In this document: piece by piece, positions 1-64,000 of the stretch
Position numbering within the stretch: the first letter of the stretch is position 1
Layout: every line of letters starts with the position of its first letter
Origin: Akkermansia sp.
GTDB taxonomy: Bacteria > Verrucomicrobiota > Verrucomicrobiia > Verrucomicrobiales > Akkermansiaceae
Assembly (NCBI GenBank): GCA_017517385.1
Contig: JAFWZG010000025.1
Coordinates: 1 to 64,000, forward strand
Direction: 5' to 3'
Length of the DNA: 64,000 nt
Notes under the pieces: model-generated
Databases searched by the model: none
What the model saw: only the letters and a program-made list of their open reading frames with translations
Told to the model about the DNA's origin: nothing
Made by a program: the position numbers and the translations under genes

Positions 1-398
1 GAGTTTCAGGCTGTACTGTGCTGTGTTGGATTTCGGCCTTCCCCACCAAGGGATGGGTACTATGCCTCTGCTGACTACCTGCTTCCGGGCGTTTCTTCCC
101 CGTCACCCTTTCAGGCCTTAGCAGGTTCTCACCGAATATGAATATGCTACTTTCCTCCCGCGCCGTCTGCATCTACCTTATGGATTCTTGATGATGTATC
201 GGATTTCGGCACTCGCTGCAACCTCGTCCATCCATCCGGCCTTATATGCAATTTCTGTTCGTACAGTCGGGATTTCCCCTCGAACTTCCTTTCCCACGGT
301 TCGTTACCTCCCCGCAGTTGTTCTTCAGGTCTGGGATTCCGCATCATCACGGCTCCACGCGGACTTTCACCGCAGTGCGCATATCGCGTCGGTCGTAC
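1..398 (-). mobile_element. Group IIC intron, 5' portion (copy 1, runs off left edge)
   Basis: Read on the minus strand, the intron begins with GTACGACC at 398 and runs leftward out of the window. The 5' GTGAAAGTCC-type segment and the domain III segment CAGCAGAGGCATAGTACC (about 60-77) resemble what I recall of the Oceanobacillus iheyensis group IIC ribozyme. The intron starts 7 nt after the stem of a terminator hairpin (405-435) downstream of tRNA-Gln, which is the usual target of class C introns. Compared with copy 3 it carries 69 extra bases between two ggatttc repeats (201 and 270), so it looks like the less damaged version. Whether it encodes a reverse transcriptase lies outside the window. 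Open frames inside it are not genes. Confidence 0.8.
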
Positions 399-404
399 AA
401 CGAA

Positions 405-435
405 AAGGGAGCCATGCATTCAGCTCGGCTCCCTT
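405..435 (-). terminator. Rho-independent terminator after tRNA-Gln
   Basis: A 9-bp stem (405-413 with 427-435, AAGGGAGCC/GGCTCCCTT) is followed on the minus strand by TTTTCGTT and then directly by the group IIC intron. It ends tRNA-Gln and served as the intron target. Confidence 0.8.
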
Positions 436-455
436 AATCTTAACCTATTTTTGTG

Positions 456-528
456 ATAGTCTCGCCTGGATTCGAACCAAGACAAAGAGAATCAAAATCT
501 CTTGTGCTACCTTTACACCACGAGACCA
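456..528 (-). tRNA. tRNA-Gln (UUG)
   Basis: The minus strand folds as a cloverleaf: acceptor TGGTCTC pairs with GAGACTA, the anticodon stem is AGAGA/TCTCT with loop TTTTGAT (anticodon TTG, reading CAA), and the T-loop is GGTTCGAATCC. No CCA is encoded. It is followed by a terminator and the intron copy. Confidence 0.93.
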
Positions 529-567
529 CACAGTCGCAAGCCCCGCCAACTGACAGGGTGCGGGGAG

Positions 568-596
568 TTTGTACCATAAGAAATCGCTTCTTGCAA
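568..596 (-). promoter_or_regulatory. Promoter of tRNA-Gln
   Basis: Minus strand TTGCAA (591-596), 17-bp spacer, TACAAA (568-573). The leader before the tRNA contains a CCCCGC/GCGGGG hairpin. Confidence 0.6.
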
Positions 597-781
597 GCCT
601 AAAATGCAAAAAATCCCTATATGACACCCACATACGAGCATAATGCCGCAAAAAAAATCATGAAAACGCAAAAAATACTTGCATTTTTATAAATAGTTGC
701 TATTTTTTAAGTATACAAAATCTTATACATTCAAAAACTCTATCACCTCTCAGCTATAACCCAAAAAAACATAATACGAAA

Positions 782-1699
782 ATGAAAATAGCACACATAA
801 CAATCGCTGCACTAGCAAGCACCTCGCTGTTGCTTACATCCTGTGTAGTCACACCAGTGAACGGATACAGCAACCTTTCATTCTCCACGGATGGTCACGG
901 TGTAAGCGTGGGAGCATCCGTGGGCTGGACGAGTGCCAGTTACGATGTAAATGGCTTCCCAATTTACGGATATTATAACGGCAGGCCGGTATACGGCTAT
1001 ACGTCTACAGGTGCCGCGATTTTCACCATCGCAGCGCTGACAGCTCTTTGCTTCGTGCCGAACTGGGGCCCTGCGCCTTGGTACCGCGGCCACTGGCATT
1101 ACCCGCCCCACATCCACCGCGTGGCAGCACCGCCCCGCGTATGCCACGGGCACTATCCCACGCGCCGCCCCGCAGGTGGCCTGCACGCCCCCATTCACCA
1201 CCACGGCCCGAACCACGGCGCAGCTAACCGCCCTGGCCACCGCCCAAACATCGGAACAGCTAACCGCCCTGGCCACCGCCCGAACCATGGCGTAGCAAAC
1301 CGCCCGAGCCACGGCCCGAACCACGGCGTAGCAAACCGCCCGAGCCACCGCCCGAACCACGGCGTAGCAAACCGCCCTGGCCATACCCCGAACCACGGCG
1401 TAGCAAACCGCCCGAGCCACCGCCCGAACCACGGCGTAGCAAACCGCCCGAGCCACCGCCCGAACCATGGCGTAGCAAACCGCCCGAGCCACCGCCCGAA
1501 CATCGGAACAGCAAACCGCCCGAGCCTTGGTACCATCAATCGCCCGAGCCACAGCGCCCGCCCGAACATGAGCATGCCGCGCCCCCCCTCTGCGAGTCGT
1601 GTATCCGGTGCTACTCGCCCGGCGGGCTTCTCACGCGGAGGCAGCCGCCCGAGCAGAGGTTTCAGCGGTGGAGCCAGAGGTGGCGGCAGACGCCACTAA
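782..1699 (+). CDS. Lipoprotein with His/Asn/Pro-rich 12-residue repeats
   Basis: Function is not recognised. The first 21 residues are a signal peptide with lipobox LLTSC, so the product is probably a lipoprotein. Residues about 30-115 are rich in Gly, Tyr and Trp, with a short hydrophobic stretch (about 78-92). Residues 144-239 hold eight 12-residue units of the form NHGVANRPSHRP with a partial ninth, and the C-terminus is Arg/Gly/Ser-rich and basic. The many His residues could bind metal, and the basic extended region could contact the wall or nucleic acid; both ideas are inference. It is a single gene with an AT-rich upstream region (about 650-780) and its own terminator. Confidence 0.75.
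   Translation: MKIAHITIAALASTSLLLTSCVVTPVNGYSNLSFSTDGHGVSVGASVGWTSASYDVNGFPIYGYYNGRPVYGYTSTGAAIFTIAALTALCFVPNWGPAPWYRGHWHYPPHIHRVAAPPRVCHGHYPTRRPAGGLHAPIHHHGPNHGAANRPGHRPNIGTANRPGHRPNHGVANRPSHGPNHGVANRPSHRPNHGVANRPGHTPNHGVANRPSHRPNHGVANRPSHRPNHGVANRPSHRPNIGTANRPSLGTINRPSHSARPNMSMPRPPSASRVSGATRPAGFSRGGSRPSRGFSGGARGGGRRH
1211..1498 (+). repeat. Eight tandem 36-bp in-frame repeats
   Basis: The units encode NHGVANRPSHRP and variants (PGH, HTP, NIGTA). Differences among units are mostly at the S/G and H/R positions and at third bases. They lie wholly in one reading frame, so they are protein repeats. Confidence 0.85.
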
Positions 1700-1726
1700 T
1701 ATAATGGCAAACCTCTGAATATTTCC

Positions 1727-1759
1727 CGGCGCGTCTCACAAAGGAGACGCGCCGATTTT
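1727..1759 (+). terminator. Rho-independent terminator
   Basis: A perfect 11-bp stem (1727-1737 with 1744-1754, CGGCGCGTCTC) with a 6-nt loop is followed by ATTTT. It ends the repeat lipoprotein gene. Confidence 0.85.
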
Positions 1760-1841
1760 CATGAATACAGAAAGGCAGTTAATAAAATTTGACAGTTTAT
1801 AAGCTTGCATAAAGTTTAAAAATCTGATACGCTGAACCTGT

Positions 1842-2840
1842 ATGAAGAAAACACTCACCTTGCTCAGCATGAGCGCCTGTGTGCTTTTGGCGTTCAACTC
1901 ATGCACTGGCAGCAGAATAAACGAAGACGACTACGAGTCAGCCACGATAGCAAGCGATAGCATTGCAGACGGCGAAATTCCGCCGTGGCTGATTGATGAT
2001 GAGGATGATGGCTGGGGCGCTCAGATATCCGCCGGCGCAACAACTCATGACCACTTCCCCATCCCGGAACCGAACGAAAGCGTAGCAGACGTGTATGGCT
2101 CCGGCGCCCGCCAGAACCAGCCCACCATGGCGGACCAGTCCGGCTCAGCCAATGTGCACCGTGATACGGAGACCATCGTAGAAACGCCGCCCACACCGGT
2201 TATCGCTGCCAATACTCCCGGCACGCTGCCCCCCGTGGCCGTGGCTCCCGTCACCCCGACACCGACCCGCACAACCACGCCGACAACGTCGACTCGCAGC
2301 TCTGCCACTAGCAGCAGATCCACCCGTACGAGCAGCTCCACCGCTTCCACTCGTACCTCCACGAGCCGCAACAACAGAACGGCCTCTAATAACCGTAACA
2401 ATCGTAACAGCAGCACCCGCAACAACGCTCGCAACGGCCGTCGTTACACCGAACCCACGCTTCTCACCTACCGCGTGCGCCCCGGCGATAACCTCAGTGT
2501 GATTGCCCGCCGCAGCCGCACCACAGTGGCTCAGATTAAGCGTGACTCCGGGCTGACTAGCGATACAATCTACCCCGGCCAGGTGATTAAGGTGCGTTAC
2601 ATCCCCCGCGATTACCAACCCAGTAGGTCAAGAAACAACAGCAGCGCTCAGGCCCGCACACACACTGTATCCCGCGGCCAGACCATCGCCGGTATCGCAA
2701 AGCAGTACGGAGTGCCCTATTCAGACATCCTCAAGGCTAACAACATGACCGAGCGTGATGCTATGCGCATGCGCCCCGGCCGCCGTCTGATTATCCCCGG
2801 CACGGCCAATACTTCCAACAGAAGAAACCGCCGCAGATAA
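1842..2840 (+). CDS. LysM lipoprotein with two LysM domains
   Basis: Probable peptidoglycan-binding envelope lipoprotein. A signal peptide ends in lipobox AFNSC (Cys about 21). The middle (about 110-200) is a Thr/Ser/Arg/Asn low-complexity linker. Two LysM domains follow: about 208-255, beginning TYRVRPGDNLSVIARR, and about 273-320, beginning THTVSRGQTIAGIAKQYG. LysM domains bind GlcNAc-containing glycan. No catalytic domain is visible, so it may be a wall anchor or amidase activator-like factor. It heads a three-gene run with the next LysM lipoprotein (30 bp gap) and an L,D-transpeptidase. A TTGCAT (1805) with a weak TACGCT (1828) would place the transcript start close to the ATG; TTGACA also occurs at 1789. 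Confidence 0.85.
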   Translation: MKKTLTLLSMSACVLLAFNSCTGSRINEDDYESATIASDSIADGEIPPWLIDDEDDGWGAQISAGATTHDHFPIPEPNESVADVYGSGARQNQPTMADQSGSANVHRDTETIVETPPTPVIAANTPGTLPPVAVAPVTPTPTRTTTPTTSTRSSATSSRSTRTSSSTASTRTSTSRNNRTASNNRNNRNSSTRNNARNGRRYTEPTLLTYRVRPGDNLSVIARRSRTTVAQIKRDSGLTSDTIYPGQVIKVRYIPRDYQPSRSRNNSSAQARTHTVSRGQTIAGIAKQYGVPYSDILKANNMTERDAMRMRPGRRLIIPGTANTSNRRNRRR

Positions 2841-2870
2841 CTGCTCGTTCACGGATAAATCCGAACAAGA

Positions 2871-3659
2871 ATGAAACCTACACTTACTCAGCTCTCAACA
2901 CTCGCTGTTATCAGCGCGGCCCTCTGCTCCTGTGATATCACACGCCAAAGAGTGGATTACAGTTGGTTCCGCGATACGATGACTGCTCCTCAGGAGGATT
3001 CCGTAACAGTAGAGGCAGGGTCCGGCATTACTGAAGCTGTGGCCCTGCAGCCTACCACCCCCATAACCGCACCGGAAGTGCTACCGCCCGTAACTGCGGC
3101 GGCACCGGCTCCGGCAGCCCCCCCCCCGGCACTTCCCGCGTACACGCCTGAGCCCCTTGCTCAGCAGCCCGCGAGTGAAAGCTCCTGGTGGCCCTTCAGC
3201 CAAAAACAGAGCGCCCCGCAGCCACCAGCTGCTACCACCACCACCTACATGGTGCAATCCGGCGATACTCTTTCCGTCATCGCCCGCCGCCATGGTGTGA
3301 GCCTCAGCAGCGTGATTCAGGCCAACAACATGACCGCTGAGCAGGCTCACCGCCTGAGCATCGGCCAAGTGCTGACCATCCCCACAGGAGCCGCTGCCCC
3401 CACTGCAGCTGCACCCTCCGTAGCAACACCGCCCCCCGCCGCAGCTCCTACCCCCGTGGCTACTCCGGCACCGGCGGCGGCTCTACCCCCGGTGACCACT
3501 GCAGCTACCTATTACACCGTGTGTCAGGGAGACACCCTCTCCACCATCGCACGCCGTTATAATACCACTATCGCTAAGATAATGCAGGCTAACAACATGA
3601 CCGCTGAACAGGCGCACCGCCTGAGCATCGGCCAGAAGATACTGCTGCCCCGCAACTGA
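2871..3659 (+). CDS. LysM lipoprotein with two LysM domains
   Basis: Second LysM lipoprotein of the cluster. The signal peptide has lipobox ALCSC (Cys about 21). A Pro/Ala-rich linker separates it from two near-identical LysM domains, about 125-172 (TYMVQSGDTLSVIARRHG) and about 213-260 (YYTVCQGDTLSTIARRYN), both carrying ANNMTAEQAHRLSIGQ. The high similarity of the two domains suggests a recent internal duplication. It has no catalytic domain and ends two bases before the L,D-transpeptidase gene, so the two are almost certainly cotranscribed and may act together on peptidoglycan. Confidence 0.87.
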   Translation: MKPTLTQLSTLAVISAALCSCDITRQRVDYSWFRDTMTAPQEDSVTVEAGSGITEAVALQPTTPITAPEVLPPVTAAAPAPAAPPPALPAYTPEPLAQQPASESSWWPFSQKQSAPQPPAATTTTYMVQSGDTLSVIARRHGVSLSSVIQANNMTAEQAHRLSIGQVLTIPTGAAAPTAAAPSVATPPPAAAPTPVATPAPAAALPPVTTAATYYTVCQGDTLSTIARRYNTTIAKIMQANNMTAEQAHRLSIGQKILLPRN

Positions 3660-3661
3660 TT

Positions 3662-4483
3662 ATGAAAACCGCCATTATCTGCACCGCCCTTATGGGCGGA
3701 GCCCTGATGACAAGCTGTGCACCCTCCTCCTATCCGAGGGCAAATGTGCACGGCATGTCTCAGGCCGGTATGGCACAGCAAATGCTTGCCACCGATCCGA
3801 GTTACCTCACCTTCAATCCCCTCACGATGCAGGGTAAGGACCAGCCCGGATACGTCAACCCCTTCCCGGCCGGTAGCTATGAGCACTTCGTGGCTCAGCC
3901 GGATTACCCCAAAACCATGAGAGATTACTGTGATGAGCGCCTACTCTCACAGCTCACGGCTAATAATTCCAAAATCATCATCTGCCTTCCCCAGCAGCGC
4001 GCTCGCGTTTATGTGAACGGCAGAGTTGCTATGGACTGGCCCGTATCCACCGGTACGGATGGCCACGAAACGCCCACCGGCACTTTCCGAATCCTCGAAA
4101 AGAAGGTGGACCACAGCTCTAACCGCTATGGCAGATTCGTGAATGAACAAGGCCGCACCACCAACTCCAACGCTGATGCCAGCCAAGGCATTCCAGAGGG
4201 CAACACCTTCCGCCCTGCTGCCATGCCCTACTGGCACCGCCTCACGCTGGACGGCGTAGGCCTTCACGTGGGCAAGGTGGTACCCGGCCGTCGACTCTCG
4301 CACGGCTGCATCCGCTCCCCGCAGGGCCCCATCAGAAAGTTCTATGAATACAGCGTAGTGGGCATGCCCGCCTACATCTCCCGCGCAGTGGAAGATTACC
4401 CGCGCGGCGGCTCCGTGCGCTCCATTGACGTGATGTACCGCCCTGGTGGTGATCACACCGATATGCCCATTAGAAACCACTAA
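3662..4483 (+). CDS. L,D-transpeptidase (YkuD) lipoprotein
   Basis: YkuD-family enzyme that forms 3-3 peptidoglycan cross-links or attaches proteins to the wall. A signal peptide with lipobox LMTSC directs it to the periplasmic face of a membrane. The catalytic region (about 98-240) starts with KIIICLPQQRARVYVNGRVA and holds the signature HVGKVVPGRRLSHGCIR, with catalytic Cys in SHGC and upstream His. The motifs DWPVSTG and TPTGTFRILEKK are typical. It is the last gene of the LysM-LysM-LDT run (2-bp gap before it) and is followed by a terminator. It resembles the enzyme encoded at 13070. Confidence 0.93.
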   Translation: MKTAIICTALMGGALMTSCAPSSYPRANVHGMSQAGMAQQMLATDPSYLTFNPLTMQGKDQPGYVNPFPAGSYEHFVAQPDYPKTMRDYCDERLLSQLTANNSKIIICLPQQRARVYVNGRVAMDWPVSTGTDGHETPTGTFRILEKKVDHSSNRYGRFVNEQGRTTNSNADASQGIPEGNTFRPAAMPYWHRLTLDGVGLHVGKVVPGRRLSHGCIRSPQGPIRKFYEYSVVGMPAYISRAVEDYPRGGSVRSIDVMYRPGGDHTDMPIRNH

Positions 4484-4518
4484 TATACGGCTCCGCACAG
4501 AAGAGCCCTGAAATCTCT

Positions 4519-4553
4519 CTGCGGCGGGGGCAGCTCCCCGCCGCAGCTTTTTT
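4519..4553 (+). terminator. Rho-independent terminator
   Basis: An 11-bp stem (CTGCGGCGGGG, 4519-4529, with 4536-4546) is followed by CTTTTTT. It closes the LysM/L,D-transpeptidase operon. Confidence 0.9.
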
Positions 4554-4582
4554 ACCCCACCACGCATCATCCCCTGCCTCTC

Positions 4583-5023
4583 ATGCTCAAACGCACCATT
4601 CGCCCGGCTAACGCCATGCTGTACGCCAGCTCCGTGCTGCTTATCATCGCCGCCACCATCTACTGTGCCGTATATAAAGAACTACCTGCATGGCAGCTCT
4701 GGGGTGCCGTTGCACTGAGCGTAGCAGCCACGGTATGGGGATTGTATTATGTGACGCTCTGCTACCGCATCAGCGCTGAAGCTATCACCCGCTGCGTTTA
4801 CCTGCACCGCACACACTCTCTCCCCATAAAAGACATTACTCAGGCCAGCTTGGATGAGACGGACGCTAACGGCATCGCCTCCTGCCACCTCACTCTCAGC
4901 ACAGCGGCCGGAATCACCCTACGCCTCAGTAGTGATGTGCTGAATGTGGATGACGTCCAAGAACTGGCAGAGGATTTACGCGCCCTTGGCCTCCTCCCTC
5001 CGGCTGAAAAGAAAGAGGAGTAA
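4583..5023 (+). CDS. Small membrane protein with a PH-like C-terminal domain
   Basis: Two N-terminal membrane helices (about 12-32 and 37-58) are followed by about 80 soluble residues. The pattern after the helices, CYRISAEAITRCVYLHRTHS then LPIKDITQASLDE, resembles bacterial PH (bPH2/DUF304-like) domains, in which a short strand-rich domain follows a membrane hairpin. That assignment is tentative. The gene stands alone between the terminator of the previous operon and gdhA. The acidic/Lys tail KKEE is probably cytoplasmic. No enzymatic motif is seen. Confidence 0.65.
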   Translation: MLKRTIRPANAMLYASSVLLIIAATIYCAVYKELPAWQLWGAVALSVAATVWGLYYVTLCYRISAEAITRCVYLHRTHSLPIKDITQASLDETDANGIASCHLTLSTAAGITLRLSSDVLNVDDVQELAEDLRALGLLPPAEKKEE

Positions 5024-5140
5024 ATAAGCTTCCCCCCTAAAATGACGCATTAAGACAGAATAAATGCGGTATTTCGCGGCATTCTACCCGAAAAAAGTGA
5101 TTGAAAATCGGTAAATGTTAAAAAAAATACAAAAAAAGTC

Positions 5141-6596
<1,456 letters not shown>

Positions 6597-6631
6597 AAAA
6601 CAGCCCCGGTTATCACCGAACCTTACATATG

Positions 6632-6662
6632 GCCGCTGCGCTCACTGCGCAGCGGCTTTTTT
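6632..6662 (+). terminator. Rho-independent terminator of gdhA
   Basis: A 10-bp stem GCCGCTGCGC (6632-6641) with GCGCAGCGGC (6647-6656), a 5-nt loop and TTTTTT. Confidence 0.9.
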
Positions 6663-6680
6663 ACACTCAAAACGAACTTC

Positions 6681-7829
6681 TCACACGCGGAGAAAAGCCT
6701 TGCGGCGGTACAACACCCACAGCAGCAGCCAGAGCAAAATCAATTCCAGCAGAGCATGCACAAAAGCCCCACCTTCCCCCGCTTGCTCAGCAAGCCCATA
6801 GAGGAGAGGATGAGTAGCAGCCCACCACAGGCTATTGCCGCACGGGCCGTGAATTTCAGTGAGTAAATAAGCCAGCAGAGCATTACACCCCACCACCTGC
6901 AGCGGATAGGCCACACGGGAAAAAACAGCGCCGCAACAGTCAAAGAGCAGGTGAAAAAGAGCCATCAACAGTACACAAAACCCACCTGCCCACAAAACAC
7001 AGGTTGTGGTATAAATATGCTTGATAAGCGGAGTATCAAACTGCAGCAAACAGGCAGTGACTAAGCAGAACACCCCACCACCCGTCATCCACAGAACTGC
7101 ACGGCGCCCGCCATATTCAGCCATGAGCTGTCCACATGCACACCCCATCAGCGTAAGTACCCCGAATGAAAAAGCCGTCAGAATCCAGCTATAGGACGTT
7201 CCATCCTGCCAGTCCCCCTGCAAAAGACAATCCACATAAATTGCCAAATTATTCTCCGGCTCAAATAGCCCGCCCGGCTGCCCGGAATATGGTACAAACC
7301 GAAGCAACACCCAATACAGCACCATGCACGCCACACTCACCAAAAGCTTAGTGCGCAGCCGCGCGCTGAACATCAGCACCAGCGCCGCTATAAAATACCC
7401 CTCTGCGATAGCCTGAAGTGTGTTGCAGAACAAACTCATCCGCTCCGGACTTGCGCTCGCCAGTCGCCCCTGCACCAGCATACCCAACACAAAAAGCAAC
7501 AACACACGCCTCAGTACACGCCACCACGTCACACGCCGCCAGTGCTCACCGCCCTTCCGGCGGTATTTTGCAAAAGCACTGGGCATGCTCGCACCGGTAA
7601 TAAAAATGAACAATGGCATGACCAAATCCCAGCAAGTAAAAGCGCCGCCCCACTCAGCATGCACAAACTGCCCTTCCAACCACCCGGGCAAACCGCCCAC
7701 ACACTGCCACTGCAAAAACTTTAAAATAACAGCCGCACCACCACACAGTAACAACATATCGAACCCGCGCAGCACATCTATGCTCACTATCCGCCCCGCC
7801 GCGGATTTCACTCCTTGTCTCTCATTCAT
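6681..7829 (-). CDS. HGSNAT-like (DUF5009) membrane acyltransferase
   Basis: Multi-pass inner-membrane protein of the heparan-alpha-glucosaminide N-acetyltransferase/DUF5009 type. The hallmark SIDVLRGFDM opens the first helix, and a His/Asp loop (HAEWGGAFTCWDLVMPLFIF) follows. Members are thought to move acyl groups across membranes onto sugars; the substrate here is unknown, but mucin or envelope amino sugars would fit a gut bacterium. About ten hydrophobic segments are visible. The start at 7829 is preferred over an upstream in-frame codon at 7925: AGAAGAG lies just upstream and a TCGACA-17-TAAACT promoter (7849-7877) falls inside the longer frame. It converges with gdhA. Confidence 0.82.
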   Translation of the reverse strand: MNERQGVKSAAGRIVSIDVLRGFDMLLLCGGAAVILKFLQWQCVGGLPGWLEGQFVHAEWGGAFTCWDLVMPLFIFITGASMPSAFAKYRRKGGEHWRRVTWWRVLRRVLLLFVLGMLVQGRLASASPERMSLFCNTLQAIAEGYFIAALVLMFSARLRTKLLVSVACMVLYWVLLRFVPYSGQPGGLFEPENNLAIYVDCLLQGDWQDGTSYSWILTAFSFGVLTLMGCACGQLMAEYGGRRAVLWMTGGGVFCLVTACLLQFDTPLIKHIYTTTCVLWAGGFCVLLMALFHLLFDCCGAVFSRVAYPLQVVGCNALLAYLLTEIHGPCGNSLWWAATHPLLYGLAEQAGEGGAFVHALLELILLWLLLWVLYRRKAFLRV

Positions 7830-7848
7830 TGCTCTTCTATCTGTTTTG

Positions 7849-7877
7849 AGTTTAACGAACTTAGAGCTGCGTGTCGA
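7849..7877 (-). promoter_or_regulatory. Promoter of the HGSNAT-like gene
   Basis: Minus strand TCGACA (7872-7877), 17 bp, TAAACT (7849-7854). Predicted leader is about 13 nt and includes the AGAAGAG ribosome site, which fixes the start at 7829. Confidence 0.55.
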
Positions 7878-7950
7878 GCATATTCCGCGTCTTTCGCGCT
7901 CGCGCTCGCGACTATTTACGCGCATGCGCGAAGCTTTTTCCTTATTTCAC

Positions 7951-7979
7951 TTGCCTAATTGATAGAATTGTGTTACAAT
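7951..7979 (+). promoter_or_regulatory. Promoter of the NlpC/P60-like gene
   Basis: TTGCCT (7951), 17 bp, TACAAT (7974-7979) with TG one base upstream. Predicted leader is about 19 nt. Confidence 0.65.
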
Positions 7980-8004
7980 CTCCTCGTACCGTTTTAGCTC
8001 ACAT

Positions 8005-8535
8005 ATGAGACACATATCAGCACTACTGCTTTCTGTATTGCTGCTGATGCTGTGCGGGTGTTCACAGCATCAGATGCGACAGAACGCATATACGCCGCGC
8101 TACCAGTACCGTGAAGGGTACACAGCGTACGTGCTGCGTAATGGTAGGGCCGTTGCACCCCGACATGCCCCGGCGCGCATTAGGCGCGTTATTGCCGCAG
8201 GTAACAGAATCATCAACAAACCGTATCGCCGCGGTGGCGGACACGGTCGTCACATCGACTCCGCCTACGATTGCTCCGGCGCCACAGCCTTCGTGCTGCG
8301 CGAGGCCGGACTACTCCACCGTAGCACCAATCCCACAAGCCACACATTCCTCCACTGGGGCCGCCCCGGCAGAGGCAACTGGCTGACACTCTATACAAAA
8401 CGAGGACACGTCTTCCTCATGGTGGCAGGCTTACGCTTTGACACCTCCGGCAGCGGCCGCGGAGTAGGCCCGCGCTGGTACACAACCCCGCGCCGGTGCG
8501 GTGGCTTCTATGTACGCCACATTCCCGGCTATTAA
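8005..8535 (+). CDS. NlpC/P60-like lipoprotein
   Basis: Probable cell-wall cysteine peptidase on the outer face of a membrane. The signal peptide ends with lipobox MLCGC. The C-terminal half carries the papain-like arrangement of NlpC/P60 enzymes: YDCSGATAFVLREAGLL holds the candidate nucleophile Cys, and GHVFLMVAGLRFDTSG holds the candidate His. These enzymes cut D-gamma-glutamyl-diaminopimelate bonds or act as amidases. At 176 residues it is a single-domain form with a short basic N-terminal linker and no LysM or SH3. It has its own promoter and is followed by a GC-rich hairpin without a T-tract. Confidence 0.82.
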   Translation: MRHISALLLSVLLLMLCGCSQHQMRQNAYTPRYQYREGYTAYVLRNGRAVAPRHAPARIRRVIAAGNRIINKPYRRGGGHGRHIDSAYDCSGATAFVLREAGLLHRSTNPTSHTFLHWGRPGRGNWLTLYTKRGHVFLMVAGLRFDTSGSGRGVGPRWYTTPRRCGGFYVRHIPGY

Positions 8536-8602
8536 CCTCCTTCCGGTGCCGCAGCTCCAACGAGCGGCGGCACCGCCACATTAAACAAACCAATCCTTAA
8601 AG

Positions 8603-8929
8603 ATGAACGAAGAAAACGAACGCAATCACGGCACTCAGCGCATCGACAGCATCATGCTGGCCTGGGGGCTGGAAAATCATGATTTGGTCACAGTCTCCCT
8701 GGAGCAGCTTACTCACAAGCAGGTACAGAAGGCACGCCAAGGCCGCCAGCTCACCCTGAAAATGATGCAGAAGGTAGCCCGTGCCCTAAACGTAGCCATA
8801 TGGGAACGCTTGGATGAAGAACAACGCGAGCTGTACTACGAGTACATCCATCGCGACCTCTTCTCCTACGCTAAGGGCTATGACCCCGAGTGGCTGGATC
8901 CGAACTCCGCCCTTGTACCCCAGGACTAA
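8603..8929 (+). CDS. Small HTH-like conserved protein
   Basis: Cytoplasmic 108-residue protein. Residues about 22-70 (LENHDLVTVSLEQLTHKQVQ to MMQKVARALN) have the spacing of an XRE-type helix-turn-helix, in which the second helix and a basic KARQGRQLT turn would face DNA. Similar short proteins with an NHDLV...LTHK...KARKGR pattern are, to my recollection, found in Planctomycetes and Verrucomicrobia without known function. The C-terminus ends in an acidic Trp/Tyr-rich stretch. It lies 9 bp upstream of xseA and is probably cotranscribed with it. Confidence 0.7.
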   Translation: MNEENERNHGTQRIDSIMLAWGLENHDLVTVSLEQLTHKQVQKARQGRQLTLKMMQKVARALNVAIWERLDEEQRELYYEYIHRDLFSYAKGYDPEWLDPNSALVPQD

Positions 8930-8938
8930 CCTCCGCCC

Positions 8939-10276
8939 ATGCCTCTGAGCGTCTCAGAGCTGGTAACCCGCCTGAAATACGCCGTTGAAGGCCAGGTAGG
9001 AGAACAGCGCGTAATGGGAGAAATCGGCTCCTGCAAGGCAGCCGGCAGCGGCCACATATACTTCACCCTGAAGGACGCCACCGCGCAGCTGCAGTGTGTT
9101 CTGTACCGCTATCAGGCAGCATACTCTCGGGTACGCCTGCGCGATGGGCTTCAGGTGGAACTGAGTGGGCGAGCCACTGTGTGGGAAGGCCGAGGCTCGC
9201 TGCAATTCATTGTAAGCAGCGTAAAGGAAGCCGGGCTCGGAAACCTGCGCCGCCAATTTGACGAGCTGAAGCTCCGGCTGGAAGCTGAGGGGCTCTTCTC
9301 CCCCGAGCGCAAAAAGCCCATACCGGCGTTCCCGCAGAGTGTAGGTCTCATCACCTCCGCCACCGGTGCCGTCATACAGGATATGCGCCACCGGTTGGAA
9401 AACCGTGCACCTTGGCTGCAAGCCTATTTGCTCCCCGTTCAGGTACAGGGCAAAGGAGCTGAACATGGACTGGCTGAAGCCATACGCCGCTGGAACGAGC
9501 CGGAGCGCTACGGGCTCCCCGCTGTGGATTACCTCATCATCGCGAGAGGCGGCGGCTCATTGGAGGACCTCTGGTGTTTCAACGAAGAAAAGCTAGCGCG
9601 CGCCATAGCCGCCAGCCGCCTCCCCATTGTCAGCGCCGTGGGGCATGAGACAGATTTCACCATTGCCGACTTTGTGGCTGATTTACGCGCGCCCACTCCC
9701 ACCGCCGCCATCGAACTCACCACACCGGATGGCCCCGCTCTCCGGCAGCGCCTTCAGCAACTGAGCAATACCCTGCAGCACAGCCTTAGCCGCGCCCTGC
9801 AGACAGCTCGCCTGCGCCTGCGCCTCATCACCCAAGGTCCGCTCGGCACCCCGCTGCTCACACTGGCCCCCTTCGCCCAGCGGCTGGACGATTTGGAAAA
9901 CGCCCTGTATACCGCCACTACCGAGAAAACCACAGCCGCACATTCCCGGCTGGAAGTGCTCTCCGCCCAAATTTCCCCTCGCACACTCAGCACACGCCTC
10001 ACCGCGGCTCATGCCACCCTCACCGCGGCGCAACAGCACATCACAAACACTGCAGCCACTCGGCTCTCCACCGCACAGGCTGCCCTTCAGGTATACAGCG
10101 CGCGACTGGATGCTGCCAGCCCACAAAAGGCACTAGAGCGTGGCTTCGCCCTCGTCCACACGCCTTCAGGCCGACTTGCACGCAGTACAGCCGAGCTTCC
10201 TCCCGGCAGCACGGCCACCCTTCAACTGGCTGACGGCAGCGTACAAATTCAGAGCATACAGCCTTCTCACAGCTAA
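8939..10276 (+). CDS. xseA: Exodeoxyribonuclease VII large subunit
   Basis: Large subunit of ExoVII, which degrades single-stranded DNA to oligonucleotides in repair. An N-terminal OB-fold (about 1-100) contains VMGEIGSCKAAGSGHIYFTL and is followed by the conserved nuclease region: PQSVGLITSATGAVIQDM, IARGGGSLEDLWCFNEEKLA and SAVGHETDFTIADFVADLRA. The C-terminal half is a long coiled coil. The length (445) is normal. No xseB small subunit is next to it. The gene follows the small HTH-like gene by 9 bp. Confidence 0.96.
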   Translation: MPLSVSELVTRLKYAVEGQVGEQRVMGEIGSCKAAGSGHIYFTLKDATAQLQCVLYRYQAAYSRVRLRDGLQVELSGRATVWEGRGSLQFIVSSVKEAGLGNLRRQFDELKLRLEAEGLFSPERKKPIPAFPQSVGLITSATGAVIQDMRHRLENRAPWLQAYLLPVQVQGKGAEHGLAEAIRRWNEPERYGLPAVDYLIIARGGGSLEDLWCFNEEKLARAIAASRLPIVSAVGHETDFTIADFVADLRAPTPTAAIELTTPDGPALRQRLQQLSNTLQHSLSRALQTARLRLRLITQGPLGTPLLTLAPFAQRLDDLENALYTATTEKTTAAHSRLEVLSAQISPRTLSTRLTAAHATLTAAQQHITNTAATRLSTAQAALQVYSARLDAASPQKALERGFALVHTPSGRLARSTAELPPGSTATLQLADGSVQIQSIQPSHS

Positions 10277-10306
10277 GCCTGCTTCCCAAGTTTACTCCCC
10301 ATTACC

Positions 10307-11374
10307 ATGAAGAGAGAATATAAACTTCCCTCCTTAGCCCTTCCGGATGCTACGCCTGCTATGAGCTTATGCAATCTGGTACAAGATAAGCTCTTTTCCG
10401 AAAGAGCAGCTTTCATTCCGCTGGCATTGGGGTATCTCAATCCAAGCACACCGTACTTTTATCATTTAGGCAGGCAAGGGCATCTCGTCATTTCATCAGA
10501 TAAGCAAGAGGAAAAGCACTCGGCGCTCCACAGTGCCCTACTCTCTCTGCTCTGCAGTTATTCGCCCGATGAATTAATCCTTCTTCTTGCCGGCCCGGCA
10601 GACTCTGAGCTGCACTTCTACCAGCGTCTCCCGCACCTCATCTGCCCGATAACCGACAAAGCCTCACAACTTCTGCGCTGGGTAACCCATGAGATTGAGC
10701 GGCGGCATGAACTTTTCGCCTCCCGAAAGGTAAAAAATATTTCGGATTTCAATGCCACGGCAGCAGAAGATGAAAAGCTCCCGCTCATTATCACCGTCAT
10801 AGATGAGCACCCCGACCTCTCAAAAGCAGCGGCCCCGGAGCTCACAGAGACGCTCAAACGCCTCGCAAGCGCGGAACAATCACCGGGACAAGCCGGTGTC
10901 TACACCATCATCAGCACCAATTCCTGCCGGAGCCACCAGTTGTTCAAATCTCTGGGAGTAGCAGGCATTCTCACATGCAACCGCGATGAACAGTCAGGCG
11001 AGAACCGCGCCCTACTGCTTACCAGCAAGGCAAGCCCCGGCCACGCTACTGCACTGCATTTACCCCGAGTCTCCCGAGCAGACATCACCGCCACAGTGGA
11101 ACACTGTGCAGCACAAGTGCCGGAGGAAGAGCTCATTTCACCGCCGGAACCGGAGCCTACCCTCCTGAGCGCAGATGATGAAAAGCTCTATGAAAAGTGT
11201 GTAAACCTCGTGCGCAGTAAGCAAAAAGCCAGCACAGCCATGCTGCAAAGGCACTTATCCATAGGCTATGGACGCGCCGCCAAAATGATGAATGTAATGG
11301 AGGAACGAGGAATCATCGCTCCGGCAACGAAAGCCCCCTCTTCTTGCCGGGCTGTACTCCCACCTGCCAAATAA
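10307..11374 (+). CDS. FtsK/SpoIIIE-like protein with degenerate Walker A and intact gamma domain
   Basis: The 355 residues align by eye with the FtsK motor RecA fold plus the C-terminal gamma winged helix, with no membrane region. Hallmarks kept: PHLICPIT and EIERRHELFASRKVKNISDFN-like text (the FtsK M-E-RR-ELF-NI-YN signature), a Walker B-like LIITVIDEH (D166, E167), and gamma-domain text ASTAMLQRHLSIGYGRAAKM then MEERGIIAP. The Walker A that should read GATGSGKS is LVISSDKQEEKHSAL (60-74), so ATP-driven translocation is unlikely. The TQRPS motif is also replaced (STNSCRS). It could be a KOPS-type DNA-binding or XerD-contacting factor, or a decoy subunit for a true FtsK elsewhere; this is inference. 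Confidence 0.78.
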   Translation: MKREYKLPSLALPDATPAMSLCNLVQDKLFSERAAFIPLALGYLNPSTPYFYHLGRQGHLVISSDKQEEKHSALHSALLSLLCSYSPDELILLLAGPADSELHFYQRLPHLICPITDKASQLLRWVTHEIERRHELFASRKVKNISDFNATAAEDEKLPLIITVIDEHPDLSKAAAPELTETLKRLASAEQSPGQAGVYTIISTNSCRSHQLFKSLGVAGILTCNRDEQSGENRALLLTSKASPGHATALHLPRVSRADITATVEHCAAQVPEEELISPPEPEPTLLSADDEKLYEKCVNLVRSKQKASTAMLQRHLSIGYGRAAKMMNVMEERGIIAPATKAPSSCRAVLPPAK

Positions 11375-11403
11375 TCATACTCACCACACCAGCAACAGCC
11401 GCC

Positions 11404-12351
11404 TTGTCACCCCATTTTCATACAGCTCTGGCTCCGATGCAGGACGTAACGGACCTTGCCTTCATGCGCACCCTCGCACGCATAGGCTCGCTGCCGGATT
11501 TATTCGTAACGGCCTATTTCCGCAGCACACCCACCACCTGCGCCATAGCAGAGGCGAATCTACGCTGCATCCAAGAGAATGAAACCGGCGTTCCCATACT
11601 AGCCCAGCTGGTCGGCAGTGAATCCGCCCCGCTGATGAGGGATGCCGAGCGGCTGCTTCAGTTGCCCGTAGCCGGCATAAACCTGAACGCAGGCTGCCCC
11701 TCGCCACTGGTGAACCGCCATGGCGCCGGAGCCGAACTTCTAAGAAATCTTACCGCTCTGCAAGACTGCCTGCAAGGGCTGCGCCGCGTGGTACCGGAAG
11801 GAATGTTCAGCGTAAAATGCCGCACCGGCTGGGCAGATGCAGCAGAGTTCCCGGCCATTCTGAGCGAGATTTCAGCAGCCTCACCGGATATGGTGATGGT
11901 GCACGGGCGTACCCGTAAGGCACTGTACACAGCCAATAGCGTGAATACGGAGCCGGTACGAATGGCCGTAAAACACCTGAATTGCCCCGTGTTGGGGAAT
12001 GGTGATATCTGCACCGTGGCTCAGGCCCATGAGTGGATGAGAACCACCACCCCCGCCGGCGTAATGATTGGAAGAGGAGCCGTCAGAAATCCCTACATCT
12101 TCCGCTGCCTGCGCGGTGGAGCCCCGCCCTCCGCTGATGAAATGCGCTTTTACTTCCATGTGCTTATCGAAGAAACAAACCGCATATTACATACCAAAAG
12201 AACTCCCGCAGGCCACTGCAACCGCATGAAAAAATATCTCGCTTTTTGTTATGAGGATTTTACCCCCGAACAAGAACACACCCTGCGCCGCTGCACGAAC
12301 ATCTCTGATATGCAACGAATACTCTCAGAAGCAAGCGCCCCGCTGACTTAA
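11404..12351 (+). CDS. tRNA-dihydrouridine synthase family protein
   Basis: FMN enzyme that reduces uridine to dihydrouridine in tRNA D-loops. Family motifs are LAPMQDVTDLAFMR at the N-terminus, INLNAGCPSP (active-site Cys in the NxGCP motif), SVKCRTGW, MVHGRTRKALY and GVMIGRGAVRNPYIF. The subfamily (DusA/B/C) cannot be fixed by eye. No ATG precedes the conserved LAPMQD; the start is taken as TTG at 11404, which gives a short conventional N-terminus. Another TTG at 11344 would overlap the upstream gene by 31 bp. The upstream gene's stop is 30 bp before the chosen start, so the two may be cotranscribed. Confidence 0.88.
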   Translation: MSPHFHTALAPMQDVTDLAFMRTLARIGSLPDLFVTAYFRSTPTTCAIAEANLRCIQENETGVPILAQLVGSESAPLMRDAERLLQLPVAGINLNAGCPSPLVNRHGAGAELLRNLTALQDCLQGLRRVVPEGMFSVKCRTGWADAAEFPAILSEISAASPDMVMVHGRTRKALYTANSVNTEPVRMAVKHLNCPVLGNGDICTVAQAHEWMRTTTPAGVMIGRGAVRNPYIFRCLRGGAPPSADEMRFYFHVLIEETNRILHTKRTPAGHCNRMKKYLAFCYEDFTPEQEHTLRRCTNISDMQRILSEASAPLT

Positions 12352-12367
12352 ATTTACTTAAAAAAAC

Positions 12368-12396
12368 TTGACAATCGCACTATTTGTGTGCATAAA
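12368..12396 (+). promoter_or_regulatory. Promoter of the L,D-transpeptidase pair
   Basis: Consensus TTGACA (12368), 17 bp, CATAAA (12391-12396). The predicted leader is about 43 nt. Confidence 0.6.
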
Positions 12397-12445
12397 GAAG
12401 CGTAAGCACACGCAGACAATGCCGGAACTACGGTAATATATACTG

Positions 12446-13042
12446 ATGAAGAAAAAACTATTCATAACCATTTCAACCGCAATCGTCCTGAGCTCCTGTT
12501 CCACTCAGAACGACCTAGCAGCCATGGCCACGGGCGGCTATGCTTTCCGCCCGGAACGCATTAAGATTGACCCCCTCGCTGCAGTGGCACATGGCCATTG
12601 GGACCGCCCTGCCGGTCTAGAAGGCGAGCACCTGATTGTTATCGACACACGGCTTCAACAAGCCAAATACTACATCGCGAACCAGTACGTGGGTAGCAGC
12701 ACCATCTCTTCCGGGCGCGCCGGTCATGGCACCCCCGCCGGTACATTCCGAATCCTCAGCAAGGATGAAGATCACAAGTCCTCCACATACGGCAGCGTGG
12801 TAGACGCTCAGGGTAACACCCTCATTGCAGACTACACAGCCGGCCAGCCCATGCCCGAAGGCGGCATTTATCAGGGCGCTCCCATGAACTTCGGCATGCA
12901 GATTACCAACAACGGCATCTGGATGCATGAGGGATATGTCACCTCCGCTCCGGAAAGCCACGGCTGCATTCGACTCCCTCGCGAAATGGCACGCATCTTC
13001 TTTGAAAACACCCCTGTAGGAACTCAGGTTATTATTAAATAA
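12446..13042 (+). CDS. L,D-transpeptidase (YkuD) lipoprotein, short form
   Basis: The 198-residue YkuD enzyme has a signal peptide ending in lipobox VLSSC. Catalytic motifs are TPAGTFRILSKDEDHKSSTY and HEGYVTSAPESHGCIRLP, with catalytic Cys and His intact. It differs clearly from the two longer enzymes at 3662 and 13070 (no MDIY-type linker, shorter insert before the active site), so it is a separate subfamily. It is the first gene of a two-gene unit with the L,D-transpeptidase 27 bp downstream. Substrate (cross-linking versus lipoprotein attachment) cannot be told from sequence. Confidence 0.93.
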   Translation: MKKKLFITISTAIVLSSCSTQNDLAAMATGGYAFRPERIKIDPLAAVAHGHWDRPAGLEGEHLIVIDTRLQQAKYYIANQYVGSSTISSGRAGHGTPAGTFRILSKDEDHKSSTYGSVVDAQGNTLIADYTAGQPMPEGGIYQGAPMNFGMQITNNGIWMHEGYVTSAPESHGCIRLPREMARIFFENTPVGTQVIIK

Positions 13043-13069
13043 AACCTCTTCTCTCCACCTCTCACACGT

Positions 13070-14005
13070 ATGAACACCATCGGAAAAACTCTCACTTGCT
13101 TGGCAGGGCTCATTGCACTGGGCCTTTTCAGCTCATGCAGCCAGCAAACGCAGGCTCCCGTAGCTCCGGTTGTCCCCCCGAAACCGGATAACTACGAGAT
13201 TTTCGTGCGCTCTCACCCGAATTATCCGAAAATCATGGATATTTACCGGAATCCGGAGTTGATGAGTCAGGCATCACCGCAAAGCCCGATTTACATATGC
13301 CTCTCCGAGCAGCGTGGCCGACTGTATGTCAATGGCCGCGTGGCCGCAGACTGGCCTGTTTCCACGGGCACCGCTGGTCACCCCACTCCCACGGGCTCAT
13401 TCCGTGTGCTTGAGAAAAAGCGCGAGTACAGCTCCCGCACCTGGGGCCGCATGCTGGACGCAGATGGACGCTGCGTGGACGCCAATGCCAATTCCGCTAC
13501 TACACCTGTCCCCGAAGGCGGACGCTTCGTGGGCTCTCCCATGCCCAACTGGCAGCGCCTCACCGGTAACGGCATCGGCATGCACACCGGCAAAGTACGT
13601 GCCGGCCGCAGACTTTCCCATGGCTGCATCCGCACCCCCAACAGCATGGCAAGAGAGCTTTTCGACATCACCGCCACAGGCCGCACCCGTGTGACAGTGT
13701 GTGACGAGCGCGAAAGCTGCTACCCCACCTTCGTGGGCTCTGGCCCCCTTACAAAAGAAGAAACTCACGCTCCGGCACCCGCGCCCGCTGCGCCTGCTAT
13801 TACCGCAGGCCAGCTACAGCCCACGCCCGCAGCTCAGCAGCAGCCTACACCTGCGGCTCAGCAGCCCGCTCCCACGGCGCCCGCTGTTTCCGTAGACCAG
13901 CAGCAGCCCTCTCCCGAGAATCAGCAAGCAGCTCCAGCTGTTTCCACAGAGCAGCAGCAACCCACCCCCGATGCTCAGTTGCAACCGGTTCCCACAGCAG
14001 AATAA
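13070..14005 (+). CDS. L,D-transpeptidase (YkuD) lipoprotein with Gln/Pro/Ala tail
   Basis: Paralogue of the enzyme at 3662: both share YVNGRVA-DWPVSTGT, TPTG-FR-LEKK, GxHxGKVxxGRRLSHGCIR. The signal peptide ends in lipobox FSSC. After the catalytic domain (about 60-215) comes a low-complexity tail of about 85 residues built from AAQQQPTP/AVSxxQQQPxP-like repeats, probably a wall-spanning or unstructured segment. It follows the short L,D-transpeptidase by 27 bp and ends at a terminator, so the window holds three such enzymes in two operons. Confidence 0.93.
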   Translation: MNTIGKTLTCLAGLIALGLFSSCSQQTQAPVAPVVPPKPDNYEIFVRSHPNYPKIMDIYRNPELMSQASPQSPIYICLSEQRGRLYVNGRVAADWPVSTGTAGHPTPTGSFRVLEKKREYSSRTWGRMLDADGRCVDANANSATTPVPEGGRFVGSPMPNWQRLTGNGIGMHTGKVRAGRRLSHGCIRTPNSMARELFDITATGRTRVTVCDERESCYPTFVGSGPLTKEETHAPAPAPAAPAITAGQLQPTPAAQQQPTPAAQQPAPTAPAVSVDQQQPSPENQQAAPAVSTEQQQPTPDAQLQPVPTAE

Positions 14006-14030
14006 AGGAGATTGAAAAGCATTTAACACA

Positions 14031-14062
14031 CGCAGTTCCTGAACAGGGAGCTGCGTTTTTTT
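14031..14062 (+). terminator. Rho-independent terminator
   Basis: A 10-bp stem (14031-14040 with 14046-14055, CGCAGTTCCT/GGGAGCTGCG, two G-T pairs) is followed by seven Ts. Confidence 0.88.
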
Positions 14063-14066
14063 GCGC

Positions 14067-14095
14067 TTGCCAACAGATTTTTTACATGGTATACT
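14067..14095 (+). promoter_or_regulatory. Promoter of purB
   Basis: TTGCCA (14067), 17 bp, TATACT (14090-14095). The predicted leader is about 18 nt and ends with AAGAGAT, a possible ribosome site. Confidence 0.68.
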
Positions 14096-14119
14096 GACGG
14101 CTCACCTGTTTTAAGAGAT

Positions 14120-15544
14120 ATGAACGCAATTCCTAACGTACTTGCAGGGCGCTATGCCTCCGATGCCATGAAGGCCATCTGGTCCGCTGAGGGCCGAATC
14201 GTACTCGAGCGTGAGTTCTGGATCGCCGTCATGAAAGCGCAGAAAGACCTTGGGCTGGACATTCCGCAAGAGGCCATAGATGCCTACGAGAGCGTGAAAG
14301 GCAGCGTTAATATCGAATCCATCAACAACCGCGAGCGCATCACCCGCCATGATGTGAAAGCCCGCATCGAGGAGTTCTGCGATCTCGCCGGCCACCAGCA
14401 CATCCACAAGGGTATGACCAGCCGTGATCTCACGGAAAATGTGGAGCAGCTGCAGATTTGGCGCGGCATGCAGATAATCCGTGATAAGGCAGTGGCTGTA
14501 CTGGACCGCATGAGCAAGCATGCCGCCGCATGGCGTGACGTGGTGTTCGCAGCTCGCACCCACAATGTAGCCGCACAGGCCAGCACCATGGGCAAGCGCG
14601 TAGCCATGTTCGGCGAGGAGCTCGTACACTGGACATGGGCATGGGTGAGCATGATGGAGCGTTACCGTGTGCGTGGTCTGAAAGGTGCCGTTGGTACCCA
14701 GCTGGACCAGCTCTCCCTCTTCGCCAAGAACCCTGAGACCGTTCGCGAGCTGGAAAACCGCATCTGCGCCCACCTCGGCATCTCCACCAAGTGGATGAAC
14801 GTGGGCCAGGTCTACCCCCGCTCGCTGGACTTCGAAATTATCTCCGGCCTAGTGGGCCTTTCCTGCGCCCCCAGCAGCTTCTGCAAAACATGGCGCCTCA
14901 TGGTGGGCCACGAGCTCTGCACGGAAGGCTTCGCCAAGGGCCAGACCGGCTCCAGCGCCATGCCCCACAAGCAGAACCCCCGCTCCTGCGAGCGCGTAAA
15001 CGGCTTCCATGCCATTCTGAAAGGCCATCTGAGCATGATTGGCGGCATCGTAGGTGACCAGTGGAACGAGGGTGACGTCTCCTGCTCCGTGGTACGCCGC
15101 TGCGTGCTGCCGGATGCCTTCATGGCAGCTGACGGCCTGTTTGAAACCTTCCTGACCGTGATGGACCAGATGGACATCTACCGCCCTGTCATCACCACCG
15201 AGCTGAACCGCTACCTGCCCTTCCTCATGACCACCACCATCATGATGGCAGCCGTGAAGCGTGGTGTAGGCCGCGAAGAAGCTCACGAAGTCATCAAAGA
15301 ACATGCTGTTGCCGTGTCCGACGACCTGCGCAAGGGCAGCATCGCCACGAATGACCTACTGGACCGCTTGGGTGCCGATGGCCGCCTGAAGCTTACCCGC
15401 GAGGAAATTCAGGAGATTTATGATGCCAACGCCGGCGACACCGGCATGGCCGCAGACCAAGTAGACGCCTTCTGCGATATGGTGGCAGAACTCGCCGCCA
15501 AGTACCCCGCCGGTGTGGGTTACACCCCTGGTGCCATTCTGTAA
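14120..15544 (+). CDS. purB: Adenylosuccinate lyase
   Basis: Fumarase/aspartase-superfamily enzyme acting twice in purine synthesis (SAICAR to AICAR, and adenylosuccinate to AMP). The signature SSAMPHKQNPRSCE is intact, with the flexible-loop Ser and Lys. Other conserved blocks are HDVKARIEEFC, IHKGMTSRDLTEN and ARTHNVAAQASTMGKR, where the conserved HxQ is replaced by HNV/AQ spacing. Length (474) matches the longer animal/Bacteroidota-like type. It is followed after 17 bp by a glycosidase gene, which may be cotranscribed despite unrelated function. Confidence 0.95.
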   Translation: MNAIPNVLAGRYASDAMKAIWSAEGRIVLEREFWIAVMKAQKDLGLDIPQEAIDAYESVKGSVNIESINNRERITRHDVKARIEEFCDLAGHQHIHKGMTSRDLTENVEQLQIWRGMQIIRDKAVAVLDRMSKHAAAWRDVVFAARTHNVAAQASTMGKRVAMFGEELVHWTWAWVSMMERYRVRGLKGAVGTQLDQLSLFAKNPETVRELENRICAHLGISTKWMNVGQVYPRSLDFEIISGLVGLSCAPSSFCKTWRLMVGHELCTEGFAKGQTGSSAMPHKQNPRSCERVNGFHAILKGHLSMIGGIVGDQWNEGDVSCSVVRRCVLPDAFMAADGLFETFLTVMDQMDIYRPVITTELNRYLPFLMTTTIMMAAVKRGVGREEAHEVIKEHAVAVSDDLRKGSIATNDLLDRLGADGRLKLTREEIQEIYDANAGDTGMAADQVDAFCDMVAELAAKYPAGVGYTPGAIL

Positions 15545-15561
15545 CTCACCCGCCAGCCTCC

Positions 15562-17739
15562 ATGCCGGAACCGAAAGAACAGGTACTGTTTGAAAACTCA
15601 GCCTATCGTCTCACCGAGAAAGGTCTGCAGCAGCACAATGGACTTTCGGCCCGGCTGGAAGGGCCGGCCAAACTTGTCATCAATCGCGAGGGGGAACCCC
15701 CGCGCGAAATTACTATACCGCCCCTGCCCGCCGGCTGCACCGGCATGCGCAGCAGCATCCCCATCCTCACGGCCATGTACAACCTCGCCATGCATGAGCT
15801 CATGGCCAATGTACAGCAGGACGGCACCATGCTCGCCGGCGCTAACTGGAGCACTGTATGGACTCGGGATATCGCCTTCACAGCCGCCCTTGGCGCCAGC
15901 CTTGCCGCACCGCAAGAAGTGCTTGCCAGCTTGAAATCCCGCGTGAAGGATGGTGCCATTATGCAAGATACCGGCACAGGTGGCGGATGGCCTATATCCA
16001 CAGACCGCGTATCTTGGGCCCTCGGTGCTTGGGATTTGTACCTCACTCAAGGAGACCGCGAATGGCTGAAAGAAAGCTGTGATATTTTGTGCGCCACCCT
16101 TGCACAAGATGATGCCGTACTGCCTAAGCACACCCCTCTTCGCCCGGGTGAAACCTCCTTCTTAGACTGGCGTGAGCAAAGCTACCCGGACTGGATGACT
16201 CCGGCAGATATAGGCGCCTCATACGCCTTCAGCACCAACGTACTGTACTACATGGCCCTAAACATCACCTCACGCATGCTTTCCGAGCTGGAGAGGGAAG
16301 ATGAAGCCGCCACCTACCGCACAAAAGCGCAGGAACTTAACAAAGCCATAGAGCAGGCTTTCTGGAACCGCGCCAATAATCAGTACAGCATGTTCCTCAC
16401 ACCGGATGGTTGCAGAGACGAACACACGGATGCTCTAGCCAATGCTCTGGCTGTCATCAGCGGCCTTGCCGGAGAACACGCTACACACGCCATGGCCACG
16501 CTGCCCCGCAGCCCATGGGGCACCCCGGCCTTCGCGCCATACAAACCCAGCAGTGCAAATGCGTACCATAACCGCGCCATTTGGCCCTTCCAAGAGGCCT
16601 TTGTACTGCGTGCCCAGGCTGAGATGCGAGATACCGCCGGAGCGGCCTTCAGCATGGCCTCTATTCTACGCGCAGCACTCGCGTTCGGCACCAACAAGGA
16701 AAACTTCCATGCCGAAACCGGCGAAGCCACTGATACCATTCAGAACTCAGACCGCCAGCTCTGGAGCGTAGCCGGCATGCTCGGGCTCTTCTACTACTCC
16801 TTGTTCGGCATTAACTATGAGCATGACACCATCGTGTTCACCCCCTGCGTACCAAAGGCCTTTGCCGGCAGCCACTGGCTCACGAATCTGCGCATACGCG
16901 ACATGGTGCTGAATGTGCACATCAATGGTTATGGCACGGATATTTGCTCCGTTCTCATCAACGGCAAACCCGCCACACCCATTCTCCCGCTGGATACCGC
17001 TGGCAATCTCCAGATAGAAATCGAGCTCATTCCTGAGGATTCAGAAGAACCGGACCGCCACTTCCCGGAGGCTTACGAAAACCTCCCCGAGCCCGAGTGG
17101 GATTCTCCCACACTCACCCACCTTCGCTGGTTACCCGTGGAAGGAGCAGCCAGCTACTACGTCTTTGCTAACGGAACAGCTCTGGGAACCACCCCTGAGT
17201 GCAGCTTCCCCATCTCCCGCCCGGACCTCTTCAGGAATGTGTACCGCGTGCAAGCTATCAACCATGGTAACAGCAGCCGCCTGAGCCGCCCCGCCGTATT
17301 CCACTCTGAGGGCTCCCTGCACAGGCTCAGCCCTCAGACCATAGGTGAAAATGCTGAATACCCCGTAGAAAACCAACAGGCATGGCTAGACACTAAGCCC
17401 TGCACCGCCCTGTTGAACTACGGCACCATAGCACTTGCCGCCGGCACCTATGAGCTCAGCCTGCAATACAGCAATGCCACAGCCTCACTGAGAGATGGTG
17501 ACAGCTGTGCTCTGCGAGAGCTGCTCATAGACGATGAGCCCGTAGGTATTATCCCCCTGCCTCACAACACCGAGCCCGGAAACTGGGAGCAGTACTCTCA
17601 CTCTGCCCCTATCACCGTAACCCTTGCCAGCAGGCGGCACCACTTCTCACTGCGCTACAACCCTGCAAACTGCAAGAATACAAATGGAGAGCTAAATCAG
17701 TGCATGGTACGCGCGCTCACAATCTCACGCGTCAGCTGA
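15562..17739 (+). CDS. (alpha/alpha)6 glycosidase-like protein with beta-sandwich C-terminus, cytoplasmic
   Basis: The 725-residue protein has no signal peptide. Residues about 85-400 show a six-hairpin glycosidase pattern: TVWTRDIAFTAALGASL, GGGWPISTDRVSWALGAWD, ETSFLDWREQSYPDWM, AYHNRAIWPFQEAFVLRA and ATDTIQNSDRQLWSVAGML. Acidic residues in WTRD and FLDW are candidate catalytic ones. This is the COG3408/MGH1-like style (rhamnosidase, amylo-glucosidase, GH63/GH78 relatives); the substrate is not known. Residues about 510-590 look fibronectin-III-like (LRWLPVEGAASYYVFAN), and the last 130 residues resemble a carbohydrate-binding jelly roll. Cytoplasmic location suggests processing of imported oligosaccharide or glycogen. 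Confidence 0.75.
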   Translation: MPEPKEQVLFENSAYRLTEKGLQQHNGLSARLEGPAKLVINREGEPPREITIPPLPAGCTGMRSSIPILTAMYNLAMHELMANVQQDGTMLAGANWSTVWTRDIAFTAALGASLAAPQEVLASLKSRVKDGAIMQDTGTGGGWPISTDRVSWALGAWDLYLTQGDREWLKESCDILCATLAQDDAVLPKHTPLRPGETSFLDWREQSYPDWMTPADIGASYAFSTNVLYYMALNITSRMLSELEREDEAATYRTKAQELNKAIEQAFWNRANNQYSMFLTPDGCRDEHTDALANALAVISGLAGEHATHAMATLPRSPWGTPAFAPYKPSSANAYHNRAIWPFQEAFVLRAQAEMRDTAGAAFSMASILRAALAFGTNKENFHAETGEATDTIQNSDRQLWSVAGMLGLFYYSLFGINYEHDTIVFTPCVPKAFAGSHWLTNLRIRDMVLNVHINGYGTDICSVLINGKPATPILPLDTAGNLQIEIELIPEDSEEPDRHFPEAYENLPEPEWDSPTLTHLRWLPVEGAASYYVFANGTALGTTPECSFPISRPDLFRNVYRVQAINHGNSSRLSRPAVFHSEGSLHRLSPQTIGENAEYPVENQQAWLDTKPCTALLNYGTIALAAGTYELSLQYSNATASLRDGDSCALRELLIDDEPVGIIPLPHNTEPGNWEQYSHSAPITVTLASRRHHFSLRYNPANCKNTNGELNQCMVRALTISRVS

Positions 17740-17774
17740 TTTCCCACCGCACGCAATCAGCACAAACATTCACC

Positions 17775-18533
17775 ATGGATCACCTCCACCTCAAGCGCAT
17801 TCTCATCAGGGGCACAGTTATTGGGGCCGCCCTGTTAGCAGCCGGCTGCTACCCACCCCCCGTGCAGTACCCCTACACCCCCACCATCACCACCCGGCGC
17901 AGCACCCTCAGTGAGAATCTTCTCGCCCTGCTCCCCGAGCAGCAGCGCAACCTTCCTACCGCACGAGCGGAGGCAGAATGGCTCGCAGATACCGCCTATA
18001 AGGCATCCGCCGCTATCTCGCGCGTGAATGACTCCAACTTCCCCGGCTGGGCCGGTAACGCCCTTGTAAACGCCCACATTCAGGACCGCGGCCTCTGCTG
18101 GCACTACCAGCATGATATGTACCGTGAGCTGCGCCGCCGCAAGCTCACCTACTTCCGCATCGGCTGCTGTGTGCGTGACCACAGAGAACTCACCGAGCAC
18201 AACTGCGTTTACATTGCCGCGGCCGATGGCGACTGGCCAAATGCTTGGGTGCTGGATGCATGGATGTGGAATGGCCGCCTGAAAGTAGACCATGCCGCCA
18301 CCCTTGATAAGGATGACTGGAAAGACCTCCCGGAAATATGCACCATGCTCAGCATCACATATACCGAGGAACACACGTACCCCATTGAACATTGGTTCAG
18401 TGTGCGTTGTGATGATGGGCGCTACCTCATTTCTTCCTCCAACAAGGCCAGAACATCTAATCAATACCGCCGTATGTACGAAAACATACAGCAGGGCAAT
18501 ACCGAGCACCCGAACAGCCCCACATCTTACTGA
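17775..18533 (+). CDS. Lipoprotein with candidate Cys-His-Asp triad, copy 1
   Basis: Function is not recognised. The start at ATG 17775 gives a lipoprotein signal ending LLAAGC; the frame is open further upstream into the glycosidase gene. With the next gene it shares RGLCWHYQHD, YRELRRRKLTYFR, EHNCVY and LDAW-NGRL. The order Cys (GLCWHY), His (EHNCVY), Asp (LDAW) is that of transglutaminase-like and papain-like cysteine enzymes, so a peptidase or transferase on the cell envelope is a reasonable guess. The pair sits downstream of the glycosidase. Confidence 0.7.
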   Translation: MDHLHLKRILIRGTVIGAALLAAGCYPPPVQYPYTPTITTRRSTLSENLLALLPEQQRNLPTARAEAEWLADTAYKASAAISRVNDSNFPGWAGNALVNAHIQDRGLCWHYQHDMYRELRRRKLTYFRIGCCVRDHRELTEHNCVYIAAADGDWPNAWVLDAWMWNGRLKVDHAATLDKDDWKDLPEICTMLSITYTEEHTYPIEHWFSVRCDDGRYLISSSNKARTSNQYRRMYENIQQGNTEHPNSPTSY

Positions 18534-18609
18534 CGCAACATGCGGGATAAACTGCCATACTTTCCGCTTGTAATCTCCCTAACTTTGTGACAGAATGCCG
18601 CCACTACAC

Positions 18610-19410
18610 ATGGCACGTATTCTCTCCTACAATTTAGAATCTCATATTACAGCAGCTCTCGCGACAATAAGCCTCGCCTTTGCTGCTGCCGTGATGCTGC
18701 CCTCCTGCCAGCGGGCACCCATGCCTGACTACGCTGAAACAGCCCCCGTGCTGCAGCAGCGTAGCCAACTGGCCGCCAACCTTCTCGCGCTGTTGCCAGC
18801 AGAGCAGCGCACCCTGCCCCAAGCCATCGCTGAAGCCGAATGGCTCGCAGATACCTCATACAAAGCAGCTGTCAGCATCTCCCGTATCAACAATCCCCTC
18901 CTCTGGCCGGCGTGGATGAACAATCGCCTCGTAAACGCACCCGGCAACATCCGTGAGCGTGGGCTCTGCTGGCACTACCAACATGACCTTTACCGCGAAC
19001 TCCGCCGCAGAAAGCTTACGTACTTCCGCCTCGGTTGCAACGTACGCGACGCCGGAGAAGGCTCCGAGCACAACTGCGTCTACGTCTGTGCAGTCGGTTC
19101 CGCTTGGCCCGTTGCCGTCACACTGGATGCCTGGCGCCGCAATGGCAGACTCTCCACCTACACCCAAAAAGATTTGGAGGGTGAAAACTGGGAGGATCGC
19201 TCCACCACTACAGACCTCCTGAATTGGATTTACCCGGTAGGCCATACCTACCCGGTAGAACACTGGGCCCTCGTTAAGAGTGGCAAGAAATGGAATGATT
19301 ACGTTCCAAGCTGGACAGACTCCGGCCGCAATACTCGCCAAGGCCGTATCATGTACAATAACATGTATACAGGCCTTCAGCAGCGTGGCGGCAAGCCCAC
19401 GGACTATTGA
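18610..19410 (+). CDS. Lipoprotein with candidate Cys-His-Asp triad, copy 2
   Basis: Tandem paralogue of the preceding gene, with the same block LLALLP-EQR-LP-A-AEAEWLADT-YKA followed by the Cys, His and Asp motifs. The signal peptide ends in VMLPSC. Two ATGs are possible, 18595 and 18610; TTGTAA (18568) and CAGAAT (18591) 17 bp apart would overlap the first, so 18610 is preferred. The C-terminus differs from copy 1. The two copies share the domain but have diverged in signal peptide and tail, so the duplication is old and both have been kept. Confidence 0.7.
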   Translation: MARILSYNLESHITAALATISLAFAAAVMLPSCQRAPMPDYAETAPVLQQRSQLAANLLALLPAEQRTLPQAIAEAEWLADTSYKAAVSISRINNPLLWPAWMNNRLVNAPGNIRERGLCWHYQHDLYRELRRRKLTYFRLGCNVRDAGEGSEHNCVYVCAVGSAWPVAVTLDAWRRNGRLSTYTQKDLEGENWEDRSTTTDLLNWIYPVGHTYPVEHWALVKSGKKWNDYVPSWTDSGRNTRQGRIMYNNMYTGLQQRGGKPTDY

Positions 19411-19460
19411 CCGTAGGAAAAACTCATTTGACTTATCCCCCAAAGCAGCAGCCCTGATAA

Positions 19461-20099
19461 TCAGGGCTGTAAGCGTTCTATGCTCCAAGAGCCATCCTCC
19501 TGCAGAGTGTACATGAAGCGGTCATGCACACGGCCCGGGCCACCTTGCCAGAACTCCATATGATGAGGCACAATGCGATACCCGCCCCAGAAATCCGGCA
19601 GCGGCACCTGCCCCTCCGAGAATTTACGCTTGAGCTCCTGAAGTTTCATCATGAGAAGCTTGCGAGTGGATATCACTTGGCTCTGGTGTGACACCCAAGC
19701 CCCCAACTGACTCTCTCGCGGGCGGGAAAGAAAGTACTTAAGCGTCTCCGCGCGGGAAATTTTCTCAGCGCGACCATACACAATAATCTGGCGCTCCAAC
19801 GTCACCCACGGCAACAACATGCAGATTTCCGGATTGCTATCCAACTCATGAGCCTTGCGGCTGGTGTAGTTTGTAAAGAAAACATAACCACGGTCATCAT
19901 AATACTTAAGAAGCACCGTACGCAGCGAAGGGCGCCCATCCGGCGTGGATGTGGCGATACTGACGGCATTCGGCTCAGGCACTTCAGCCTCCAAAGCCTG
20001 CTTAAACCATACATCGAACTGCTTGAAGGGCGAATCCGCCAAATCCTCACGATGCAGGGTATCCTTCAGGTACTCCTCACGAAACGCTGATAAATCCAT
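19461..20099 (-). CDS. pdxH: Pyridoxamine 5'-phosphate oxidase
   Basis: FMN enzyme that oxidises PNP/PMP to pyridoxal 5'-phosphate in the cytoplasm. The 212-residue protein has the full family pattern: FKQFDVWFKQAL, PNAVSIATSTPDGRPSLRTV, VFFTNYTSRKAHEL, SRPRESQLGAWVSHQSQVI and the C-terminal FWQGGPGRVHDRF and RLQP. The start codon lies 7 nt after the -10 of a TTGCCA-17-TATAGT promoter, so a leaderless transcript is predicted and no Shine-Dalgarno is needed. It requires molecular oxygen in known homologues, which is notable in a likely anaerobe or microaerobe. Confidence 0.96.
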   Translation of the reverse strand: MDLSAFREEYLKDTLHREDLADSPFKQFDVWFKQALEAEVPEPNAVSIATSTPDGRPSLRTVLLKYYDDRGYVFFTNYTSRKAHELDSNPEICMLLPWVTLERQIIVYGRAEKISRAETLKYFLSRPRESQLGAWVSHQSQVISTRKLLMMKLQELKRKFSEGQVPLPDFWGGYRIVPHHMEFWQGGPGRVHDRFMYTLQEDGSWSIERLQP

Positions 20100-20105
20100 G
20101 AGCTC

Positions 20106-20134
20106 ACTATAGCACCTGCCCTTGCCCGTGGCAA
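20106..20134 (-). promoter_or_regulatory. Promoter of pdxH (leaderless)
   Basis: Minus strand TTGCCA (20129-20134), 17 bp, TATAGT (20106-20111), then six bases and the ATG at 20099. Confidence 0.72.
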
Positions 20135-20205
20135 GCCAATTCTCGCCCCATAAACGCTTTCCTACGGCAATTTAGAACGATAGACCGCCACCCCGTACTA
20201 ATCGA

Positions 20206-20353
20206 GTTTCTGTTCGTACAGTCGGGATTTCCCCTCGAACTTCCTTTCCCACGGTTTGTTACCTCCCCGCAGTTATTCTTCAGGTCTGGGATTCCGCATC
20301 ATCACGGCTCCGCGCGGGCTTTCACCGCAGTGCGCATATCGCGTCGGTCGTAC
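20206..20353 (-). mobile_element. Group IIC intron remnant (copy 2, 5' end only)
   Basis: 148 bp nearly identical to the first part of copies 1 and 3, read on the minus strand from GTACGACC at 20353. Domain I is truncated and domains II-VI are absent. It abuts the terminator downstream of tRNA-Glu. Loss of the 3' end rather than the 5' end points to a later deletion and not to aborted reverse transcription. Confidence 0.82.
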
Positions 20354-20358
20354 CTAAA

Positions 20359-20388
20359 AAAGCTCCAAGGCTTTCACCTCGGAGCTTT
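20359..20388 (-). terminator. Rho-independent terminator after tRNA-Glu
   Basis: Stem AAAGCTCC (20359-20366) with GGAGCTTT (20381-20388), followed on the minus strand by Ts and TAG, then the intron remnant. Confidence 0.8.
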
Positions 20389-20394
20389 TCTTCA

Positions 20395-20466
20395 CATCCC
20401 CACGCGGATTCGAACCGCGGTTCTATGACTGAGAATCATATGTCCTAACCCCTAGACGATGGGGAC
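20395..20466 (-). tRNA. tRNA-Glu (CUC)
   Basis: Acceptor GTCCCCA pairs with TGGGGAT, anticodon stem TATGA/TCATA with loop TTCTCAG (anticodon CTC, reading GAG), T-arm CGCGGTTCGAATCCGCG. CCA is not encoded. It has its own promoter and terminator. Confidence 0.93.
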
Positions 20467-20498
20467 TTTTTGATGTAGTGTTGCGTAGCAACGAGGAA

Positions 20499-20526
20499 AT
20501 ACTACCACACTTCCCCGAATTGTCAA
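20499..20526 (-). promoter_or_regulatory. Promoter of tRNA-Glu
   Basis: Minus strand TTGACA (20521-20526), 16 bp, TAGTAT (20499-20504), about 33 bp upstream of the tRNA 5' end. Confidence 0.65.
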
Positions 20527-20596
20527 GAGAAAATCATAAAAAAAATTAAAAAAAGCAAAAAATGGAGAAAAATGGGCGCGAAGCCATGATTGCGGT

Positions 20597-20625
20597 TTGC
20601 AGAGCGAGAGTATATATGCTAGAAT
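20597..20625 (+). promoter_or_regulatory. Promoter of the secreted unknown gene (leaderless)
   Basis: TTGCAG (20597), 17 bp, TAGAAT (20620-20625), then seven bases and ATG at 20633. This excludes the upstream in-frame codons at 20597 and 20624. Confidence 0.6.
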
Positions 20626-20632
20626 GGCAGGC

Positions 20633-22138
20633 ATGTTAAGCAGATGGACACTATGTGCGAGCGCGATGCTGAGCCTCTCCTGGGCAGAACCACCGGCAGC
20701 CCCTGTAGTCCGCACCCCTGCACAGCCTGCCACCACAGCGGCCAGAAGTACAGCCAGCTTACTGGGCGAGGCGGATGACCACGTGGTGTCACAATCCCGC
20801 ATGTTCTCCGTAAGCGGCGGAGATTCTCTGCGCATGGGCGCTATTGCCACGAAGGCGGATGAAGTCCGCGGAGCAGTGTGCCGCCTGCTTGGTGTGGACA
20901 CCACATGGAAATACGGCATATCTATCCGCCTCATCGGCCGCTCTACCGACCCTGCGGAGCCGAACCCCATCCGCACGCGCATCCGTATCATCGGCAATGA
21001 ACCGAACTTCCAAATTCGCATCTTCCCCGGTGGTGGTATTGATGTGGATCGCCTCACGAATGCCATCATCACCATGACCCTCTTCGAGCGCGCGCTTGCT
21101 CCCGAGCGCATCGAAGCCTTACCGGAAAGAGTAAACATCCCCCAGTGGCTTATCACCGGCATTCAGCAAGCGGTACTCTGGCGCAGTGGGAAGGCGGATC
21201 GCCGCCTGTACCGCAGCCTCTTCGAACGAGCGCACGTTCTCACCCCGGAAGAAATCGTCTCAGCCGAAAACATACACCGGTTGGATGCCACCTCTCGGCA
21301 GGTTTATGAGGTATCCTGCGGTGTACTCATCATGTGCCTAGTGAATCAGGCCGGAGGCCCGGCGCAGCTGCGCGAGCTTATCTCAGAGTCAGCGCTGGCG
21401 GATGGCTCACCGCGTGAAATCATCACAGCGCACTTCCATGAGATGGGCATCAACGCGAACATGCTGAACCGCTGGTGGGCGCTGGAACTGGCTTCACTTT
21501 CCATTGCTTCGGCCACGGAATGCCTCACCCCCATGGAAACGGAAGAACAGCTGGCAGAGGCCCTGAATATATTGCTGTACGACCCAGAAACCCTAATCCC
21601 CCGCACCATCAGTGCGGATGATGCTTACACCCTCACCGCCCTGCCAGACTGGCGCACAAAGATACGCCCCTGCGTGGAGCGCCTCATGCAGCTGAACCTG
21701 CAAGCCTTCCCCGGTTACCGCCCCATCATTGAGGAATATTGCCATGCCTTTAATGAACTCATGCAAGGCAAAGGCCCTGATGAAGTGCAGAATATCCTCG
21801 GCCCGCTGCGCGAGCTGCGCTCGGCTTACATCACCACATCCCTGCGAGGGCGCGATTACTTGGACTGGTACGAGATTACCCACTTGGGCCAAGGCCGCCA
21901 CCGCGAAGGGTTCCAGGCCTACTTGGAAACCATGAAACTCCTCCGTGAAGAATCACCGGGGCCGGATACTCCCATTAGCCAGTATCTGCAAGACATCGAA
22001 GTGCTTTACAACCTCCCCTCCGGTAGCGAGTTCCCGGAAAACCTCCGCCGCCGTGTACAGGAAGCCAGACGAGCCGCACGCGAAGCCCGCCGCCTCGAAG
22101 AAGAAAACCGTAACTCCCAGCCCACTCAGCAGCCATGA
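20633..22138 (+). CDS. Secreted protein, possibly a degenerate peptidase MA-like fold
   Basis: Unknown function. A Sec signal peptide (MLSRWTLCASAMLSLSWA) precedes about 480 residues. The segment IPQWLITGIQQAVLWR resembles the P-WL-EG-A motif that follows the zinc-binding HExxH of peptidase MA/gluzincin enzymes, but the HExxH position reads TMTLFERAL, so catalysis is unlikely. A regular helix-rich C-terminal half ends in an Arg/Ala/Glu-rich coiled coil (RRRVQEARRAAREARRLEEE). The start at 20633 follows the promoter rule described for this window. The stop overlaps rnhB by 4 bp (ATGA), so the genes are translationally linked. Confidence 0.65.
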   Translation: MLSRWTLCASAMLSLSWAEPPAAPVVRTPAQPATTAARSTASLLGEADDHVVSQSRMFSVSGGDSLRMGAIATKADEVRGAVCRLLGVDTTWKYGISIRLIGRSTDPAEPNPIRTRIRIIGNEPNFQIRIFPGGGIDVDRLTNAIITMTLFERALAPERIEALPERVNIPQWLITGIQQAVLWRSGKADRRLYRSLFERAHVLTPEEIVSAENIHRLDATSRQVYEVSCGVLIMCLVNQAGGPAQLRELISESALADGSPREIITAHFHEMGINANMLNRWWALELASLSIASATECLTPMETEEQLAEALNILLYDPETLIPRTISADDAYTLTALPDWRTKIRPCVERLMQLNLQAFPGYRPIIEEYCHAFNELMQGKGPDEVQNILGPLRELRSAYITTSLRGRDYLDWYEITHLGQGRHREGFQAYLETMKLLREESPGPDTPISQYLQDIEVLYNLPSGSEFPENLRRRVQEARRAAREARRLEEENRNSQPTQQP

Positions 22139-22788
22139 GAACCAAACAGGTATTCACCCTCCCGGACGCCCCGGATATGAGCGCAGAGGCCACGGCTTAC
22201 GCAGAAGGACGAACGTGCGTGTGCGGCATAGATGAGGCAGGCCGGGGCCCTCTGGCCGGACCGGTAGTGGCTGCAGCAGTAGTACTTCCCATGGGCTATG
22301 AGCTTCCCGGGCTGAATGACTCCAAAAAACTCACAGCCAAGCGCCGCGAAGCCTTGTTTGAAGAACTCATGGCAGATGAGCGAGTCCTAAAGTGCATCTC
22401 CATGGCAAGTGTACAGGAAATAGATGAGCTGAATATCCTACGCGCCACTCATCTGGCTATGGCCCGCGCGGCCCAAGGGCTACCGCAGGCCGCGGATTTC
22501 TGCCTTATTGACGGACTGGCCGTGCCCAACTTCCCCCTGCCCTCCGCCAACCTTGTGAAAGGGGATGCCCGCTGCCTAAGCATAGCCGCTGCCAGTGTGC
22601 TGGCGAAGGTCACGCGAGACCGCTACATGATTCAACTCGGCGCCGAATACCCACAGTACGGCTTCGAACGCCATGCCGGTTACGGCACGAAAGCCCACCT
22701 TCAGGCCATCCGCGAATATGGAATTACTCCGCACCATCGCCGCTCGTTTGCACCTGTTGCACAAATGGAGCTGCCCTTGGGCCTCTGA
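22135..22788 (+). CDS. rnhB: Ribonuclease HII
   Basis: Removes ribonucleotides from DNA and RNA of RNA/DNA hybrids, cytoplasmic. N-terminal CGIDEAGRGPLAGPVVAAAV gives the catalytic Asp and Glu of the DEAGRG motif. Further conserved blocks are GLNDSKKLTAKRRE, LIDGLAVPNF, VKGDARCLSIAAASVLAKVTRDR and HAGYGTKAHL. Start overlaps the upstream stop (ATGA), and yraN overlaps its 3' end. Confidence 0.96.
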   Translation: MRTKQVFTLPDAPDMSAEATAYAEGRTCVCGIDEAGRGPLAGPVVAAAVVLPMGYELPGLNDSKKLTAKRREALFEELMADERVLKCISMASVQEIDELNILRATHLAMARAAQGLPQAADFCLIDGLAVPNFPLPSANLVKGDARCLSIAAASVLAKVTRDRYMIQLGAEYPQYGFERHAGYGTKAHLQAIREYGITPHHRRSFAPVAQMELPLGL

Positions 22789-23179
22789 TACTCCGCCGGG
22801 GCGCACCTACCTGGGCGCCTACGGTGAGTATGTAGCAGCCTCATACCTGCGCTCTCTGGGCTACAAGGTACTCATGCAGAATTTCCGTTATGGTGGCAGT
22901 GGCGAGATAGACATCATGTGCCGTGATGGGGACACCCTCGTAGGCTGCGAGGTAAAAAGCACCGCCTCCCCGGAAAGCGGCGCCCCCATGCGAGCCGTGG
23001 ATCGTGCCAAACGCCGCCTCCTGCGTCGCGGCATGGCCCGCTGGCTGCACCTACTCAAGCGCAATGACGTCCCCACACGTTTTGACATTATCGAAGTATG
23101 CCTTATCGGTGGGCAAAAGCCCACCATCCGCCACCATCAAGCAGCCTTCGGTATGCACGAAGGCACCCGCAAGTGGTAA
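22718..23179 (+). CDS. yraN: YraN/UPF0102 family endonuclease-like protein
   Basis: Small PD-(D/E)xK-fold protein of the UPF0102 family, often next to rnhB. Motifs are GAYGEYVAASYLRSLGYKVL, NFRYGGSGEIDIMCRDGD and GCEVKSTASPESG, with the E-D-ExK acidic/basic set of the nuclease fold intact. The role in bacteria is not settled (DNA uptake or recombination has been suggested). The start ATG 22718 overlaps rnhB by 71 bp in another frame; ATG 22673 is a longer option. Neither has a strong ribosome site. Confidence 0.9.
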   Translation: MELLRTIAARLHLLHKWSCPWASDTPPGRTYLGAYGEYVAASYLRSLGYKVLMQNFRYGGSGEIDIMCRDGDTLVGCEVKSTASPESGAPMRAVDRAKRRLLRRGMARWLHLLKRNDVPTRFDIIEVCLIGGQKPTIRHHQAAFGMHEGTRKW

Positions 23180-23242
23180 AGCACCCCCGAGCAGAGGCTG
23201 TGTCATACTATCAAGCGCGCCCGGCCACAGCATTCAGGTGGC

Positions 23243-23271
23243 TTGACTTAGCTTTGCTTATATGGTACAAC
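23243..23271 (+). promoter_or_regulatory. Promoter of the type III RM operon
   Basis: TTGACT (23243), 17 bp, TACAAC (23266-23271). Predicted leader is about 21 nt. Confidence 0.55.
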
Positions 23272-23298
23272 AGGTAGCCCGCACAGGGTAGCACGTCA

Positions 23299-24996
23299 AT
23301 GAATAACACGGCACTTTTCAGGGAATTGGAACATCGGCTGCAGCGTGAGCCCGGCTTCTGCACCAGTGAAGGCGTACTCATCCGCAATGCCATAGCCGAG
23401 GCCGCCATGGAGCTACGCCCTGAGCTGCTGCGCCTGCTGCTTGGGCATGAAGAGCTGCGCTCCTTCTTCTTTGCGGAGGTGGAAGGCGTCATGATATTTG
23501 ACAAAGTAAAGTTCCTGCGTTTCGTTTCCAACAAAAACTTCCTGCCGGACAGCTTCACGGCGTACCGGAACCGCATCGGCTTGGCAGACGGCACAGGAGA
23601 CATGCTCGCAGAGCGGCGCCAAGTGGTGCTCAGCTGGCCATACAAAGACTGCCTGCTGGAAGGCGGCCAGACCCGAGAAGAAGCCCGCAGGGAAGAAATC
23701 TTCTGGAATGAAACTCTCGCGCCGGATGAAATCAACCGCCTCACCGAGCCGAAAGCACTCAGCCACTTCCACCGAGTCACAGCAGAGGGAGAACAACCTG
23801 TCACCCACCTGAATGGAGAGGAGGACTACATCATCCTCGGCAATAATCTGCTGGCTCTCTACAGCCTCCGCAAGCGCTATGCCGGAAAAGTGCGAATGAT
23901 TTACATCGACCCTCCCTACAACACCGGCGGTGATAGCTTTAGCTATAATGATACCTTCAATCACAGCACATGGCTCACCTTCATGCGCAACCGCTTGGAA
24001 GTGGCGCGCGACCTCCTCACACCGGATGGCAGCATCTACGTGCAGCTGGACTGGAATGAAGCACACTATTGCAAGGTGCTCATGGATGAAATTTTCGGCC
24101 GCGACTGCTTCCGCAATGAAATCATCTGGTGCTACACCGGCCCCGGCTCCCCGGGCATGAAGCAACTGAACCGCAAACATGATACCATCCTCTGGTACTC
24201 CCGAAGCCCTTCCGAGTGGGTATTCAATGGAAATGATATCCGCCTAAAATCCGAGGTACACGCCGGCGGCTTCAAGGGAGAAATGAATGCCGATATGAGC
24301 AGCGGATATACAGAAAAAGGCAAGATTCCCGAGGACTGGTGGGAGCTCTTCCACACCCCCGAGGATTTGGCGGATGAACTTCGCCGCCTCAGCGAGGAGC
24401 AGAAAAACATCAACAGTGATGACTGGTTCAAGGCTGCCGTCGCCGCACGCATTCGCGTGGACGGCGTACAACGCACCGGTTACCTCACAGAAAAACCCTA
24501 CAAGCTCATGGAGCGCCTCATCCGCCAAGCCACAAAGGAAGGGGACCTCGTGCTGGACTTCTTTGCCGGCAGCGGAACCACCGGTTATGTAGCAGGTTAT
24601 CTGAAGCGCCGTTTCATCCTTGTGGAGCAGCTGGAAGACACCGTGGCTATCATGCACCGCCGCTTCAGGGATTCCTCTCCCGTGTACTGTGACCTCGCCG
24701 CGGCCAACAGCCGTTTTCTGGATGCCATCGGCGCCGCCGGCACGCCGAAAGAGCTAGCGGATATCCTCGTGCAGATGACCACCCATGGCCACCTGAACTG
24801 GAAGGCGGACGTGGACACACTGAACGCCACCGCAGCAGAGTTCTCAGCCCTGCCCCTCGAACAGCAGAAAGACATCCTGCGCGAATGCTTGGACAAGAAC
24901 ATGCTCTACGTACCCCTCAGCGAGCTCAACAGCAGCGAGTTCCCCCTCAGTGAGACAGACCGCCGCCTTAACCGCGACTTCTACGAGCAGAAATGA
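23299..24996 (+). CDS. Type III restriction-modification methyltransferase (Mod)
   Basis: SAM-dependent DNA adenine methyltransferase of the beta order: catalytic motif IV DPPYN (204-208) precedes the SAM-binding motif FAGSGTT (422-428). The region between them is the target recognition part and sets specificity, which cannot be read here. The N-terminal 170 residues are a dimerisation/recognition extension common in Mod subunits. Length (565) is normal. The stop overlaps the next start by 4 bp (ATGA), as expected for Mod-Res pairs. No simple-sequence tract is visible that would make it phase-variable. Confidence 0.93.
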   Translation: MNNTALFRELEHRLQREPGFCTSEGVLIRNAIAEAAMELRPELLRLLLGHEELRSFFFAEVEGVMIFDKVKFLRFVSNKNFLPDSFTAYRNRIGLADGTGDMLAERRQVVLSWPYKDCLLEGGQTREEARREEIFWNETLAPDEINRLTEPKALSHFHRVTAEGEQPVTHLNGEEDYIILGNNLLALYSLRKRYAGKVRMIYIDPPYNTGGDSFSYNDTFNHSTWLTFMRNRLEVARDLLTPDGSIYVQLDWNEAHYCKVLMDEIFGRDCFRNEIIWCYTGPGSPGMKQLNRKHDTILWYSRSPSEWVFNGNDIRLKSEVHAGGFKGEMNADMSSGYTEKGKIPEDWWELFHTPEDLADELRRLSEEQKNINSDDWFKAAVAARIRVDGVQRTGYLTEKPYKLMERLIRQATKEGDLVLDFFAGSGTTGYVAGYLKRRFILVEQLEDTVAIMHRRFRDSSPVYCDLAAANSRFLDAIGAAGTPKELADILVQMTTHGHLNWKADVDTLNATAAEFSALPLEQQKDILRECLDKNMLYVPLSELNSSEFPLSETDRRLNRDFYEQK

Positions 24997-27506
24997 GCAG
25001 CCCCCTCACAGAGCCTGAGCCACTGCCTGCCACCATCACCGCGGGCCTGAACCCCGCCCTGCAGCTGCGCCCGTACCAGCAGGAATGCTTCCGCTCTTTC
25101 CTGAAGTACTGGGAACGTTATGGGGAAAACCCCAGTGCCCTGCACCACCTGCTCTTTCACATGGCCACCGGCAGCGGCAAGACGCTCATCATGGCCGGAC
25201 TCATGCTGCACCTTTATTCGCAGGGATACAGGAATTTCCTGTTCTTTGTGAACTCCACGAACATCATCGAGAAAACCCGCGAAAACTTCCTCAACCCGGC
25301 CTCCGCCAAATACCTCTTTGCCCCCGCTATCACCCAAAACGGCAAGCAGGTACCCATCCGCGCCGTAAGCCACTTCCGTGATGCTCAGCCGGATGCCATC
25401 AACCTCTGCCTCACCACTATCCAAAAGCTGCATGGTGACCTGAATACCGCCCGCGAAGGAGCCATAAGCTATGATGACTTCTCAGGGCAGAGCATCGTCT
25501 TCATCTCGGATGAAGCACACCACATGAACGCCGCCACCCGGAAAAACCGAAACCTACACGGCCTATCCCTGCGGCAGCTGGAACTCGCCTTCGAAGCACC
25601 GGATTTTGAGCCCAGTTATGAGAACACCGTGCTGCGCCTTTTCAATACCGGCACCGGCTCAGAACTTCCGAACGTGCTGCTGGAGTTTTCCGCAACGGTG
25701 GATTTTGATGATGAAAACATCGCGGAAAAATACAAGAATAAGGTACTTTTTGATTATTCCCTGCGCCGCTTCCGGCGGGATGGATACTCCAAGAACATCT
25801 GCGTGCAGCAAAGCGCACAGTCTGCAATGGACCGCGCGCTGCTAGCTACCCTTCTCAGCCAATACAAGCGCAAGCTCTTCGCCTCCATCGGCCTGGAATG
25901 CAAGCCCGTCATCCTCTTCAAATCCCGCCTCATCAAGGAAAACGCAGCGTTTCACCGTGAGTTCATCAGTTGCATCCGCAGTCTGAGCCCGGAAGACATC
26001 AAGCGCCTGCGACGCGAGGCAGAGAATGATACAGCCGCTATTTTCTCCCATCTGGAAGCCACCGGCTACTCCACAGAAAACCTCATCAGTGAACTGAGAG
26101 AGGACTTCTCTGAGGAAAAACTCCTGCTGGTGGATAATACCGAAATTTCGGCTGAAAAGCAACTTCTGCTCAACAGCTTGGAATCACCGGAAAACAAGAT
26201 TCGTGCTATCTTTGCTGTAGATATGCTGAACGAGGGTTGGGACGTGCTGAACCTCTGCGACATCGTGCGCCTGTACGACACTCGCGCCTCCGCCGGCGGA
26301 AAAATCGGCCACAAAACTGTGGCGGAAGCTCAGCTTATCGGCCGCGGCGCCCGCTACTACCCCTTCACGGATTGCAACAATCCGGAAGCCCCACGCGCCC
26401 GCCGCAAGTATGACCGTGATGCCGGCAACCCACTTCGCCTACTTGAAACACTACACTACCACAGCCCCTCCAACAGCCGCTACGTACAGGAGCTTAACTC
26501 CGCCATGGTACAAAGTGGCCTCGTGGCAAGAAGCAGTATCACGGTGCAGATGAACCTGAAAGATAGCTTCCGCAAGAGTGATTTCTTCACCACCGGCCGC
26601 CTGTACTTCAACCGCCGCGAAGAACTCCCACCCGCTGAGGAATGCCCGCTGGCAGAGCGGCTCCACACGCCCCTCTCCGCCTCCCTTCGTCTCCGCAAAG
26701 GTAACTGCCGCCTGCCGCTTTCCGCACTTGGTCTCCATACACTGCGAGCCGCGCTGAACCGCTTCGAATGCTACAAGCTGGACAACCTCCAGCGCATTTT
26801 CCCCACTCTGAGCTCCATCCGAGAATTCATCGAAAGTCCATTATTCCTCAGCGGCGTCTGTGTACAGGTGGAAGGGTGCACCACAAAAACACCGCTCACC
26901 CCGCAGCATAAGCTACACCTCGCACTAAGCGCCCTGCAGCAGCTGGAGCCTCAACTCCCCCGCCCCGGCACCCAGTACCGAGGCAAGCAGCTACTCACCT
27001 CACGTCCTGCTGCCGAGCTACTGCATGATTTACACCTCCGCTTGGATTCCGATGATGAACCCAGCGATGATGGCCCTAGCTTCGCCACAGAAGAATGGTA
27101 CACCCACAGCACCTGTTACCCCACCGCGGAAGAGGCACGCCTCCTCCGCGCCCTTCGCGAAGCCGCCCCCCAGTTGCGCCGGAAATACCGCAGCATGTGG
27201 CTTATTCCGAATCCCGGCACCGTGCGCTTGCATGATTTTGCCACCGGCACCCCCTTTTCTCCCAGCTTCATTCTCTGCCTTACCCCGGCAGCATCACAGC
27301 CGGCGCTGCAGATTTTTGCGGACTGCCGCCCGGAGCATCTCCAAGAGCTATACCGCCACCGCGTCCACACACTGAACACCCTTCAAGCTGCGGCGAAAGC
27401 CACCTTCGCAGGCTCCCTCTTTACCCGCCCCATCATTATGGGCCGAGCTTTGTACTGCGAAGATGACGTCCGGCAATTCATCCGCGAACTGCTAGAGGAG
27501 AGCTGA
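24993..27506 (+). CDS. Type III restriction enzyme, Res helicase subunit
   Basis: SF2 ATPase of a type III system, overlapping mod by 4 bp. Walker A ATGSGKT (58-64), DEAH box (173-176) and motif VI-like QLIGRGARYYPF are intact. After the helicase there are about 300 residues without clear motifs. The final nuclease region (754-837) reads PFSPSFILCL then QIFADCRPEHL, where Res enzymes as I recall them show PDF and E-x-K followed by G-HL. D to S (758) and K to R (779) changes suggest that DNA cleavage may be impaired. At 837 residues it is shorter than typical Res (about 900-1000). Confidence 0.9.
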   Translation: MSSPLTEPEPLPATITAGLNPALQLRPYQQECFRSFLKYWERYGENPSALHHLLFHMATGSGKTLIMAGLMLHLYSQGYRNFLFFVNSTNIIEKTRENFLNPASAKYLFAPAITQNGKQVPIRAVSHFRDAQPDAINLCLTTIQKLHGDLNTAREGAISYDDFSGQSIVFISDEAHHMNAATRKNRNLHGLSLRQLELAFEAPDFEPSYENTVLRLFNTGTGSELPNVLLEFSATVDFDDENIAEKYKNKVLFDYSLRRFRRDGYSKNICVQQSAQSAMDRALLATLLSQYKRKLFASIGLECKPVILFKSRLIKENAAFHREFISCIRSLSPEDIKRLRREAENDTAAIFSHLEATGYSTENLISELREDFSEEKLLLVDNTEISAEKQLLLNSLESPENKIRAIFAVDMLNEGWDVLNLCDIVRLYDTRASAGGKIGHKTVAEAQLIGRGARYYPFTDCNNPEAPRARRKYDRDAGNPLRLLETLHYHSPSNSRYVQELNSAMVQSGLVARSSITVQMNLKDSFRKSDFFTTGRLYFNRREELPPAEECPLAERLHTPLSASLRLRKGNCRLPLSALGLHTLRAALNRFECYKLDNLQRIFPTLSSIREFIESPLFLSGVCVQVEGCTTKTPLTPQHKLHLALSALQQLEPQLPRPGTQYRGKQLLTSRPAAELLHDLHLRLDSDDEPSDDGPSFATEEWYTHSTCYPTAEEARLLRALREAAPQLRRKYRSMWLIPNPGTVRLHDFATGTPFSPSFILCLTPAASQPALQIFADCRPEHLQELYRHRVHTLNTLQAAAKATFAGSLFTRPIIMGRALYCEDDVRQFIRELLEES

Positions 27507-27563
27507 CTACTCTCCAGCAGTTATCAAACGCTGAACAAACAGTAAATGTCTCACCGAACAACC

Positions 27564-29027
27564 ATGAGACATATCATCCCAACAGCCATGATGGTTGCCA
27601 CGGCTTTCACTGCCGCCGCGCAGCAAGATTCACCCTATCTGGACACAGCCTTCGGCCGACGCCCCTATCACATGGAGCACCGTCACACCGGCAGCCTGCG
27701 GCATGCACTCCCAGCACACGAGCAGCAGCCGACTCGCCACCGGGGTATCTATACCCTGCCGGAAGTAATAGAACGCTCCATCTCCCGTGCCGAAAAAGAG
27801 TTCGTCAGCGGCTGGGAGTTCTTTCCCTCCACCCCGCAGCATTTCGCCCCGTATCTGGACTCCCTCTTCGTGCCGGGTAACACCTGTATCCAACCGGGCG
27901 ATATCGTCATGCAAGACCCGCTCTCCACCACAGCCCAGCTTATTAAAACCCGCTTATCCCGCATCGGCATTCAGTACAATCTGACACTGAGCGCGAATTA
28001 CACCGGAATACACCCCCGCTCCCGCGGCGGCAGGAATGATTTTGCCTCCACGAATAACTCCTTCTCCGGCACCTGGTTCCTGATGAAGAAAAGGGATGGA
28101 AGTCAGGGCCTCTTCCTGAGCATGGAGGCAGACTGGGGACACGGCTTCAACTTCAACGAAAACCGCGGCAGTGCCCAATCCACCATCGGCAGCCTCAGCA
28201 ACCCGCAAGGCAGCCTTCGCGGAGGTAACGGAGTCTACATTCCCCACCTCGCACTTGGCTACAGCGCATTCAACGGCAAGTGGGTAGGCATGATTGGTAC
28301 CATTGATACCTCATCCTATCTGGATCAGAACATCTATTCTGCAAGCTGGAACGGCAACCTCACAAACTCCGCCTTTGGCTCCAACCCCTGCCTGCCGCTC
28401 GAATGGGCGAACTGGGGGTACCTGACAGCATGGCAACCCTGTAAGAACTTTTACGCCATCTATGCCACCACCGGCTGCAACAATGAAATCAACCACAACC
28501 CCTTCAAAAAAATATCCAGCAACGCTTGGGTACACCTCGCAGAAATTGGTTACATTTCGGATGATTTCCTCGGCCTTGGCGAAGGCACATACCGCTTCCA
28601 GTACACCATCACCCGCAACGAAGGTGAAACAGGCTGTGGTGCCGCAATCAATATCCAGCAACAGCTCGGCCATGGGTCCCCACTGGGCTTCTTCACCCGT
28701 TGCGGCGTGATGGATACAGATGCGGCCACCGTCAGCAACGTACGCGCAGCAGCCACTGCCGGCCTTGTATTGCAAGCCCCATTCAGCAGCAGCGGCTGGG
28801 GAAGTCACGCCAATAATGATCAGATTGCTCTAGGCTTCCTCTGGGAACGCGCAGCGCTCTCCCCGCATCAGCACAAAGATGAATACGGGCTGGAGCTCAG
28901 CGCTGTGGTGCAGATTACACCCACCTTCTTCCTTCAGCCGGACCTGCAGTACATCATTAATCCCGTCCAGCAAACGGACCGCAGCGGCGAGTTCATCTTT
29001 CAGCTGCAGGGAGTGCTTCACTTCTGA
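27564..29027 (+). CDS. OprB-family carbohydrate porin-like outer membrane protein
   Basis: Predicted 16-strand porin. The signal peptide starts at ATG 27564 (RHIIPTAMMVATAFTAAA); an in-frame ATG at 27546 is also possible. Residues about 130-490 show alternating beta strands typical of OprB: YNLTLSANYTGIHPRSRGG, FLSMEADWGHGFNFNENRGS, YIPHLALGYSAFNGKWVGMIG, ALGFLWERA and PTFFLQPDLQYIINP. It ends in LHF, the terminal aromatic signature for BAM insertion. OprB porins pass sugars through the outer membrane; the substrate is unknown. No transporter partner is adjacent. Confidence 0.88.
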   Translation: MRHIIPTAMMVATAFTAAAQQDSPYLDTAFGRRPYHMEHRHTGSLRHALPAHEQQPTRHRGIYTLPEVIERSISRAEKEFVSGWEFFPSTPQHFAPYLDSLFVPGNTCIQPGDIVMQDPLSTTAQLIKTRLSRIGIQYNLTLSANYTGIHPRSRGGRNDFASTNNSFSGTWFLMKKRDGSQGLFLSMEADWGHGFNFNENRGSAQSTIGSLSNPQGSLRGGNGVYIPHLALGYSAFNGKWVGMIGTIDTSSYLDQNIYSASWNGNLTNSAFGSNPCLPLEWANWGYLTAWQPCKNFYAIYATTGCNNEINHNPFKKISSNAWVHLAEIGYISDDFLGLGEGTYRFQYTITRNEGETGCGAAINIQQQLGHGSPLGFFTRCGVMDTDAATVSNVRAAATAGLVLQAPFSSSGWGSHANNDQIALGFLWERAALSPHQHKDEYGLELSAVVQITPTFFLQPDLQYIINPVQQTDRSGEFIFQLQGVLHF

Positions 29028-29054
29028 TACCGTTTCACACCATCTTCTTCAACC

Positions 29055-29082
29055 AGCCACGCAGCCACTAGCCTGCGTGGCT
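29055..29082 (+). terminator. Hairpin after the porin gene
   Basis: A perfect 10-bp stem AGCCACGCAG/CTGCGTGGCT with an 8-nt loop. It is followed by GAACTGTATTT and no true T-tract, so termination is uncertain. Confidence 0.5.
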
Positions 29083-29147
29083 GAACTGTATTTAAACATG
29101 CATGAATGAGGCAGGTTCCGGTGGACGCGTTATTACACGGCTTTGGC

Positions 29148-29176
29148 TTGACAGCAAGGCGCCCGACAGGCAAAAT
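29148..29176 (+). promoter_or_regulatory. Promoter of the O-antigen ligase-like gene
   Basis: TTGACA (29148), 17 bp, CAAAAT (29171-29176). Predicted leader is about 64 nt. Confidence 0.58.
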
Positions 29177-29246
29177 GTGATGCATAAGTAAAATACCATC
29201 TGAGAGATTCGTTCGGATTGTAACTGTTTTCACCGGCATCATCACC

Positions 29247-31322
29247 ATGTCCACCGCCCCTCAATCAGCCCCCCGCCTTTCAGAAAGCTTACCTGGCCTC
29301 TTGCTGGGTATCATCCTCGCTATCGTCTGGATTGCTTCTATGTCCGCCGCAGATGTAAATGCGTGCACGATTACCCCCTTCCTCTGGGTACTCATGGGAG
29401 TTCTTTTCATAACAGTTTTCTGTATTCTCAAAGGTTATAAAACGATACAGTTACCTCCGCTGGTCTGGTTCAGCCTACTGGCCGGAGGCTACTATCTCGT
29501 GCGCGCCTACACCGGTTTTTCCCTAACGGACAACTGGCTGGATATCGGCCTCATTCTCTGCGCCTTTGTCTTTTATCTGGCAGGAGTCTTCACCGGGCAA
29601 CAGCAAAGCACACGCGGCTTCGCTATCGTTCTGGCCGCAGCGGTTCTGCTGAACATACTTTACTTTTTCATTATGCAAAATAGTGACGTCAGCCTACATT
29701 GGCTGGGGCGCACAAACACCAGCCAGCTGGGGCCAAACACGCGCAACACAACACTTTTTGTGTATAAAAACTTTGCAGGTCTGTTCCTATCCCTGAGTGG
29801 AAGCCTGCTCATATGGCGAGCAATCTGGATACACGAACGCAAGACGGGGGACTGGTTTTCCATCCTCATCGGCATAGCAGGGATAGTCATATCATTCTAT
29901 TGTTCTACACGTACACCATGGTTCATCATGCCCCTCATGCTGGCAGGTGGTTGGATTTTATGGTTTACCCTGCGCCTGTTTACTCACAACAAACCGGGCT
30001 GGCTCATCATCTGCGGCGGCATACTCATCTTTGTGACAGGAGTAATTGCTATATATGATTTCATTTTTGGCAATACTGTGGCAGCCGCCATCGTAAATAT
30101 TGACTCCCATCTACGGTATCTGATGTGGGAAAATGTCAACAACTCAGCTATTGATGCCCCTCTCTGGGGATATGGCCCGGCAGGCTCCGTCTGGACAATC
30201 GTAGCTCCCTATAACGAATGGTACTTACCCAACTTTGCTCACAATGAGTATATACAACTCTGGGCAGATTACGGCCTCATCGGGCTTGCGCTTGCCGCGG
30301 CAATACTGATTCTCCATATTGTAAATGGCTTCCTGTGCCTTGCTTCAGACGGCGTATCACATAGCCGCCGCATCAGGGCTTCGCTGGCACTGCTCTGCTT
30401 GGCAGGGCTCGGCGGCTCCGCCATCGCGGACTACACTTGGCACAATCACGGGCTCATCATCATGACTGCCTTTGCCTGCGGTACTCTCGCAAGCCCCTTC
30501 CCCAAGCGACCCTCCGGACTATTTACCCGGCGAAATTGGGCGCCGGGCCACGCCCCCTCACTCCGCCCGCTGAAAGCCGAAGGCCTCTGTGGCAGAGTAA
30601 TTATCAGCGCGCTTGCTCTCACCTTAGCTACTGCAATGGGAAAACTCAGCAATACCTTAGCCCCCACATGGATGAAAGAATGGCAGTTTGACTCCATGGT
30701 TTCCCAGCATGCCCCCGCTGATGAACTGCGCAAGTTACTCGCAGATACCATCACAACTTATCCCCACCCTCGCATAGCGGACTATTACATGGCGCTGGCA
30801 CCTGAAGTCCAACCGGATTGGATTGCCTATGAAAAATTAACCCGCACTGTACTTGCAGCAAATCCCCGCCAATTATTCATGGTAACTCTACTCACCCAGA
30901 TTCTAGGCAAACAAGAGCGCTACAGAGAAGCCGAAGAGGTATTCCGCCAATACTATCCCGGAGACGGTCCTGATAACACCCGTCTTTCTTGTTGGGCCAC
31001 CTTCTACGCGGCAAATCTGCAAAAATGGGCACAACAGGAACTCAACAACAATAATAATCTCGGCCAGGCTCTTTCCATGCATAACTATGCTGGCCACATC
31101 GCACGAAAATATGGCTATATCCCCGGAGCCGCATACCGCGGTGGCATAAAAACATGGACTCAGGGAGGAACCCCCGAACAAAAGGCCTTCCAAAGAGCTT
31201 GCCGTTCAGATTTAGCCCTGCTCAGAGCCATCAATCCACCACAAGATCACTCTTGGAAGCTCCCCCTCTCCCCGGGAGGAAAACCGGCCCTCTATCAGCG
31301 CCTCCAGCCAGCACAACAATAA
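29247..31322 (+). CDS. O-antigen ligase/Wzy_C-type membrane protein with helical repeat tail
   Basis: Inner-membrane protein of 691 residues with about 11 hydrophobic segments over residues 15-430. The Wzy_C/WaaL signature NFAHNEYIQLWADYGLIG is present, with FVYKNFAGLFLSLSGSLLIW earlier. Such proteins join polysaccharide to lipid A or protein (ligases) or polymerise it; which applies is open. The C-terminal about 200 residues are a soluble TPR-like helical region (LTQILGKQERYREAEEVFRQ). No other polysaccharide genes are adjacent, but a flippase lies at 60539. It has its own promoter. Confidence 0.83.
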   Translation: MSTAPQSAPRLSESLPGLLLGIILAIVWIASMSAADVNACTITPFLWVLMGVLFITVFCILKGYKTIQLPPLVWFSLLAGGYYLVRAYTGFSLTDNWLDIGLILCAFVFYLAGVFTGQQQSTRGFAIVLAAAVLLNILYFFIMQNSDVSLHWLGRTNTSQLGPNTRNTTLFVYKNFAGLFLSLSGSLLIWRAIWIHERKTGDWFSILIGIAGIVISFYCSTRTPWFIMPLMLAGGWILWFTLRLFTHNKPGWLIICGGILIFVTGVIAIYDFIFGNTVAAAIVNIDSHLRYLMWENVNNSAIDAPLWGYGPAGSVWTIVAPYNEWYLPNFAHNEYIQLWADYGLIGLALAAAILILHIVNGFLCLASDGVSHSRRIRASLALLCLAGLGGSAIADYTWHNHGLIIMTAFACGTLASPFPKRPSGLFTRRNWAPGHAPSLRPLKAEGLCGRVIISALALTLATAMGKLSNTLAPTWMKEWQFDSMVSQHAPADELRKLLADTITTYPHPRIADYYMALAPEVQPDWIAYEKLTRTVLAANPRQLFMVTLLTQILGKQERYREAEEVFRQYYPGDGPDNTRLSCWATFYAANLQKWAQQELNNNNNLGQALSMHNYAGHIARKYGYIPGAAYRGGIKTWTQGGTPEQKAFQRACRSDLALLRAINPPQDHSWKLPLSPGGKPALYQRLQPAQQ

Positions 31323-31450
31323 CTTTTCACCTACTCAATCATAGAAAATACAAAAAAATGCAACATCTCTGCGTTTTCAGCTTGCAATAATAAAAAAAAA
31401 GTGCATTATAAGGGAAGTCCGCAATGCGGTTATAGACTTTACTGACTGAT

Positions 31451-32449
31451 ATGAGCACACCTCCTCCGCCCCCTTCACCTGTCCGCCCGGTTCCTCCCAC
31501 CGCGCCGGTTCCGCCCACTGTGGTTCGCCCCGCAGCACCCCCTGTAGGCGCAACGCGCCCCATGCCGCCCAGACCCGCCAGTGCTCCCGTGGCCCCTGTA
31601 CCGCCCTCTCGCCCCGTAGCTAACACGGTTCCCCTGAGCGCCCCCGTACCTCCCACTCGCCCCAGCGCCCCCGTACCTCCTACAGTAGTACCCGGTCGTC
31701 CTGCGGCCCCCAGTGCTCCCGTACCTCCCAGCGCCCCCATGCCGCCTACGGCTCCGGCTCGCCCCGCTGCTCCTAGCGCCCCCGTGCCTCCCACGGCTCC
31801 GGCTCGCCCCGCTGCTCCTAGCGCTCCTGTGCCTCCCACGGCTCCGGCTCGCCCCGCTGCTCCCGGCGCCCCCGTGCCTCCCACGGCTCCGGCTCGCCCC
31901 GCTGCTCCCGGCGCTCCTGTGCCTCCCACGGCTCCGGCTCGCCCCGCTGCTCCCGGTGCTCCCGTACCACCCACAGCTCCGGCTCGCCCCGCGGCACCTG
32001 CGGCCACAATCCCGCTTTCCGCCCCGGCTAAGCCTGCTGCTCCCGGCGCTCCCAAACCAGCAGCGCCTGCAGCTAAACCCGCGGCACCTGCAGCCAAGCC
32101 CACCGGCACATCCGCCATGCCCGCAGCCACGGCACCGCTTTCCAAGCCCACTGGGTTCACCAAACCTACAGGTTTTAACAAGCCCACTGGCTTCAACAAG
32201 AGTCAGGCTGAAGAGGAAGAGGATGATGAACCCAAGAAGGACAGCCCGATTCTCGTTGTGCTTGCTGCACTCAGCCTCGTTATCATACTGCTCATGGGCT
32301 TCGTACAGTACCAGACAGACCAAGTACCCGGTCGAGTCACCGTAGCAGACGCCGTCTTCGGCGATCCCACCGCTAATGGTGGTTCTGCAGATGAAGGCTC
32401 TTACGATGACAGCGATGCCGGAGAAGAGGATTACTCTGACGAAGAGTAA
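31451..32449 (+). CDS. Pro/Ala-rich repeat protein with single C-terminal transmembrane helix
   Basis: Function unknown. There is no signal peptide. Residues 1-220 are Pro/Ala/Val-rich; residues 97-186 are six 15-residue units of the form VPPTAPARPAAPGAP. A short KPTGF(T/N) repeat precedes an acidic stretch (QAEEEEDDEPKKD), one membrane helix (LVVLAALSLVIILLMGFV) and an acidic C-terminal tail. The topology suggests a cytoplasmic, extended Pro-rich rod tethered to the inner membrane, or the reverse. It lies 58 bp before trxA and may share its transcript. Confidence 0.7.
   Translation: MSTPPPPPSPVRPVPPTAPVPPTVVRPAAPPVGATRPMPPRPASAPVAPVPPSRPVANTVPLSAPVPPTRPSAPVPPTVVPGRPAAPSAPVPPSAPMPPTAPARPAAPSAPVPPTAPARPAAPSAPVPPTAPARPAAPGAPVPPTAPARPAAPGAPVPPTAPARPAAPGAPVPPTAPARPAAPAATIPLSAPAKPAAPGAPKPAAPAAKPAAPAAKPTGTSAMPAATAPLSKPTGFTKPTGFNKPTGFNKSQAEEEEDDEPKKDSPILVVLAALSLVIILLMGFVQYQTDQVPGRVTVADAVFGDPTANGGSADEGSYDDSDAGEEDYSDEE
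31739..32008 (+). repeat. Six tandem 45-bp in-frame repeats
   Basis: Each unit encodes VPPTAPARPAAP(S/G)AP. The units differ mainly at third codon positions, which shows selection on the protein repeat. GC content is locally very high. Confidence 0.85.
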
Positions 32450-32507
32450 CAACTACTGAACACAGCTGATTGAGACCGCATCACAACAACTAATCTCAAC
32501 AACTATT

Positions 32508-32825
32508 ATGGCATTACAGATTACTGAAAGCAACTTCGAGGCAGAAGTCATTAATTCCCCCATTCCGGTGCTTATCGACTTCTGGGCCACTTGGTGCGGC
32601 CCCTGCCGCATGATTTCCCCCATCGTTGACCAAGTCGCCACTGAGATGGCCGGTGTCGCAAAGGTGGGCAAGATCAACGTAGACGAAGCAGGCGCTCTCG
32701 CCGTACGCTACGGTGTGAAAAACATCCCCACGCTTATCTTTATCAAGAACGGCGAAGAGGTAGACCGCATTCAGGGCGCAACCTCTAAGGATAACATCAT
32801 TGCCAAGCTGAAGAGCTGTCTCTGA
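32508..32825 (+). CDS. trxA: Thioredoxin
   Basis: Cytoplasmic dithiol/disulfide carrier. The 105 residues hold the active site WATWCGPCRMISP, the cis-Pro motif KNIPTLIFIKNGEEV and the usual fold length. No signal peptide. A strong terminator follows directly. No ribosome binding site of usual strength is seen before the ATG. Confidence 0.97.
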   Translation: MALQITESNFEAEVINSPIPVLIDFWATWCGPCRMISPIVDQVATEMAGVAKVGKINVDEAGALAVRYGVKNIPTLIFIKNGEEVDRIQGATSKDNIIAKLKSCL

Positions 32826-32846
32826 TTCCGCAAAACTTCTACTTCC

Positions 32847-32880
32847 AACGGGCAAGCTACTTTGTGGCTTGCCCGTTTTT
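32847..32880 (+). terminator. Rho-independent terminator of trxA
   Basis: An 11-bp stem AACGGGCAAGC (32847-32857) with GCTTGCCCGTT (32867-32877), followed by Ts to 32880. Confidence 0.92.
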
Positions 32881-32933
32881 CATTTAGAATACTAACAGTT
32901 GTGCGCTATACAGCATACACACGTAATTTCAGA

Positions 32934-32962
32934 TTGACTTAGCAGGAGTTAGGGCCTAGAAT
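32934..32962 (+). promoter_or_regulatory. Promoter of the double-PIN gene
   Basis: TTGACT (32934), 17 bp, TAGAAT (32957-32962). The predicted leader is about 94 nt, long for this window, so post-transcriptional control is possible. Confidence 0.65.
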
Positions 32963-33062
32963 AGAAGGCGTACAGAGAGAAGAAAAGCAAATGCCATCTT
33001 ACATCTTAAGATTAGGCTCATCCTTCTCAATGTTATCTATTCATATTTAACAAATAAACATT

Positions 33063-34601
33063 ATGCAAACCCCTGAAAACCTTCCCGTACCAGAGCAGCA
33101 AAACGCGGGAAACCCTTACAGCCGGTTCGACATTATCTATGTAGACGCCTGCACTTGGATGGCCGAGGAAATAGAGAGCTACCTTCTGCAAAACGCCTAT
33201 CTTCTTAATGCCGTGAATAAAAAACTCACCATGACTGCAAGCGTATTGCAGGAATTGGAAAACTGCTCCACCCTCAAATACGCGGCGCAGACCGCACTGA
33301 AAATCAAAGAACGTTACGCTCACCTTATCAATGTAGAAGAAGGTGAAGTAAGCCCCGGAACAGCAGACGGCGAATTTGTACGTCTCTTCTTCTTTAACCA
33401 CCGCAAGCGCAGCCAACTTCTCATCACCCATGACCAACAGCTCGCTACCGACATACGGAACTGCTGTTCTGATACTACTGATGATGCTACCGGCAGCACC
33501 GCGGTCATGACCCTCTGGCCGGATGGTGAGCTCATCACATTCCCGGAAATGGTGAACCGCAAGGACAGCATCGCCCGCAACCGTCTAGCCGAAATGGTGG
33601 GTAACAGCCCCATTTATCTGGACAGCTCTTCCCTGATTCATGAAAACCTGCCCCTCTTTCTGGAACATATTACAGCGCCCATGCAGGGGCAAGACAAAAA
33701 GGTGCAGATTGTAAACAACTCCCTTTCCCCGGAAATTAGAGAAGCGCTCACCCCTATACTCGAAGAGCACACTAACCTGCTACAGCAGGTGCAGACAGAC
33801 CCCACCCTCACGGAAACAGATGCGCTGCTGGGTGAGCTTTACCTGAACCCGGCTAATATGGGTACCGGGCGCCTGATTCTCGTCACGGATGACGTTGCCC
33901 GAGCCAATGAACTGAGAACCCGCCGCCCCAAATGCGACCGCTTCCCGTTCATTGATTTCATGACCATCAACAAATACGGCTACCTGAGCTACCTGAAGCT
34001 CTCGGAGCCCGCAGCCGCGGCTCCACGCCCCCGCTATACTTCACCGGTGCGGGAATACAGCCCACGCAGCACTTCCTATGACCGCGGGCTGGAGCGCAAG
34101 CCCTCCGCTTATGTACCACAGCTTATCGGTGCCATCAAGAGCGAGGATATCGAGTCCATGTGCGCCTACATTGCTAAAGGGGCGAACCTGCGAAACGGCA
34201 TCATCACCTCCCTCTGTCAGAATAAAGACGTATGCCTGCGCGTACTACTGGAAACCGCAGCACCGGGTATTGAGCCCAGCTGCTTCGAATGGTGGGTTAC
34301 AAGCTTTTACTCCTTTGCAGAGCCCATGTACCTCGCAGAAAATGCAGAGCATTTTGCCCTCATGAAGCTCCTCGTGGAGAAATCCGCCTCCATGGAGCAG
34401 CTTACTGCAGCCATGACCACCCTCGCAGAGCGCGTAAGCGCCCCTGAGGCAGCTCACGAGCAGCTCTGGACCATCATCCGCATGGCACTGAAAAACGGTG
34501 CACCTGCAGCCGTTTATTCCCACGCCACCGGCGAAACTCTTCCGGAGATTGCCGCCCGTCAGGGGAATACTGAAATGCTCGCATTCCTGCAATCTCGTTA
34601 A
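33063..34601 (+). CDS. Tandem PIN-domain protein with C-terminal ankyrin-like repeats
   Basis: No named family is recognised. Residues about 23-135 match a PIN ribonuclease fold with four acidic positions: D28 (IIYVDACTW), E64 (VLQELE), D102 (TADGEF) and D124 (LLITHDQQLA). Residues about 183-310 repeat the pattern: D187 (IYLDSSSLI), E224 (LSPEIREAL), D253 (TETDALLGEL) and D276/D277 (LILVTDDVARA). A linker with Pro/Arg/Tyr follows, then about 355-512 with ankyrin-like helices (GAIKSEDIESMCAYIAKGAN, LPEIAARQGNTEMLAFLQ). Both PIN copies look catalytically complete, so an RNase with a protein-binding tail is the inference. No antitoxin gene is adjacent; it is monocistronic with its own promoter. 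Confidence 0.72.
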   Translation: MQTPENLPVPEQQNAGNPYSRFDIIYVDACTWMAEEIESYLLQNAYLLNAVNKKLTMTASVLQELENCSTLKYAAQTALKIKERYAHLINVEEGEVSPGTADGEFVRLFFFNHRKRSQLLITHDQQLATDIRNCCSDTTDDATGSTAVMTLWPDGELITFPEMVNRKDSIARNRLAEMVGNSPIYLDSSSLIHENLPLFLEHITAPMQGQDKKVQIVNNSLSPEIREALTPILEEHTNLLQQVQTDPTLTETDALLGELYLNPANMGTGRLILVTDDVARANELRTRRPKCDRFPFIDFMTINKYGYLSYLKLSEPAAAAPRPRYTSPVREYSPRSTSYDRGLERKPSAYVPQLIGAIKSEDIESMCAYIAKGANLRNGIITSLCQNKDVCLRVLLETAAPGIEPSCFEWWVTSFYSFAEPMYLAENAEHFALMKLLVEKSASMEQLTAAMTTLAERVSAPEAAHEQLWTIIRMALKNGAPAAVYSHATGETLPEIAARQGNTEMLAFLQSR

Positions 34602-34625
34602 ACCACTGCTCAGTTTATCACGATA

Positions 34626-35203
34626 ATCAAGTAGGGGGACTTTCGTCCCCCTCTCACACCACCGTACGTGCGAATTACCGCATACGGCGGTTTCTCGGCG
34701 TGTGATTGGTCCTGGAACTAATGTTCCCGCCGCAACTCTTTTATCTCTCCTCGCCGGATACCCTGTCAGCTCCTCCGCACTGTTACGTGGATTCGGACTT
34801 GCACCGCTTTCCATCTTTCAGTCGAGGCTTCGTACATTTCAGTACTTCTTAGCTCTGCTGCTATAGGTTCTGAGCTTTGAGTGGTTGCCCACGCCGAGAT
34901 TCAGCCCTTCCCACCGGGGTTGTTCGTTTTGGTGGTACTATGGCCTCTGCTGACTCCCTACAGACGGTGTATACCGCAGTGCTTTCACGCTTAAGTAGGG
35001 TCTCACCGAATATGAGTATGCTACTTTCCTCTCGCGCCGTCTGCATCTACCTTGTGGACTCTTGATGATGTATTGGATTTCCTCTCGAACTTCCTTTCCC
35101 ACGGTTTGTTACCTCCCCGCAGTTATTCTTCAGGTCTGGGATTCCGCATCATCGCGGCTCCGCGCGGACTTTCACCGCAGTGCGCATATCGCGTCGGTCG
35201 TAC
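34626..35203 (-). mobile_element. ORF-less group IIC intron (copy 3)
   Basis: A 578-bp element on the minus strand from GTACGACC (35203) to the probable 3' end CTACTTGAT (34626). The domain III segment (CAGCAGAGGCCATAGTACC, about 34934-34952), domain V (34660-34694, CGCCGTATGCG/CGCACGTACGG with a CGC-type catalytic triad) and the domain VI hairpin GGGGGACGAAAGTCCCCC (34633-34650) are all present. No reverse transcriptase gene fits inside. Relative to copy 1 it lacks 69 bp of domain I between direct ggatttc repeats, so splicing may be lost. It sits after the terminator of the MFS/Kelch operon. Confidence 0.82.
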
Positions 35204-35212
35204 CCATAAAAA

Positions 35213-35238
35213 CGCCCTGCCTCATTTGAAGCAGGGCG
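35213..35238 (-). terminator. Terminator of the Kelch/MFS operon
   Basis: Stem CGCCCTGC (35213-35220) with GCAGGGCG (35231-35238). On the minus strand it is followed by TTTTTATGG, then the intron; on the plus strand by CTTTT. Confidence 0.82.
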
Positions 35239-35270
35239 CTTTTCATTAATTGAACTAGTTGGCAATCGGC

Positions 35271-36665
35271 TTATGCCTCTTTCTTGGGAAGCAAGAAGAG
35301 AATGACACCGCAGAGCATCATCAGGATACCAGCCAGGCTCAGCACCATGGAGAGCGGGGTACCAGCGTCCTTAAGCATACCACCCAGCCAAGATACCAGA
35401 GCACCAGCACCCACGGAGGTCAGGTTCAGCAGACCATAACCGGTAGCGGCGAAGCGCTCGTCGATGGTGCTGCGCAGCACAGGCATGAGGGTAGCATCCA
35501 TAGCACCCTGAGCCACACCCTGCATGGCCACCAGAGCCAGCACGGCAGCAAGACCAATCTCCACGCCGAAAATCATGGCAAGAAGCACACAGGGACCAGC
35601 CAGACAGAATGCGATACCGGGCACATAAGCGCGTGCATTCTTGTTGCGGAGATACCAGCGGTCGGCAATCACGGCGCAGGCCAGCACGGAGATGTACTTG
35701 GCGATGTTAATCCACTGCGTGGCAGCGGGACCGGCATCAGCCTCGGAGATGTCGAACATATCCTGCAGCAGGCGCGGATACCAGCCCAGCAGGAACCAGT
35801 TGGCAAAGCCGGCGAAGGAAATCATGAGCAGCAGCAGGTACATGCCGCGGCCGGTGAAGATGCTCTTGAGCATCTGGCCCAGGGTGAACTGGGGAGCAGC
35901 GGGAGCAGCAGTTTCCTCAGCAGCAGCAGTGGCGGGAGCTTCCTCGGCCTTCGGGTCTCGCAGGAAGAAGAGCACGATGAGACCGTATGCCACACCGATG
36001 AAACCGAACACCTCGAAGGTGAGGCGCCAGCCCATCTGGCAGGGGTCACCAGCCATCATGGCGCCGTAACCGGCCATCACCTGGCCGGCATAGATACCGC
36101 TCATGTGCAGACCAGTTGCCAGCGAGCGGGTGCTGCCACGGTGATAGTCAGTGATAAGAGCCAGAGCAGCAGGGATGTAGAACGCCTCGCTCACGCCCAT
36201 CATAGCACGCCAGAAGATAAGTTCTTCGTAGGTCTCAGACTTACCGGTCATCCATGTCACAATGGACCACACCACCAGTGAGCACATAATAATGAAAGAG
36301 CGGCTGAAGCGGTCAGCCAGATAACCACCCACCGGAGAAAGTGCAGCATACACAATCAAGAAAGCGGAGGTTACAATACCAAACTGAGCCTGCGTCATCT
36401 CAATGCAGCCCGGACCTTCGGTCATGGACTTATTAAGCACCGCAAGCAGCTGGCGGTCGAAGTAGTTCAGCATCACCACCACCCAGAGCACAGCCACAGC
36501 AATCCAGGCCCACTTACCGGGCTTGGTTACGGGTGCATTCGGTGATATGGCAGGTTTAGCGAGGCCCTTTTTGCATGCAGCCATAATGGCCAGAACAGCA
36601 ATACCAATAGCCACCCAGGGGGTGAGATCGGCAAGGAACGTCAGGATTGGATTTGGTTCAGGCAT
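35271..36665 (-). CDS. MFS transporter, probably for a sugar acid
   Basis: Twelve-helix major facilitator protein, 464 residues with an extra N-terminal helix and a cytoplasmic Ala/Glu-rich central loop (about 250-270). MFS signatures are NYFDRQLLAVLNKSM, GYLADRFSRSF (the loop 2-3 G-x-L-x-D-R motif) and FWRAMMGVSEAFYIPAALAL. It resembles anion:cation symporter or hexuronate/sialate types. Being the last gene of an operon with two Kelch mutarotase-like genes (14 bp after the stop of the secreted one) suggests uptake of N-acetylneuraminate or a related sugar; this is inferred from context. Confidence 0.88.
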   Translation of the reverse strand: MPEPNPILTFLADLTPWVAIGIAVLAIMAACKKGLAKPAISPNAPVTKPGKWAWIAVAVLWVVVMLNYFDRQLLAVLNKSMTEGPGCIEMTQAQFGIVTSAFLIVYAALSPVGGYLADRFSRSFIIMCSLVVWSIVTWMTGKSETYEELIFWRAMMGVSEAFYIPAALALITDYHRGSTRSLATGLHMSGIYAGQVMAGYGAMMAGDPCQMGWRLTFEVFGFIGVAYGLIVLFFLRDPKAEEAPATAAAEETAAPAAPQFTLGQMLKSIFTGRGMYLLLLMISFAGFANWFLLGWYPRLLQDMFDISEADAGPAATQWINIAKYISVLACAVIADRWYLRNKNARAYVPGIAFCLAGPCVLLAMIFGVEIGLAAVLALVAMQGVAQGAMDATLMPVLRSTIDERFAATGYGLLNLTSVGAGALVSWLGGMLKDAGTPLSMVLSLAGILMMLCGVILFLLPKKEA

Positions 36666-36679
36666 ATTATTTAGTATGG

Positions 36680-37765
36680 TTATTTGGTGAGGATTATATT
36701 GGAAATGAGGGGAGTACGAATACCGGGATGAGTCTCGCCGGAAATGATGTAAATGCTGTCACCCCACTGCACGGCCGGGCAGGTAGCCACGCCGGTGGCG
36801 TTGCGCCCTTCGTTCGTCCAGCAAGCGGCAGCAGGAGCAAAGGAATACACCGTGTAATTCTGGCCGGGATGCTCAGCAGGAGCCTTGCCGGTAAGAGATG
36901 CACGATAGAAGTTACCGGGATCACCGGCCACCACATAAAGCTTACCCTCATAAGAAGGCAGCGGGTTTGCCGCGCCCACGAGAGGCTCCGGCATGGGGGC
37001 AGGCATGGTGCTCCAAGTATCCGTTGCGGGGTCATAGCACATGACGCTGTGCAGATAGGTACGCTCAGCGGCACCGTTGGCGTCCGGGTGCAGAGAGCAA
37101 CCTCCCATCACATAAATACGGCCATTCACCACACCGGCTGCTGCCAGCATGCGTGCCTCAGGCATACGGGAAATTTCCTTCCAGCCCTCGCCGGGAGCTG
37201 CCATATCCAGCACAAAGCAACGGGAAAGCGTCGTCACGCTGTCAGCCTTTTCCTGACCACCCATCACATAAAGCTTGCTGCCTACCACAGCGAAAGCCGG
37301 GTATGCCATGGTGATGGGAAGCTCCGGCCAAATGGACGTGACAGCCTCACCATTCTTCAGCTCAGTGCAGGTCACAGTAGACACGTGGCCACTATCATTA
37401 CAGCCGCCGGCAATAATCATGCTGTTACCATAAGCGGTAAAGGCAGCATAACCAATGGGGGCAGGCAGCTGCCCTACAGCCACGGCCTGAGGCGTGGTGC
37501 AGCCTTGGCCGAGATTCATGAAGGTGACATCAGCATAATATGCCTTAGCCCCACGCTCGGCAGGCGTTTTAGCACCGGGGAGAGCATTCGGGAAGTTTGC
37601 ACCACCGGTCATGATGATTCCGCCCTGCTGCTCCAGCAGAACAGCTGCCATACCGGCGCGGCCCACGCTGTCACTAATCTTCAGCCCTGACTCGGACGCC
37701 ACGGAGCTGATTTCAGCTTGCGCGGACAGAGACAGCGCTAACAACGCAAAAAGTGTTCGTTTCAT
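36680..37765 (-). CDS. nanM: Kelch cyclically permuted mutarotase, secreted (NanM-like)
   Basis: Six-bladed Kelch propeller of the N-acetylneuraminate epimerase type, which speeds alpha/beta anomer exchange of released sialic acid. A signal peptide (MKRTLFALLALSLSAQA) sends it to the periplasm, as in E. coli NanM. Blade motifs include IIMTGGANFPNALPG, KLYVMGGQEKAD, RIYVMGGCSLHPD, LYVVAGDPGN and IYIISGETHPG. It starts 21 bp after the stop of the cytoplasmic paralogue and precedes the MFS gene. No sialidase or nanA gene is in the window. Confidence 0.87.
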   Translation of the reverse strand: MKRTLFALLALSLSAQAEISSVASESGLKISDSVGRAGMAAVLLEQQGGIIMTGGANFPNALPGAKTPAERGAKAYYADVTFMNLGQGCTTPQAVAVGQLPAPIGYAAFTAYGNSMIIAGGCNDSGHVSTVTCTELKNGEAVTSIWPELPITMAYPAFAVVGSKLYVMGGQEKADSVTTLSRCFVLDMAAPGEGWKEISRMPEARMLAAAGVVNGRIYVMGGCSLHPDANGAAERTYLHSVMCYDPATDTWSTMPAPMPEPLVGAANPLPSYEGKLYVVAGDPGNFYRASLTGKAPAEHPGQNYTVYSFAPAAACWTNEGRNATGVATCPAVQWGDSIYIISGETHPGIRTPLISNIILTK

Positions 37766-37786
37766 AGTATTTAGAATATGAGGGAA

Positions 37787-38773
37787 TTACCCCATGCATG
37801 CACCCCACACCTGATTGGAGCGCTTGCCGGGACGCTGCTCACCGTTCACGATGACAGCCAGGCCATTCCACTCTGCGCAGGGCAGCACGGCACGGGCCAC
37901 TGCCATCTCGCCGGCAGGAGCCCACTCATTGCAACCCGGGCAATAGCAAAGCGTGAAATTATGGAATCCGGGGTGATTCTGCGGAGTATAGCCCTTCACC
38001 GTGGCATCATCACCACCCAGCAGGTAAATACGGCCGTTAATCACAGGGGCAGGAGTCGGACCGGCAGCACAGAAATGGGGCAAATCGGCCAGCGGAGCCC
38101 AGCCTGTAGCCTCCGTGTAACTCCAAGCCTCGGTAAGCATATCGCGCACCTTACGGCCGTCATCACCATCCTTCAGGCCGATGCCACCGAGCACATACAC
38201 AGTGTCACCCACAGTGGCCATTTGCTGCAGGAAACGTCCACGGGCCGGCATAGAGGGGCCTTCGGTCCAAGTATCAGCAGCAGGATCATAAATCCAGAGA
38301 CGGCTTTCGGCATCCTGCTCGCCGGGAGCAATGCTACCACCCTGCACATAAACCTTACCACCCATCACCGTAGCAGCATGCCCGGTCAGCGTAACAGGCA
38401 GAGGAGCCACCGGTTTGCAGCTCACAGCAGAGCCATCCCAGCTGAGCAGGTAACAATCAGCCACGGCGCCTTCAGCATTGCTACCGCCAATGAACATCAC
38501 GCCTTCAGGCAGAGATGCCGTAGCACCATAACCCAGAGGCTTCGGAAGCGGCGTACCTTCCTGCCATGCACCATCCACGGAGGTAAGCACGAACACACGC
38601 GCCGTCCAGCGCTTGGGGCCACCTTCCCAAAGAGGTTTCTCCGGGAAGTTTGCACCACCGGCCACAATGAGGGCACCATTCGTCACACCGGCATACATAC
38701 CGGCCCAGCCTTCAGCATCCGGCAGGTCAGCCAGCTGCTTCCAATCGAGAGAGAGTTTAGACATATCCATCAC
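37787..38773 (-). CDS. Kelch cyclically permuted mutarotase, cytoplasmic (NanM-like)
   Basis: Paralogue of the secreted Kelch protein but without a signal peptide. Six blades are visible, for example LIVAGGANFPEKPLWEGGPK, VMFIGGSNAEGAVADCYLL, KVYVQGGSIAPGEQ, VYVLGGIGLKDGDDG and RIYLLGGDDATVKG. It is the first gene of the operon. The start is placed at GTG 38773, six bases after a TAAATA -10; ATG 38770 or 38764 are alternatives. A cytoplasmic epimerase could act on the sugar after uptake by the MFS protein. Confidence 0.83.
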   Translation of the reverse strand: MMDMSKLSLDWKQLADLPDAEGWAGMYAGVTNGALIVAGGANFPEKPLWEGGPKRWTARVFVLTSVDGAWQEGTPLPKPLGYGATASLPEGVMFIGGSNAEGAVADCYLLSWDGSAVSCKPVAPLPVTLTGHAATVMGGKVYVQGGSIAPGEQDAESRLWIYDPAADTWTEGPSMPARGRFLQQMATVGDTVYVLGGIGLKDGDDGRKVRDMLTEAWSYTEATGWAPLADLPHFCAAGPTPAPVINGRIYLLGGDDATVKGYTPQNHPGFHNFTLCYCPGCNEWAPAGEMAVARAVLPCAEWNGLAVIVNGEQRPGKRSNQVWGACMG

Positions 38774-38779
38774 GCATAA

Positions 38780-38808
38780 TATTTACAACAAAACAGCGGC
38801 TCCTTCAA
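38780..38808 (-). promoter_or_regulatory. Promoter of the Kelch/MFS operon
   Basis: Minus strand TTGAAG (38803-38808), 17 bp, TAAATA (38780-38785). The first in-frame start (GTG) is seven bases downstream. Confidence 0.5.
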
Positions 38809-38846
38809 GCTAAAAGTGAAACAACCCCTCATTCCTTTTTTTATCG

Positions 38847-38865
38847 CGCGCATTACACGTGCGCG
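38847..38865. promoter_or_regulatory. Inverted repeat between divergent promoters
   Basis: CGCGCA (38847) and TGCGCG (38860-38865) flank a 7-bp spacer. It sits between the divergent promoters of the Kelch operon and the 38923 gene and could be an operator; nothing shows the regulator. Confidence 0.3.
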
Positions 38866-38876
38866 AGATATTCCGC

Positions 38877-38905
38877 TTGCCAAAAAGGCACACATCTGCT
38901 ACACT
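38877..38905 (+). promoter_or_regulatory. Promoter of the 38923-40925 gene pair
   Basis: TTGCCA (38877), 17 bp, TACACT (38900-38905). Predicted leader is about 11 nt. Confidence 0.65.
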
Positions 38906-38922
38906 AACGCGCACATGTAATC

Positions 38923-39891
38923 ATGGCAAAGATTTCTCCATATCTTAACCCCAGCTGGCCGGATGCCGTGTGGGATGTATCAGGCGCGTTCGTGAATGAC
39001 CGCGAACTGGTAGCATTCCACGATTTTTGTACCCAGTTGTTGGGGTTTATCCCCTTCAGCATCGTCCACGGCGCACCGCTCTGTGCATGGAACAGTGGCC
39101 GCGTGCTCAAGCACCTCCTGAGAGACACGGAAGAAATTCGCACCGCCGGCCTTGCATACGAAAGGCGCAACATATCCCTTTACCTTACCTTCACCAATCT
39201 GCTCCTCGGTAAAGAGCACCTTTCTGACGAGCTCGGCAATGCCCTGCTCACCTTTATTTCCAATCATAACCCCACCCAGAAAAACGCCGTCATCCTTGCA
39301 TCCGATGCTCTTCATGAGCACATAAAGACGAACTTCCCCACGCTGCGCACAGTTTCCAGCATCCTCAAAATCACCAATGGCGGGGGCAAAGGTAAAATTG
39401 ATACCTACAAGCGCTTGGCTGATCAGTATGATGAAGTCATGGTACATCCGGATGATGTCCTGAATGACGAGCTTCTGGAAAAACTAGAAGATAAAGAACG
39501 CTACATCTTGCTGGTGAACGAATACTGCATACGCCACTGCCCCATGCGTTCATACCATTACAGAGAGCTATCCAAACTGGCACTGAACTTCTTCAGCTAC
39601 AACACGCAGGAGTTTGAACAAAAGCAGAAAACAAACGGCTGCCAAGACCTCGCCACCCTACTTACCCATGAAAAGCACGGCGTCCTGGCACTGAATACAC
39701 CGGAAATCGCCCATCTGCGTGAACTCGGCTTCCGACACTTCAAACTTCAGGGGCGCGGGCATGCTAATGCCTCTGGAATCCTCTTCGACCTGCTGCGCCT
39801 CGTACTGCGCAATGATGACCGGGACGAAAACGCCATGCACAGCCTCGGCCAGCGCTTCTGGGAATCCATCTTACCACATCAAAACTCATGA
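38923..39891 (+). CDS. Conserved protein with CxxxCP motif, U32 peptidase-like (tentative)
   Basis: 322 cytoplasmic residues, function unknown. The alternation ISLYLTFTNLLL, AVILASDAL, VMVHPDDVLN and FKLQGRG suggests a TIM-barrel-like fold, and LVNEYCIRHCPMRSYHY (C202, C206, His in HY) recalls the cysteine motifs of U32-peptidase-type (UbiU/TrhP/YhbU) proteins, where such Cys ligate iron-sulfur clusters. The resemblance is weak. It overlaps the next gene by 4 bp (ATGA); the two are paralogues across their whole length. Confidence 0.6.
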   Translation: MAKISPYLNPSWPDAVWDVSGAFVNDRELVAFHDFCTQLLGFIPFSIVHGAPLCAWNSGRVLKHLLRDTEEIRTAGLAYERRNISLYLTFTNLLLGKEHLSDELGNALLTFISNHNPTQKNAVILASDALHEHIKTNFPTLRTVSSILKITNGGGKGKIDTYKRLADQYDEVMVHPDDVLNDELLEKLEDKERYILLVNEYCIRHCPMRSYHYRELSKLALNFFSYNTQEFEQKQKTNGCQDLATLLTHEKHGVLALNTPEIAHLRELGFRHFKLQGRGHANASGILFDLLRLVLRNDDRDENAMHSLGQRFWESILPHQNS

Positions 39892-40925
39892 GCTCCATTA
39901 TCAGACAGGTCAAAGCCTCGGAACTGAATTTCCTTCTGGAATCCTACTTACCTGAAGCAGTTTGGACTTTCGGCGGAGCTCTGCGTTTCGACCGCTCCCT
40001 GAACACGATTACCACCCAGCTGAACAACCTCCTACCCCAGCGCAAACCCATTCGTGTAGCCGGCTGCCCGGCCTGCAACTGGTCTTTGGACTGGTACCAA
40101 GAACGCCGCCCCATGCCGCTGCCCGTCTATACGGATTGGCTGGAAAAATACGCGGCAGACAGCATCGGTGTACTGCTTACTTTCGATAATCCCTGCGTCA
40201 GCGATGATATGCTGGCAGACGGCTATGCAAACGCCCTGCTGGACGAACTTTACAAGCGGGACCGCGTGCACCGCAACGCCGTCTGCGTGGCGAGTGACCT
40301 ACTGGCAGCCCACATCCGCAGCCGTTACCCCAAGCTCCCTCTTTTCTGCCACCCAAACCGCCTCATCATGGAGCCAACCCGCCGCACCCCTGCCCTATAC
40401 AATAAACTGGCAGAGCAATACAACCGCGTGTGCCTCCACCCGGCAGATGCTTCACGCCCTGCCATCTACACTGCAATCAACCACCCGGAGTGCTTCGATA
40501 TCATCATTAACGATTTCCTCCCGCGCAACAGCGCACTGCGCCGTGAGCACCTCAAAGTACTTGCTGACATCCGCAAGGCTCCCTATAATGTGGATTTGTG
40601 CCGCCGCCGAACAACTCTCGCAGAACGCGATAACTGGCATACCGTAACTAATGACACACTGCGCCAGAAAGCCTCCTGCAACCTCACCCGCACTGAAAGC
40701 TCAGCTCTTTACGCAGCCGGTTTTCGCTCATTCGTCATTCAAGCAAGCCAGTTCCGCAATGAAATGACCCTCCTCTGGGACATCTTCACCTGCATCCTCG
40801 ATTCCAGACCGGACATCTCCAACAAGACTGCCCTCATCGCCTCATCTATCATGTCCGCCATGGGCGCACCAAAAGGAGAGCTCCCCAGCGGCCTGAAAGA
40901 CTTTTCCTTTTCCAATTACGAATAA
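39888..40925 (+). CDS. Paralogue of the preceding protein lacking its cysteines
   Basis: 345 residues. Shared blocks with the upstream gene: LLTF-NPCVSDDMLADGYANALL versus LTFTNLLLGKEHLSDELGNALL, NAVCVASDLLAAHI versus NAVILASDALHEHI, and YNKLAEQYNRVCLHPAD versus YKRLADQYDEVMVHPDD. At the cysteine motif it reads INDFLPRNSALRREHL: both Cys are replaced (L211, S215) while the His near the end remains. Start overlaps the previous stop. A heteromer of an active and an inactive subunit is the likely arrangement, by inference. metK starts 15 bp later. Confidence 0.6.
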   Translation: MSSIIRQVKASELNFLLESYLPEAVWTFGGALRFDRSLNTITTQLNNLLPQRKPIRVAGCPACNWSLDWYQERRPMPLPVYTDWLEKYAADSIGVLLTFDNPCVSDDMLADGYANALLDELYKRDRVHRNAVCVASDLLAAHIRSRYPKLPLFCHPNRLIMEPTRRTPALYNKLAEQYNRVCLHPADASRPAIYTAINHPECFDIIINDFLPRNSALRREHLKVLADIRKAPYNVDLCRRRTTLAERDNWHTVTNDTLRQKASCNLTRTESSALYAAGFRSFVIQASQFRNEMTLLWDIFTCILDSRPDISNKTALIASSIMSAMGAPKGELPSGLKDFSFSNYE

Positions 40926-40940
40926 CACGTATACAATTTT

Positions 40941-42119
40941 ATGAACAGACTCCATATATTCAGCTCAGAATCCGTAGGTGAAGGCCATCCCGACAAAGTT
41001 GCGGACCTCATCTCTGACACCGTGGTGGACGCCTGCCTCACGCAAGACCCCGCCAGCCGCGTGGCCTGCGAGACACTGGTGAAGGACAGCCACGTCATTC
41101 TTGCCGGTGAGATTACCACTCAGGCCAAGATTGATTATGAAGCCCTCGTGCGTGAAACAGTGCGCAGCATTGGTTATGCTACACCGGCGGATGACGCTGT
41201 ATTCAACGCAGAAACCCTCACCGTCACAAACTTGCTCTCCACACAAAGCCCGGATATTGCCCAAGGCGTGGATGCCCGTGAGGCTGAGGGCAAGGAAGGC
41301 GCAGAGCAGGGCGCGGGTGACCAAGGCATCATGTTCGGTTATGCAGCCAATGAAACTCCCGAGCTCATGCCGGCCCCCATCATGTTTGCCCACCGCATCA
41401 TGATTGAGCTTGCACGAGTGCGCCACAGTGGAGAAGTAGCATGGCTGCGCCCGGACAGCAAAAGCCAAGTAGCCGTAGAATACGGTGCAGATGGCAAGCC
41501 TGCCCGCATCCTGAACGTCGTGCTCAGTACCCAGCACACGGAAGAGGTGGATATCTCCACCATCCGCAGCTTCTGCACTGAGCTTATCCGCCGCGTACTC
41601 CCCGCTGAACTCATTACCCCCGAAACCGAATTCTTCATTAACCCCACAGGCCGTTTCGTTATCGGTGGCCCCCACGGAGACTCCGGCCTCACCGGCCGCA
41701 AGATTATCGTGGACACCTACGGAGGCATGGGCCGCCACGGCGGTGGCGCCTTCTCCGGCAAAGACTGCAGCAAAGTGGACCGCTCCGGTGCCTACATGTG
41801 CCGCTGGGTAGCCAAACACATTGTCGCGGCCGGCCTCGCAGAGCGCTGCGAGCTGCAAGTAGCCTACGCCATCGGCAAAGCCAGCCCCGTCTCCATCATG
41901 GTGGATGTGGACAGCTTCGGCACTGCTACCATTGATGAAGACACCATCATCGAACGCGTCCTTAAAGCCTTCTCCTTCAAACCGGCAGACATGGAGAGAG
42001 TTCTGGGCCTCCGCAACCCCATCTTCGCTCGCTCCACGAACTACGGCCACTTCACAAAAACGGACCTCCCCTGGGAGCAGCTTGATTCCGCACGCCTCGC
42101 CATCCTCAAGGGGGAATAA
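40941..42119 (+). CDS. metK: S-adenosylmethionine synthetase
   Basis: Makes SAM from methionine and ATP. Signatures are [20 protein letters not shown] (ATP/Met site), [12 protein letters not shown] (signature 1) and [16 protein letters not shown] (signature 2), plus [18 protein letters not shown]. The length of 392 is normal. It follows the paralogue pair by 15 bp; TATACAAT directly before the ATG may be a separate promoter element, but a clean -35 is missing. Confidence 0.97.
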
Positions 42120-42133
42120 CCACCTTCTGCATA

Positions 42134-42163
42134 CCATGAGCCGCCCGGAATGAGCGGCTCATG
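42134..42163 (+). other. Hairpin between metK and rnz
   Basis: Stem CCATGAGCCGC (42134-42144) with GCGGCTCATGG (42153-42163), 11 bp, not followed by a T-tract. It lies 15 bp before the first rnz and could be a processing or attenuation element, or a weak terminator. Confidence 0.4.
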
Positions 42164-42177
42164 GTAATCTCAAACAT

Positions 42178-43092
42178 ATGTTAGACATCTGCCTGCTAGG
42201 AACCGGTGGCACCCAGCCCCTGAATAATCGTTGGCTCACCTCACTGATGGTGCGCTATAAGGGGCATTCTGTTCTAGTGGATTGCGGGGAAGGCACTCAG
42301 ATAGCCGCTCAGGATGCCGGCATGAGCCTCAAGCCCGTGGATAAAATCCTCATCACGCACTTGCATGCAGACCATATCAGCGGCCTCCCCGGCCTTCTGC
42401 TCACCATGGGTAACATGGGGCGCACCGAGCCCGTCTCCATCATAGGCCCGGTAGGAACAGAGCGAGCAGTAAACGGCCTGCGTATCATTGCAACCAGCCT
42501 TCCTTTTGAAGTACAAGTCAGCGAGCTGGGCTACGATGAAGAGCTGATGTACTTCATGGAGTGTGACATCCGCGCCTTTGCCGTACAGCATGGCATGCCC
42601 TGCTATGGCTACAGCTTCACCCTGCCCCGCGGCGGTAAATTTGACGTAGCTCGTGCCAAGGAGCAAAACATCCCGCTGGAATACTGGAAACGCCTCCAAA
42701 ATGGCGAAACAGTTGAGCACGAGGGAAAAACCTTCACACCGGATATGGTGCTCGGCCCGCCCCGCCGTGGCCTCAAACTAACCTACTGTACGGATTCCCG
42801 CCCCGTACCGGCCATAGCCACCGCCGCGGCGGACTCTGACCTCTTCATCTGCGAAGGCATGTACGGAGAAGATGAAAATCTGCCCAAGGCAAAGGAAAAT
42901 AAGCACATGCTCTTCTCCGAGGCCGCCACTCTCGCGGTTCAAGCCGGCGGTGTAAAAGAGCTCTGGCTTACGCACTACAGCCCATCCCTCCCCAATCCCA
43001 AAGCCTTTCGGGATGTAGCTCGCGCCATCTTCCCAAATACTCATACTCCCCGTGATGGCTGGCAAAAGAGCCTCACTTTCGAAGAAAATTAA
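42178..43092 (+). CDS. rnz: Ribonuclease Z, copy 1
   Basis: Metallo-beta-lactamase tRNA 3' endonuclease. Motif II THLHADHISGLPGLL is intact, as are CGEGTQIA, the AFAVQHGMPCYGYSF exosite region, TYCTDSRP and the C-terminal HTHTP. 304 residues is the short elaC type. It lies upstream of a close paralogue separated by 342 bp. It is slightly more divergent from its neighbour in residues 95-130 than elsewhere. Both copies appear active. Confidence 0.93.
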   Translation: MLDICLLGTGGTQPLNNRWLTSLMVRYKGHSVLVDCGEGTQIAAQDAGMSLKPVDKILITHLHADHISGLPGLLLTMGNMGRTEPVSIIGPVGTERAVNGLRIIATSLPFEVQVSELGYDEELMYFMECDIRAFAVQHGMPCYGYSFTLPRGGKFDVARAKEQNIPLEYWKRLQNGETVEHEGKTFTPDMVLGPPRRGLKLTYCTDSRPVPAIATAAADSDLFICEGMYGEDENLPKAKENKHMLFSEAATLAVQAGGVKELWLTHYSPSLPNPKAFRDVARAIFPNTHTPRDGWQKSLTFEEN

Positions 43093-43434
43093 TTTTTTCT
43101 ACAATTTTATTCAACACTATGAGCCGTTCCTGCGTCACTATATACGACAGCCCACGAGGTTGATTGCCAGCCTCGGCTTTTGGACTGCCATCTTCATGTA
43201 TAAAACGGAAGACGGAAAAACAAGGTAACCACACCTCTCCATCACTCGTTGATGACGGTTACCCCACAGCGTAAGCTTATTTTCCGCAGGCTGAAAAACA
43301 GGTATCCACCAGCCATCAGCCCATTCTGCCGAAGGTTCACTTTTGAACCGAATTACGGAGAAACCACCCACTCCTTCATGTCGGCATACTTGAAGTAATA
43401 ATTATTACATTAACTAATCTAACAATCACTAATT
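43093..43434. other. Intergenic region between the two rnz genes
   Basis: 342 bp. No convincing gene is found: the only longer open frame (43138-43371, minus) has no plausible start signal or recognisable product. The last 60 bp are AT-rich with TTGAAG (43390) and ACTAAT (43413) 17 bp apart, a possible promoter for rnz copy 2. Confidence 0.45.
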
Positions 43435-44349
43435 ATGCTAGACATTTGCTTATCAGGTACTGGCGGCACTCTGCCGCAAACAGACAGGTGGCTCACCTCT
43501 CTGATGGTTCGCTGCAACGGTCACGCCGCACTCATTGACTGCGGTGAAGGCACTCAGATAGCCCTTCAGAAAGCAGGCCAAAATCTTAGCCCCATAGACA
43601 TCATCCTCATCACCCACATCCACGCGGACCACATCAGCGGTCTCCCCGGCCTTCTGCTCACCATGGGCAAAATGGGCCGCACTGAGCCCGTCAGCATCAT
43701 CGGCCCCGTGGGTACTGAGCACATCGTCAACAGCCTCCGCTGCATCGCGCCCTTCCTCACCTTTGAGCTAACCGTTCGCGAGCTGGAGGCGGAGGAAACC
43801 CTTCTCAGCTTCCAGAACTGCGAGCTGAAGGCCTTTGCCGTAGAGCACGATTTGCCCTGCCTTGGCTACAGCTTCAGCCTACCCCGTGCAGGTAAGTTTG
43901 ATGCCGCCCGGGCTAAAGAGCTGGGCGTACCCATGCCTCTCTGGAAGCGTCTTCAGAAGGGTGAAACTATCGAGCAGGACGGTCGCACCTACACACCGGA
44001 CATGGTGATGGGCGCACCCCGCCGTGGCTTGAAGGTTACCTACTGTACGGATTCTCGCCCCCTTCCTTCCATTGCAGCAGCTGCAGCAGGCTCTGACCTC
44101 TTCATCTGCGAAGGCATGTACGGAGATGACGAGAAGCTGGACAAGGCTGTGCAGAACAAGCACATGCTCTTCTCCGAGGCCGCACAGATGGCTGCACAGG
44201 CCGGTGGTGTGAAAGAGCTCTGGCTCACTCACTACAGCCCCTCCATGCCTAATCCCGAGGATTATCTTGACGTGGCAAGAGCAATCTTCCCGAACACGCA
44301 CACCCCTAAGGATGGTTGGAGCAAGACCCTCGTATTTGACGAAGCCTAA
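43435..44349 (+). CDS. rnz: Ribonuclease Z, copy 2
   Basis: Second 304-residue RNase Z with the full motif set (THIHADHISGLPGLL, AFAVEHDLPCLGYSF, TYCTDSRP, LTHYSPS, NTHTP). The two copies have identical length and no alignment gaps by eye, so they come from a tandem duplication; many third positions differ, so it is not recent. It ends at a strong terminator. One copy could handle a specific tRNA subset or other RNA. Confidence 0.93.
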   Translation: MLDICLSGTGGTLPQTDRWLTSLMVRCNGHAALIDCGEGTQIALQKAGQNLSPIDIILITHIHADHISGLPGLLLTMGKMGRTEPVSIIGPVGTEHIVNSLRCIAPFLTFELTVRELEAEETLLSFQNCELKAFAVEHDLPCLGYSFSLPRAGKFDAARAKELGVPMPLWKRLQKGETIEQDGRTYTPDMVMGAPRRGLKVTYCTDSRPLPSIAAAAAGSDLFICEGMYGDDEKLDKAVQNKHMLFSEAAQMAAQAGGVKELWLTHYSPSMPNPEDYLDVARAIFPNTHTPKDGWSKTLVFDEA

Positions 44350-44362
44350 CTTACCCGCCAGT

Positions 44363-44398
44363 AAAAGCGGAATGCCACACTTGGCATTCCGCTTTTTT
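44363..44398 (+). terminator. Rho-independent terminator of rnz copy 2
   Basis: A perfect 15-bp stem AAAAGCGGAATGCCA (44363-44377) with its complement (44382-44396) and a run of Ts. Confidence 0.93.
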
Positions 44399-44451
44399 AT
44401 ACCCACAGCATTTTTATTCCGACTTTTCTGGCATGAAATGCCTTTTTACGA

Positions 44452-44479
44452 TTGACATACCATATACATGTGCTAGCAT
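44452..44479 (+). promoter_or_regulatory. Promoter of the double-thioredoxin gene
   Basis: TTGACA (44452), 16 bp, extended -10 TGCTAGCAT (hexamer 44474-44479). The ATG is ten bases downstream, so the leader would be 0-3 nt. Confidence 0.6.
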
Positions 44480-44488
44480 GGTGATGTC

Positions 44489-45628
44489 ATGAAACACACA
44501 CTCCTTCTTTTTGCCCTGCTACTGGGCATCAGCAGCTGGGCCGCTCCGGAGGCTGCAGCAGCGGATGAAGCTACGACCACCCGCCAGACGAGCCGCACCG
44601 CTCGTACAGGTGCTCGTCAGGCCACCCGCCAGAGTGCCACCCGCCAAACTACTCGTCAGGGTGCTACCCGCCAGAATACTCGCCGGGGCGAACGCAGCAC
44701 AGCAGCTCAGGATGAAGCGCCCGCACAAGAGCTTTCCGTTGTGGCCACAGCCCTGAAGAATGCAGAATACCTCACAAGTGCCCGTCCGAATCTGAACGCC
44801 AAGTTCTTCATCATCCTCCGCTCGGCCAGCTGGTGCGGCCCCTGCCGCAATGAGATGCCCCGCATCGCCGCTGAATATGCCAATATTCGCCGCAGCGGTC
44901 AGGTGGAGCTCATTCTCCACAGTCAGGATAACACCCCTGAACAGGCAGTGCAGTTCGTGACCTCCAACAACGGCAACTTCCCCATCATCGCTAAGGATAA
45001 AATGCCTCAGCTGCCTAATATGCCCCAGACGCCCGGCATCCCGTGGGCCATATTCATGGATGCTGATGGCAACGTGGTGACCAGCCAGCATGGCTCCTCC
45101 GTCATGCAGTGGAGAAATCACACCATCAAGGATGCTCCGGATGTAGAAATCCCTGATGATGCTAACGCTAGCGAAGACTCCGAGCCTAAGCGCCCCACTG
45201 TGGCAGAAGCCCTTAGCGAGGTAGACTTCATCAGTGGCCGCCCCGCAAAAAATGCTCGCTACTACATCTTCCTGCACTCTGCCAGCTGGTGTGGCCCCTG
45301 CCGCGCCCTCATGCCGCAGATTGTAGCAGAGTACCGCAAGCTGCGCCGCAAAAAGGTGGAGATTATTCTTGTCTCCGGAGACCGCTCGGAAGCAGATGCC
45401 AAGAACTATGTCCGCGAGCATCAGGTACGCTTCCCCGCTGCCATGCCCTCAGCTGTAGCAAATGTTCCCGGCTACCAGCCCCCCAGTGCCTACCCCTCTG
45501 CTATCATTGTGGATAACCAAGGCAAAGTCATCCAGCAGGGTCATGGCAGCATCATTCTGGAGTGGCAGGAAATCCTCCGCGAGCATGAGCAGGCCAACCG
45601 CGCTAACCGCTCTTCCAGACAGAACTGA
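44489..45628 (+). CDS. Secreted protein with two thioredoxin-like domains
   Basis: A signal peptide (MKHTLLLFALLLGISSWAAP) is followed by a Thr/Arg/Gln-rich linker of TRQ/ATRQ repeats (about 30-70). Two thioredoxin-like domains follow, about 85-225 and 235-370, each with an identical SASWCGPCR active site, a following EMPRIAAEY or LMPQIVAEY helix, and cis-Pro positions (GIPWAIFMDADGN, AYPSAIIVDNQGK). This makes a TlpA/DsbE-like periplasmic reductant or oxidant; two active sites in one chain suggest intramolecular electron relay. No DsbD gene is adjacent. Confidence 0.83.
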   Translation: MKHTLLLFALLLGISSWAAPEAAAADEATTTRQTSRTARTGARQATRQSATRQTTRQGATRQNTRRGERSTAAQDEAPAQELSVVATALKNAEYLTSARPNLNAKFFIILRSASWCGPCRNEMPRIAAEYANIRRSGQVELILHSQDNTPEQAVQFVTSNNGNFPIIAKDKMPQLPNMPQTPGIPWAIFMDADGNVVTSQHGSSVMQWRNHTIKDAPDVEIPDDANASEDSEPKRPTVAEALSEVDFISGRPAKNARYYIFLHSASWCGPCRALMPQIVAEYRKLRRKKVEIILVSGDRSEADAKNYVREHQVRFPAAMPSAVANVPGYQPPSAYPSAIIVDNQGKVIQQGHGSIILEWQEILREHEQANRANRSSRQN

Positions 45629-45654
45629 TTCACTTTTTTCCACTATATTTTCAT

Positions 45655-45684
45655 GCCGGGCAGCACCACTGCCCGGCTTTTTTT
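45655..45684 (+). terminator. Rho-independent terminator
   Basis: Stem GCCGGGCAG (45655-45663) with CTGCCCGGC (45669-45677), loop CACCA, then seven Ts. Confidence 0.92.
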
Positions 45685-45719
45685 ATCCGTAAATATAGAA
45701 AAGAAGGCAAATTTAAGAC

Positions 45720-45748
45720 TTGCCAAACGCTCGTTTTTAGACTAAACT
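45720..45748 (+). promoter_or_regulatory. Promoter of the RelE-like gene (leaderless)
   Basis: TTGCCA (45720), 17 bp, TAAACT (45743-45748), then seven bases and the ATG at 45756. Confidence 0.7.
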
Positions 45749-45755
45749 CCAGCCG

Positions 45756-46121
45756 ATGCATCAAATCGTATTCAATGAAATTAGCGCGAGCGAAGTCTCG
45801 GCCATTCCGACCTTGGAACAGCTGGAGTTAATCTCCGGTTTCCGGGTTGATGAGGATTTTCTCACCGGTAAGAAGGAAGACCCTGCCTTTGGTGTCGTCG
45901 AGCGAGACGGCCGCCGCATCTTCCGTTATCGTTCAAAGGATTATCGTATCTATTTCACCATCGAGAACGGTTCCGTCATCGTGCAGCGCGTGCTGCATGC
46001 AGATTCTCTGAAGGACTTCATGTTCCGTGCCAACATGGGTGGCAATGAAGACCATGCCCTCGGAGCCAGCCGTTCTTTCTGGAACCTGATTGAGGCCGGA
46101 GAAAGCGCCCCTCGTAAATAA
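45756..46121 (+). CDS. Small RelE/ParE-like protein, no adjacent antitoxin
   Basis: 121 residues. The central part, RRIFRYRSKDYRIYFTIEN then GSVIVQRVLHADSLKDF, has the strand-strand-strand pattern of RelE/ParE-type folds (R-R-YRIYF-I, V-RVLHRKD). An N-terminal helix-rich extension (about 1-45) and a C-terminal tail extend it beyond a usual toxin. No antitoxin frame is next to it, so it may be a domesticated fold with a ribosome or RNA role. It overlaps nothing and precedes the ABC permease by 20 bp. Confidence 0.55.
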   Translation: MHQIVFNEISASEVSAIPTLEQLELISGFRVDEDFLTGKKEDPAFGVVERDGRRIFRYRSKDYRIYFTIENGSVIVQRVLHADSLKDFMFRANMGGNEDHALGASRSFWNLIEAGESAPRK

Positions 46122-46141
46122 CTCAAGCCCACAGGAACGCC

Positions 46142-47062
46142 ATGGCCCAAGCCCAGAGCAGCCTGGTACGAACGCCCGCACGCGTAGCCGCGGTAGCGGG
46201 CGTCACGTTTACCCAGTTGGTACGCATGCGCCTCTTTCTGGTGCTGGCAGTATTCGGCATCGGCTTCATGGCACTGCAGTTTCTACCATATCAAGGAAAG
46301 CTCGGCGTTGAATTCCGAGGTATAGAACAACTGCAGCTTATCAAAGATGTAGCCATAGGCTGCATGCAGCTCTTCGGCCTCATCTTCTGTGTGGGAGCCA
46401 CAGCTCTTCTTATCCCGCGAGACACAGAAGACCGCATTCTCTACACCATTCTTTGCAAACCGGTACCCCGCTTTGATTATCTGGCCGGCAAAGCAGCCGG
46501 AGTCATGCTGCTCCTGCTGGTGATGCTGCTGGTGATGGACGGCCTGATGAGCGCAGTATTATGGCTGCGTGAAGGTACCCTTGCGGAAGAGATGTGCCTT
46601 TTACTGCAGCACAAGGGAATACCGACCTCTGAGATGGGGCCGTATCTGGAACAGATTCACGCAGCAGGCAACACTTGGGATACCCAGCGAGCCATCATAG
46701 CCATGTTTCTTGGCTATGGAGTGCTGACCACCATCACCCTGCTCTTCTCCTGCTTCACCAGCGGTACCATCGTAAGCATGATTTTCGGCCTCGGTGCCTA
46801 TTTCATCGGCATGTTTCAGGGGCAGCTCTTCAGCGCCATCAGCGCTACCGGCACGGAAGGCACCAGCCCAATCATGCAGCATACTCAGCAGATTGTAAGC
46901 CTGCTTCTGCCTGATTTCAGCCTATTCTCCGTGGCTGATACAGCCACCTCCGGAGTAGCTCTCAGCTGGGCCATGCTTGGCAGCCTGACCCTCATTGCTG
47001 TAGCATACATGCTAATGCACCTCCTTATCTCCGCTTGGATTTTTGCGCACAAGGAATTCTAA
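46142..47062 (+). CDS. ABC-2 type transport permease
   Basis: Integral membrane protein with six hydrophobic segments (about 22-42, 75-97, 118-140, 195-220, 225-240 and 275-300). Typical ABC-2 text includes LLIPRDTEDRILYTILCKPV, which follows the second helix, as in NosY/GldF-like permeases. No ATPase gene is adjacent in the window, so its partner lies elsewhere. AGGAA seven bases before the ATG is one of the few recognisable ribosome sites here. Confidence 0.8.
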   Translation: MAQAQSSLVRTPARVAAVAGVTFTQLVRMRLFLVLAVFGIGFMALQFLPYQGKLGVEFRGIEQLQLIKDVAIGCMQLFGLIFCVGATALLIPRDTEDRILYTILCKPVPRFDYLAGKAAGVMLLLLVMLLVMDGLMSAVLWLREGTLAEEMCLLLQHKGIPTSEMGPYLEQIHAAGNTWDTQRAIIAMFLGYGVLTTITLLFSCFTSGTIVSMIFGLGAYFIGMFQGQLFSAISATGTEGTSPIMQHTQQIVSLLLPDFSLFSVADTATSGVALSWAMLGSLTLIAVAYMLMHLLISAWIFAHKEF

Positions 47063-47080
47063 TTCAACCGAATACTCACC

Positions 47081-47707
47081 ATGAGCTGGGAACACATCAT
47101 CGCCTGCGCCGGCACACTCTTTCTCGTACTGGATCCCGCCGGAACCGCCCCAATGGTACAGAGCCTTCTACTTCAGCTACCCGAAAAGCGCCGCAAACAC
47201 GTTTTGCTTCGAGAGGTGTTTTTCGTGCTGATATTGCTGCTCTTTTTCTTCTTCCTAGGTAAATTGATATTAGGCTGGATGGGCATCTCCACCAGTTCGC
47301 TGAACCTGAGTGGCGGCATCATGCTCTTCATCATCGCCATCGGCATGGTGTTCCCCACCAAGCGTAGCCCGCACTTGGACCTGAGCAGCACGGAAATTTT
47401 CATCGTGCCGGTCACAGTACCGCTCATTGTAGGGCCGGCCGCCATATCCGTTGTAATGATGCAGGCTGCCATGTGCACAACCCCTATGGAGAAGATGGAA
47501 GGCATTATCTCCATTCTGTTGGCATGGTTCATGACGGCCGCCCTGCTCTGCCTTTCCGGGAAACTCCTGACATTCCTTGGAGAAAAGGGCACCACAGCCC
47601 TCACACGTCTCATGGGCACCATTCTCGTGCTGCTCTCCGTACAGATGATTCTCAACGGCATCACCGAATATATCAAAGCCCTCCCCAGCATTCTTCCCAC
47701 CCCCTGA
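47081..47707 (+). CDS. marC: MarC-family integral membrane protein
   Basis: 208 residues with six membrane helices. The family patterns LFLVLDPAGTAPMVQSLL, SGGIMLFIIAIGMVFP and VPLIVGPAAISVVMM (the conserved P-L-GPA) are present. Members' substrates are unresolved (drug efflux has been reported and disputed). It follows the ABC permease by 18 bp and precedes the Sel1 gene by 15 bp, forming a run. Confidence 0.87.
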   Translation: MSWEHIIACAGTLFLVLDPAGTAPMVQSLLLQLPEKRRKHVLLREVFFVLILLLFFFFLGKLILGWMGISTSSLNLSGGIMLFIIAIGMVFPTKRSPHLDLSSTEIFIVPVTVPLIVGPAAISVVMMQAAMCTTPMEKMEGIISILLAWFMTAALLCLSGKLLTFLGEKGTTALTRLMGTILVLLSVQMILNGITEYIKALPSILPTP

Positions 47708-47722
47708 GCCCGCGTATTCCGC

Positions 47723-48112
47723 ATGTCACACGAAGCACCTATCAACCCCGCGGACTGCATGCAGCAAGCCAAACGCCTCATGAGAGGCCGTGGCTGTGCG
47801 CGGGATTATGAAGCCGCGGTAGCCCTCTTTGACCAAGCCGCCCGCAGCGGTGCTACGGATGCCCTCTATCAGCTCGGCAAGTGCTACCTGAAAGGCATAG
47901 GCTGCAGAAAAGACCCCTCCGGCGCTATATCCTGCCTAGAGCGAGCAGCTCTCTGCGGCCACTCCGCTGCCACTTACCGCCTCGGTGAATGTTTTGAGCA
48001 AGGCATTGGCGCCCCACGTAGTGCTGAACTGGCAGCTTATTGGTACCGGAAAGCAGCCGCGCTCAATCACCCTGAGGCTTACCGCGCCCTCCTGCGCCTC
48101 GCAAGAAAATAA
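47723..48112 (+). CDS. Sel1-repeat protein
   Basis: 129 residues made of about three Sel1-like repeats: DYEAAVALFDQAARSGATDA, ALYQLGKCYLKGIGCRKDPS-like text, then YRLGECFEQGIGAPRSAELA and YWYRKAAALNHPEAYRAL. Helical repeats of this type hold protein partners. No signal peptide is visible, so it is cytoplasmic. It is the third gene of the marC run. Confidence 0.82.
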   Translation: MSHEAPINPADCMQQAKRLMRGRGCARDYEAAVALFDQAARSGATDALYQLGKCYLKGIGCRKDPSGAISCLERAALCGHSAATYRLGECFEQGIGAPRSAELAAYWYRKAAALNHPEAYRALLRLARK

Positions 48113-48150
48113 GCGGCAAAGCCCATTTAACATCATGGCAGAGAACAAAC

Positions 48151-48179
48151 TTGCCAACCCCGCTGAGCTATAGTACTAT
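48151..48179 (+). promoter_or_regulatory. Promoter of the GHL10 gene (leaderless)
   Basis: TTGCCA (48151), 17 bp, TACTAT (48174-48179), then seven bases and ATG 48187. The in-frame ATG at 48178 overlaps the -10, and the frame is open back through the promoter to 48151. Confidence 0.65.
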
Positions 48180-48186
48180 GCGGGGC

Positions 48187-49608
48187 ATGAAGAAATTGCT
48201 GCAGCTCATACTACTCCTTACCACGATAAGCCTCGCTCAAGCATGGCAGCAGGTGAATGAAAATGCACCCGAGCCGCCCCGTGAGTTCCGCGCCGTATGG
48301 GTCTCCACCGTGTATAATCTGGACTGGCCTTCCCGTGCCGGCCTCTCCGCAGCCCAGCAAAAACAAGAGCTTCTCACCATCCTGAACAAGGCCGTTCAGT
48401 TAAAACTGAACGCTATCATCCTGCAAATCCGCCCGAATGGCGATGCCTTCTACCGCTCCAACCTAGAGCCTTGGAGCGCTTGGCTGAGCGGGCCCGGTGT
48501 CAACCCCGGCTATGACCCCCTCGCCTTCGCCATCACTGAGGCTCATAAGCGTGGGCTGGAACTGCACGCTTGGTTCAACCCCTTCCGTGCCACCATCAGC
48601 GGGCGCCCCGTTGGCCGGAACCACATCTCCAACAGGAATCCTAGCTTGCTCATGCAGGCAGGCTCCACCACCATCCTGAATCCCTCCAGCAATACAGCAC
48701 AGCAGCACGTGCTGAACGTCATCATGGATGTCGTGCGCCGTTATGATATAGACGGCGTGCATCTGGATGACTACTTCTACCCCTACCCCCCTCATCATAA
48801 CGTGCGTGATGGTCGCAGCCCGGCACAGCGACGCGCCGCCATTGATGCTTTCGTTCAGCGCCTTTACTCCGGCGTAAAGCAAGTCAAACCTTGGGTACGC
48901 GTGGGCATCAGCCCCTTCGGCATCTGGCAACCCGGGCACCCCTCCGGTGTGCAGGCCGGTGTAAATGCATACGAGCACCTCGCCTGTGACGCCCGCAAGT
49001 GGCTTTCCCGTGGATGGGTGGATTACCTCGCACCCCAGCTGTATTGGCGCATCGACAGCGAGCAGAGCTTCACCGCGCTCATGCGCTGGTGGGTCAGCAT
49101 CAATCCTAGACGCCCCGTCTGGCCCGGCATTGCCTCCGCACGCATCAACAGCCGCGAGGACCCCGGCCGCCCCGCTTCAGAAATTGATGCCCAGATAGAC
49201 TATTCCCGCCGCCTTGCCCGCCAGAGTGCCGGCCAGCTTTTCTGGAGCTGGCGCTCCATTGGCAACAATGCCGGAGGCATCCAGAATTACCTTGCACGCC
49301 GCTACACCACGTACGCCGTACCTCCGGCCATGCCCTGGTGCGGAAACGTACGCCCCGGCCGCCCCACCGCCCAAGCACAGAACCGTGGCAACACCATCCG
49401 CCTCGCTTGGGCTCCTGTGGACACAGCTGCCCGCAAGTGGGTTATTCAGGCAGGTGACGGCAGCACTTGGTATACAGTCTGCATTCTCCCCGGCGGTCAG
49501 AACAGGGTCACCCTTCCGGCAAATCTCATCGGCTCCGCCAGCCGCATAGCCATTCGCCCCATCTCCGCCTGCGGTAACAGCGGCACCCCCGCAGTGCTTG
49601 CGCGGTAG
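48187..49608 (+). CDS. GHL10/DUF187 family glycoside hydrolase-like protein
   Basis: Secreted TIM-barrel protein of the YngK type. The start ATG 48187 gives the signal peptide MKKLLQLILLLTTISLAQA. The catalytic-type region contains FRAVWVSTVYNLDWPSR, NAIILQIRPNGDAFYRSNLE, HAWFNPFRA, DIDGVHLDDYFYPYPP, GISPFGIW and YLAPQLYWR, matching GHL10 signatures (Asp/Glu near barrel ends). The C-terminal about 80 residues look like a beta-sandwich. The substrate is unknown; envelope or host glycan is plausible. Confidence 0.9.
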   Translation: MKKLLQLILLLTTISLAQAWQQVNENAPEPPREFRAVWVSTVYNLDWPSRAGLSAAQQKQELLTILNKAVQLKLNAIILQIRPNGDAFYRSNLEPWSAWLSGPGVNPGYDPLAFAITEAHKRGLELHAWFNPFRATISGRPVGRNHISNRNPSLLMQAGSTTILNPSSNTAQQHVLNVIMDVVRRYDIDGVHLDDYFYPYPPHHNVRDGRSPAQRRAAIDAFVQRLYSGVKQVKPWVRVGISPFGIWQPGHPSGVQAGVNAYEHLACDARKWLSRGWVDYLAPQLYWRIDSEQSFTALMRWWVSINPRRPVWPGIASARINSREDPGRPASEIDAQIDYSRRLARQSAGQLFWSWRSIGNNAGGIQNYLARRYTTYAVPPAMPWCGNVRPGRPTAQAQNRGNTIRLAWAPVDTAARKWVIQAGDGSTWYTVCILPGGQNRVTLPANLIGSASRIAIRPISACGNSGTPAVLAR

Positions 49609-49626
49609 GCAAGCTTTCAAAGAACT

Positions 49627-49851
49627 ATGCAAAATACCATTTCACCCTGCAGCCGTACAGCTACCCTTCTGCTCTCCTTCTTCATGATTTTCGGAATATG
49701 CGGCCTTCACCGCTTCTATGCCGGAAAGGTGTTTACAGGCATCCTGCAGCTTATCACAGTAGGCTTTTTCGGCATCTGGCAGGTAATAGACATCGTCCGT
49801 ATCATCTTCGGTGCGTTCTCTGATTCCGAAGGCCGCCCCATCATCCGCTGA
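49627..49851 (+). CDS. TM2-domain membrane protein
   Basis: 74 residues with two membrane helices joined by a short turn. The TM2 pattern GICGLHRFYAGKVFTGILQL and GFFGIWQVIDIVRI is clear (G-hRFY-GK, G-G-W-h-D). Function of bacterial TM2 proteins is unknown. It starts 18 bp after the GHL10 gene and ends before a bidirectional terminator. Confidence 0.88.
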   Translation: MQNTISPCSRTATLLLSFFMIFGICGLHRFYAGKVFTGILQLITVGFFGIWQVIDIVRIIFGAFSDSEGRPIIR

Positions 49852-49874
49852 TAACCAACAAGCCTTTCCTCCCC

Positions 49875-49920
49875 AAAAAAACGGAGCCGAGCAGAACTAC
49901 TGCCCGGCTCCCGTTTTTTT
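49875..49920. terminator. Bidirectional terminator
   Basis: An ACGG-AGCCG / CGGCT-CCCGT hairpin has As on its left and Ts on its right, so it can stop both the TM2 gene (plus) and plsX (minus). Confidence 0.85.
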
Positions 49921-49943
49921 ACAGTAAGAGAATCAGCCCAGCC

Positions 49944-50987
49944 TCAAGCCTCAAGCTCCTTCAGCACGGGGTTAATCTTGGCCATCGTCTCAATGATACG
50001 ATCATTCACACTGTTGCGCACCATGCTGGCAGCCATGCGGCAGGCATTCAGAATAGCCGTAGCATTTGCAGAGCCATGAGCAATGATGGACACACCATTC
50101 ACACCCATGAGCGGGCAGCCACCAATGGCATCAGCACTCATGCGGCTCTTGAGGGTCTTAAACACAGAGCGCATACAGAGAGCGCCCAGCTTAGCCATTG
50201 TGCTGGACATAATGCCGGCCTTAATCCAATTCGTATAAGCATGTGCCGTAGCCTCCACACTCTTCAGCAGGATATTGCCGGTGAAACCATCCGTCACAGC
50301 CACATCCAACTCCGTCTCAAAGAGATCATGCCCCTCGCAGTTGCCGGTAAAGTTAAACGGCAGCATACCACGGTCAGAAAGGGTCTTAAGAAGAGCAAAA
50401 GTTTTCAGGGAGAACTCACTGCCCTTGCAATCCTCCGTGCCATTGCTCATCACGCCCACATTCGGCACCTCGCGGTTATACACATAGCGAGCCATCATAG
50501 CGGACATCACAGCGTAACCCACCAAGTGGCGGGGCTTTGCATCAGGATTAGCGCCGGTGTCACTCACCAGCACATACCCATGAATGCTAGGCAAAGGTGA
50601 AACGATACCGGCGCGTTCCACACCATCAAGCAAACGCAGCTTAATCGTGCTGGCAGCCACGGCGGCACCCGTGTTACCTGCAGAAAGCACAGCATCAGCC
50701 TCACCCTTCTTTACCAAATCCACGGAAATGCTCATGGAAGAGTTCTTCTTCTGGCGCACTGCAGCAAGGCCGCTCTCATCCATACCCACCACTTCGGGAG
50801 CATGAACAATCTCCAGCTTGCTGTTCGAGCCAATCCCGGCGGCATCACACTGAGCCTTCAGAACACTCTCATCACCAACTAGAAACAACTTCTTAAGAAA
50901 ATCCATACGGGACAGAGCCTGCACGGCGCCGTCCACATTCACACCGGGTGCAGCATCGCCACCCATCGCATCAATCGCTAATTTCAT
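49944..50987 (-). CDS. plsX: Phosphate acyltransferase PlsX
   Basis: Makes acyl-phosphate from acyl-ACP for phospholipid synthesis. The N-terminal signature MKLAIDAMGGDAAPGVNVDG is conserved, as are VLSAGNTGAAVAAS, LVSDTGANPDAKPRHLVGYA and VMSNGTEDCKGS. It lies in the usual yceD-rpmF-plsX order but is separated from rpmF by a terminator and has its own TTGACA-17-TAGAGT promoter. Length is 347. The predicted leader is about 21 nt. Confidence 0.95.
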   Translation of the reverse strand: MKLAIDAMGGDAAPGVNVDGAVQALSRMDFLKKLFLVGDESVLKAQCDAAGIGSNSKLEIVHAPEVVGMDESGLAAVRQKKNSSMSISVDLVKKGEADAVLSAGNTGAAVAASTIKLRLLDGVERAGIVSPLPSIHGYVLVSDTGANPDAKPRHLVGYAVMSAMMARYVYNREVPNVGVMSNGTEDCKGSEFSLKTFALLKTLSDRGMLPFNFTGNCEGHDLFETELDVAVTDGFTGNILLKSVEATAHAYTNWIKAGIMSSTMAKLGALCMRSVFKTLKSRMSADAIGGCPLMGVNGVSIIAHGSANATAILNACRMAASMVRNSVNDRIIETMAKINPVLKELEA

Positions 50988-51014
50988 ACGCGTGTTCGTA
51001 GAATGTTTGTCCGT

Positions 51015-51043
51015 ACTCTAACACCATTTTCGTATGATGTCAA
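51015..51043 (-). promoter_or_regulatory. Promoter of plsX
   Basis: Minus strand TTGACA (51038-51043), 17 bp, TAGAGT (51015-51020). The hexamer is just downstream of the rpmF terminator. Confidence 0.65.
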
Positions 51044-51046
51044 CAC

Positions 51047-51078
51047 AAAAACCGCCCTACAGTCACAACTGCAGGGCG
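51047..51078 (-). terminator. Terminator after rpmF
   Basis: Stem 51053-51062 with 51069-51078 (one mismatch), followed on the minus strand by GTTTTTG. It splits rpmF from plsX. Confidence 0.78.
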
Positions 51079-51125
51079 ATTGAAGCTTTTTATTTAAGCA
51101 GGGGTTCTTATCGCGAGCGGACTAA

Positions 51126-51317
51126 TTAGTCCACAAGCTTCACAATAACCTCAGCCCCACTCTGGGTCTTGTAGGTACCGCACTGGCCACAGGCAGTGTG
51201 ACCGGGAACGGCTGCACCGCACTTGGGGCACTTGCCGAGTTTGGGGGCCTTCCAGGCCTGAGCGGCCAGGCGGGAGCGCTGCTTCATCTTGGACGTTCTG
51301 CGTTTCGGAGCTGCCAT
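51126..51317 (-). CDS. rpmF: Ribosomal protein L32
   Basis: 63 residues. [16 protein letters not shown] is the typical N-terminus of bL32. It carries the zinc ribbon [18 protein letters not shown] with four Cys. It follows yceD after 51 bp on the minus strand, as in many bacteria, and is followed by a terminator. Confidence 0.97.
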
Positions 51318-51368
51318 AGTTCTATATTCTGGTTAAGATTTACTGTGAGTGAGAGTGGGGCCAGTGCG

Positions 51369-51857
51369 TCACTTTTGAGGAAAATCATCTAAGGCATCCC
51401 AGACGCTCTTGCCACTCGGGGTGGCCGAGTTTACACCCGATTGGGGGTCTTTGTCCAGCCTAAAATCACAAAATGTGTCATTTATTTCACATTCAAGGCC
51501 TGAAATCTCACATTTTGGGTATCCGGGGAGCTCCAGAAGAACCTCTTCGCGCAGTTCTTCAGTCACATCCGCCTCCACTTTTCCCTTCACATCACATGAA
51601 ATGGTCAGCTCATCAATCTGCACAGTATACTCAAATTCACGCAGGCAGCGGTCACAGCGGAGGAGGAACGGGGCAGAGATGCTTCCTCGCACCACCAGCT
51701 CCGTCTCATACAGCTGAGCTTCCAGGCTGTAGGACAGAGGGCCCACGCTCGGAGCGCCGGTTTCTTCCGTACCGAAGAGAGAGCCATCAGCCTCACCCTC
51801 CAGCACCAATCCTTCCTCCGGGAACTCCTCCAGCGGTATTATCACACGTGACTTCAT
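51369..51857 (-). CDS. yceD: YceD/DUF177 family protein
   Basis: Conserved partner of L32 genes, thought to act in 23S rRNA or ribosome assembly. The conserved core LLRCDRCLREFEYTV contains the CxxC pair of the family, and DVTEELREEVLLELPGYPKC follows. Start ATG 51857, exactly seven bases after CACAAT in a TTGACA-17-CACAAT promoter, gives 162 residues; the frame is open to 51920 upstream. The C-terminus contains CEINDTFCDF. Confidence 0.85.
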   Translation of the reverse strand: MKSRVIIPLEEFPEEGLVLEGEADGSLFGTEETGAPSVGPLSYSLEAQLYETELVVRGSISAPFLLRCDRCLREFEYTVQIDELTISCDVKGKVEADVTEELREEVLLELPGYPKCEISGLECEINDTFCDFRLDKDPQSGVNSATPSGKSVWDALDDFPQK

Positions 51858-51863
51858 GCCGCT

Positions 51864-51892
51864 ATTGTGCCTGTTCAGCCGCCTACTGTCAA
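51864..51892 (-). promoter_or_regulatory. Promoter of yceD-rpmF (leaderless)
   Basis: Minus strand TTGACA (51887-51892), 17 bp, CACAAT (51864-51869), then six bases and the ATG. It diverges from the promoter of the ActB-like gene 21 bp away. Confidence 0.6.
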
Positions 51893-51913
51893 GCGGAATA
51901 TCGCAGATTACAT

Positions 51914-51942
51914 TTGTCAATCGTGCCTCAATGCGCTATAAT
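51914..51942 (+). promoter_or_regulatory. Promoter of the ActB-like gene (leaderless)
   Basis: TTGTCA (51914), 17 bp, consensus TATAAT (51937-51942), then seven bases and ATG 51950. Confidence 0.75.
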
Positions 51943-51949
51943 AAGCCAC

Positions 51950-53989
51950 ATGCAGCAGTCAAACAGGCAGGTTATAACGCGCCGCAACTTCCTAAAGGGA
52001 TTAGGGGCTCTAGCTCTAACGGCTCTGCCCGCGTGCAGAAGAGCGCAGCAATATGCCATTGAGCCGGAATCCTGCCCGGAATGGCAGCTGCCCGGCGAGG
52101 CCACCTGTTTTGCCACGTCCATGCCATGGGCAGGCGGAGCAATCCCCATGCTGGCCGTTTGCCACGGCGGCCTGCCGACCATGCTGCAGCCAAACCCACA
52201 TTACGCCGAGCAGCATCCCGGCCTCCCCGCTTTCGCACAAGCCTCGCTGACGGATTTGTACACCCCCACACGCACCTCCCCCACCTTTAATGGCACCCCT
52301 TACCCCGCTCAGGGTATGCAAGGAGCCTTCCGCGCATGGGGAACAGCCCTACGCAATGGTCGAAAAGTCGCCTTCCTCTTCCCGGCCGGATACAGCGTGC
52401 TGCGAGCCGCTCAGGAGGAAGAGCTCAAGCAGTTCAGCGGCGCCGCCTTTTACGAATATGACCCCATAGCCGAGCCGCGCCACTCCACCTTCCCGGAGCT
52501 GGACGCCCTCATCACCCACACGCTTGGCCCCGCCCTGCGTTACCCCACCGGCCACGGCACGCTCACCGAGCTCACCGCCGCACTCCCGGAGTTGGACGTG
52601 CTCTTCATCTTCACCCCGGCAGACCCCGCCGCTCTGCACCCGGAGTTTGCCGAAGCCCTGCGCCATTGCCGCGCAGAAACCATTCGCTTCTGCGCCACGA
52701 CACCGGATACCACTGCCGGCCTTTGCCGCTACACGGTGCCACAAACACACTTTCTGGAAGAATGGGGAGCAGAGGCGGATGCTTATGGCAACCTCTGCCT
52801 GCGCCAGCCCGTCACCCTGCCACTAGTACCTGCGGTATCTGAAGCTGAAGCGCTGCACAGCCTGCTGCACAGAACGGAGCTCCCCCTCATCGGGCGAGCG
52901 GATCGTTCCCCCATTCGTGAAGTTCTTCTGAACCTCATCCCGGATGCCGAGCCCCTGCTCCGACGCGGCTTTGCAGCAGCGCGCGCGCCCAAGCCTGAGA
53001 CAATCCCCTCAGCAGAGCCCGCGGCTGATGCCCCGGCGCTGTACCTGCACCCCTTCTTTGCCGATGGCCGATTCTCGCATAACCCATGGCTGAGAGAAAC
53101 CCGCTTCCCGCTCAGCGGCTTCACCGGAACAGCGGAAGCCTTCATCCCCGCAGCGGCGAACACCATCGGTAGTGTCCAAGTGAACGGGCACACCCTGCCC
53201 GCCTGCGGCGTACCCGACCTGCAGAGAATCTGCCTCCCCCTCTGCGCAGCCACAGTAGGAGCCATTCCCACCCAAGTGGGACTCGAACCCACACTTCCTC
53301 ACAGCCCGGCTTCGCCTCTCCCCCCGCGCTGCGTAGAAGCGCCCCCCAAACCAACGAACACATCCGTGCCGCAGTGGGCCCTTATCATTGATACCGCCCT
53401 CTGTGACGGCTGCGGCGCCTGCGCTCTCGCCTGTCGGGCTGAAAACAACATCCCCACTGTGGGGCAGGAAGACATCGCCAACCACCGCGACCTGCAGTGG
53501 CTAAACATCAAGCGCTATCGCAACAGCGATGGCAGCCTGCATTATCTTCCTTCCGCCTGCCGCCAATGCGAGAATGCCCCCTGCGAAGCCGTCTGTCCCG
53601 TACACGCCACCGTGCATACCGATGAAGGCCTGAATGCCATGGTATACCCGCGCTGCTGGGGCACGCGCTATTGCTCAGCCGCTTGCCCGTACGAAGCGCG
53701 CCACTTTAATTACCGGGACTACTCCCGCCAAGCGCAGGCTTCCACCCGCACGCCCACCAACCCGCAGGTGAGCGTACGCACCCGTGGAGTTATGGAGAAA
53801 TGCACCTACTGCGTCCAGCGCCTGAACGCGCACCGCCGCAACAAAAGCGCAGAGCTCCCGCAAACCGCCTGCCAGCAAGCCTGTCCGCGCGGAGCCATCC
53901 GCCTCATTGACCTCCGCCACCACGCCCCGGCAGAAGTCAACACCGCCTTTGACGCTCCGGGCACACGCCCCCGCACGCTATATATCTAA
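51950..53989 (+). CDS. ActB-like TAT lipoprotein with 4Fe-4S dicluster domain
   Basis: 679 residues. A twin-arginine signal (TRRNFLKGLGALALTALPAC) is followed at once by a lipobox-like Cys, as in ActB of alternative complex III. The N-terminal 430 residues have the degenerate molybdopterin-like text of ActB (CHGGLPTMLQPNPHY, FAQASLTDLYTPTR). The C-terminal about 200 residues hold four cysteine clusters: CDGCGACALACRAENN, CRQCENAPCEAVCP, RYCSAACPYEARHFN, and CTYCVQRL with CQQACPRGAI. No other complex III subunit gene (actA, C-F) is near. The start is 51950; the frame is open upstream to 51473 but overlaps yceD. Confidence 0.85.
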   Translation: MQQSNRQVITRRNFLKGLGALALTALPACRRAQQYAIEPESCPEWQLPGEATCFATSMPWAGGAIPMLAVCHGGLPTMLQPNPHYAEQHPGLPAFAQASLTDLYTPTRTSPTFNGTPYPAQGMQGAFRAWGTALRNGRKVAFLFPAGYSVLRAAQEEELKQFSGAAFYEYDPIAEPRHSTFPELDALITHTLGPALRYPTGHGTLTELTAALPELDVLFIFTPADPAALHPEFAEALRHCRAETIRFCATTPDTTAGLCRYTVPQTHFLEEWGAEADAYGNLCLRQPVTLPLVPAVSEAEALHSLLHRTELPLIGRADRSPIREVLLNLIPDAEPLLRRGFAAARAPKPETIPSAEPAADAPALYLHPFFADGRFSHNPWLRETRFPLSGFTGTAEAFIPAAANTIGSVQVNGHTLPACGVPDLQRICLPLCAATVGAIPTQVGLEPTLPHSPASPLPPRCVEAPPKPTNTSVPQWALIIDTALCDGCGACALACRAENNIPTVGQEDIANHRDLQWLNIKRYRNSDGSLHYLPSACRQCENAPCEAVCPVHATVHTDEGLNAMVYPRCWGTRYCSAACPYEARHFNYRDYSRQAQASTRTPTNPQVSVRTRGVMEKCTYCVQRLNAHRRNKSAELPQTACQQACPRGAIRLIDLRHHAPAEVNTAFDAPGTRPRTLYI

Positions 53990-54004
53990 AGCATCGGAAA
54001 TAGC

Positions 54005-54041
54005 AGAAAGTGCCGCTGCCGGCCCGGCTGCGGCACTTTCT
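54005..54041. terminator. Convergent hairpin between ActB-like gene and fhs
   Basis: A 12-bp stem AGAAAGTGCCGC (54005-54016) with GCGGCACTTTCT (54030-54041). The T-tract is weak on the plus strand (TCTCTAT), so activity is uncertain. Confidence 0.6.
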
Positions 54042-54061
54042 CTATACGTCAAAGAGTGTAA

Positions 54062-55702
54062 TTAGCCCTTCATGCCGCTAATGTTGCCATCGGCGTCCAC
54101 CTTAATAGCGCAGGCGGAAGGCACCTTGGGCAGAGCGGGCATACGCATAATGTCACCGCAGAGAGCCACAAGGAAACCGGCACCGTTTGCGATTTCGAAA
54201 TCACGCACCGTGATGGTGAACCCGGTGGGGCGGCCCGGCAGCGTGGCATTGTCAGAAAGGGAGTTCTGAGTCTTAGCCATGCAGATAGGCAGGTCAGTCA
54301 GACCATTGGCGGCCATAAGAGCCAGCTTCTTCTGAGCAGCCTTCGTCAGCACCACGCCATCAGCACCGTAAATCTTGCGGGCGATGGTAGCCATACGCTC
54401 CTCCACAGGGATATCCAGCTCGTACAAGCACTTAAAGGGCTCAGGAGCGGGGCCTTCCATGCTCTCAGCCACGATGGCGGCCAGCTCACGGGCACCTTCA
54501 CCACCCTTGCCGAACACATTAGCCACGGCGCAGCCCACCCCCATCTGAGCGCAAAGCTCCTTCACAGCTGCGATTTCTTCCTCCGTATCGAAAGCTTCGA
54601 AGAGGTTAATAGCCACTGTCACGGGGCGGTTGTACAGCTTGGCACTCTCAATGTGAGCCTGCAGATTAGCAAGACCACGACGCACAGCATCAGCATTAGG
54701 CGGATCCAGCTCCGTCTTCGCCACACCACCATGCATCTTCAGAGCACGAATGGTAGCAACGATGACAATAGCATCCGGGGACAGACCGCTCTGGCGGCAC
54801 TTAATGTCCAAGAACTTCTCGGCGCCCAAATCAAAGGCAAAACCAGCCTCGGTCACCGCGTAATCAGCGCAGGCCAGAGCCATCTTTGTGGCGATAACGG
54901 AGTTGCAGCCGTGGGCAATGTTAGCGAAGGGACCACCATGCACGAAGGCGGGCACGCCCTCCAGAGACTGAACAAGATTCGGGTTAATAGCCTCACGCAG
55001 AATGGCCAGCAGAGAATCCGTCACACCAAACTCACGGGCATATACAGCCTCATCCTCAGCGGTAAAACCTACCACGATGTTATCAATACGGCGGCGAAGG
55101 TCCTCCAAATCCTCAGCCAAGCAGAAGCAGGCCATGATTTCGGAAGCAGGAGTAATGTTGAAGCCCTCCTCACGCGGCACACCGTTCTTGTTAAGCCCCA
55201 CCACGATGTTACGCAGGGAGCGGTCATTCATGTCAATCACGCGCTTCCAGAGCACCTTATTCTGGTCCAGACGCGTCGTCTTGTAGAAAAGAGCATTATC
55301 AATCACTGCTGCCAGCAGATTGTTGGCAGAAGTGATAGCGGGAAAGTCACCATTGAAGCACAGGTTGATACTCTCACCGGGGGTAATGCTGGAAGCACCG
55401 CCACCCGTTGCACCGCCTTTGCGACCGAATACCGGCCCCATGCTCGGCTCACGCAGCGCAAGGCACACGCTCTTGCCGTTCGCCTTCAGGCCCTGTGCAA
55501 GACCGATGGACACCGTTGTCTTACCCTCACCCGCAGGTGTGGGCGTCAGTGCACTCACCAGCACAAGCTTGCCCTTGCGAGGACGCTCACGGAGCACCTG
55601 CAGACTCACCTTGGCCTTATCGCGGCCGTAAGGCACAATCATCTGCTCATCCAGCCCGAGGGTGGCTGCCATCTTTGCGGTAAAGCTTTCAGTATTCGCC
55701 AT
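54062..55702 (-). CDS. fhs: Formate-tetrahydrofolate ligase
   Basis: ATP-dependent synthesis of 10-formyl-THF from formate, feeding purine and one-carbon metabolism. 546 residues, close to the usual 555. Signatures: LTPTPAGEGKTTVSIGLAQG (ATP site), EPSMGPVFGRKGGATGGG, and HGGPFANIAHGCNSVIATKM. The ATG is seven bases after TAAAAT of a TTGCCA-17-TAAAAT promoter, so the mRNA should be leaderless. A long antisense frame exists on the plus strand but is a shadow. Confidence 0.96.
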   Translation of the reverse strand: MANTESFTAKMAATLGLDEQMIVPYGRDKAKVSLQVLRERPRKGKLVLVSALTPTPAGEGKTTVSIGLAQGLKANGKSVCLALREPSMGPVFGRKGGATGGGASSITPGESINLCFNGDFPAITSANNLLAAVIDNALFYKTTRLDQNKVLWKRVIDMNDRSLRNIVVGLNKNGVPREEGFNITPASEIMACFCLAEDLEDLRRRIDNIVVGFTAEDEAVYAREFGVTDSLLAILREAINPNLVQSLEGVPAFVHGGPFANIAHGCNSVIATKMALACADYAVTEAGFAFDLGAEKFLDIKCRQSGLSPDAIVIVATIRALKMHGGVAKTELDPPNADAVRRGLANLQAHIESAKLYNRPVTVAINLFEAFDTEEEIAAVKELCAQMGVGCAVANVFGKGGEGARELAAIVAESMEGPAPEPFKCLYELDIPVEERMATIARKIYGADGVVLTKAAQKKLALMAANGLTDLPICMAKTQNSLSDNATLPGRPTGFTITVRDFEIANGAGFLVALCGDIMRMPALPKVPSACAIKVDADGNISGMKG

Positions 55703-55708
55703 GGCCGC

Positions 55709-55737
55709 ATTTTAACACACTTTTCCCGCTTTGGCAA
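55709..55737 (-). promoter_or_regulatory. Promoter of fhs (leaderless)
   Basis: Minus strand TTGCCA (55732-55737), 17 bp, TAAAAT (55709-55714), then six bases and the ATG. Confidence 0.75.
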
Positions 55738-56176
55738 ACGTAAACAATTCATTTATGATGAAAAAATACTGTTATTCGGCTTCCATAACACTTCTTCACG
55801 CGCACAAAAACACAAAATTACATCATTGACAGGTGAATATCGATTAATAGAAACACGAAGCTTTTCACAGAATATTGACACCATTCCACAAAAAAGACAC
55901 GGCGTAAGATTACACAGGGAATCAAAATGCAGCAAGCCCCAGTTTACTTCAACTGAGGCTTACGAGTGTAGCTTACTGAGGTAAATCCCCCCATATACAG
56001 CTCGACACAACTCCTGCAAATGGAGACACCATGTCCATACCGCATCAACAAAAATGCGAATGGGGCAAGAGATAGAGAGTGGAGAAAAAGAAGCCAACTA
56101 CAGGGAAGCGCTACTTATTTTTAAGTGAATCAAATCAAGAAGCACCTCTGGCTTACTCTCCGGTTTTCAAGCTCCC
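55738..56176. other. AT-rich intergenic region
   Basis: About 440 bp without a supportable gene. The only frames are very short (for example a 24-residue frame at 55755). No repeats or mobile-element ends are recognised. Confidence 0.4.
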
Positions 56177-56218
56177 AAAAAAATGCGCTACCGCTTTCAT
56201 AGAATAGACAGCGGTAGC
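56177..56218 (-). terminator. Terminator of the 56-residue gene
   Basis: Stem GCTACCGCT (56187-56195) with AGCGGTAGC (56210-56218). On the minus strand it is followed by GCATTTTTTTGG. Confidence 0.75.
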
Positions 56219-56292
56219 TGGAGCTTCAACCTTAAGCCCTACATACGCTTCTCGAGAATAATATATCCGGAGCTTACTTGGGCCTCCAGCGC

Positions 56293-56463
56293 TTACTTAT
56301 CGTTATCGTCTTTACTAGAGGCTCCTACAATTTGAATAATACCCCAGACAATCAAGCCAATACCTACATAAACTAAAGCTGAGCTACTATTAGTTCCTTT
56401 CAGCACAAACTCACCACTAGCGCCGCCAATGATGAACAGTATACCAATGATTACATTCCACAT
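56293..56463 (-). CDS. Small two-helix membrane protein (56 residues)
   Basis: Short gene with full signals. The product begins MWNVIIGILFIIGGASGEFV, has a second helix LVYVGIGLIVWGIIQIVGA and ends in the charged tail KDDNDK. Both helices are Gly/Ile/Val-rich, with the N-terminus probably outside or in the cytoplasm and a short loop. A TTGACA-16-TATTAT promoter (56527-56554) and a terminator (56177-56218) bracket it. The leader is about 57 nt. The AT content is higher than in neighbouring genes. Function unknown. Confidence 0.75.
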   Translation of the reverse strand: MWNVIIGILFIIGGASGEFVLKGTNSSSALVYVGIGLIVWGIIQIVGASSKDDNDK

Positions 56464-56526
56464 ATTCGTTAGTTAGTTTGTATTAATTTCCAACAATTAA
56501 TGCCAACAGTCTGTTAGCTAGATATA

Positions 56527-56554
56527 ATAATATCGTTTTCTATATACCTGTCAA
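56527..56554 (-). promoter_or_regulatory. Promoter of the 56-residue gene
   Basis: Minus strand TTGACA (56549-56554), 16 bp, TATTAT (56527-56532). Confidence 0.62.
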
Positions 56555-56762
56555 GTTTTTTGCTAAAAAAATCTATTTTTTTAGCTTAATAAAAAAACAT
56601 CAGCAAAAACACAAATAAAGCTTACCCATATTCTCTCCAAAACTCAGAAGCTACCTTCCATTGATTGTCTTCGCATCAAACTCAGGCAGTCAACTTCCCC
56701 GTCATTCACGCAACTTTTTTGACGCATTCCACAAAAAAAGCGGCTGATGCTGCCTTTTTGGA

Positions 56763-56791
56763 TTGATTCAAGGGGCGGATGGGTGTATGAT
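56763..56791 (+). promoter_or_regulatory. Promoter of the pyruvate:ferredoxin oxidoreductase gene
   Basis: TTGATT (56763), 17 bp, TATGAT (56786-56791). The predicted leader is about 78 nt. Confidence 0.6.
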
Positions 56792-56875
56792 AGCCGTAGT
56801 GAGAACTCGCTGTATTCTATGCAGCCGAGGCCACGAGTGTGCAACACACAATTTTCACAATATAGTACAACCATT

Positions 56876-59800
56876 ATGAGCACTACATACAGCACCATTG
56901 ACGCTAATGAGGCCGTTGCCTCCGTAGCGTACCGTTGTTCAGAAGTAGCCGCCATCTACCCCATCACCCCGTCCTCTCCGATGGGTGAATCGGCAGAGAC
57001 GTGGACGGCCGTAGACCGCAAGAACCTCTGGGGAACGGTCCCCAGCATCGTAGAGATGGAAAGTGAGGCCGGTGCCGCCGGTGCCGTACACGGTGCCCTG
57101 CAGACAGGTTCTCTCGCCACCACCTTCACGGCTTCTCAGGGTCTGCTCCTGATGATTCCGAACATGTTCAAAATCGCCGGTGAGCTCACTCCCTGCGTAT
57201 TCCACATCGCCGCCCGTGCACTGGCCGCTCAGGGTCTTTCCATTTTCGGTGACCACAGCGATGTGATGAGCTGCCGCTCCACCGGCTTCGCCATGCTCTG
57301 CGGTGCCAGCACTCAGGAAGCTCCGGATATGGCCGCCATCGCTCACGCTGCCACGCTGGAGAGCCGCGTGCCCTTCATTAACTTCTTCGACGGCTTCCGC
57401 ACCTCTCATGAAGTGGGCAAGATTGCCGACATCACGGACGACACGCTGCGCGCCATGATTGACCAGAAGTGGGTGGATGCCTTCCACGCTCGTGGTCTTA
57501 CGCCGGATGCTCCCGTCATCCGCGGTACCGCCCAGAACCCGGACGTATACTTCCAGGGCCGCGAAACCGTAAACAAGTACTACGCAGCCGTACCCGCCAT
57601 CGTGAAGGGTGCCATGAAGAAGTTCGGTGACCTCACCGGCCGCTACTACGATGTAGTGGAATACATCGGCTGCCCGAATGCCACCCGCGTCATCATCATG
57701 ATGGGCTCCGGTGCCGAGGCTGCTCTTGAGGCCGTGACCGCCATGGGTGAGGACGTCGGCGTTCTGAAGATTCGCATGTACCGTCCCTTCCCGGCTGCAG
57801 ACGTGATTGCCGCTCTTCCCAAGACGGTGCAGAAGATTGCCGTACTGGACCGCACGAAGGAGCCCGGCAGCTTGGGCGAACCCCTTCTGCAGGACGTCGT
57901 ACAGACTCTGGCTGACGCTCAGGTAGCAGGCACCCTGCCCTACGCCATGCCCAAGGTTGTGGGTGGCCGCTATGGCCTCGGCTCCAAGGAGTTCACCCCC
58001 GCCATGGTGAAGGGTGTGTTCGACGAGCTCGCCAAGCCCGAGCCCATGACCGGCTTCTCCGTCGGTATTGAGGACGACGTGACCGGCAAGAGCATTGCCT
58101 ATGATCCCTCCTTCTCCACCGAGCCCGACACCGTGACCCGCTGCATGTTCTACGGTCTCGGTTCCGATGGTACCGTGGGTGCTAACAAGGACGCTATTAA
58201 GATTATCGGCAAGCACACGGACCTGTACGTGCAGGGTTACTTCGAGTACGACTCCAAGAAGTCCGGCTCCTCCACCGTATCCCACCTGCGCTTCGGTACC
58301 ACGCCGATTCACAGCACCTACCTCATCACGAATGCAAACTTCATCGCTCTGCACCAGCCGAGCCTGCTGAATCTGTTTGACTTCCTGAAGAATGCCGCCC
58401 AGAACGCCACCTTCCTCATCAACACCGCCGTGGCTCCTGAGAAGGTGTGGGACAGCCTGCCCGCCCGCATGCAGCAGCAGATTCTGGACAAGAACATCAA
58501 GGTATATTGCATCGACGCCTTCAAGGTGGCCAAGTCCACCGGCATGGGAGGACGCATCAATATGATCATGCAGACCTGCTTCTTCAACCTCGCCGGCGTC
58601 ATTCCCGCTGAGGAGGCTCTCGGCTACATTAAGGAAGCCATTAAGAAGACCTACGGCAAGAAGGGTGAAGAAGTGGTGGCCAAGAACATCGCTGCTGTGG
58701 ACGCCTCCCTCGCTAACCTTTACGAGGTACCCCTCGGCACCACCATCACCGGCCACGATATCCCGGATGCCCTCGCCGGCAACCCGCCCGACTTCGTGCG
58801 CAACGTGCTCGGCAAGATTGTCACCGGTAATGGTAACTCCGTCACCGTGGGCGAAATGCCTGATGACGGCACATTCCCCAGCGGTACCACTCAGTACGAG
58901 AAGCGAGACCTCGCCTTGGAAATCCCCGTCTGGACTCCTGAGAAGACCGAGACCAGCAAGGCCTGTATCCAGTGCGGTAAGTGCACCATGGTTTGCCCGC
59001 ACGCTGCTATCCGCGCCAAGATGATTGCCCCGGCTGACCTTGAAGGCGCTCCCGAGTCCTTCAAGACGGCTGACGCCAGCAAGATGCACAAGGACTGGGC
59101 CGGCATGAAGTACGTCATTCAGGTATCCGCCTCTGACTGTACCGGTTGTACGCTCTGCTCCCGCGTATGCCCCACGGCCTCTCTGACCATGACTCCGGCA
59201 GAGACTGCCCTGAAGCCCGAGAGCGAGAACTGGAAGTTCTTCGAGAAGATGCCGGATAATGACCGCACCGTGACCGATAACTCCAAGGTGAAGGACGCTC
59301 AGCTGCTCCGCCCGCTCTTTGAGTTCTCCGGCGCTTGCGCAGGCTGCGGTGAAACTCCGTACATCAAGCTGCTCAGCCAGCTCTTCGGTAACCGCCTCGT
59401 GGTGGCCAACGCCACCGGTTGCTCCTCCATTTACGGCGGCAACCTTCCCACCACCCCCTGGACTCATGACACCGACGGCCGCGGCCCGGCTTGGTGTAAC
59501 AGCCTCTTCGAGGACAACGCCCAGTTCGGTCTTGGCTTCCGCGTATCTCTGGACAAGAAGCAGCAGTTCGCCCTTGAGCTCCTGCAGGCCGCTACTCCCA
59601 CCATCGGTGCCGAGCTCGTGCAGGAAATCATGGCTAACCCCCAGAAGACTGAGGCTGACCTCGCTAACGCTCGCGCCACAGTAGCTGCCATCAAGGCTGC
59701 CTGCGGTGACAACGCTGACCTCGCTGCCCTGAAGGCTCACGCTGATTACCTCGTACGCAAGTCCGTGTGGATTCTCGGCGGTGACGGCTGGGCCTACGAC

Positions 59801-60424
59801 ATCGGCTACGGCGGCCTTGACCACATCCTTGCCTCCGGTAAGAACGTGAAGGTGCTCGTGCTGGATACGGAGGTGTACTCCAACACCGGTGGCCAGTGCT
59901 CCAAGTCTACCCCGCGCGGCGCTGTGGCTAAGTTCGCCACCCGCGGTAAGGATCAGGTGAAGAAGGACCTCGGCTACATGGCCATGACTTACGGCAACGT
60001 CTATGTGGGCTCCATCGCCATGGGCTCCGATGACCAGCACACCCTCACCACCCTCATGGAGGCTGAGGAATATGATGGTCCCGCCCTCGTCATCGCTTAC
60101 AGCCACTGCATCAACCACGGCATCAACATGGCCCAGGGTCTGGACCGCCAGAAGGATGCTGTGGACTGCGGCCGTTGGCTCCTCTATAACTTCAACCCGG
60201 ATCGCGCTAAGGAGGGCAAGAACCCCCTTACCCTCAAGAGCAAGAAGCCCAAGAAGGACGTGCGCGAAGCTCTCCTCGCCGAGAACCGCTTCCGCCTGCT
60301 GGCCAAGAGCAACAAGGCCAACTTCGACAAGCTGCTGGATATGGAAGCTGCGGACATCGCTCGCCGCTGGCGCCTGTACCAGGCTCTTGCCGGTATCGAC
60401 TACAGCCTCCCCGAGGGCGAGTAA
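56876..60424 (+). CDS. nifJ: Pyruvate:ferredoxin (flavodoxin) oxidoreductase
   Basis: Homodimeric PFOR converting pyruvate + CoA to acetyl-CoA, CO2 and reduced ferredoxin, the anaerobic link from glycolysis. The ATG at 56876 gives 1182 residues, the usual length; the upstream open frame to 56747 lies over the promoter and leader. Domain I starts YRCSEVAAIYPITPSSPMGE. Two ferredoxin-type clusters appear: CIQCGKCTMVCPHAA and CTGCTLCSRVCPTA. The TPP region has FSGACAGCGETPYIKLLSQL (with an additional Cys pair) and GGDGWAYDIGYGGLDHI, VLDTEVYSNTGGQCSKSTP. Terminator at 60454. Codon use is strongly biased, typical of high expression. Confidence 0.97.
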   Translation: MSTTYSTIDANEAVASVAYRCSEVAAIYPITPSSPMGESAETWTAVDRKNLWGTVPSIVEMESEAGAAGAVHGALQTGSLATTFTASQGLLLMIPNMFKIAGELTPCVFHIAARALAAQGLSIFGDHSDVMSCRSTGFAMLCGASTQEAPDMAAIAHAATLESRVPFINFFDGFRTSHEVGKIADITDDTLRAMIDQKWVDAFHARGLTPDAPVIRGTAQNPDVYFQGRETVNKYYAAVPAIVKGAMKKFGDLTGRYYDVVEYIGCPNATRVIIMMGSGAEAALEAVTAMGEDVGVLKIRMYRPFPAADVIAALPKTVQKIAVLDRTKEPGSLGEPLLQDVVQTLADAQVAGTLPYAMPKVVGGRYGLGSKEFTPAMVKGVFDELAKPEPMTGFSVGIEDDVTGKSIAYDPSFSTEPDTVTRCMFYGLGSDGTVGANKDAIKIIGKHTDLYVQGYFEYDSKKSGSSTVSHLRFGTTPIHSTYLITNANFIALHQPSLLNLFDFLKNAAQNATFLINTAVAPEKVWDSLPARMQQQILDKNIKVYCIDAFKVAKSTGMGGRINMIMQTCFFNLAGVIPAEEALGYIKEAIKKTYGKKGEEVVAKNIAAVDASLANLYEVPLGTTITGHDIPDALAGNPPDFVRNVLGKIVTGNGNSVTVGEMPDDGTFPSGTTQYEKRDLALEIPVWTPEKTETSKACIQCGKCTMVCPHAAIRAKMIAPADLEGAPESFKTADASKMHKDWAGMKYVIQVSASDCTGCTLCSRVCPTASLTMTPAETALKPESENWKFFEKMPDNDRTVTDNSKVKDAQLLRPLFEFSGACAGCGETPYIKLLSQLFGNRLVVANATGCSSIYGGNLPTTPWTHDTDGRGPAWCNSLFEDNAQFGLGFRVSLDKKQQFALELLQAATPTIGAELVQEIMANPQKTEADLANARATVAAIKAACGDNADLAALKAHADYLVRKSVWILGGDGWAYDIGYGGLDHILASGKNVKVLVLDTEVYSNTGGQCSKSTPRGAVAKFATRGKDQVKKDLGYMAMTYGNVYVGSIAMGSDDQHTLTTLMEAEEYDGPALVIAYSHCINHGINMAQGLDRQKDAVDCGRWLLYNFNPDRAKEGKNPLTLKSKKPKKDVREALLAENRFRLLAKSNKANFDKLLDMEAADIARRWRLYQALAGIDYSLPEGE

Positions 60425-60453
60425 CTCCCGCCTGAAGGCTGACAGGCCTTTTC

Positions 60454-60485
60454 AAAAGCCGCTGCTCCCCCGAGCAGCGGCTTTT
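60454..60485 (+). terminator. Rho-independent terminator
   Basis: A perfect 14-bp stem AAAAGCCGCTGCTC (60454-60467) with its complement (60472-60485), loop CCCC, ending in Ts. Confidence 0.92.
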
Positions 60486-60498
60486 CTGTGCTTTACGC

Positions 60499-60528
60499 TT
60501 GCGGGAATGGGGGCGGATGTGGTAGGAT
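60499..60528 (+). promoter_or_regulatory. Possible promoter of the flippase gene
   Basis: TTGCGG (60499), 18 bp, TAGGAT (60523-60528), with ATG 60539 eleven bases downstream, so the leader would be at most a few nt. Confidence 0.5.
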
Positions 60529-60538
60529 AAACGGGAGC

Positions 60539-62014
60539 ATGAACGAAATCCGGGCGGGAGCAGTGCTGAACTACGTGAATCTGGGGCTGCGCATTGGCGT
60601 GCCTCTGGTGCTCACGCCGTATATTCTCAGCGTTCTGGGCCCTGCAGAGTACGGCCTGTACATGCTGGCAAGCACACTTCTGGTGCGACTGTACCTGAGC
60701 GATTTAGGGCGCACCACCAGCACAAAGTTCCTCAGCGAATACCGAGCGAAGGGAGATAGCGAGGGAGAAGCTCGCTTTCTGGGCACGCTGACGCTGCTGT
60801 ACTCCGCAGGAGGTGCACTGCTGCTGGGGCTAGGGCTGGCTCTGTACCCCTTTCTGGGAGACATCTTCCCTAAGTTCACAGCAGGTGAACTGGGCACCTA
60901 CCGCGTGCTCTACCTGATGACGCTGATAAACGCCGCGCTGATGTTCCCGGCGCGCAGTCTAACGGGCATAGCGGACAGCAGGCAGAAGTATTCTGTGCCG
61001 GGGCTTATTGCTGTGGGCGCAAGCGTGCTGAATGCCGTGGGTACCTGGGTAGTACTGCAGTGGGGCTGGAGAAGCGTGGGGCTGGTAGCGTTCAACATCG
61101 GCACCGGCATACTGGCTCTGGCGCTGAACATGCTGTACTGTTTCATCGGCCTGAAAGCCCGTCTCAACCTCCGCCACGGCTGGAATCGCACCCTGTGCCA
61201 CAGCCTGTTCACTTTCTCATGGTGGATGCTGCTGAACCAGCTCATCAACATGCTGAATGCCGGTACCGGTAATTACCTCGTGGCCATCACGCTGGGAACA
61301 GATGCCGCTGCCGTGTACACCTGCGGCCTGCAGATATACGCAAACTACTTCCTGCTGGGCGGCTGCTTGGCACAGCTGTTCCTTCCCCGCGTAGTGGGAA
61401 TGGTGACACGTGGCGCCAGCCCCGCGACACAAACGGAGGCCATGGCTCGGCTGGGGCGCGTGCAGTTGGTCATACTGCTGCCTGTAGCTGTGGCTCTCAT
61501 CTTTTATGGGCGTGAGTTCTTCCATCTGTGGGTCGGTGAAAAACTGGGAGCTCAGGCCGAGCTCAGCTGGCTCATCGCCCTAGCCCTCATCATTCCGCAG
61601 ACGTTCAGCCTCGTTCAAGCCCTCGGCTGGCAAATCAGCCAAGCTCGTGATGCCCTGAAGCAGCGCGTGGCCATCACCGCCTTTAACAGCGCGCTCTTCA
61701 TCGCCGTGAGTTACTTCGTCTGTCTGTGGTGGGGTATCGCCGCTCAGGCGGCATGGGCAGCCCTCTCCATCACCATTCAGCTGCTCATGCTGAACCTCAT
61801 CCACTACCGCTCGCTGGGGCTGAGCCCCCTGCGCTTTTACGCCCGCACCTTCTCCGGCTGGTACCTGTGGGCCCCTGTTCTCTTCCTCACCGCTTGGGGT
61901 ATAGTAAAGCTGATACCCTCCGGCAGCTGGTACACACTCTCGGCCAAGCTCATCCTCTTTGCTGCCGCCTACCTCGCCATTTTCCGCATTCTGCTGCGCC
62001 ACCGCAAATCCTAA
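60539..62014 (+). CDS. Oligosaccharide flippase family protein
   Basis: Wzx/MATE-like flippase for lipid-linked glycans, 491 residues with about 12-14 membrane segments. Motifs: NLGLRIGVPLVLTPYILSVLG at the N-terminus resembles polysaccharide-biosynthesis (Polysacc_synt) proteins, and LPRVVGMVTRGASPATQTEA sits in the middle loop. It is preceded by the PFOR terminator and followed by nnr after 18 bp. An upstream in-frame codon at 60488 is less likely because the promoter-like elements lie there. The ligase-like gene at 29247 could act downstream in the same pathway. Confidence 0.82.
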   Translation: MNEIRAGAVLNYVNLGLRIGVPLVLTPYILSVLGPAEYGLYMLASTLLVRLYLSDLGRTTSTKFLSEYRAKGDSEGEARFLGTLTLLYSAGGALLLGLGLALYPFLGDIFPKFTAGELGTYRVLYLMTLINAALMFPARSLTGIADSRQKYSVPGLIAVGASVLNAVGTWVVLQWGWRSVGLVAFNIGTGILALALNMLYCFIGLKARLNLRHGWNRTLCHSLFTFSWWMLLNQLINMLNAGTGNYLVAITLGTDAAAVYTCGLQIYANYFLLGGCLAQLFLPRVVGMVTRGASPATQTEAMARLGRVQLVILLPVAVALIFYGREFFHLWVGEKLGAQAELSWLIALALIIPQTFSLVQALGWQISQARDALKQRVAITAFNSALFIAVSYFVCLWWGIAAQAAWAALSITIQLLMLNLIHYRSLGLSPLRFYARTFSGWYLWAPVLFLTAWGIVKLIPSGSWYTLSAKLILFAAAYLAIFRILLRHRKS

Positions 62015-62032
62015 TTTCACCTATCTCCCGCC

Positions 62033-63490
62033 ATGCATATTCACCCGTGTTCTATCATCCGAGAAGCAGAACAAGCCACCTTTGCTCAGGGAAAGATTAC
62101 GTCTTCCACTCTGATGAGCGCCGTGGTGGAAAGGCTTTGGCAGGCTGTACAAAAGGAGCCTGAGCTCTGCGCGCTGAATCCGCAGCGTGTCGTCGTCTAT
62201 TCAGGCAAAGGAAATAATGCAGGTGATGCCTTAGGGCTTGCCGCGCGCTTTTCCTGCCCCATCACCCTGCGCAGTGTATGCGAACCAGAGGATTTCTCAC
62301 CGGAGAGCCGAGAGCAATATGCTCTGCTGGCCGGGCATGAACTAAGCTGCAGCGCCCCCCTGCCACAGGAAGGGCTTCTCATCATCGATGGCCTGCTGGG
62401 CAATGGAGCCAGCGGCCCGCTGCGTGAGCCGTATGCCACTCTGGTGCATGAGCTGAATACCCTGCGAGCCTCTTCCCCACGCAGCCGAACCCTCGCCATC
62501 GATGTGCCCACCGGCCTGAATGCCGACACCGGAGAGCGCCTCGGCGAAGCCGTGGTGGCAGATGTAACAGCCACAATCGGCTGCGCCAAGCCCGGCCTAT
62601 TGGCAGATGGCGCGGAGGATTACACGGGCCGCCTGCTGGGCATTGCACTCCCGGAGGTTGCCCTGCCTGAGAACAGCTCGGATTACATCTCCACCGCCGA
62701 GGTTCTGAACTGGCTGCCGGGGCGGAATTATTCCTGCTTCAAGAACCGCGCCGGGAGAGTACACATCATCGCCGGCAGTGTGGGTTACACGGGCGCGGCT
62801 CAGCTCTGTGCTGAGGCTGCTGTGGCTGCCGGTGCCGGGCTGGTGGCTCTATACTGCAAGGAGGACATTTACCCCATTCTCGCCGCGCGTGTGGCAGCTG
62901 AGGTGATGGTCACGCCTGTGCGCAGTTACTCGGAAGTCCCCACAGAGAATGCGCAAGCTGTCGTCATAGGGCCCGGACTGGGGAGACTCCGCGGGGCCGA
63001 GGTGCGCACGCTGCATGATTTGCTGCATCGCTGCCGGGTGCCTCTCGTCATGGACGCTGATGGGCTGAATCTTGCGGCAGAATACGGCTGGGAGCTGCCG
63101 GCCAACAGCATTCTCACCCCGCACCCCGGCGAAATGCGCCGACTCTTCCCGGCATCATCAGCCCTCAGCCGCGCCACCTGTGTGGAGCAGTTCCTGCAGC
63201 GCACCCCCTGCACTCTTCTGTTAAAAGGAGCTCGCAGCATCATATCGGATGGCCGCGAAACTTGGTATAATACCACCGGCGGCCCTTACATGGCCAATGG
63301 AGGCCAAGGAGATGTGCTCGCCGGCGTCATCGGCGCGTTTGCAGCCCAGGGGCTCACCCCCCTTCGTGCCGCCGTGCTGGCAGCCTATGCCTGCGGACAA
63401 GCCGCCGCCACGGCACACATGAAGGCCGATTACCCCACAGCTATCAGAGCTTCCGAGGTAATCGGCCATCTGCGCCAAGTTCACGCCTGA
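62033..63490 (+). CDS. nnr: Bifunctional NAD(P)H-hydrate epimerase/dehydratase
   Basis: Repairs damaged NAD(P)HX. The N-terminal epimerase (YjeF_N, about 1-210) shows VVYSGKGNNAGDALGLAARF and AIDVPTGLNADTGE. The C-terminal ADP-dependent dehydratase (about 225-480) shows VHIIAGSVGYTGAAQLCAEA, VVIGPGLG, MDADGLNL, LTPHPGEMRRLFP and ANGGQGDVLAGVIGAF (GxGD catalytic Asp). Length 485 is normal for the fused form. The YjeF_N active-site Asp of AIDVPTGLN is present. Confidence 0.96.
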   Translation: MHIHPCSIIREAEQATFAQGKITSSTLMSAVVERLWQAVQKEPELCALNPQRVVVYSGKGNNAGDALGLAARFSCPITLRSVCEPEDFSPESREQYALLAGHELSCSAPLPQEGLLIIDGLLGNGASGPLREPYATLVHELNTLRASSPRSRTLAIDVPTGLNADTGERLGEAVVADVTATIGCAKPGLLADGAEDYTGRLLGIALPEVALPENSSDYISTAEVLNWLPGRNYSCFKNRAGRVHIIAGSVGYTGAAQLCAEAAVAAGAGLVALYCKEDIYPILAARVAAEVMVTPVRSYSEVPTENAQAVVIGPGLGRLRGAEVRTLHDLLHRCRVPLVMDADGLNLAAEYGWELPANSILTPHPGEMRRLFPASSALSRATCVEQFLQRTPCTLLLKGARSIISDGRETWYNTTGGPYMANGGQGDVLAGVIGAFAAQGLTPLRAAVLAAYACGQAAATAHMKADYPTAIRASEVIGHLRQVHA

Positions 63491-63514
63491 AGACAAGCAC
63501 TACTTATCTCAGCA

Positions 63515-64000
63515 TCATTTCTTGGTATAATAGCGCACGTAATCAATCTCAAAGCGGGCAGGATAATCCGCCGGGTTAGCACGCTCCGGCCAAGTACCCT
63601 CACCGCCGATGGCGGTGTTAATAATGATGTAACAAGGAGTGCGCAGGGGGTTACCGCCATCCGGATAATTAGCATCAGCTATATTCACGCGGCCCACCTC
63701 CTCATTATCGATGAGAATACGCATAATCTGATCATCCCACTCCAGCACGTAGGTGTGGAAATCGCGGCTGTAATTCGGGATTCTGCGGGTACGGACCACT
63801 TTCTGCTCTTGATTGGTACCATTACGCCCCCAGCGGAAAATGGAGTAGCAAACATCCGGCTCCTGAGAGATGTGCTCGAGGATGTCAATCTCACCATTGG
63901 CAGGCCAGCCGTACTGATTCTCATGCATGGTCCATATAGCCGGCCACACACCGCGGCCACGAGGAATGCGGGCACGGAACTCCAAGCGGCCCGGCGCCTC
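63515..64000 (-). CDS. GH16 beta-glucanase-like enzyme (C-terminal part, cut by right edge)
   Basis: Partial gene; the N-terminus lies beyond the window. The visible 161 residues start EAPGRLEFRARIPRGRG and carry the GH16 active site GEIDILEH, giving the two catalytic Glu and the assisting Asp of the ExDxxE motif. FHTYVLEWDDQIMRILID and YYTKK are also typical. GH16 enzymes hydrolyse beta-1,3/1,4-glucans or related galactans; the specificity is not readable. It converges with nnr; no terminator is seen between. Confidence 0.93.
   Translation of the reverse strand, partial: EAPGRLEFRARIPRGRGVWPAIWTMHENQYGWPANGEIDILEHISQEPDVCYSIFRWGRNGTNQEQKVVRTRRIPNYSRDFHTYVLEWDDQIMRILIDNEEVGRVNIADANYPDGGNPLRTPCYIIINTAIGGEGTWPERANPADYPARFEIDYVRYYTKK

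Follow-up and report, generated by a model that had tools for sequence, protein, structure and literature searches.

The gene under study, which lies in a 64,000-nucleotide stretch of Akkermansia DNA (hereafter the window), encodes a protein in which a PIN domain with an intact acidic quartet (PIN1) is followed by a second PIN domain whose quartet is eroding (PIN2) and by an ankyrin-like helical tail. We tentatively propose, giving it a little less than an even chance, that this protein is a single-chain endoribonuclease in which PIN1 would cut, PIN2 would help and the tail would target or restrain the enzyme, and that it probably belongs to a family of conflict RNases. The initial annotation of this DNA, made from the letters alone, is partly confirmed in its observations, as the gene, the predicted folds, the PIN1 quartet and the predicted leader all stand but the second PIN domain is not "complete"; its interpretation, a PIN RNase with built-in partner binding acting in stress or defence, is partly supported.

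Gene, orthologues and genomic context

The host is a herbivore-gut Akkermansia with a genome of 2.66 Mb, in which a single member of the family was detected. The ORF had been positioned exactly (Table 1) and is a real, conserved gene, since full-length orthologues with 57-66% identity occur in the genomes of eight other Akkermansia species, which brings the full-length proteins to nine in 76 Akkermansia genomes. It is flanked by trxA and an MFS gene, outside any restriction-modification (RM) operon, and these neighbours, together with kelch genes and metK, are housekeeping in character; their order is kept in most orthologues, a conserved synteny that suggests vertical inheritance. At MFS loci devoid of the PIN gene no trxA was found within the 1.5 kb read for an empty-site comparison. 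Rapid evolution of the arms-race type was considered, as one orthologue is 62% identical against 95% for the neighbouring MFS protein, and was rejected; the other neighbours span 48-95% identity, and the PIN protein is therefore no outlier in divergence.

Table 1. Position of the features described in the text (window coordinates, except where a locus is named)
Feature	Position	Strand	Evidence or remark
PIN1-PIN2-ankyrin-like tail protein	33063..34601	+	ORF, 512 aa; nine orthologues including itself; AlphaFold2 pLDDT 83.6
PIN1, residues 18-160	33114..33542	+	quartet D28, E64, D102, D124 invariant; Utp24 fold match
PIN2, residues 180-316	33600..34010	+	PIN fold; quartet D187, E224, D253, D277 partly eroded
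Basic loop and strand RANELRxRRPKCDRFPxxDFMxINKY, residues ~280-307, in PIN2	33900..33983	+	densest invariant columns
C-terminal ankyrin-like helical repeats, residues 347-512	34101..34598	+	helix pairs in model; DARPin matches
Terminator-like hairpin of upstream trxA	32847..32877	+	terminator scan: 14-bp stem and T run; separates two transcription units
Conserved promoter region CACACGTAATTTCAGATTGACTTAGCAGGA..TAGAAT	32919..32962	+	-35/-10 match 10/12
Type III restriction-modification pair (mod, res)	23299-27506	+	PIN gene lies 5.5 kb downstream
Two-gene multi-PIN modules	L026:1471-4546, L027:5606-8658, L028:4727-9153, L029:5235-9660		
Subfamily B genes	L084:5658-7622, L085:4334-6373, L086:5897-7360, L087:4852-6732, L088:6033-8042		

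A promoter scan placed the element TTGACT-17-TAGAAT at 32934-32962, with a result that is not significant by itself (3 sites, with 2.4 expected); in 7/7 aligned upstream regions, the columns TTGAC and TAnAAT, inside CACACnCAATTTCAGATTGACTTnGCAGGA, are invariant. A hairpin similar to the trxA terminator is visible upstream of several orthologues. Given these conserved promoter columns and the terminator just upstream, the leader of about 94 nt and the monocistronic reading hold as predictions, and the absence of an antitoxin neighbour was likewise upheld, neither the window nor the orthologue loci showing a small partner gene. The extended promoter motif has one exact site in the genome and a copy with three mismatches 5' of a tyrS-like gene. 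A regulon sharing this motif was considered and rejected; because its sole other site precedes the tyrS-like gene, the promoter of the PIN gene looks like an ordinary strong promoter.

Homologues of the res gene of the type III RM pair (Table 1) occur at the orthologue loci L008 and L013, a matter of neighbourhood and not of demonstrated linkage to the PIN gene. Just downstream of the gene (34626-34997, minus strand) lie two RNA elements of group II introns, RF00029 and RF01998, probably a truncated intron, with no full maturase ORF nearby. Upstream, a proline-rich repetitive protein with a hydrophobic C-terminal segment and no Pfam match is encoded at 31451-32449 (plus strand), and it is found upstream at several orthologue loci too.

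Domain architecture

Scans of the window protein against Pfam, NCBIfam, PADLOC and PHROGs gave nothing usable. An HMM search for PIN homology had been recommended in the initial annotation, and its outcome was divided: no Pfam PIN model matches the window protein, but the family profile matches the PIN-fold domain 3i8o in the PDB (E 3.6e-4, followed by the PIN domain 1o4w at E 0.023) and a relative, L082, passes the threshold of PIN_4. Based on these two matches and on the structure search with predicted folds, we place the protein in the PIN superfamily, an assignment made through models and profiles.

The predicted structure of PIN1 (matched residues 18-162) superposes on Utp24 with a Z of 12.5 and an rmsd of 3.2 over 124 aligned residues, at about 16% identity in the aligned region, and on SMG6/EST1A with a Z of 10.7. 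Each of D28, E64, D102 and D124 is invariant in 9/9 orthologues, whereas the chance that four random PIN1 columns are all invariant is 0.009. In an alignment of 13 very diverse relatives, in which single PIN proteins encoded on Streptococcus and Butyrivibrio plasmids are represented, the quartet and one Thr are the invariant columns and there are no others. Judged by predicted fold and by four acids in the expected order, PIN1 is a member of the PIN superfamily, and the fold match and the invariant quartet bear out its earlier description as a complete PIN domain.

PIN2, folded by itself, reached a pLDDT of 89.9 and a pTM of 0.86, and alone it matches Utp24 (Z 9.3, rmsd 3.8, 123 residues; 7-14% identity in aligned regions), SMG6 (Z 8.2) and, by Foldseek, Utp23 (E 2e-4). 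The two PIN domains align with each other over 122 columns in hhalign (E 1.9e-5). Among the nine orthologues D187, D277 and E251 are kept in all, E224 in eight (it is replaced by T in L009), D253 in seven (N in L011 and L013) and D276 in six, so that, counting D277, the full quartet is present in 6/9, the window protein among them; in related subfamilies the first acid and others are lost. Consequently, of the "two complete PIN domains" announced for this protein, PIN1 is complete and PIN2 does have the PIN fold, but the PIN2 quartet is complete in those six only, and the conservation of all eight acids among homologues, which had been proposed as a check, applies to the four of PIN1 and in part to those of PIN2, eroded as they are in relatives. 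Since erosion extends to all related subfamilies, we favour reading PIN2 as a partner or pseudo-PIN domain over a second complete PIN domain, although its four acids, kept in six orthologues, may leave it able to cut in some species. The basic loop and strand RANELRxRRPKCDRFPxxDFMxINKY shows the highest conservation of the entire protein, and invariant columns amount to 36% in PIN2 against 31% in PIN1 (nine orthologues). A conserved loop beside an eroding quartet argues that PIN2 is under strong selection, not solely for a complete active site.

In structure searches the C-terminal tail matched designed repeat proteins and ankyrin/DARPin proteins (Z up to 10.2); the DARPin matches have a Z of 7.8-8.4, modest for helical repeats, and an rmsd of 4.6-5.5 over ~140 residues. 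By profile, the tail has weak sequence matches (E 0.025-0.43) to PDB entries for ankyrin or designed repeat proteins. No ankyrin Pfam model matches the window protein, and the best ankyrin score, that of Ank_4 in orthologue L013 (E 7.5e-4), is 20.2 bits, under the cut-off of 22.7. The tail is ankyrin-like mainly by its modelled structure: the helix pairs and the modest DARPin matches are in keeping with the ankyrin-like tail that had been described, but a sequence match above a curated cut-off does not accompany them. The AlphaFold2 model of the full chain, built with 12 aligned sequences, has a mean pLDDT of 83.6 and a pTM of 0.47, which means that the individual domains are confident and that their arrangement, including the packing of PIN1 on PIN2, is of low confidence.

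Relatives of the window protein

Matches to the full-length profile among 388 genomes of the phylum were found in Akkermansia only. The PIN1 profile recovered one to three members in 20/76 Akkermansia genomes and one distant member in each of two other genera of the phylum. L082 (1438-3282), from another genus, scores 25.6 with Pfam PIN_4 against a cut-off of 21.9 and carries a fused kinase-like domain; being a PIN_4 protein by Pfam, it links these proteins to an already named PIN family. The CARF_PIN models of PADLOC match the PIN part only of relatives and do not match the window protein. Because Pfam, NCBIfam and PADLOC miss the window protein and the scanned relatives, save for an attached methylase or kinase-like part, members are likely to be annotated as hypothetical. 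No match to the PIN protein was found in phage collections, no relatives in viral contigs and no significant match in a structure search among viral proteins; the two weak matches from plasmid collections were proteins with one PIN domain and a hydrophobic C-terminal end.

The paralogue closest to the window protein (E ~1e-22, 25-26% identity) is the second protein of a two-gene module present in four genomes (L026-L029), in which a PIN-PIN gene is followed by a PIN-PIN-tail gene. In 4/4 hsdM follows the module on the same strand after 50-85 nt; hsdS follows hsdM where the contig continues, and hsdR comes after in two (PADLOC). The first protein has 383-424 aa and the second either 593 aa or 1080 aa, the 1080-aa form, found in two of the four genomes, being fused to an N6-adenine methylase (Pfam N6_Mtase, E 2e-33).

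A further group within Akkermansia, subfamily B (L084-L088), has the same order of PIN, degenerate PIN and helical tail, and aligns with the window family in hhalign over 419 columns at full length (E 2.8e-16) and with the tails alone (E 1.8e-7). In its PIN2 the first Asp is replaced in 5/5, the acids of PIN1 are intact, and the tail is longer, with a repeated CFxxWF motif in 4/5. Two other relatives were noted: L092:660-6374 holds a 727-aa protein, with the family PIN domain near the C-terminus and more PIN-like segments, beside two dynamin-like GTPase genes, and at L090:698-8746 a PIN-family protein of 445 aa has a Ser/Thr kinase and a dynamin-like GTPase encoded nearby. The contexts of the RM-linked, GTPase-adjacent and kinase-adjacent relatives resemble those of defence genes.

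Mechanism and alternative explanations

In the mechanism that we propose, D28, E64, D102 and D124 of PIN1 would form a metal-dependent active site that cuts RNA. PIN2, a duplicated and degenerating PIN domain, would pack on PIN1 and help to form the substrate groove with its invariant basic loop RRPKCDRFP, a role akin to that proposed for the inactive PIN of SMG5 in completing the active site of SMG6, here within the same chain. By binding a partner or a trigger, the ankyrin-like tail may target or restrain the nuclease and so stand in for an antitoxin. The preservation of PIN1 while PIN2 is eroded in subfamily B speaks for an endoribonuclease. The earlier suggestion of a PIN RNase fused to a binding module and lacking an antitoxin is supported by sequence conservation, structure prediction and context.

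That the family probably consists of conflict (anti-phage or stress) RNases is argued by its nearest paralogues, which form two-gene modules in type I RM operons; the presence of such distant cousins within DNA restriction operons suggests that the window family derives from anti-virus defence. The defence role previously put forward is in this way favoured by distant relatives but not by the window gene itself, which, unlike the paralogous pairs in four genomes, lies outside any type I hsd operon. Against such a role, the gene sits among housekeeping genes and its tyrS-like promoter fits a constitutive RNA-processing enzyme equally. The RM-linked relatives may merit more attention than the window gene. 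A broader hypothesis, which we hold to be rather doubtful, is that these proteins are bacterial single-chain composite PIN nucleases, with an active PIN, a helper PIN and an ankyrin-like sensor, in which the completion of one PIN site by a second PIN arose independently of SMG5-SMG6, and that their split, RM-embedded form, joined in places to an N6-adenine methylase, would be a new, PIN-based and PrrC-like guard fired when restriction is inhibited.

A constitutive housekeeping enzyme that processes RNA like Utp24/Fcf1, with a protein-binding tail and no link to defence, is possible though somewhat unlikely: Utp24 and SMG6 are the top fold matches, the site between trxA and the MFS gene and the conserved tyrS-like promoter are what such an enzyme would show, and the synteny suggests vertical inheritance, but full-length orthologues in 9/76 Akkermansia genomes are too patchy for an essential function, and the paralogues are RM-linked. 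The acids of PIN2 bear on a different alternative, in which both PIN domains are active and the protein is a tandem RNase with two cutting sites. This is unlikely in our judgement, because D253 and E224 are substituted in three orthologues, the first acid and others are gone in related subfamilies, and the basic loop, not the acids, is the most constrained part; nevertheless, D187, D277 and E251 are kept throughout and E224 in all but one orthologue, the window protein and five others retain the full quartet, and PIN2 has the higher share of invariant columns.

The opposite view, that of a catalytically dead scaffold whose PIN folds serve for RNA or protein binding only, would draw on the existence of non-catalytic PIN-fold domains, such as that of SMG5 (PMC12923823), and on the trend of PIN2 in the same direction; the invariance of all four PIN1 acids in very divergent relatives makes it highly improbable. 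The PIN fold would also suit a toxin of the VapC type, paired with an antitoxin, but the 512-aa chain with its tail, its own promoter after the trxA terminator and the lack of a small partner gene both in the window and at orthologue loci render this explanation barely credible. We retain the single-chain endoribonuclease, in which PIN1 would be the cutting domain, as the preferred reading.

Comparison with known systems

PIN RNases are usually small toxins, or eukaryotic factors of RNA decay and ribosome processing. VapC has the PIN fold and the four acids in common with the window protein but is a single small domain accompanied by the antitoxin VapB. Utp24/Fcf1, which matures rRNA, gives the best fold match of both PIN1 and PIN2, and differs in being a eukaryotic ribosome-processing factor (90S pre-ribosome). 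PIN_4 (PF13638) is reached through the relative L082, which exceeds its cut-off, whereas the window protein matches no Pfam PIN model.

For the combination of an active and an inactive PIN domain, SMG5-SMG6 is the nearest precedent with experimental support: there the inactive PIN of SMG5 stimulates SMG6 and has been suggested to contribute an aspartate to the SMG6 site (PMC12923823). In both cases an active and a degenerate PIN domain are each in a chain with helical-repeat domains, and SMG6 matches both PIN folds of the window protein. SMG5 and SMG6, however, are distinct proteins of eukaryotes in which 14-3-3/TPR-like helices precede the PIN domain, whereas the window protein is one chain with ankyrin-like repeats after its PIN domains, the likeness being one of fold and domain make-up. 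The kind of enzyme, a PIN RNase, is known; in the open-licence literature we found no published description of a bacterial protein that unites an active PIN domain, an eroding one and an ankyrin-like tail in a single chain, so that the family of two PIN domains and ankyrin repeats that had been called undescribed appears to be so within that literature, but with a second PIN domain that is eroding. This arrangement would offer a compact model of how duplicate PIN domains turn into helper domains.

Among defence systems, DS-3 and DS-5 of DefensePredictor require their PIN catalytic residues for phage defence (PMC13092281). DS-3 is one protein with the PIN domain split between its two ends, and DS-5 includes a second protein, which combines DUF5830 with an AcrIF4-like domain; neither is described as having tandem PIN domains and an ankyrin tail, a distinction drawn from the published descriptions (PMC13092281). 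The RNase PrrC is embedded in a type I RM locus (EcoPrrI) and released when restriction is inhibited (PMC12707154, PMC3710099). The likeness, an RNase gene embedded with hsd genes, concerns only the relatives of the window gene, which itself lies outside RM operons, and PrrC combines an ABC-ATPase with HEPN and has no PIN domain. By analogy, if the RM-embedded relatives are true RNase guards of restriction, their two-gene module could play, with PIN domains, the part that the HEPN nuclease PrrC plays.
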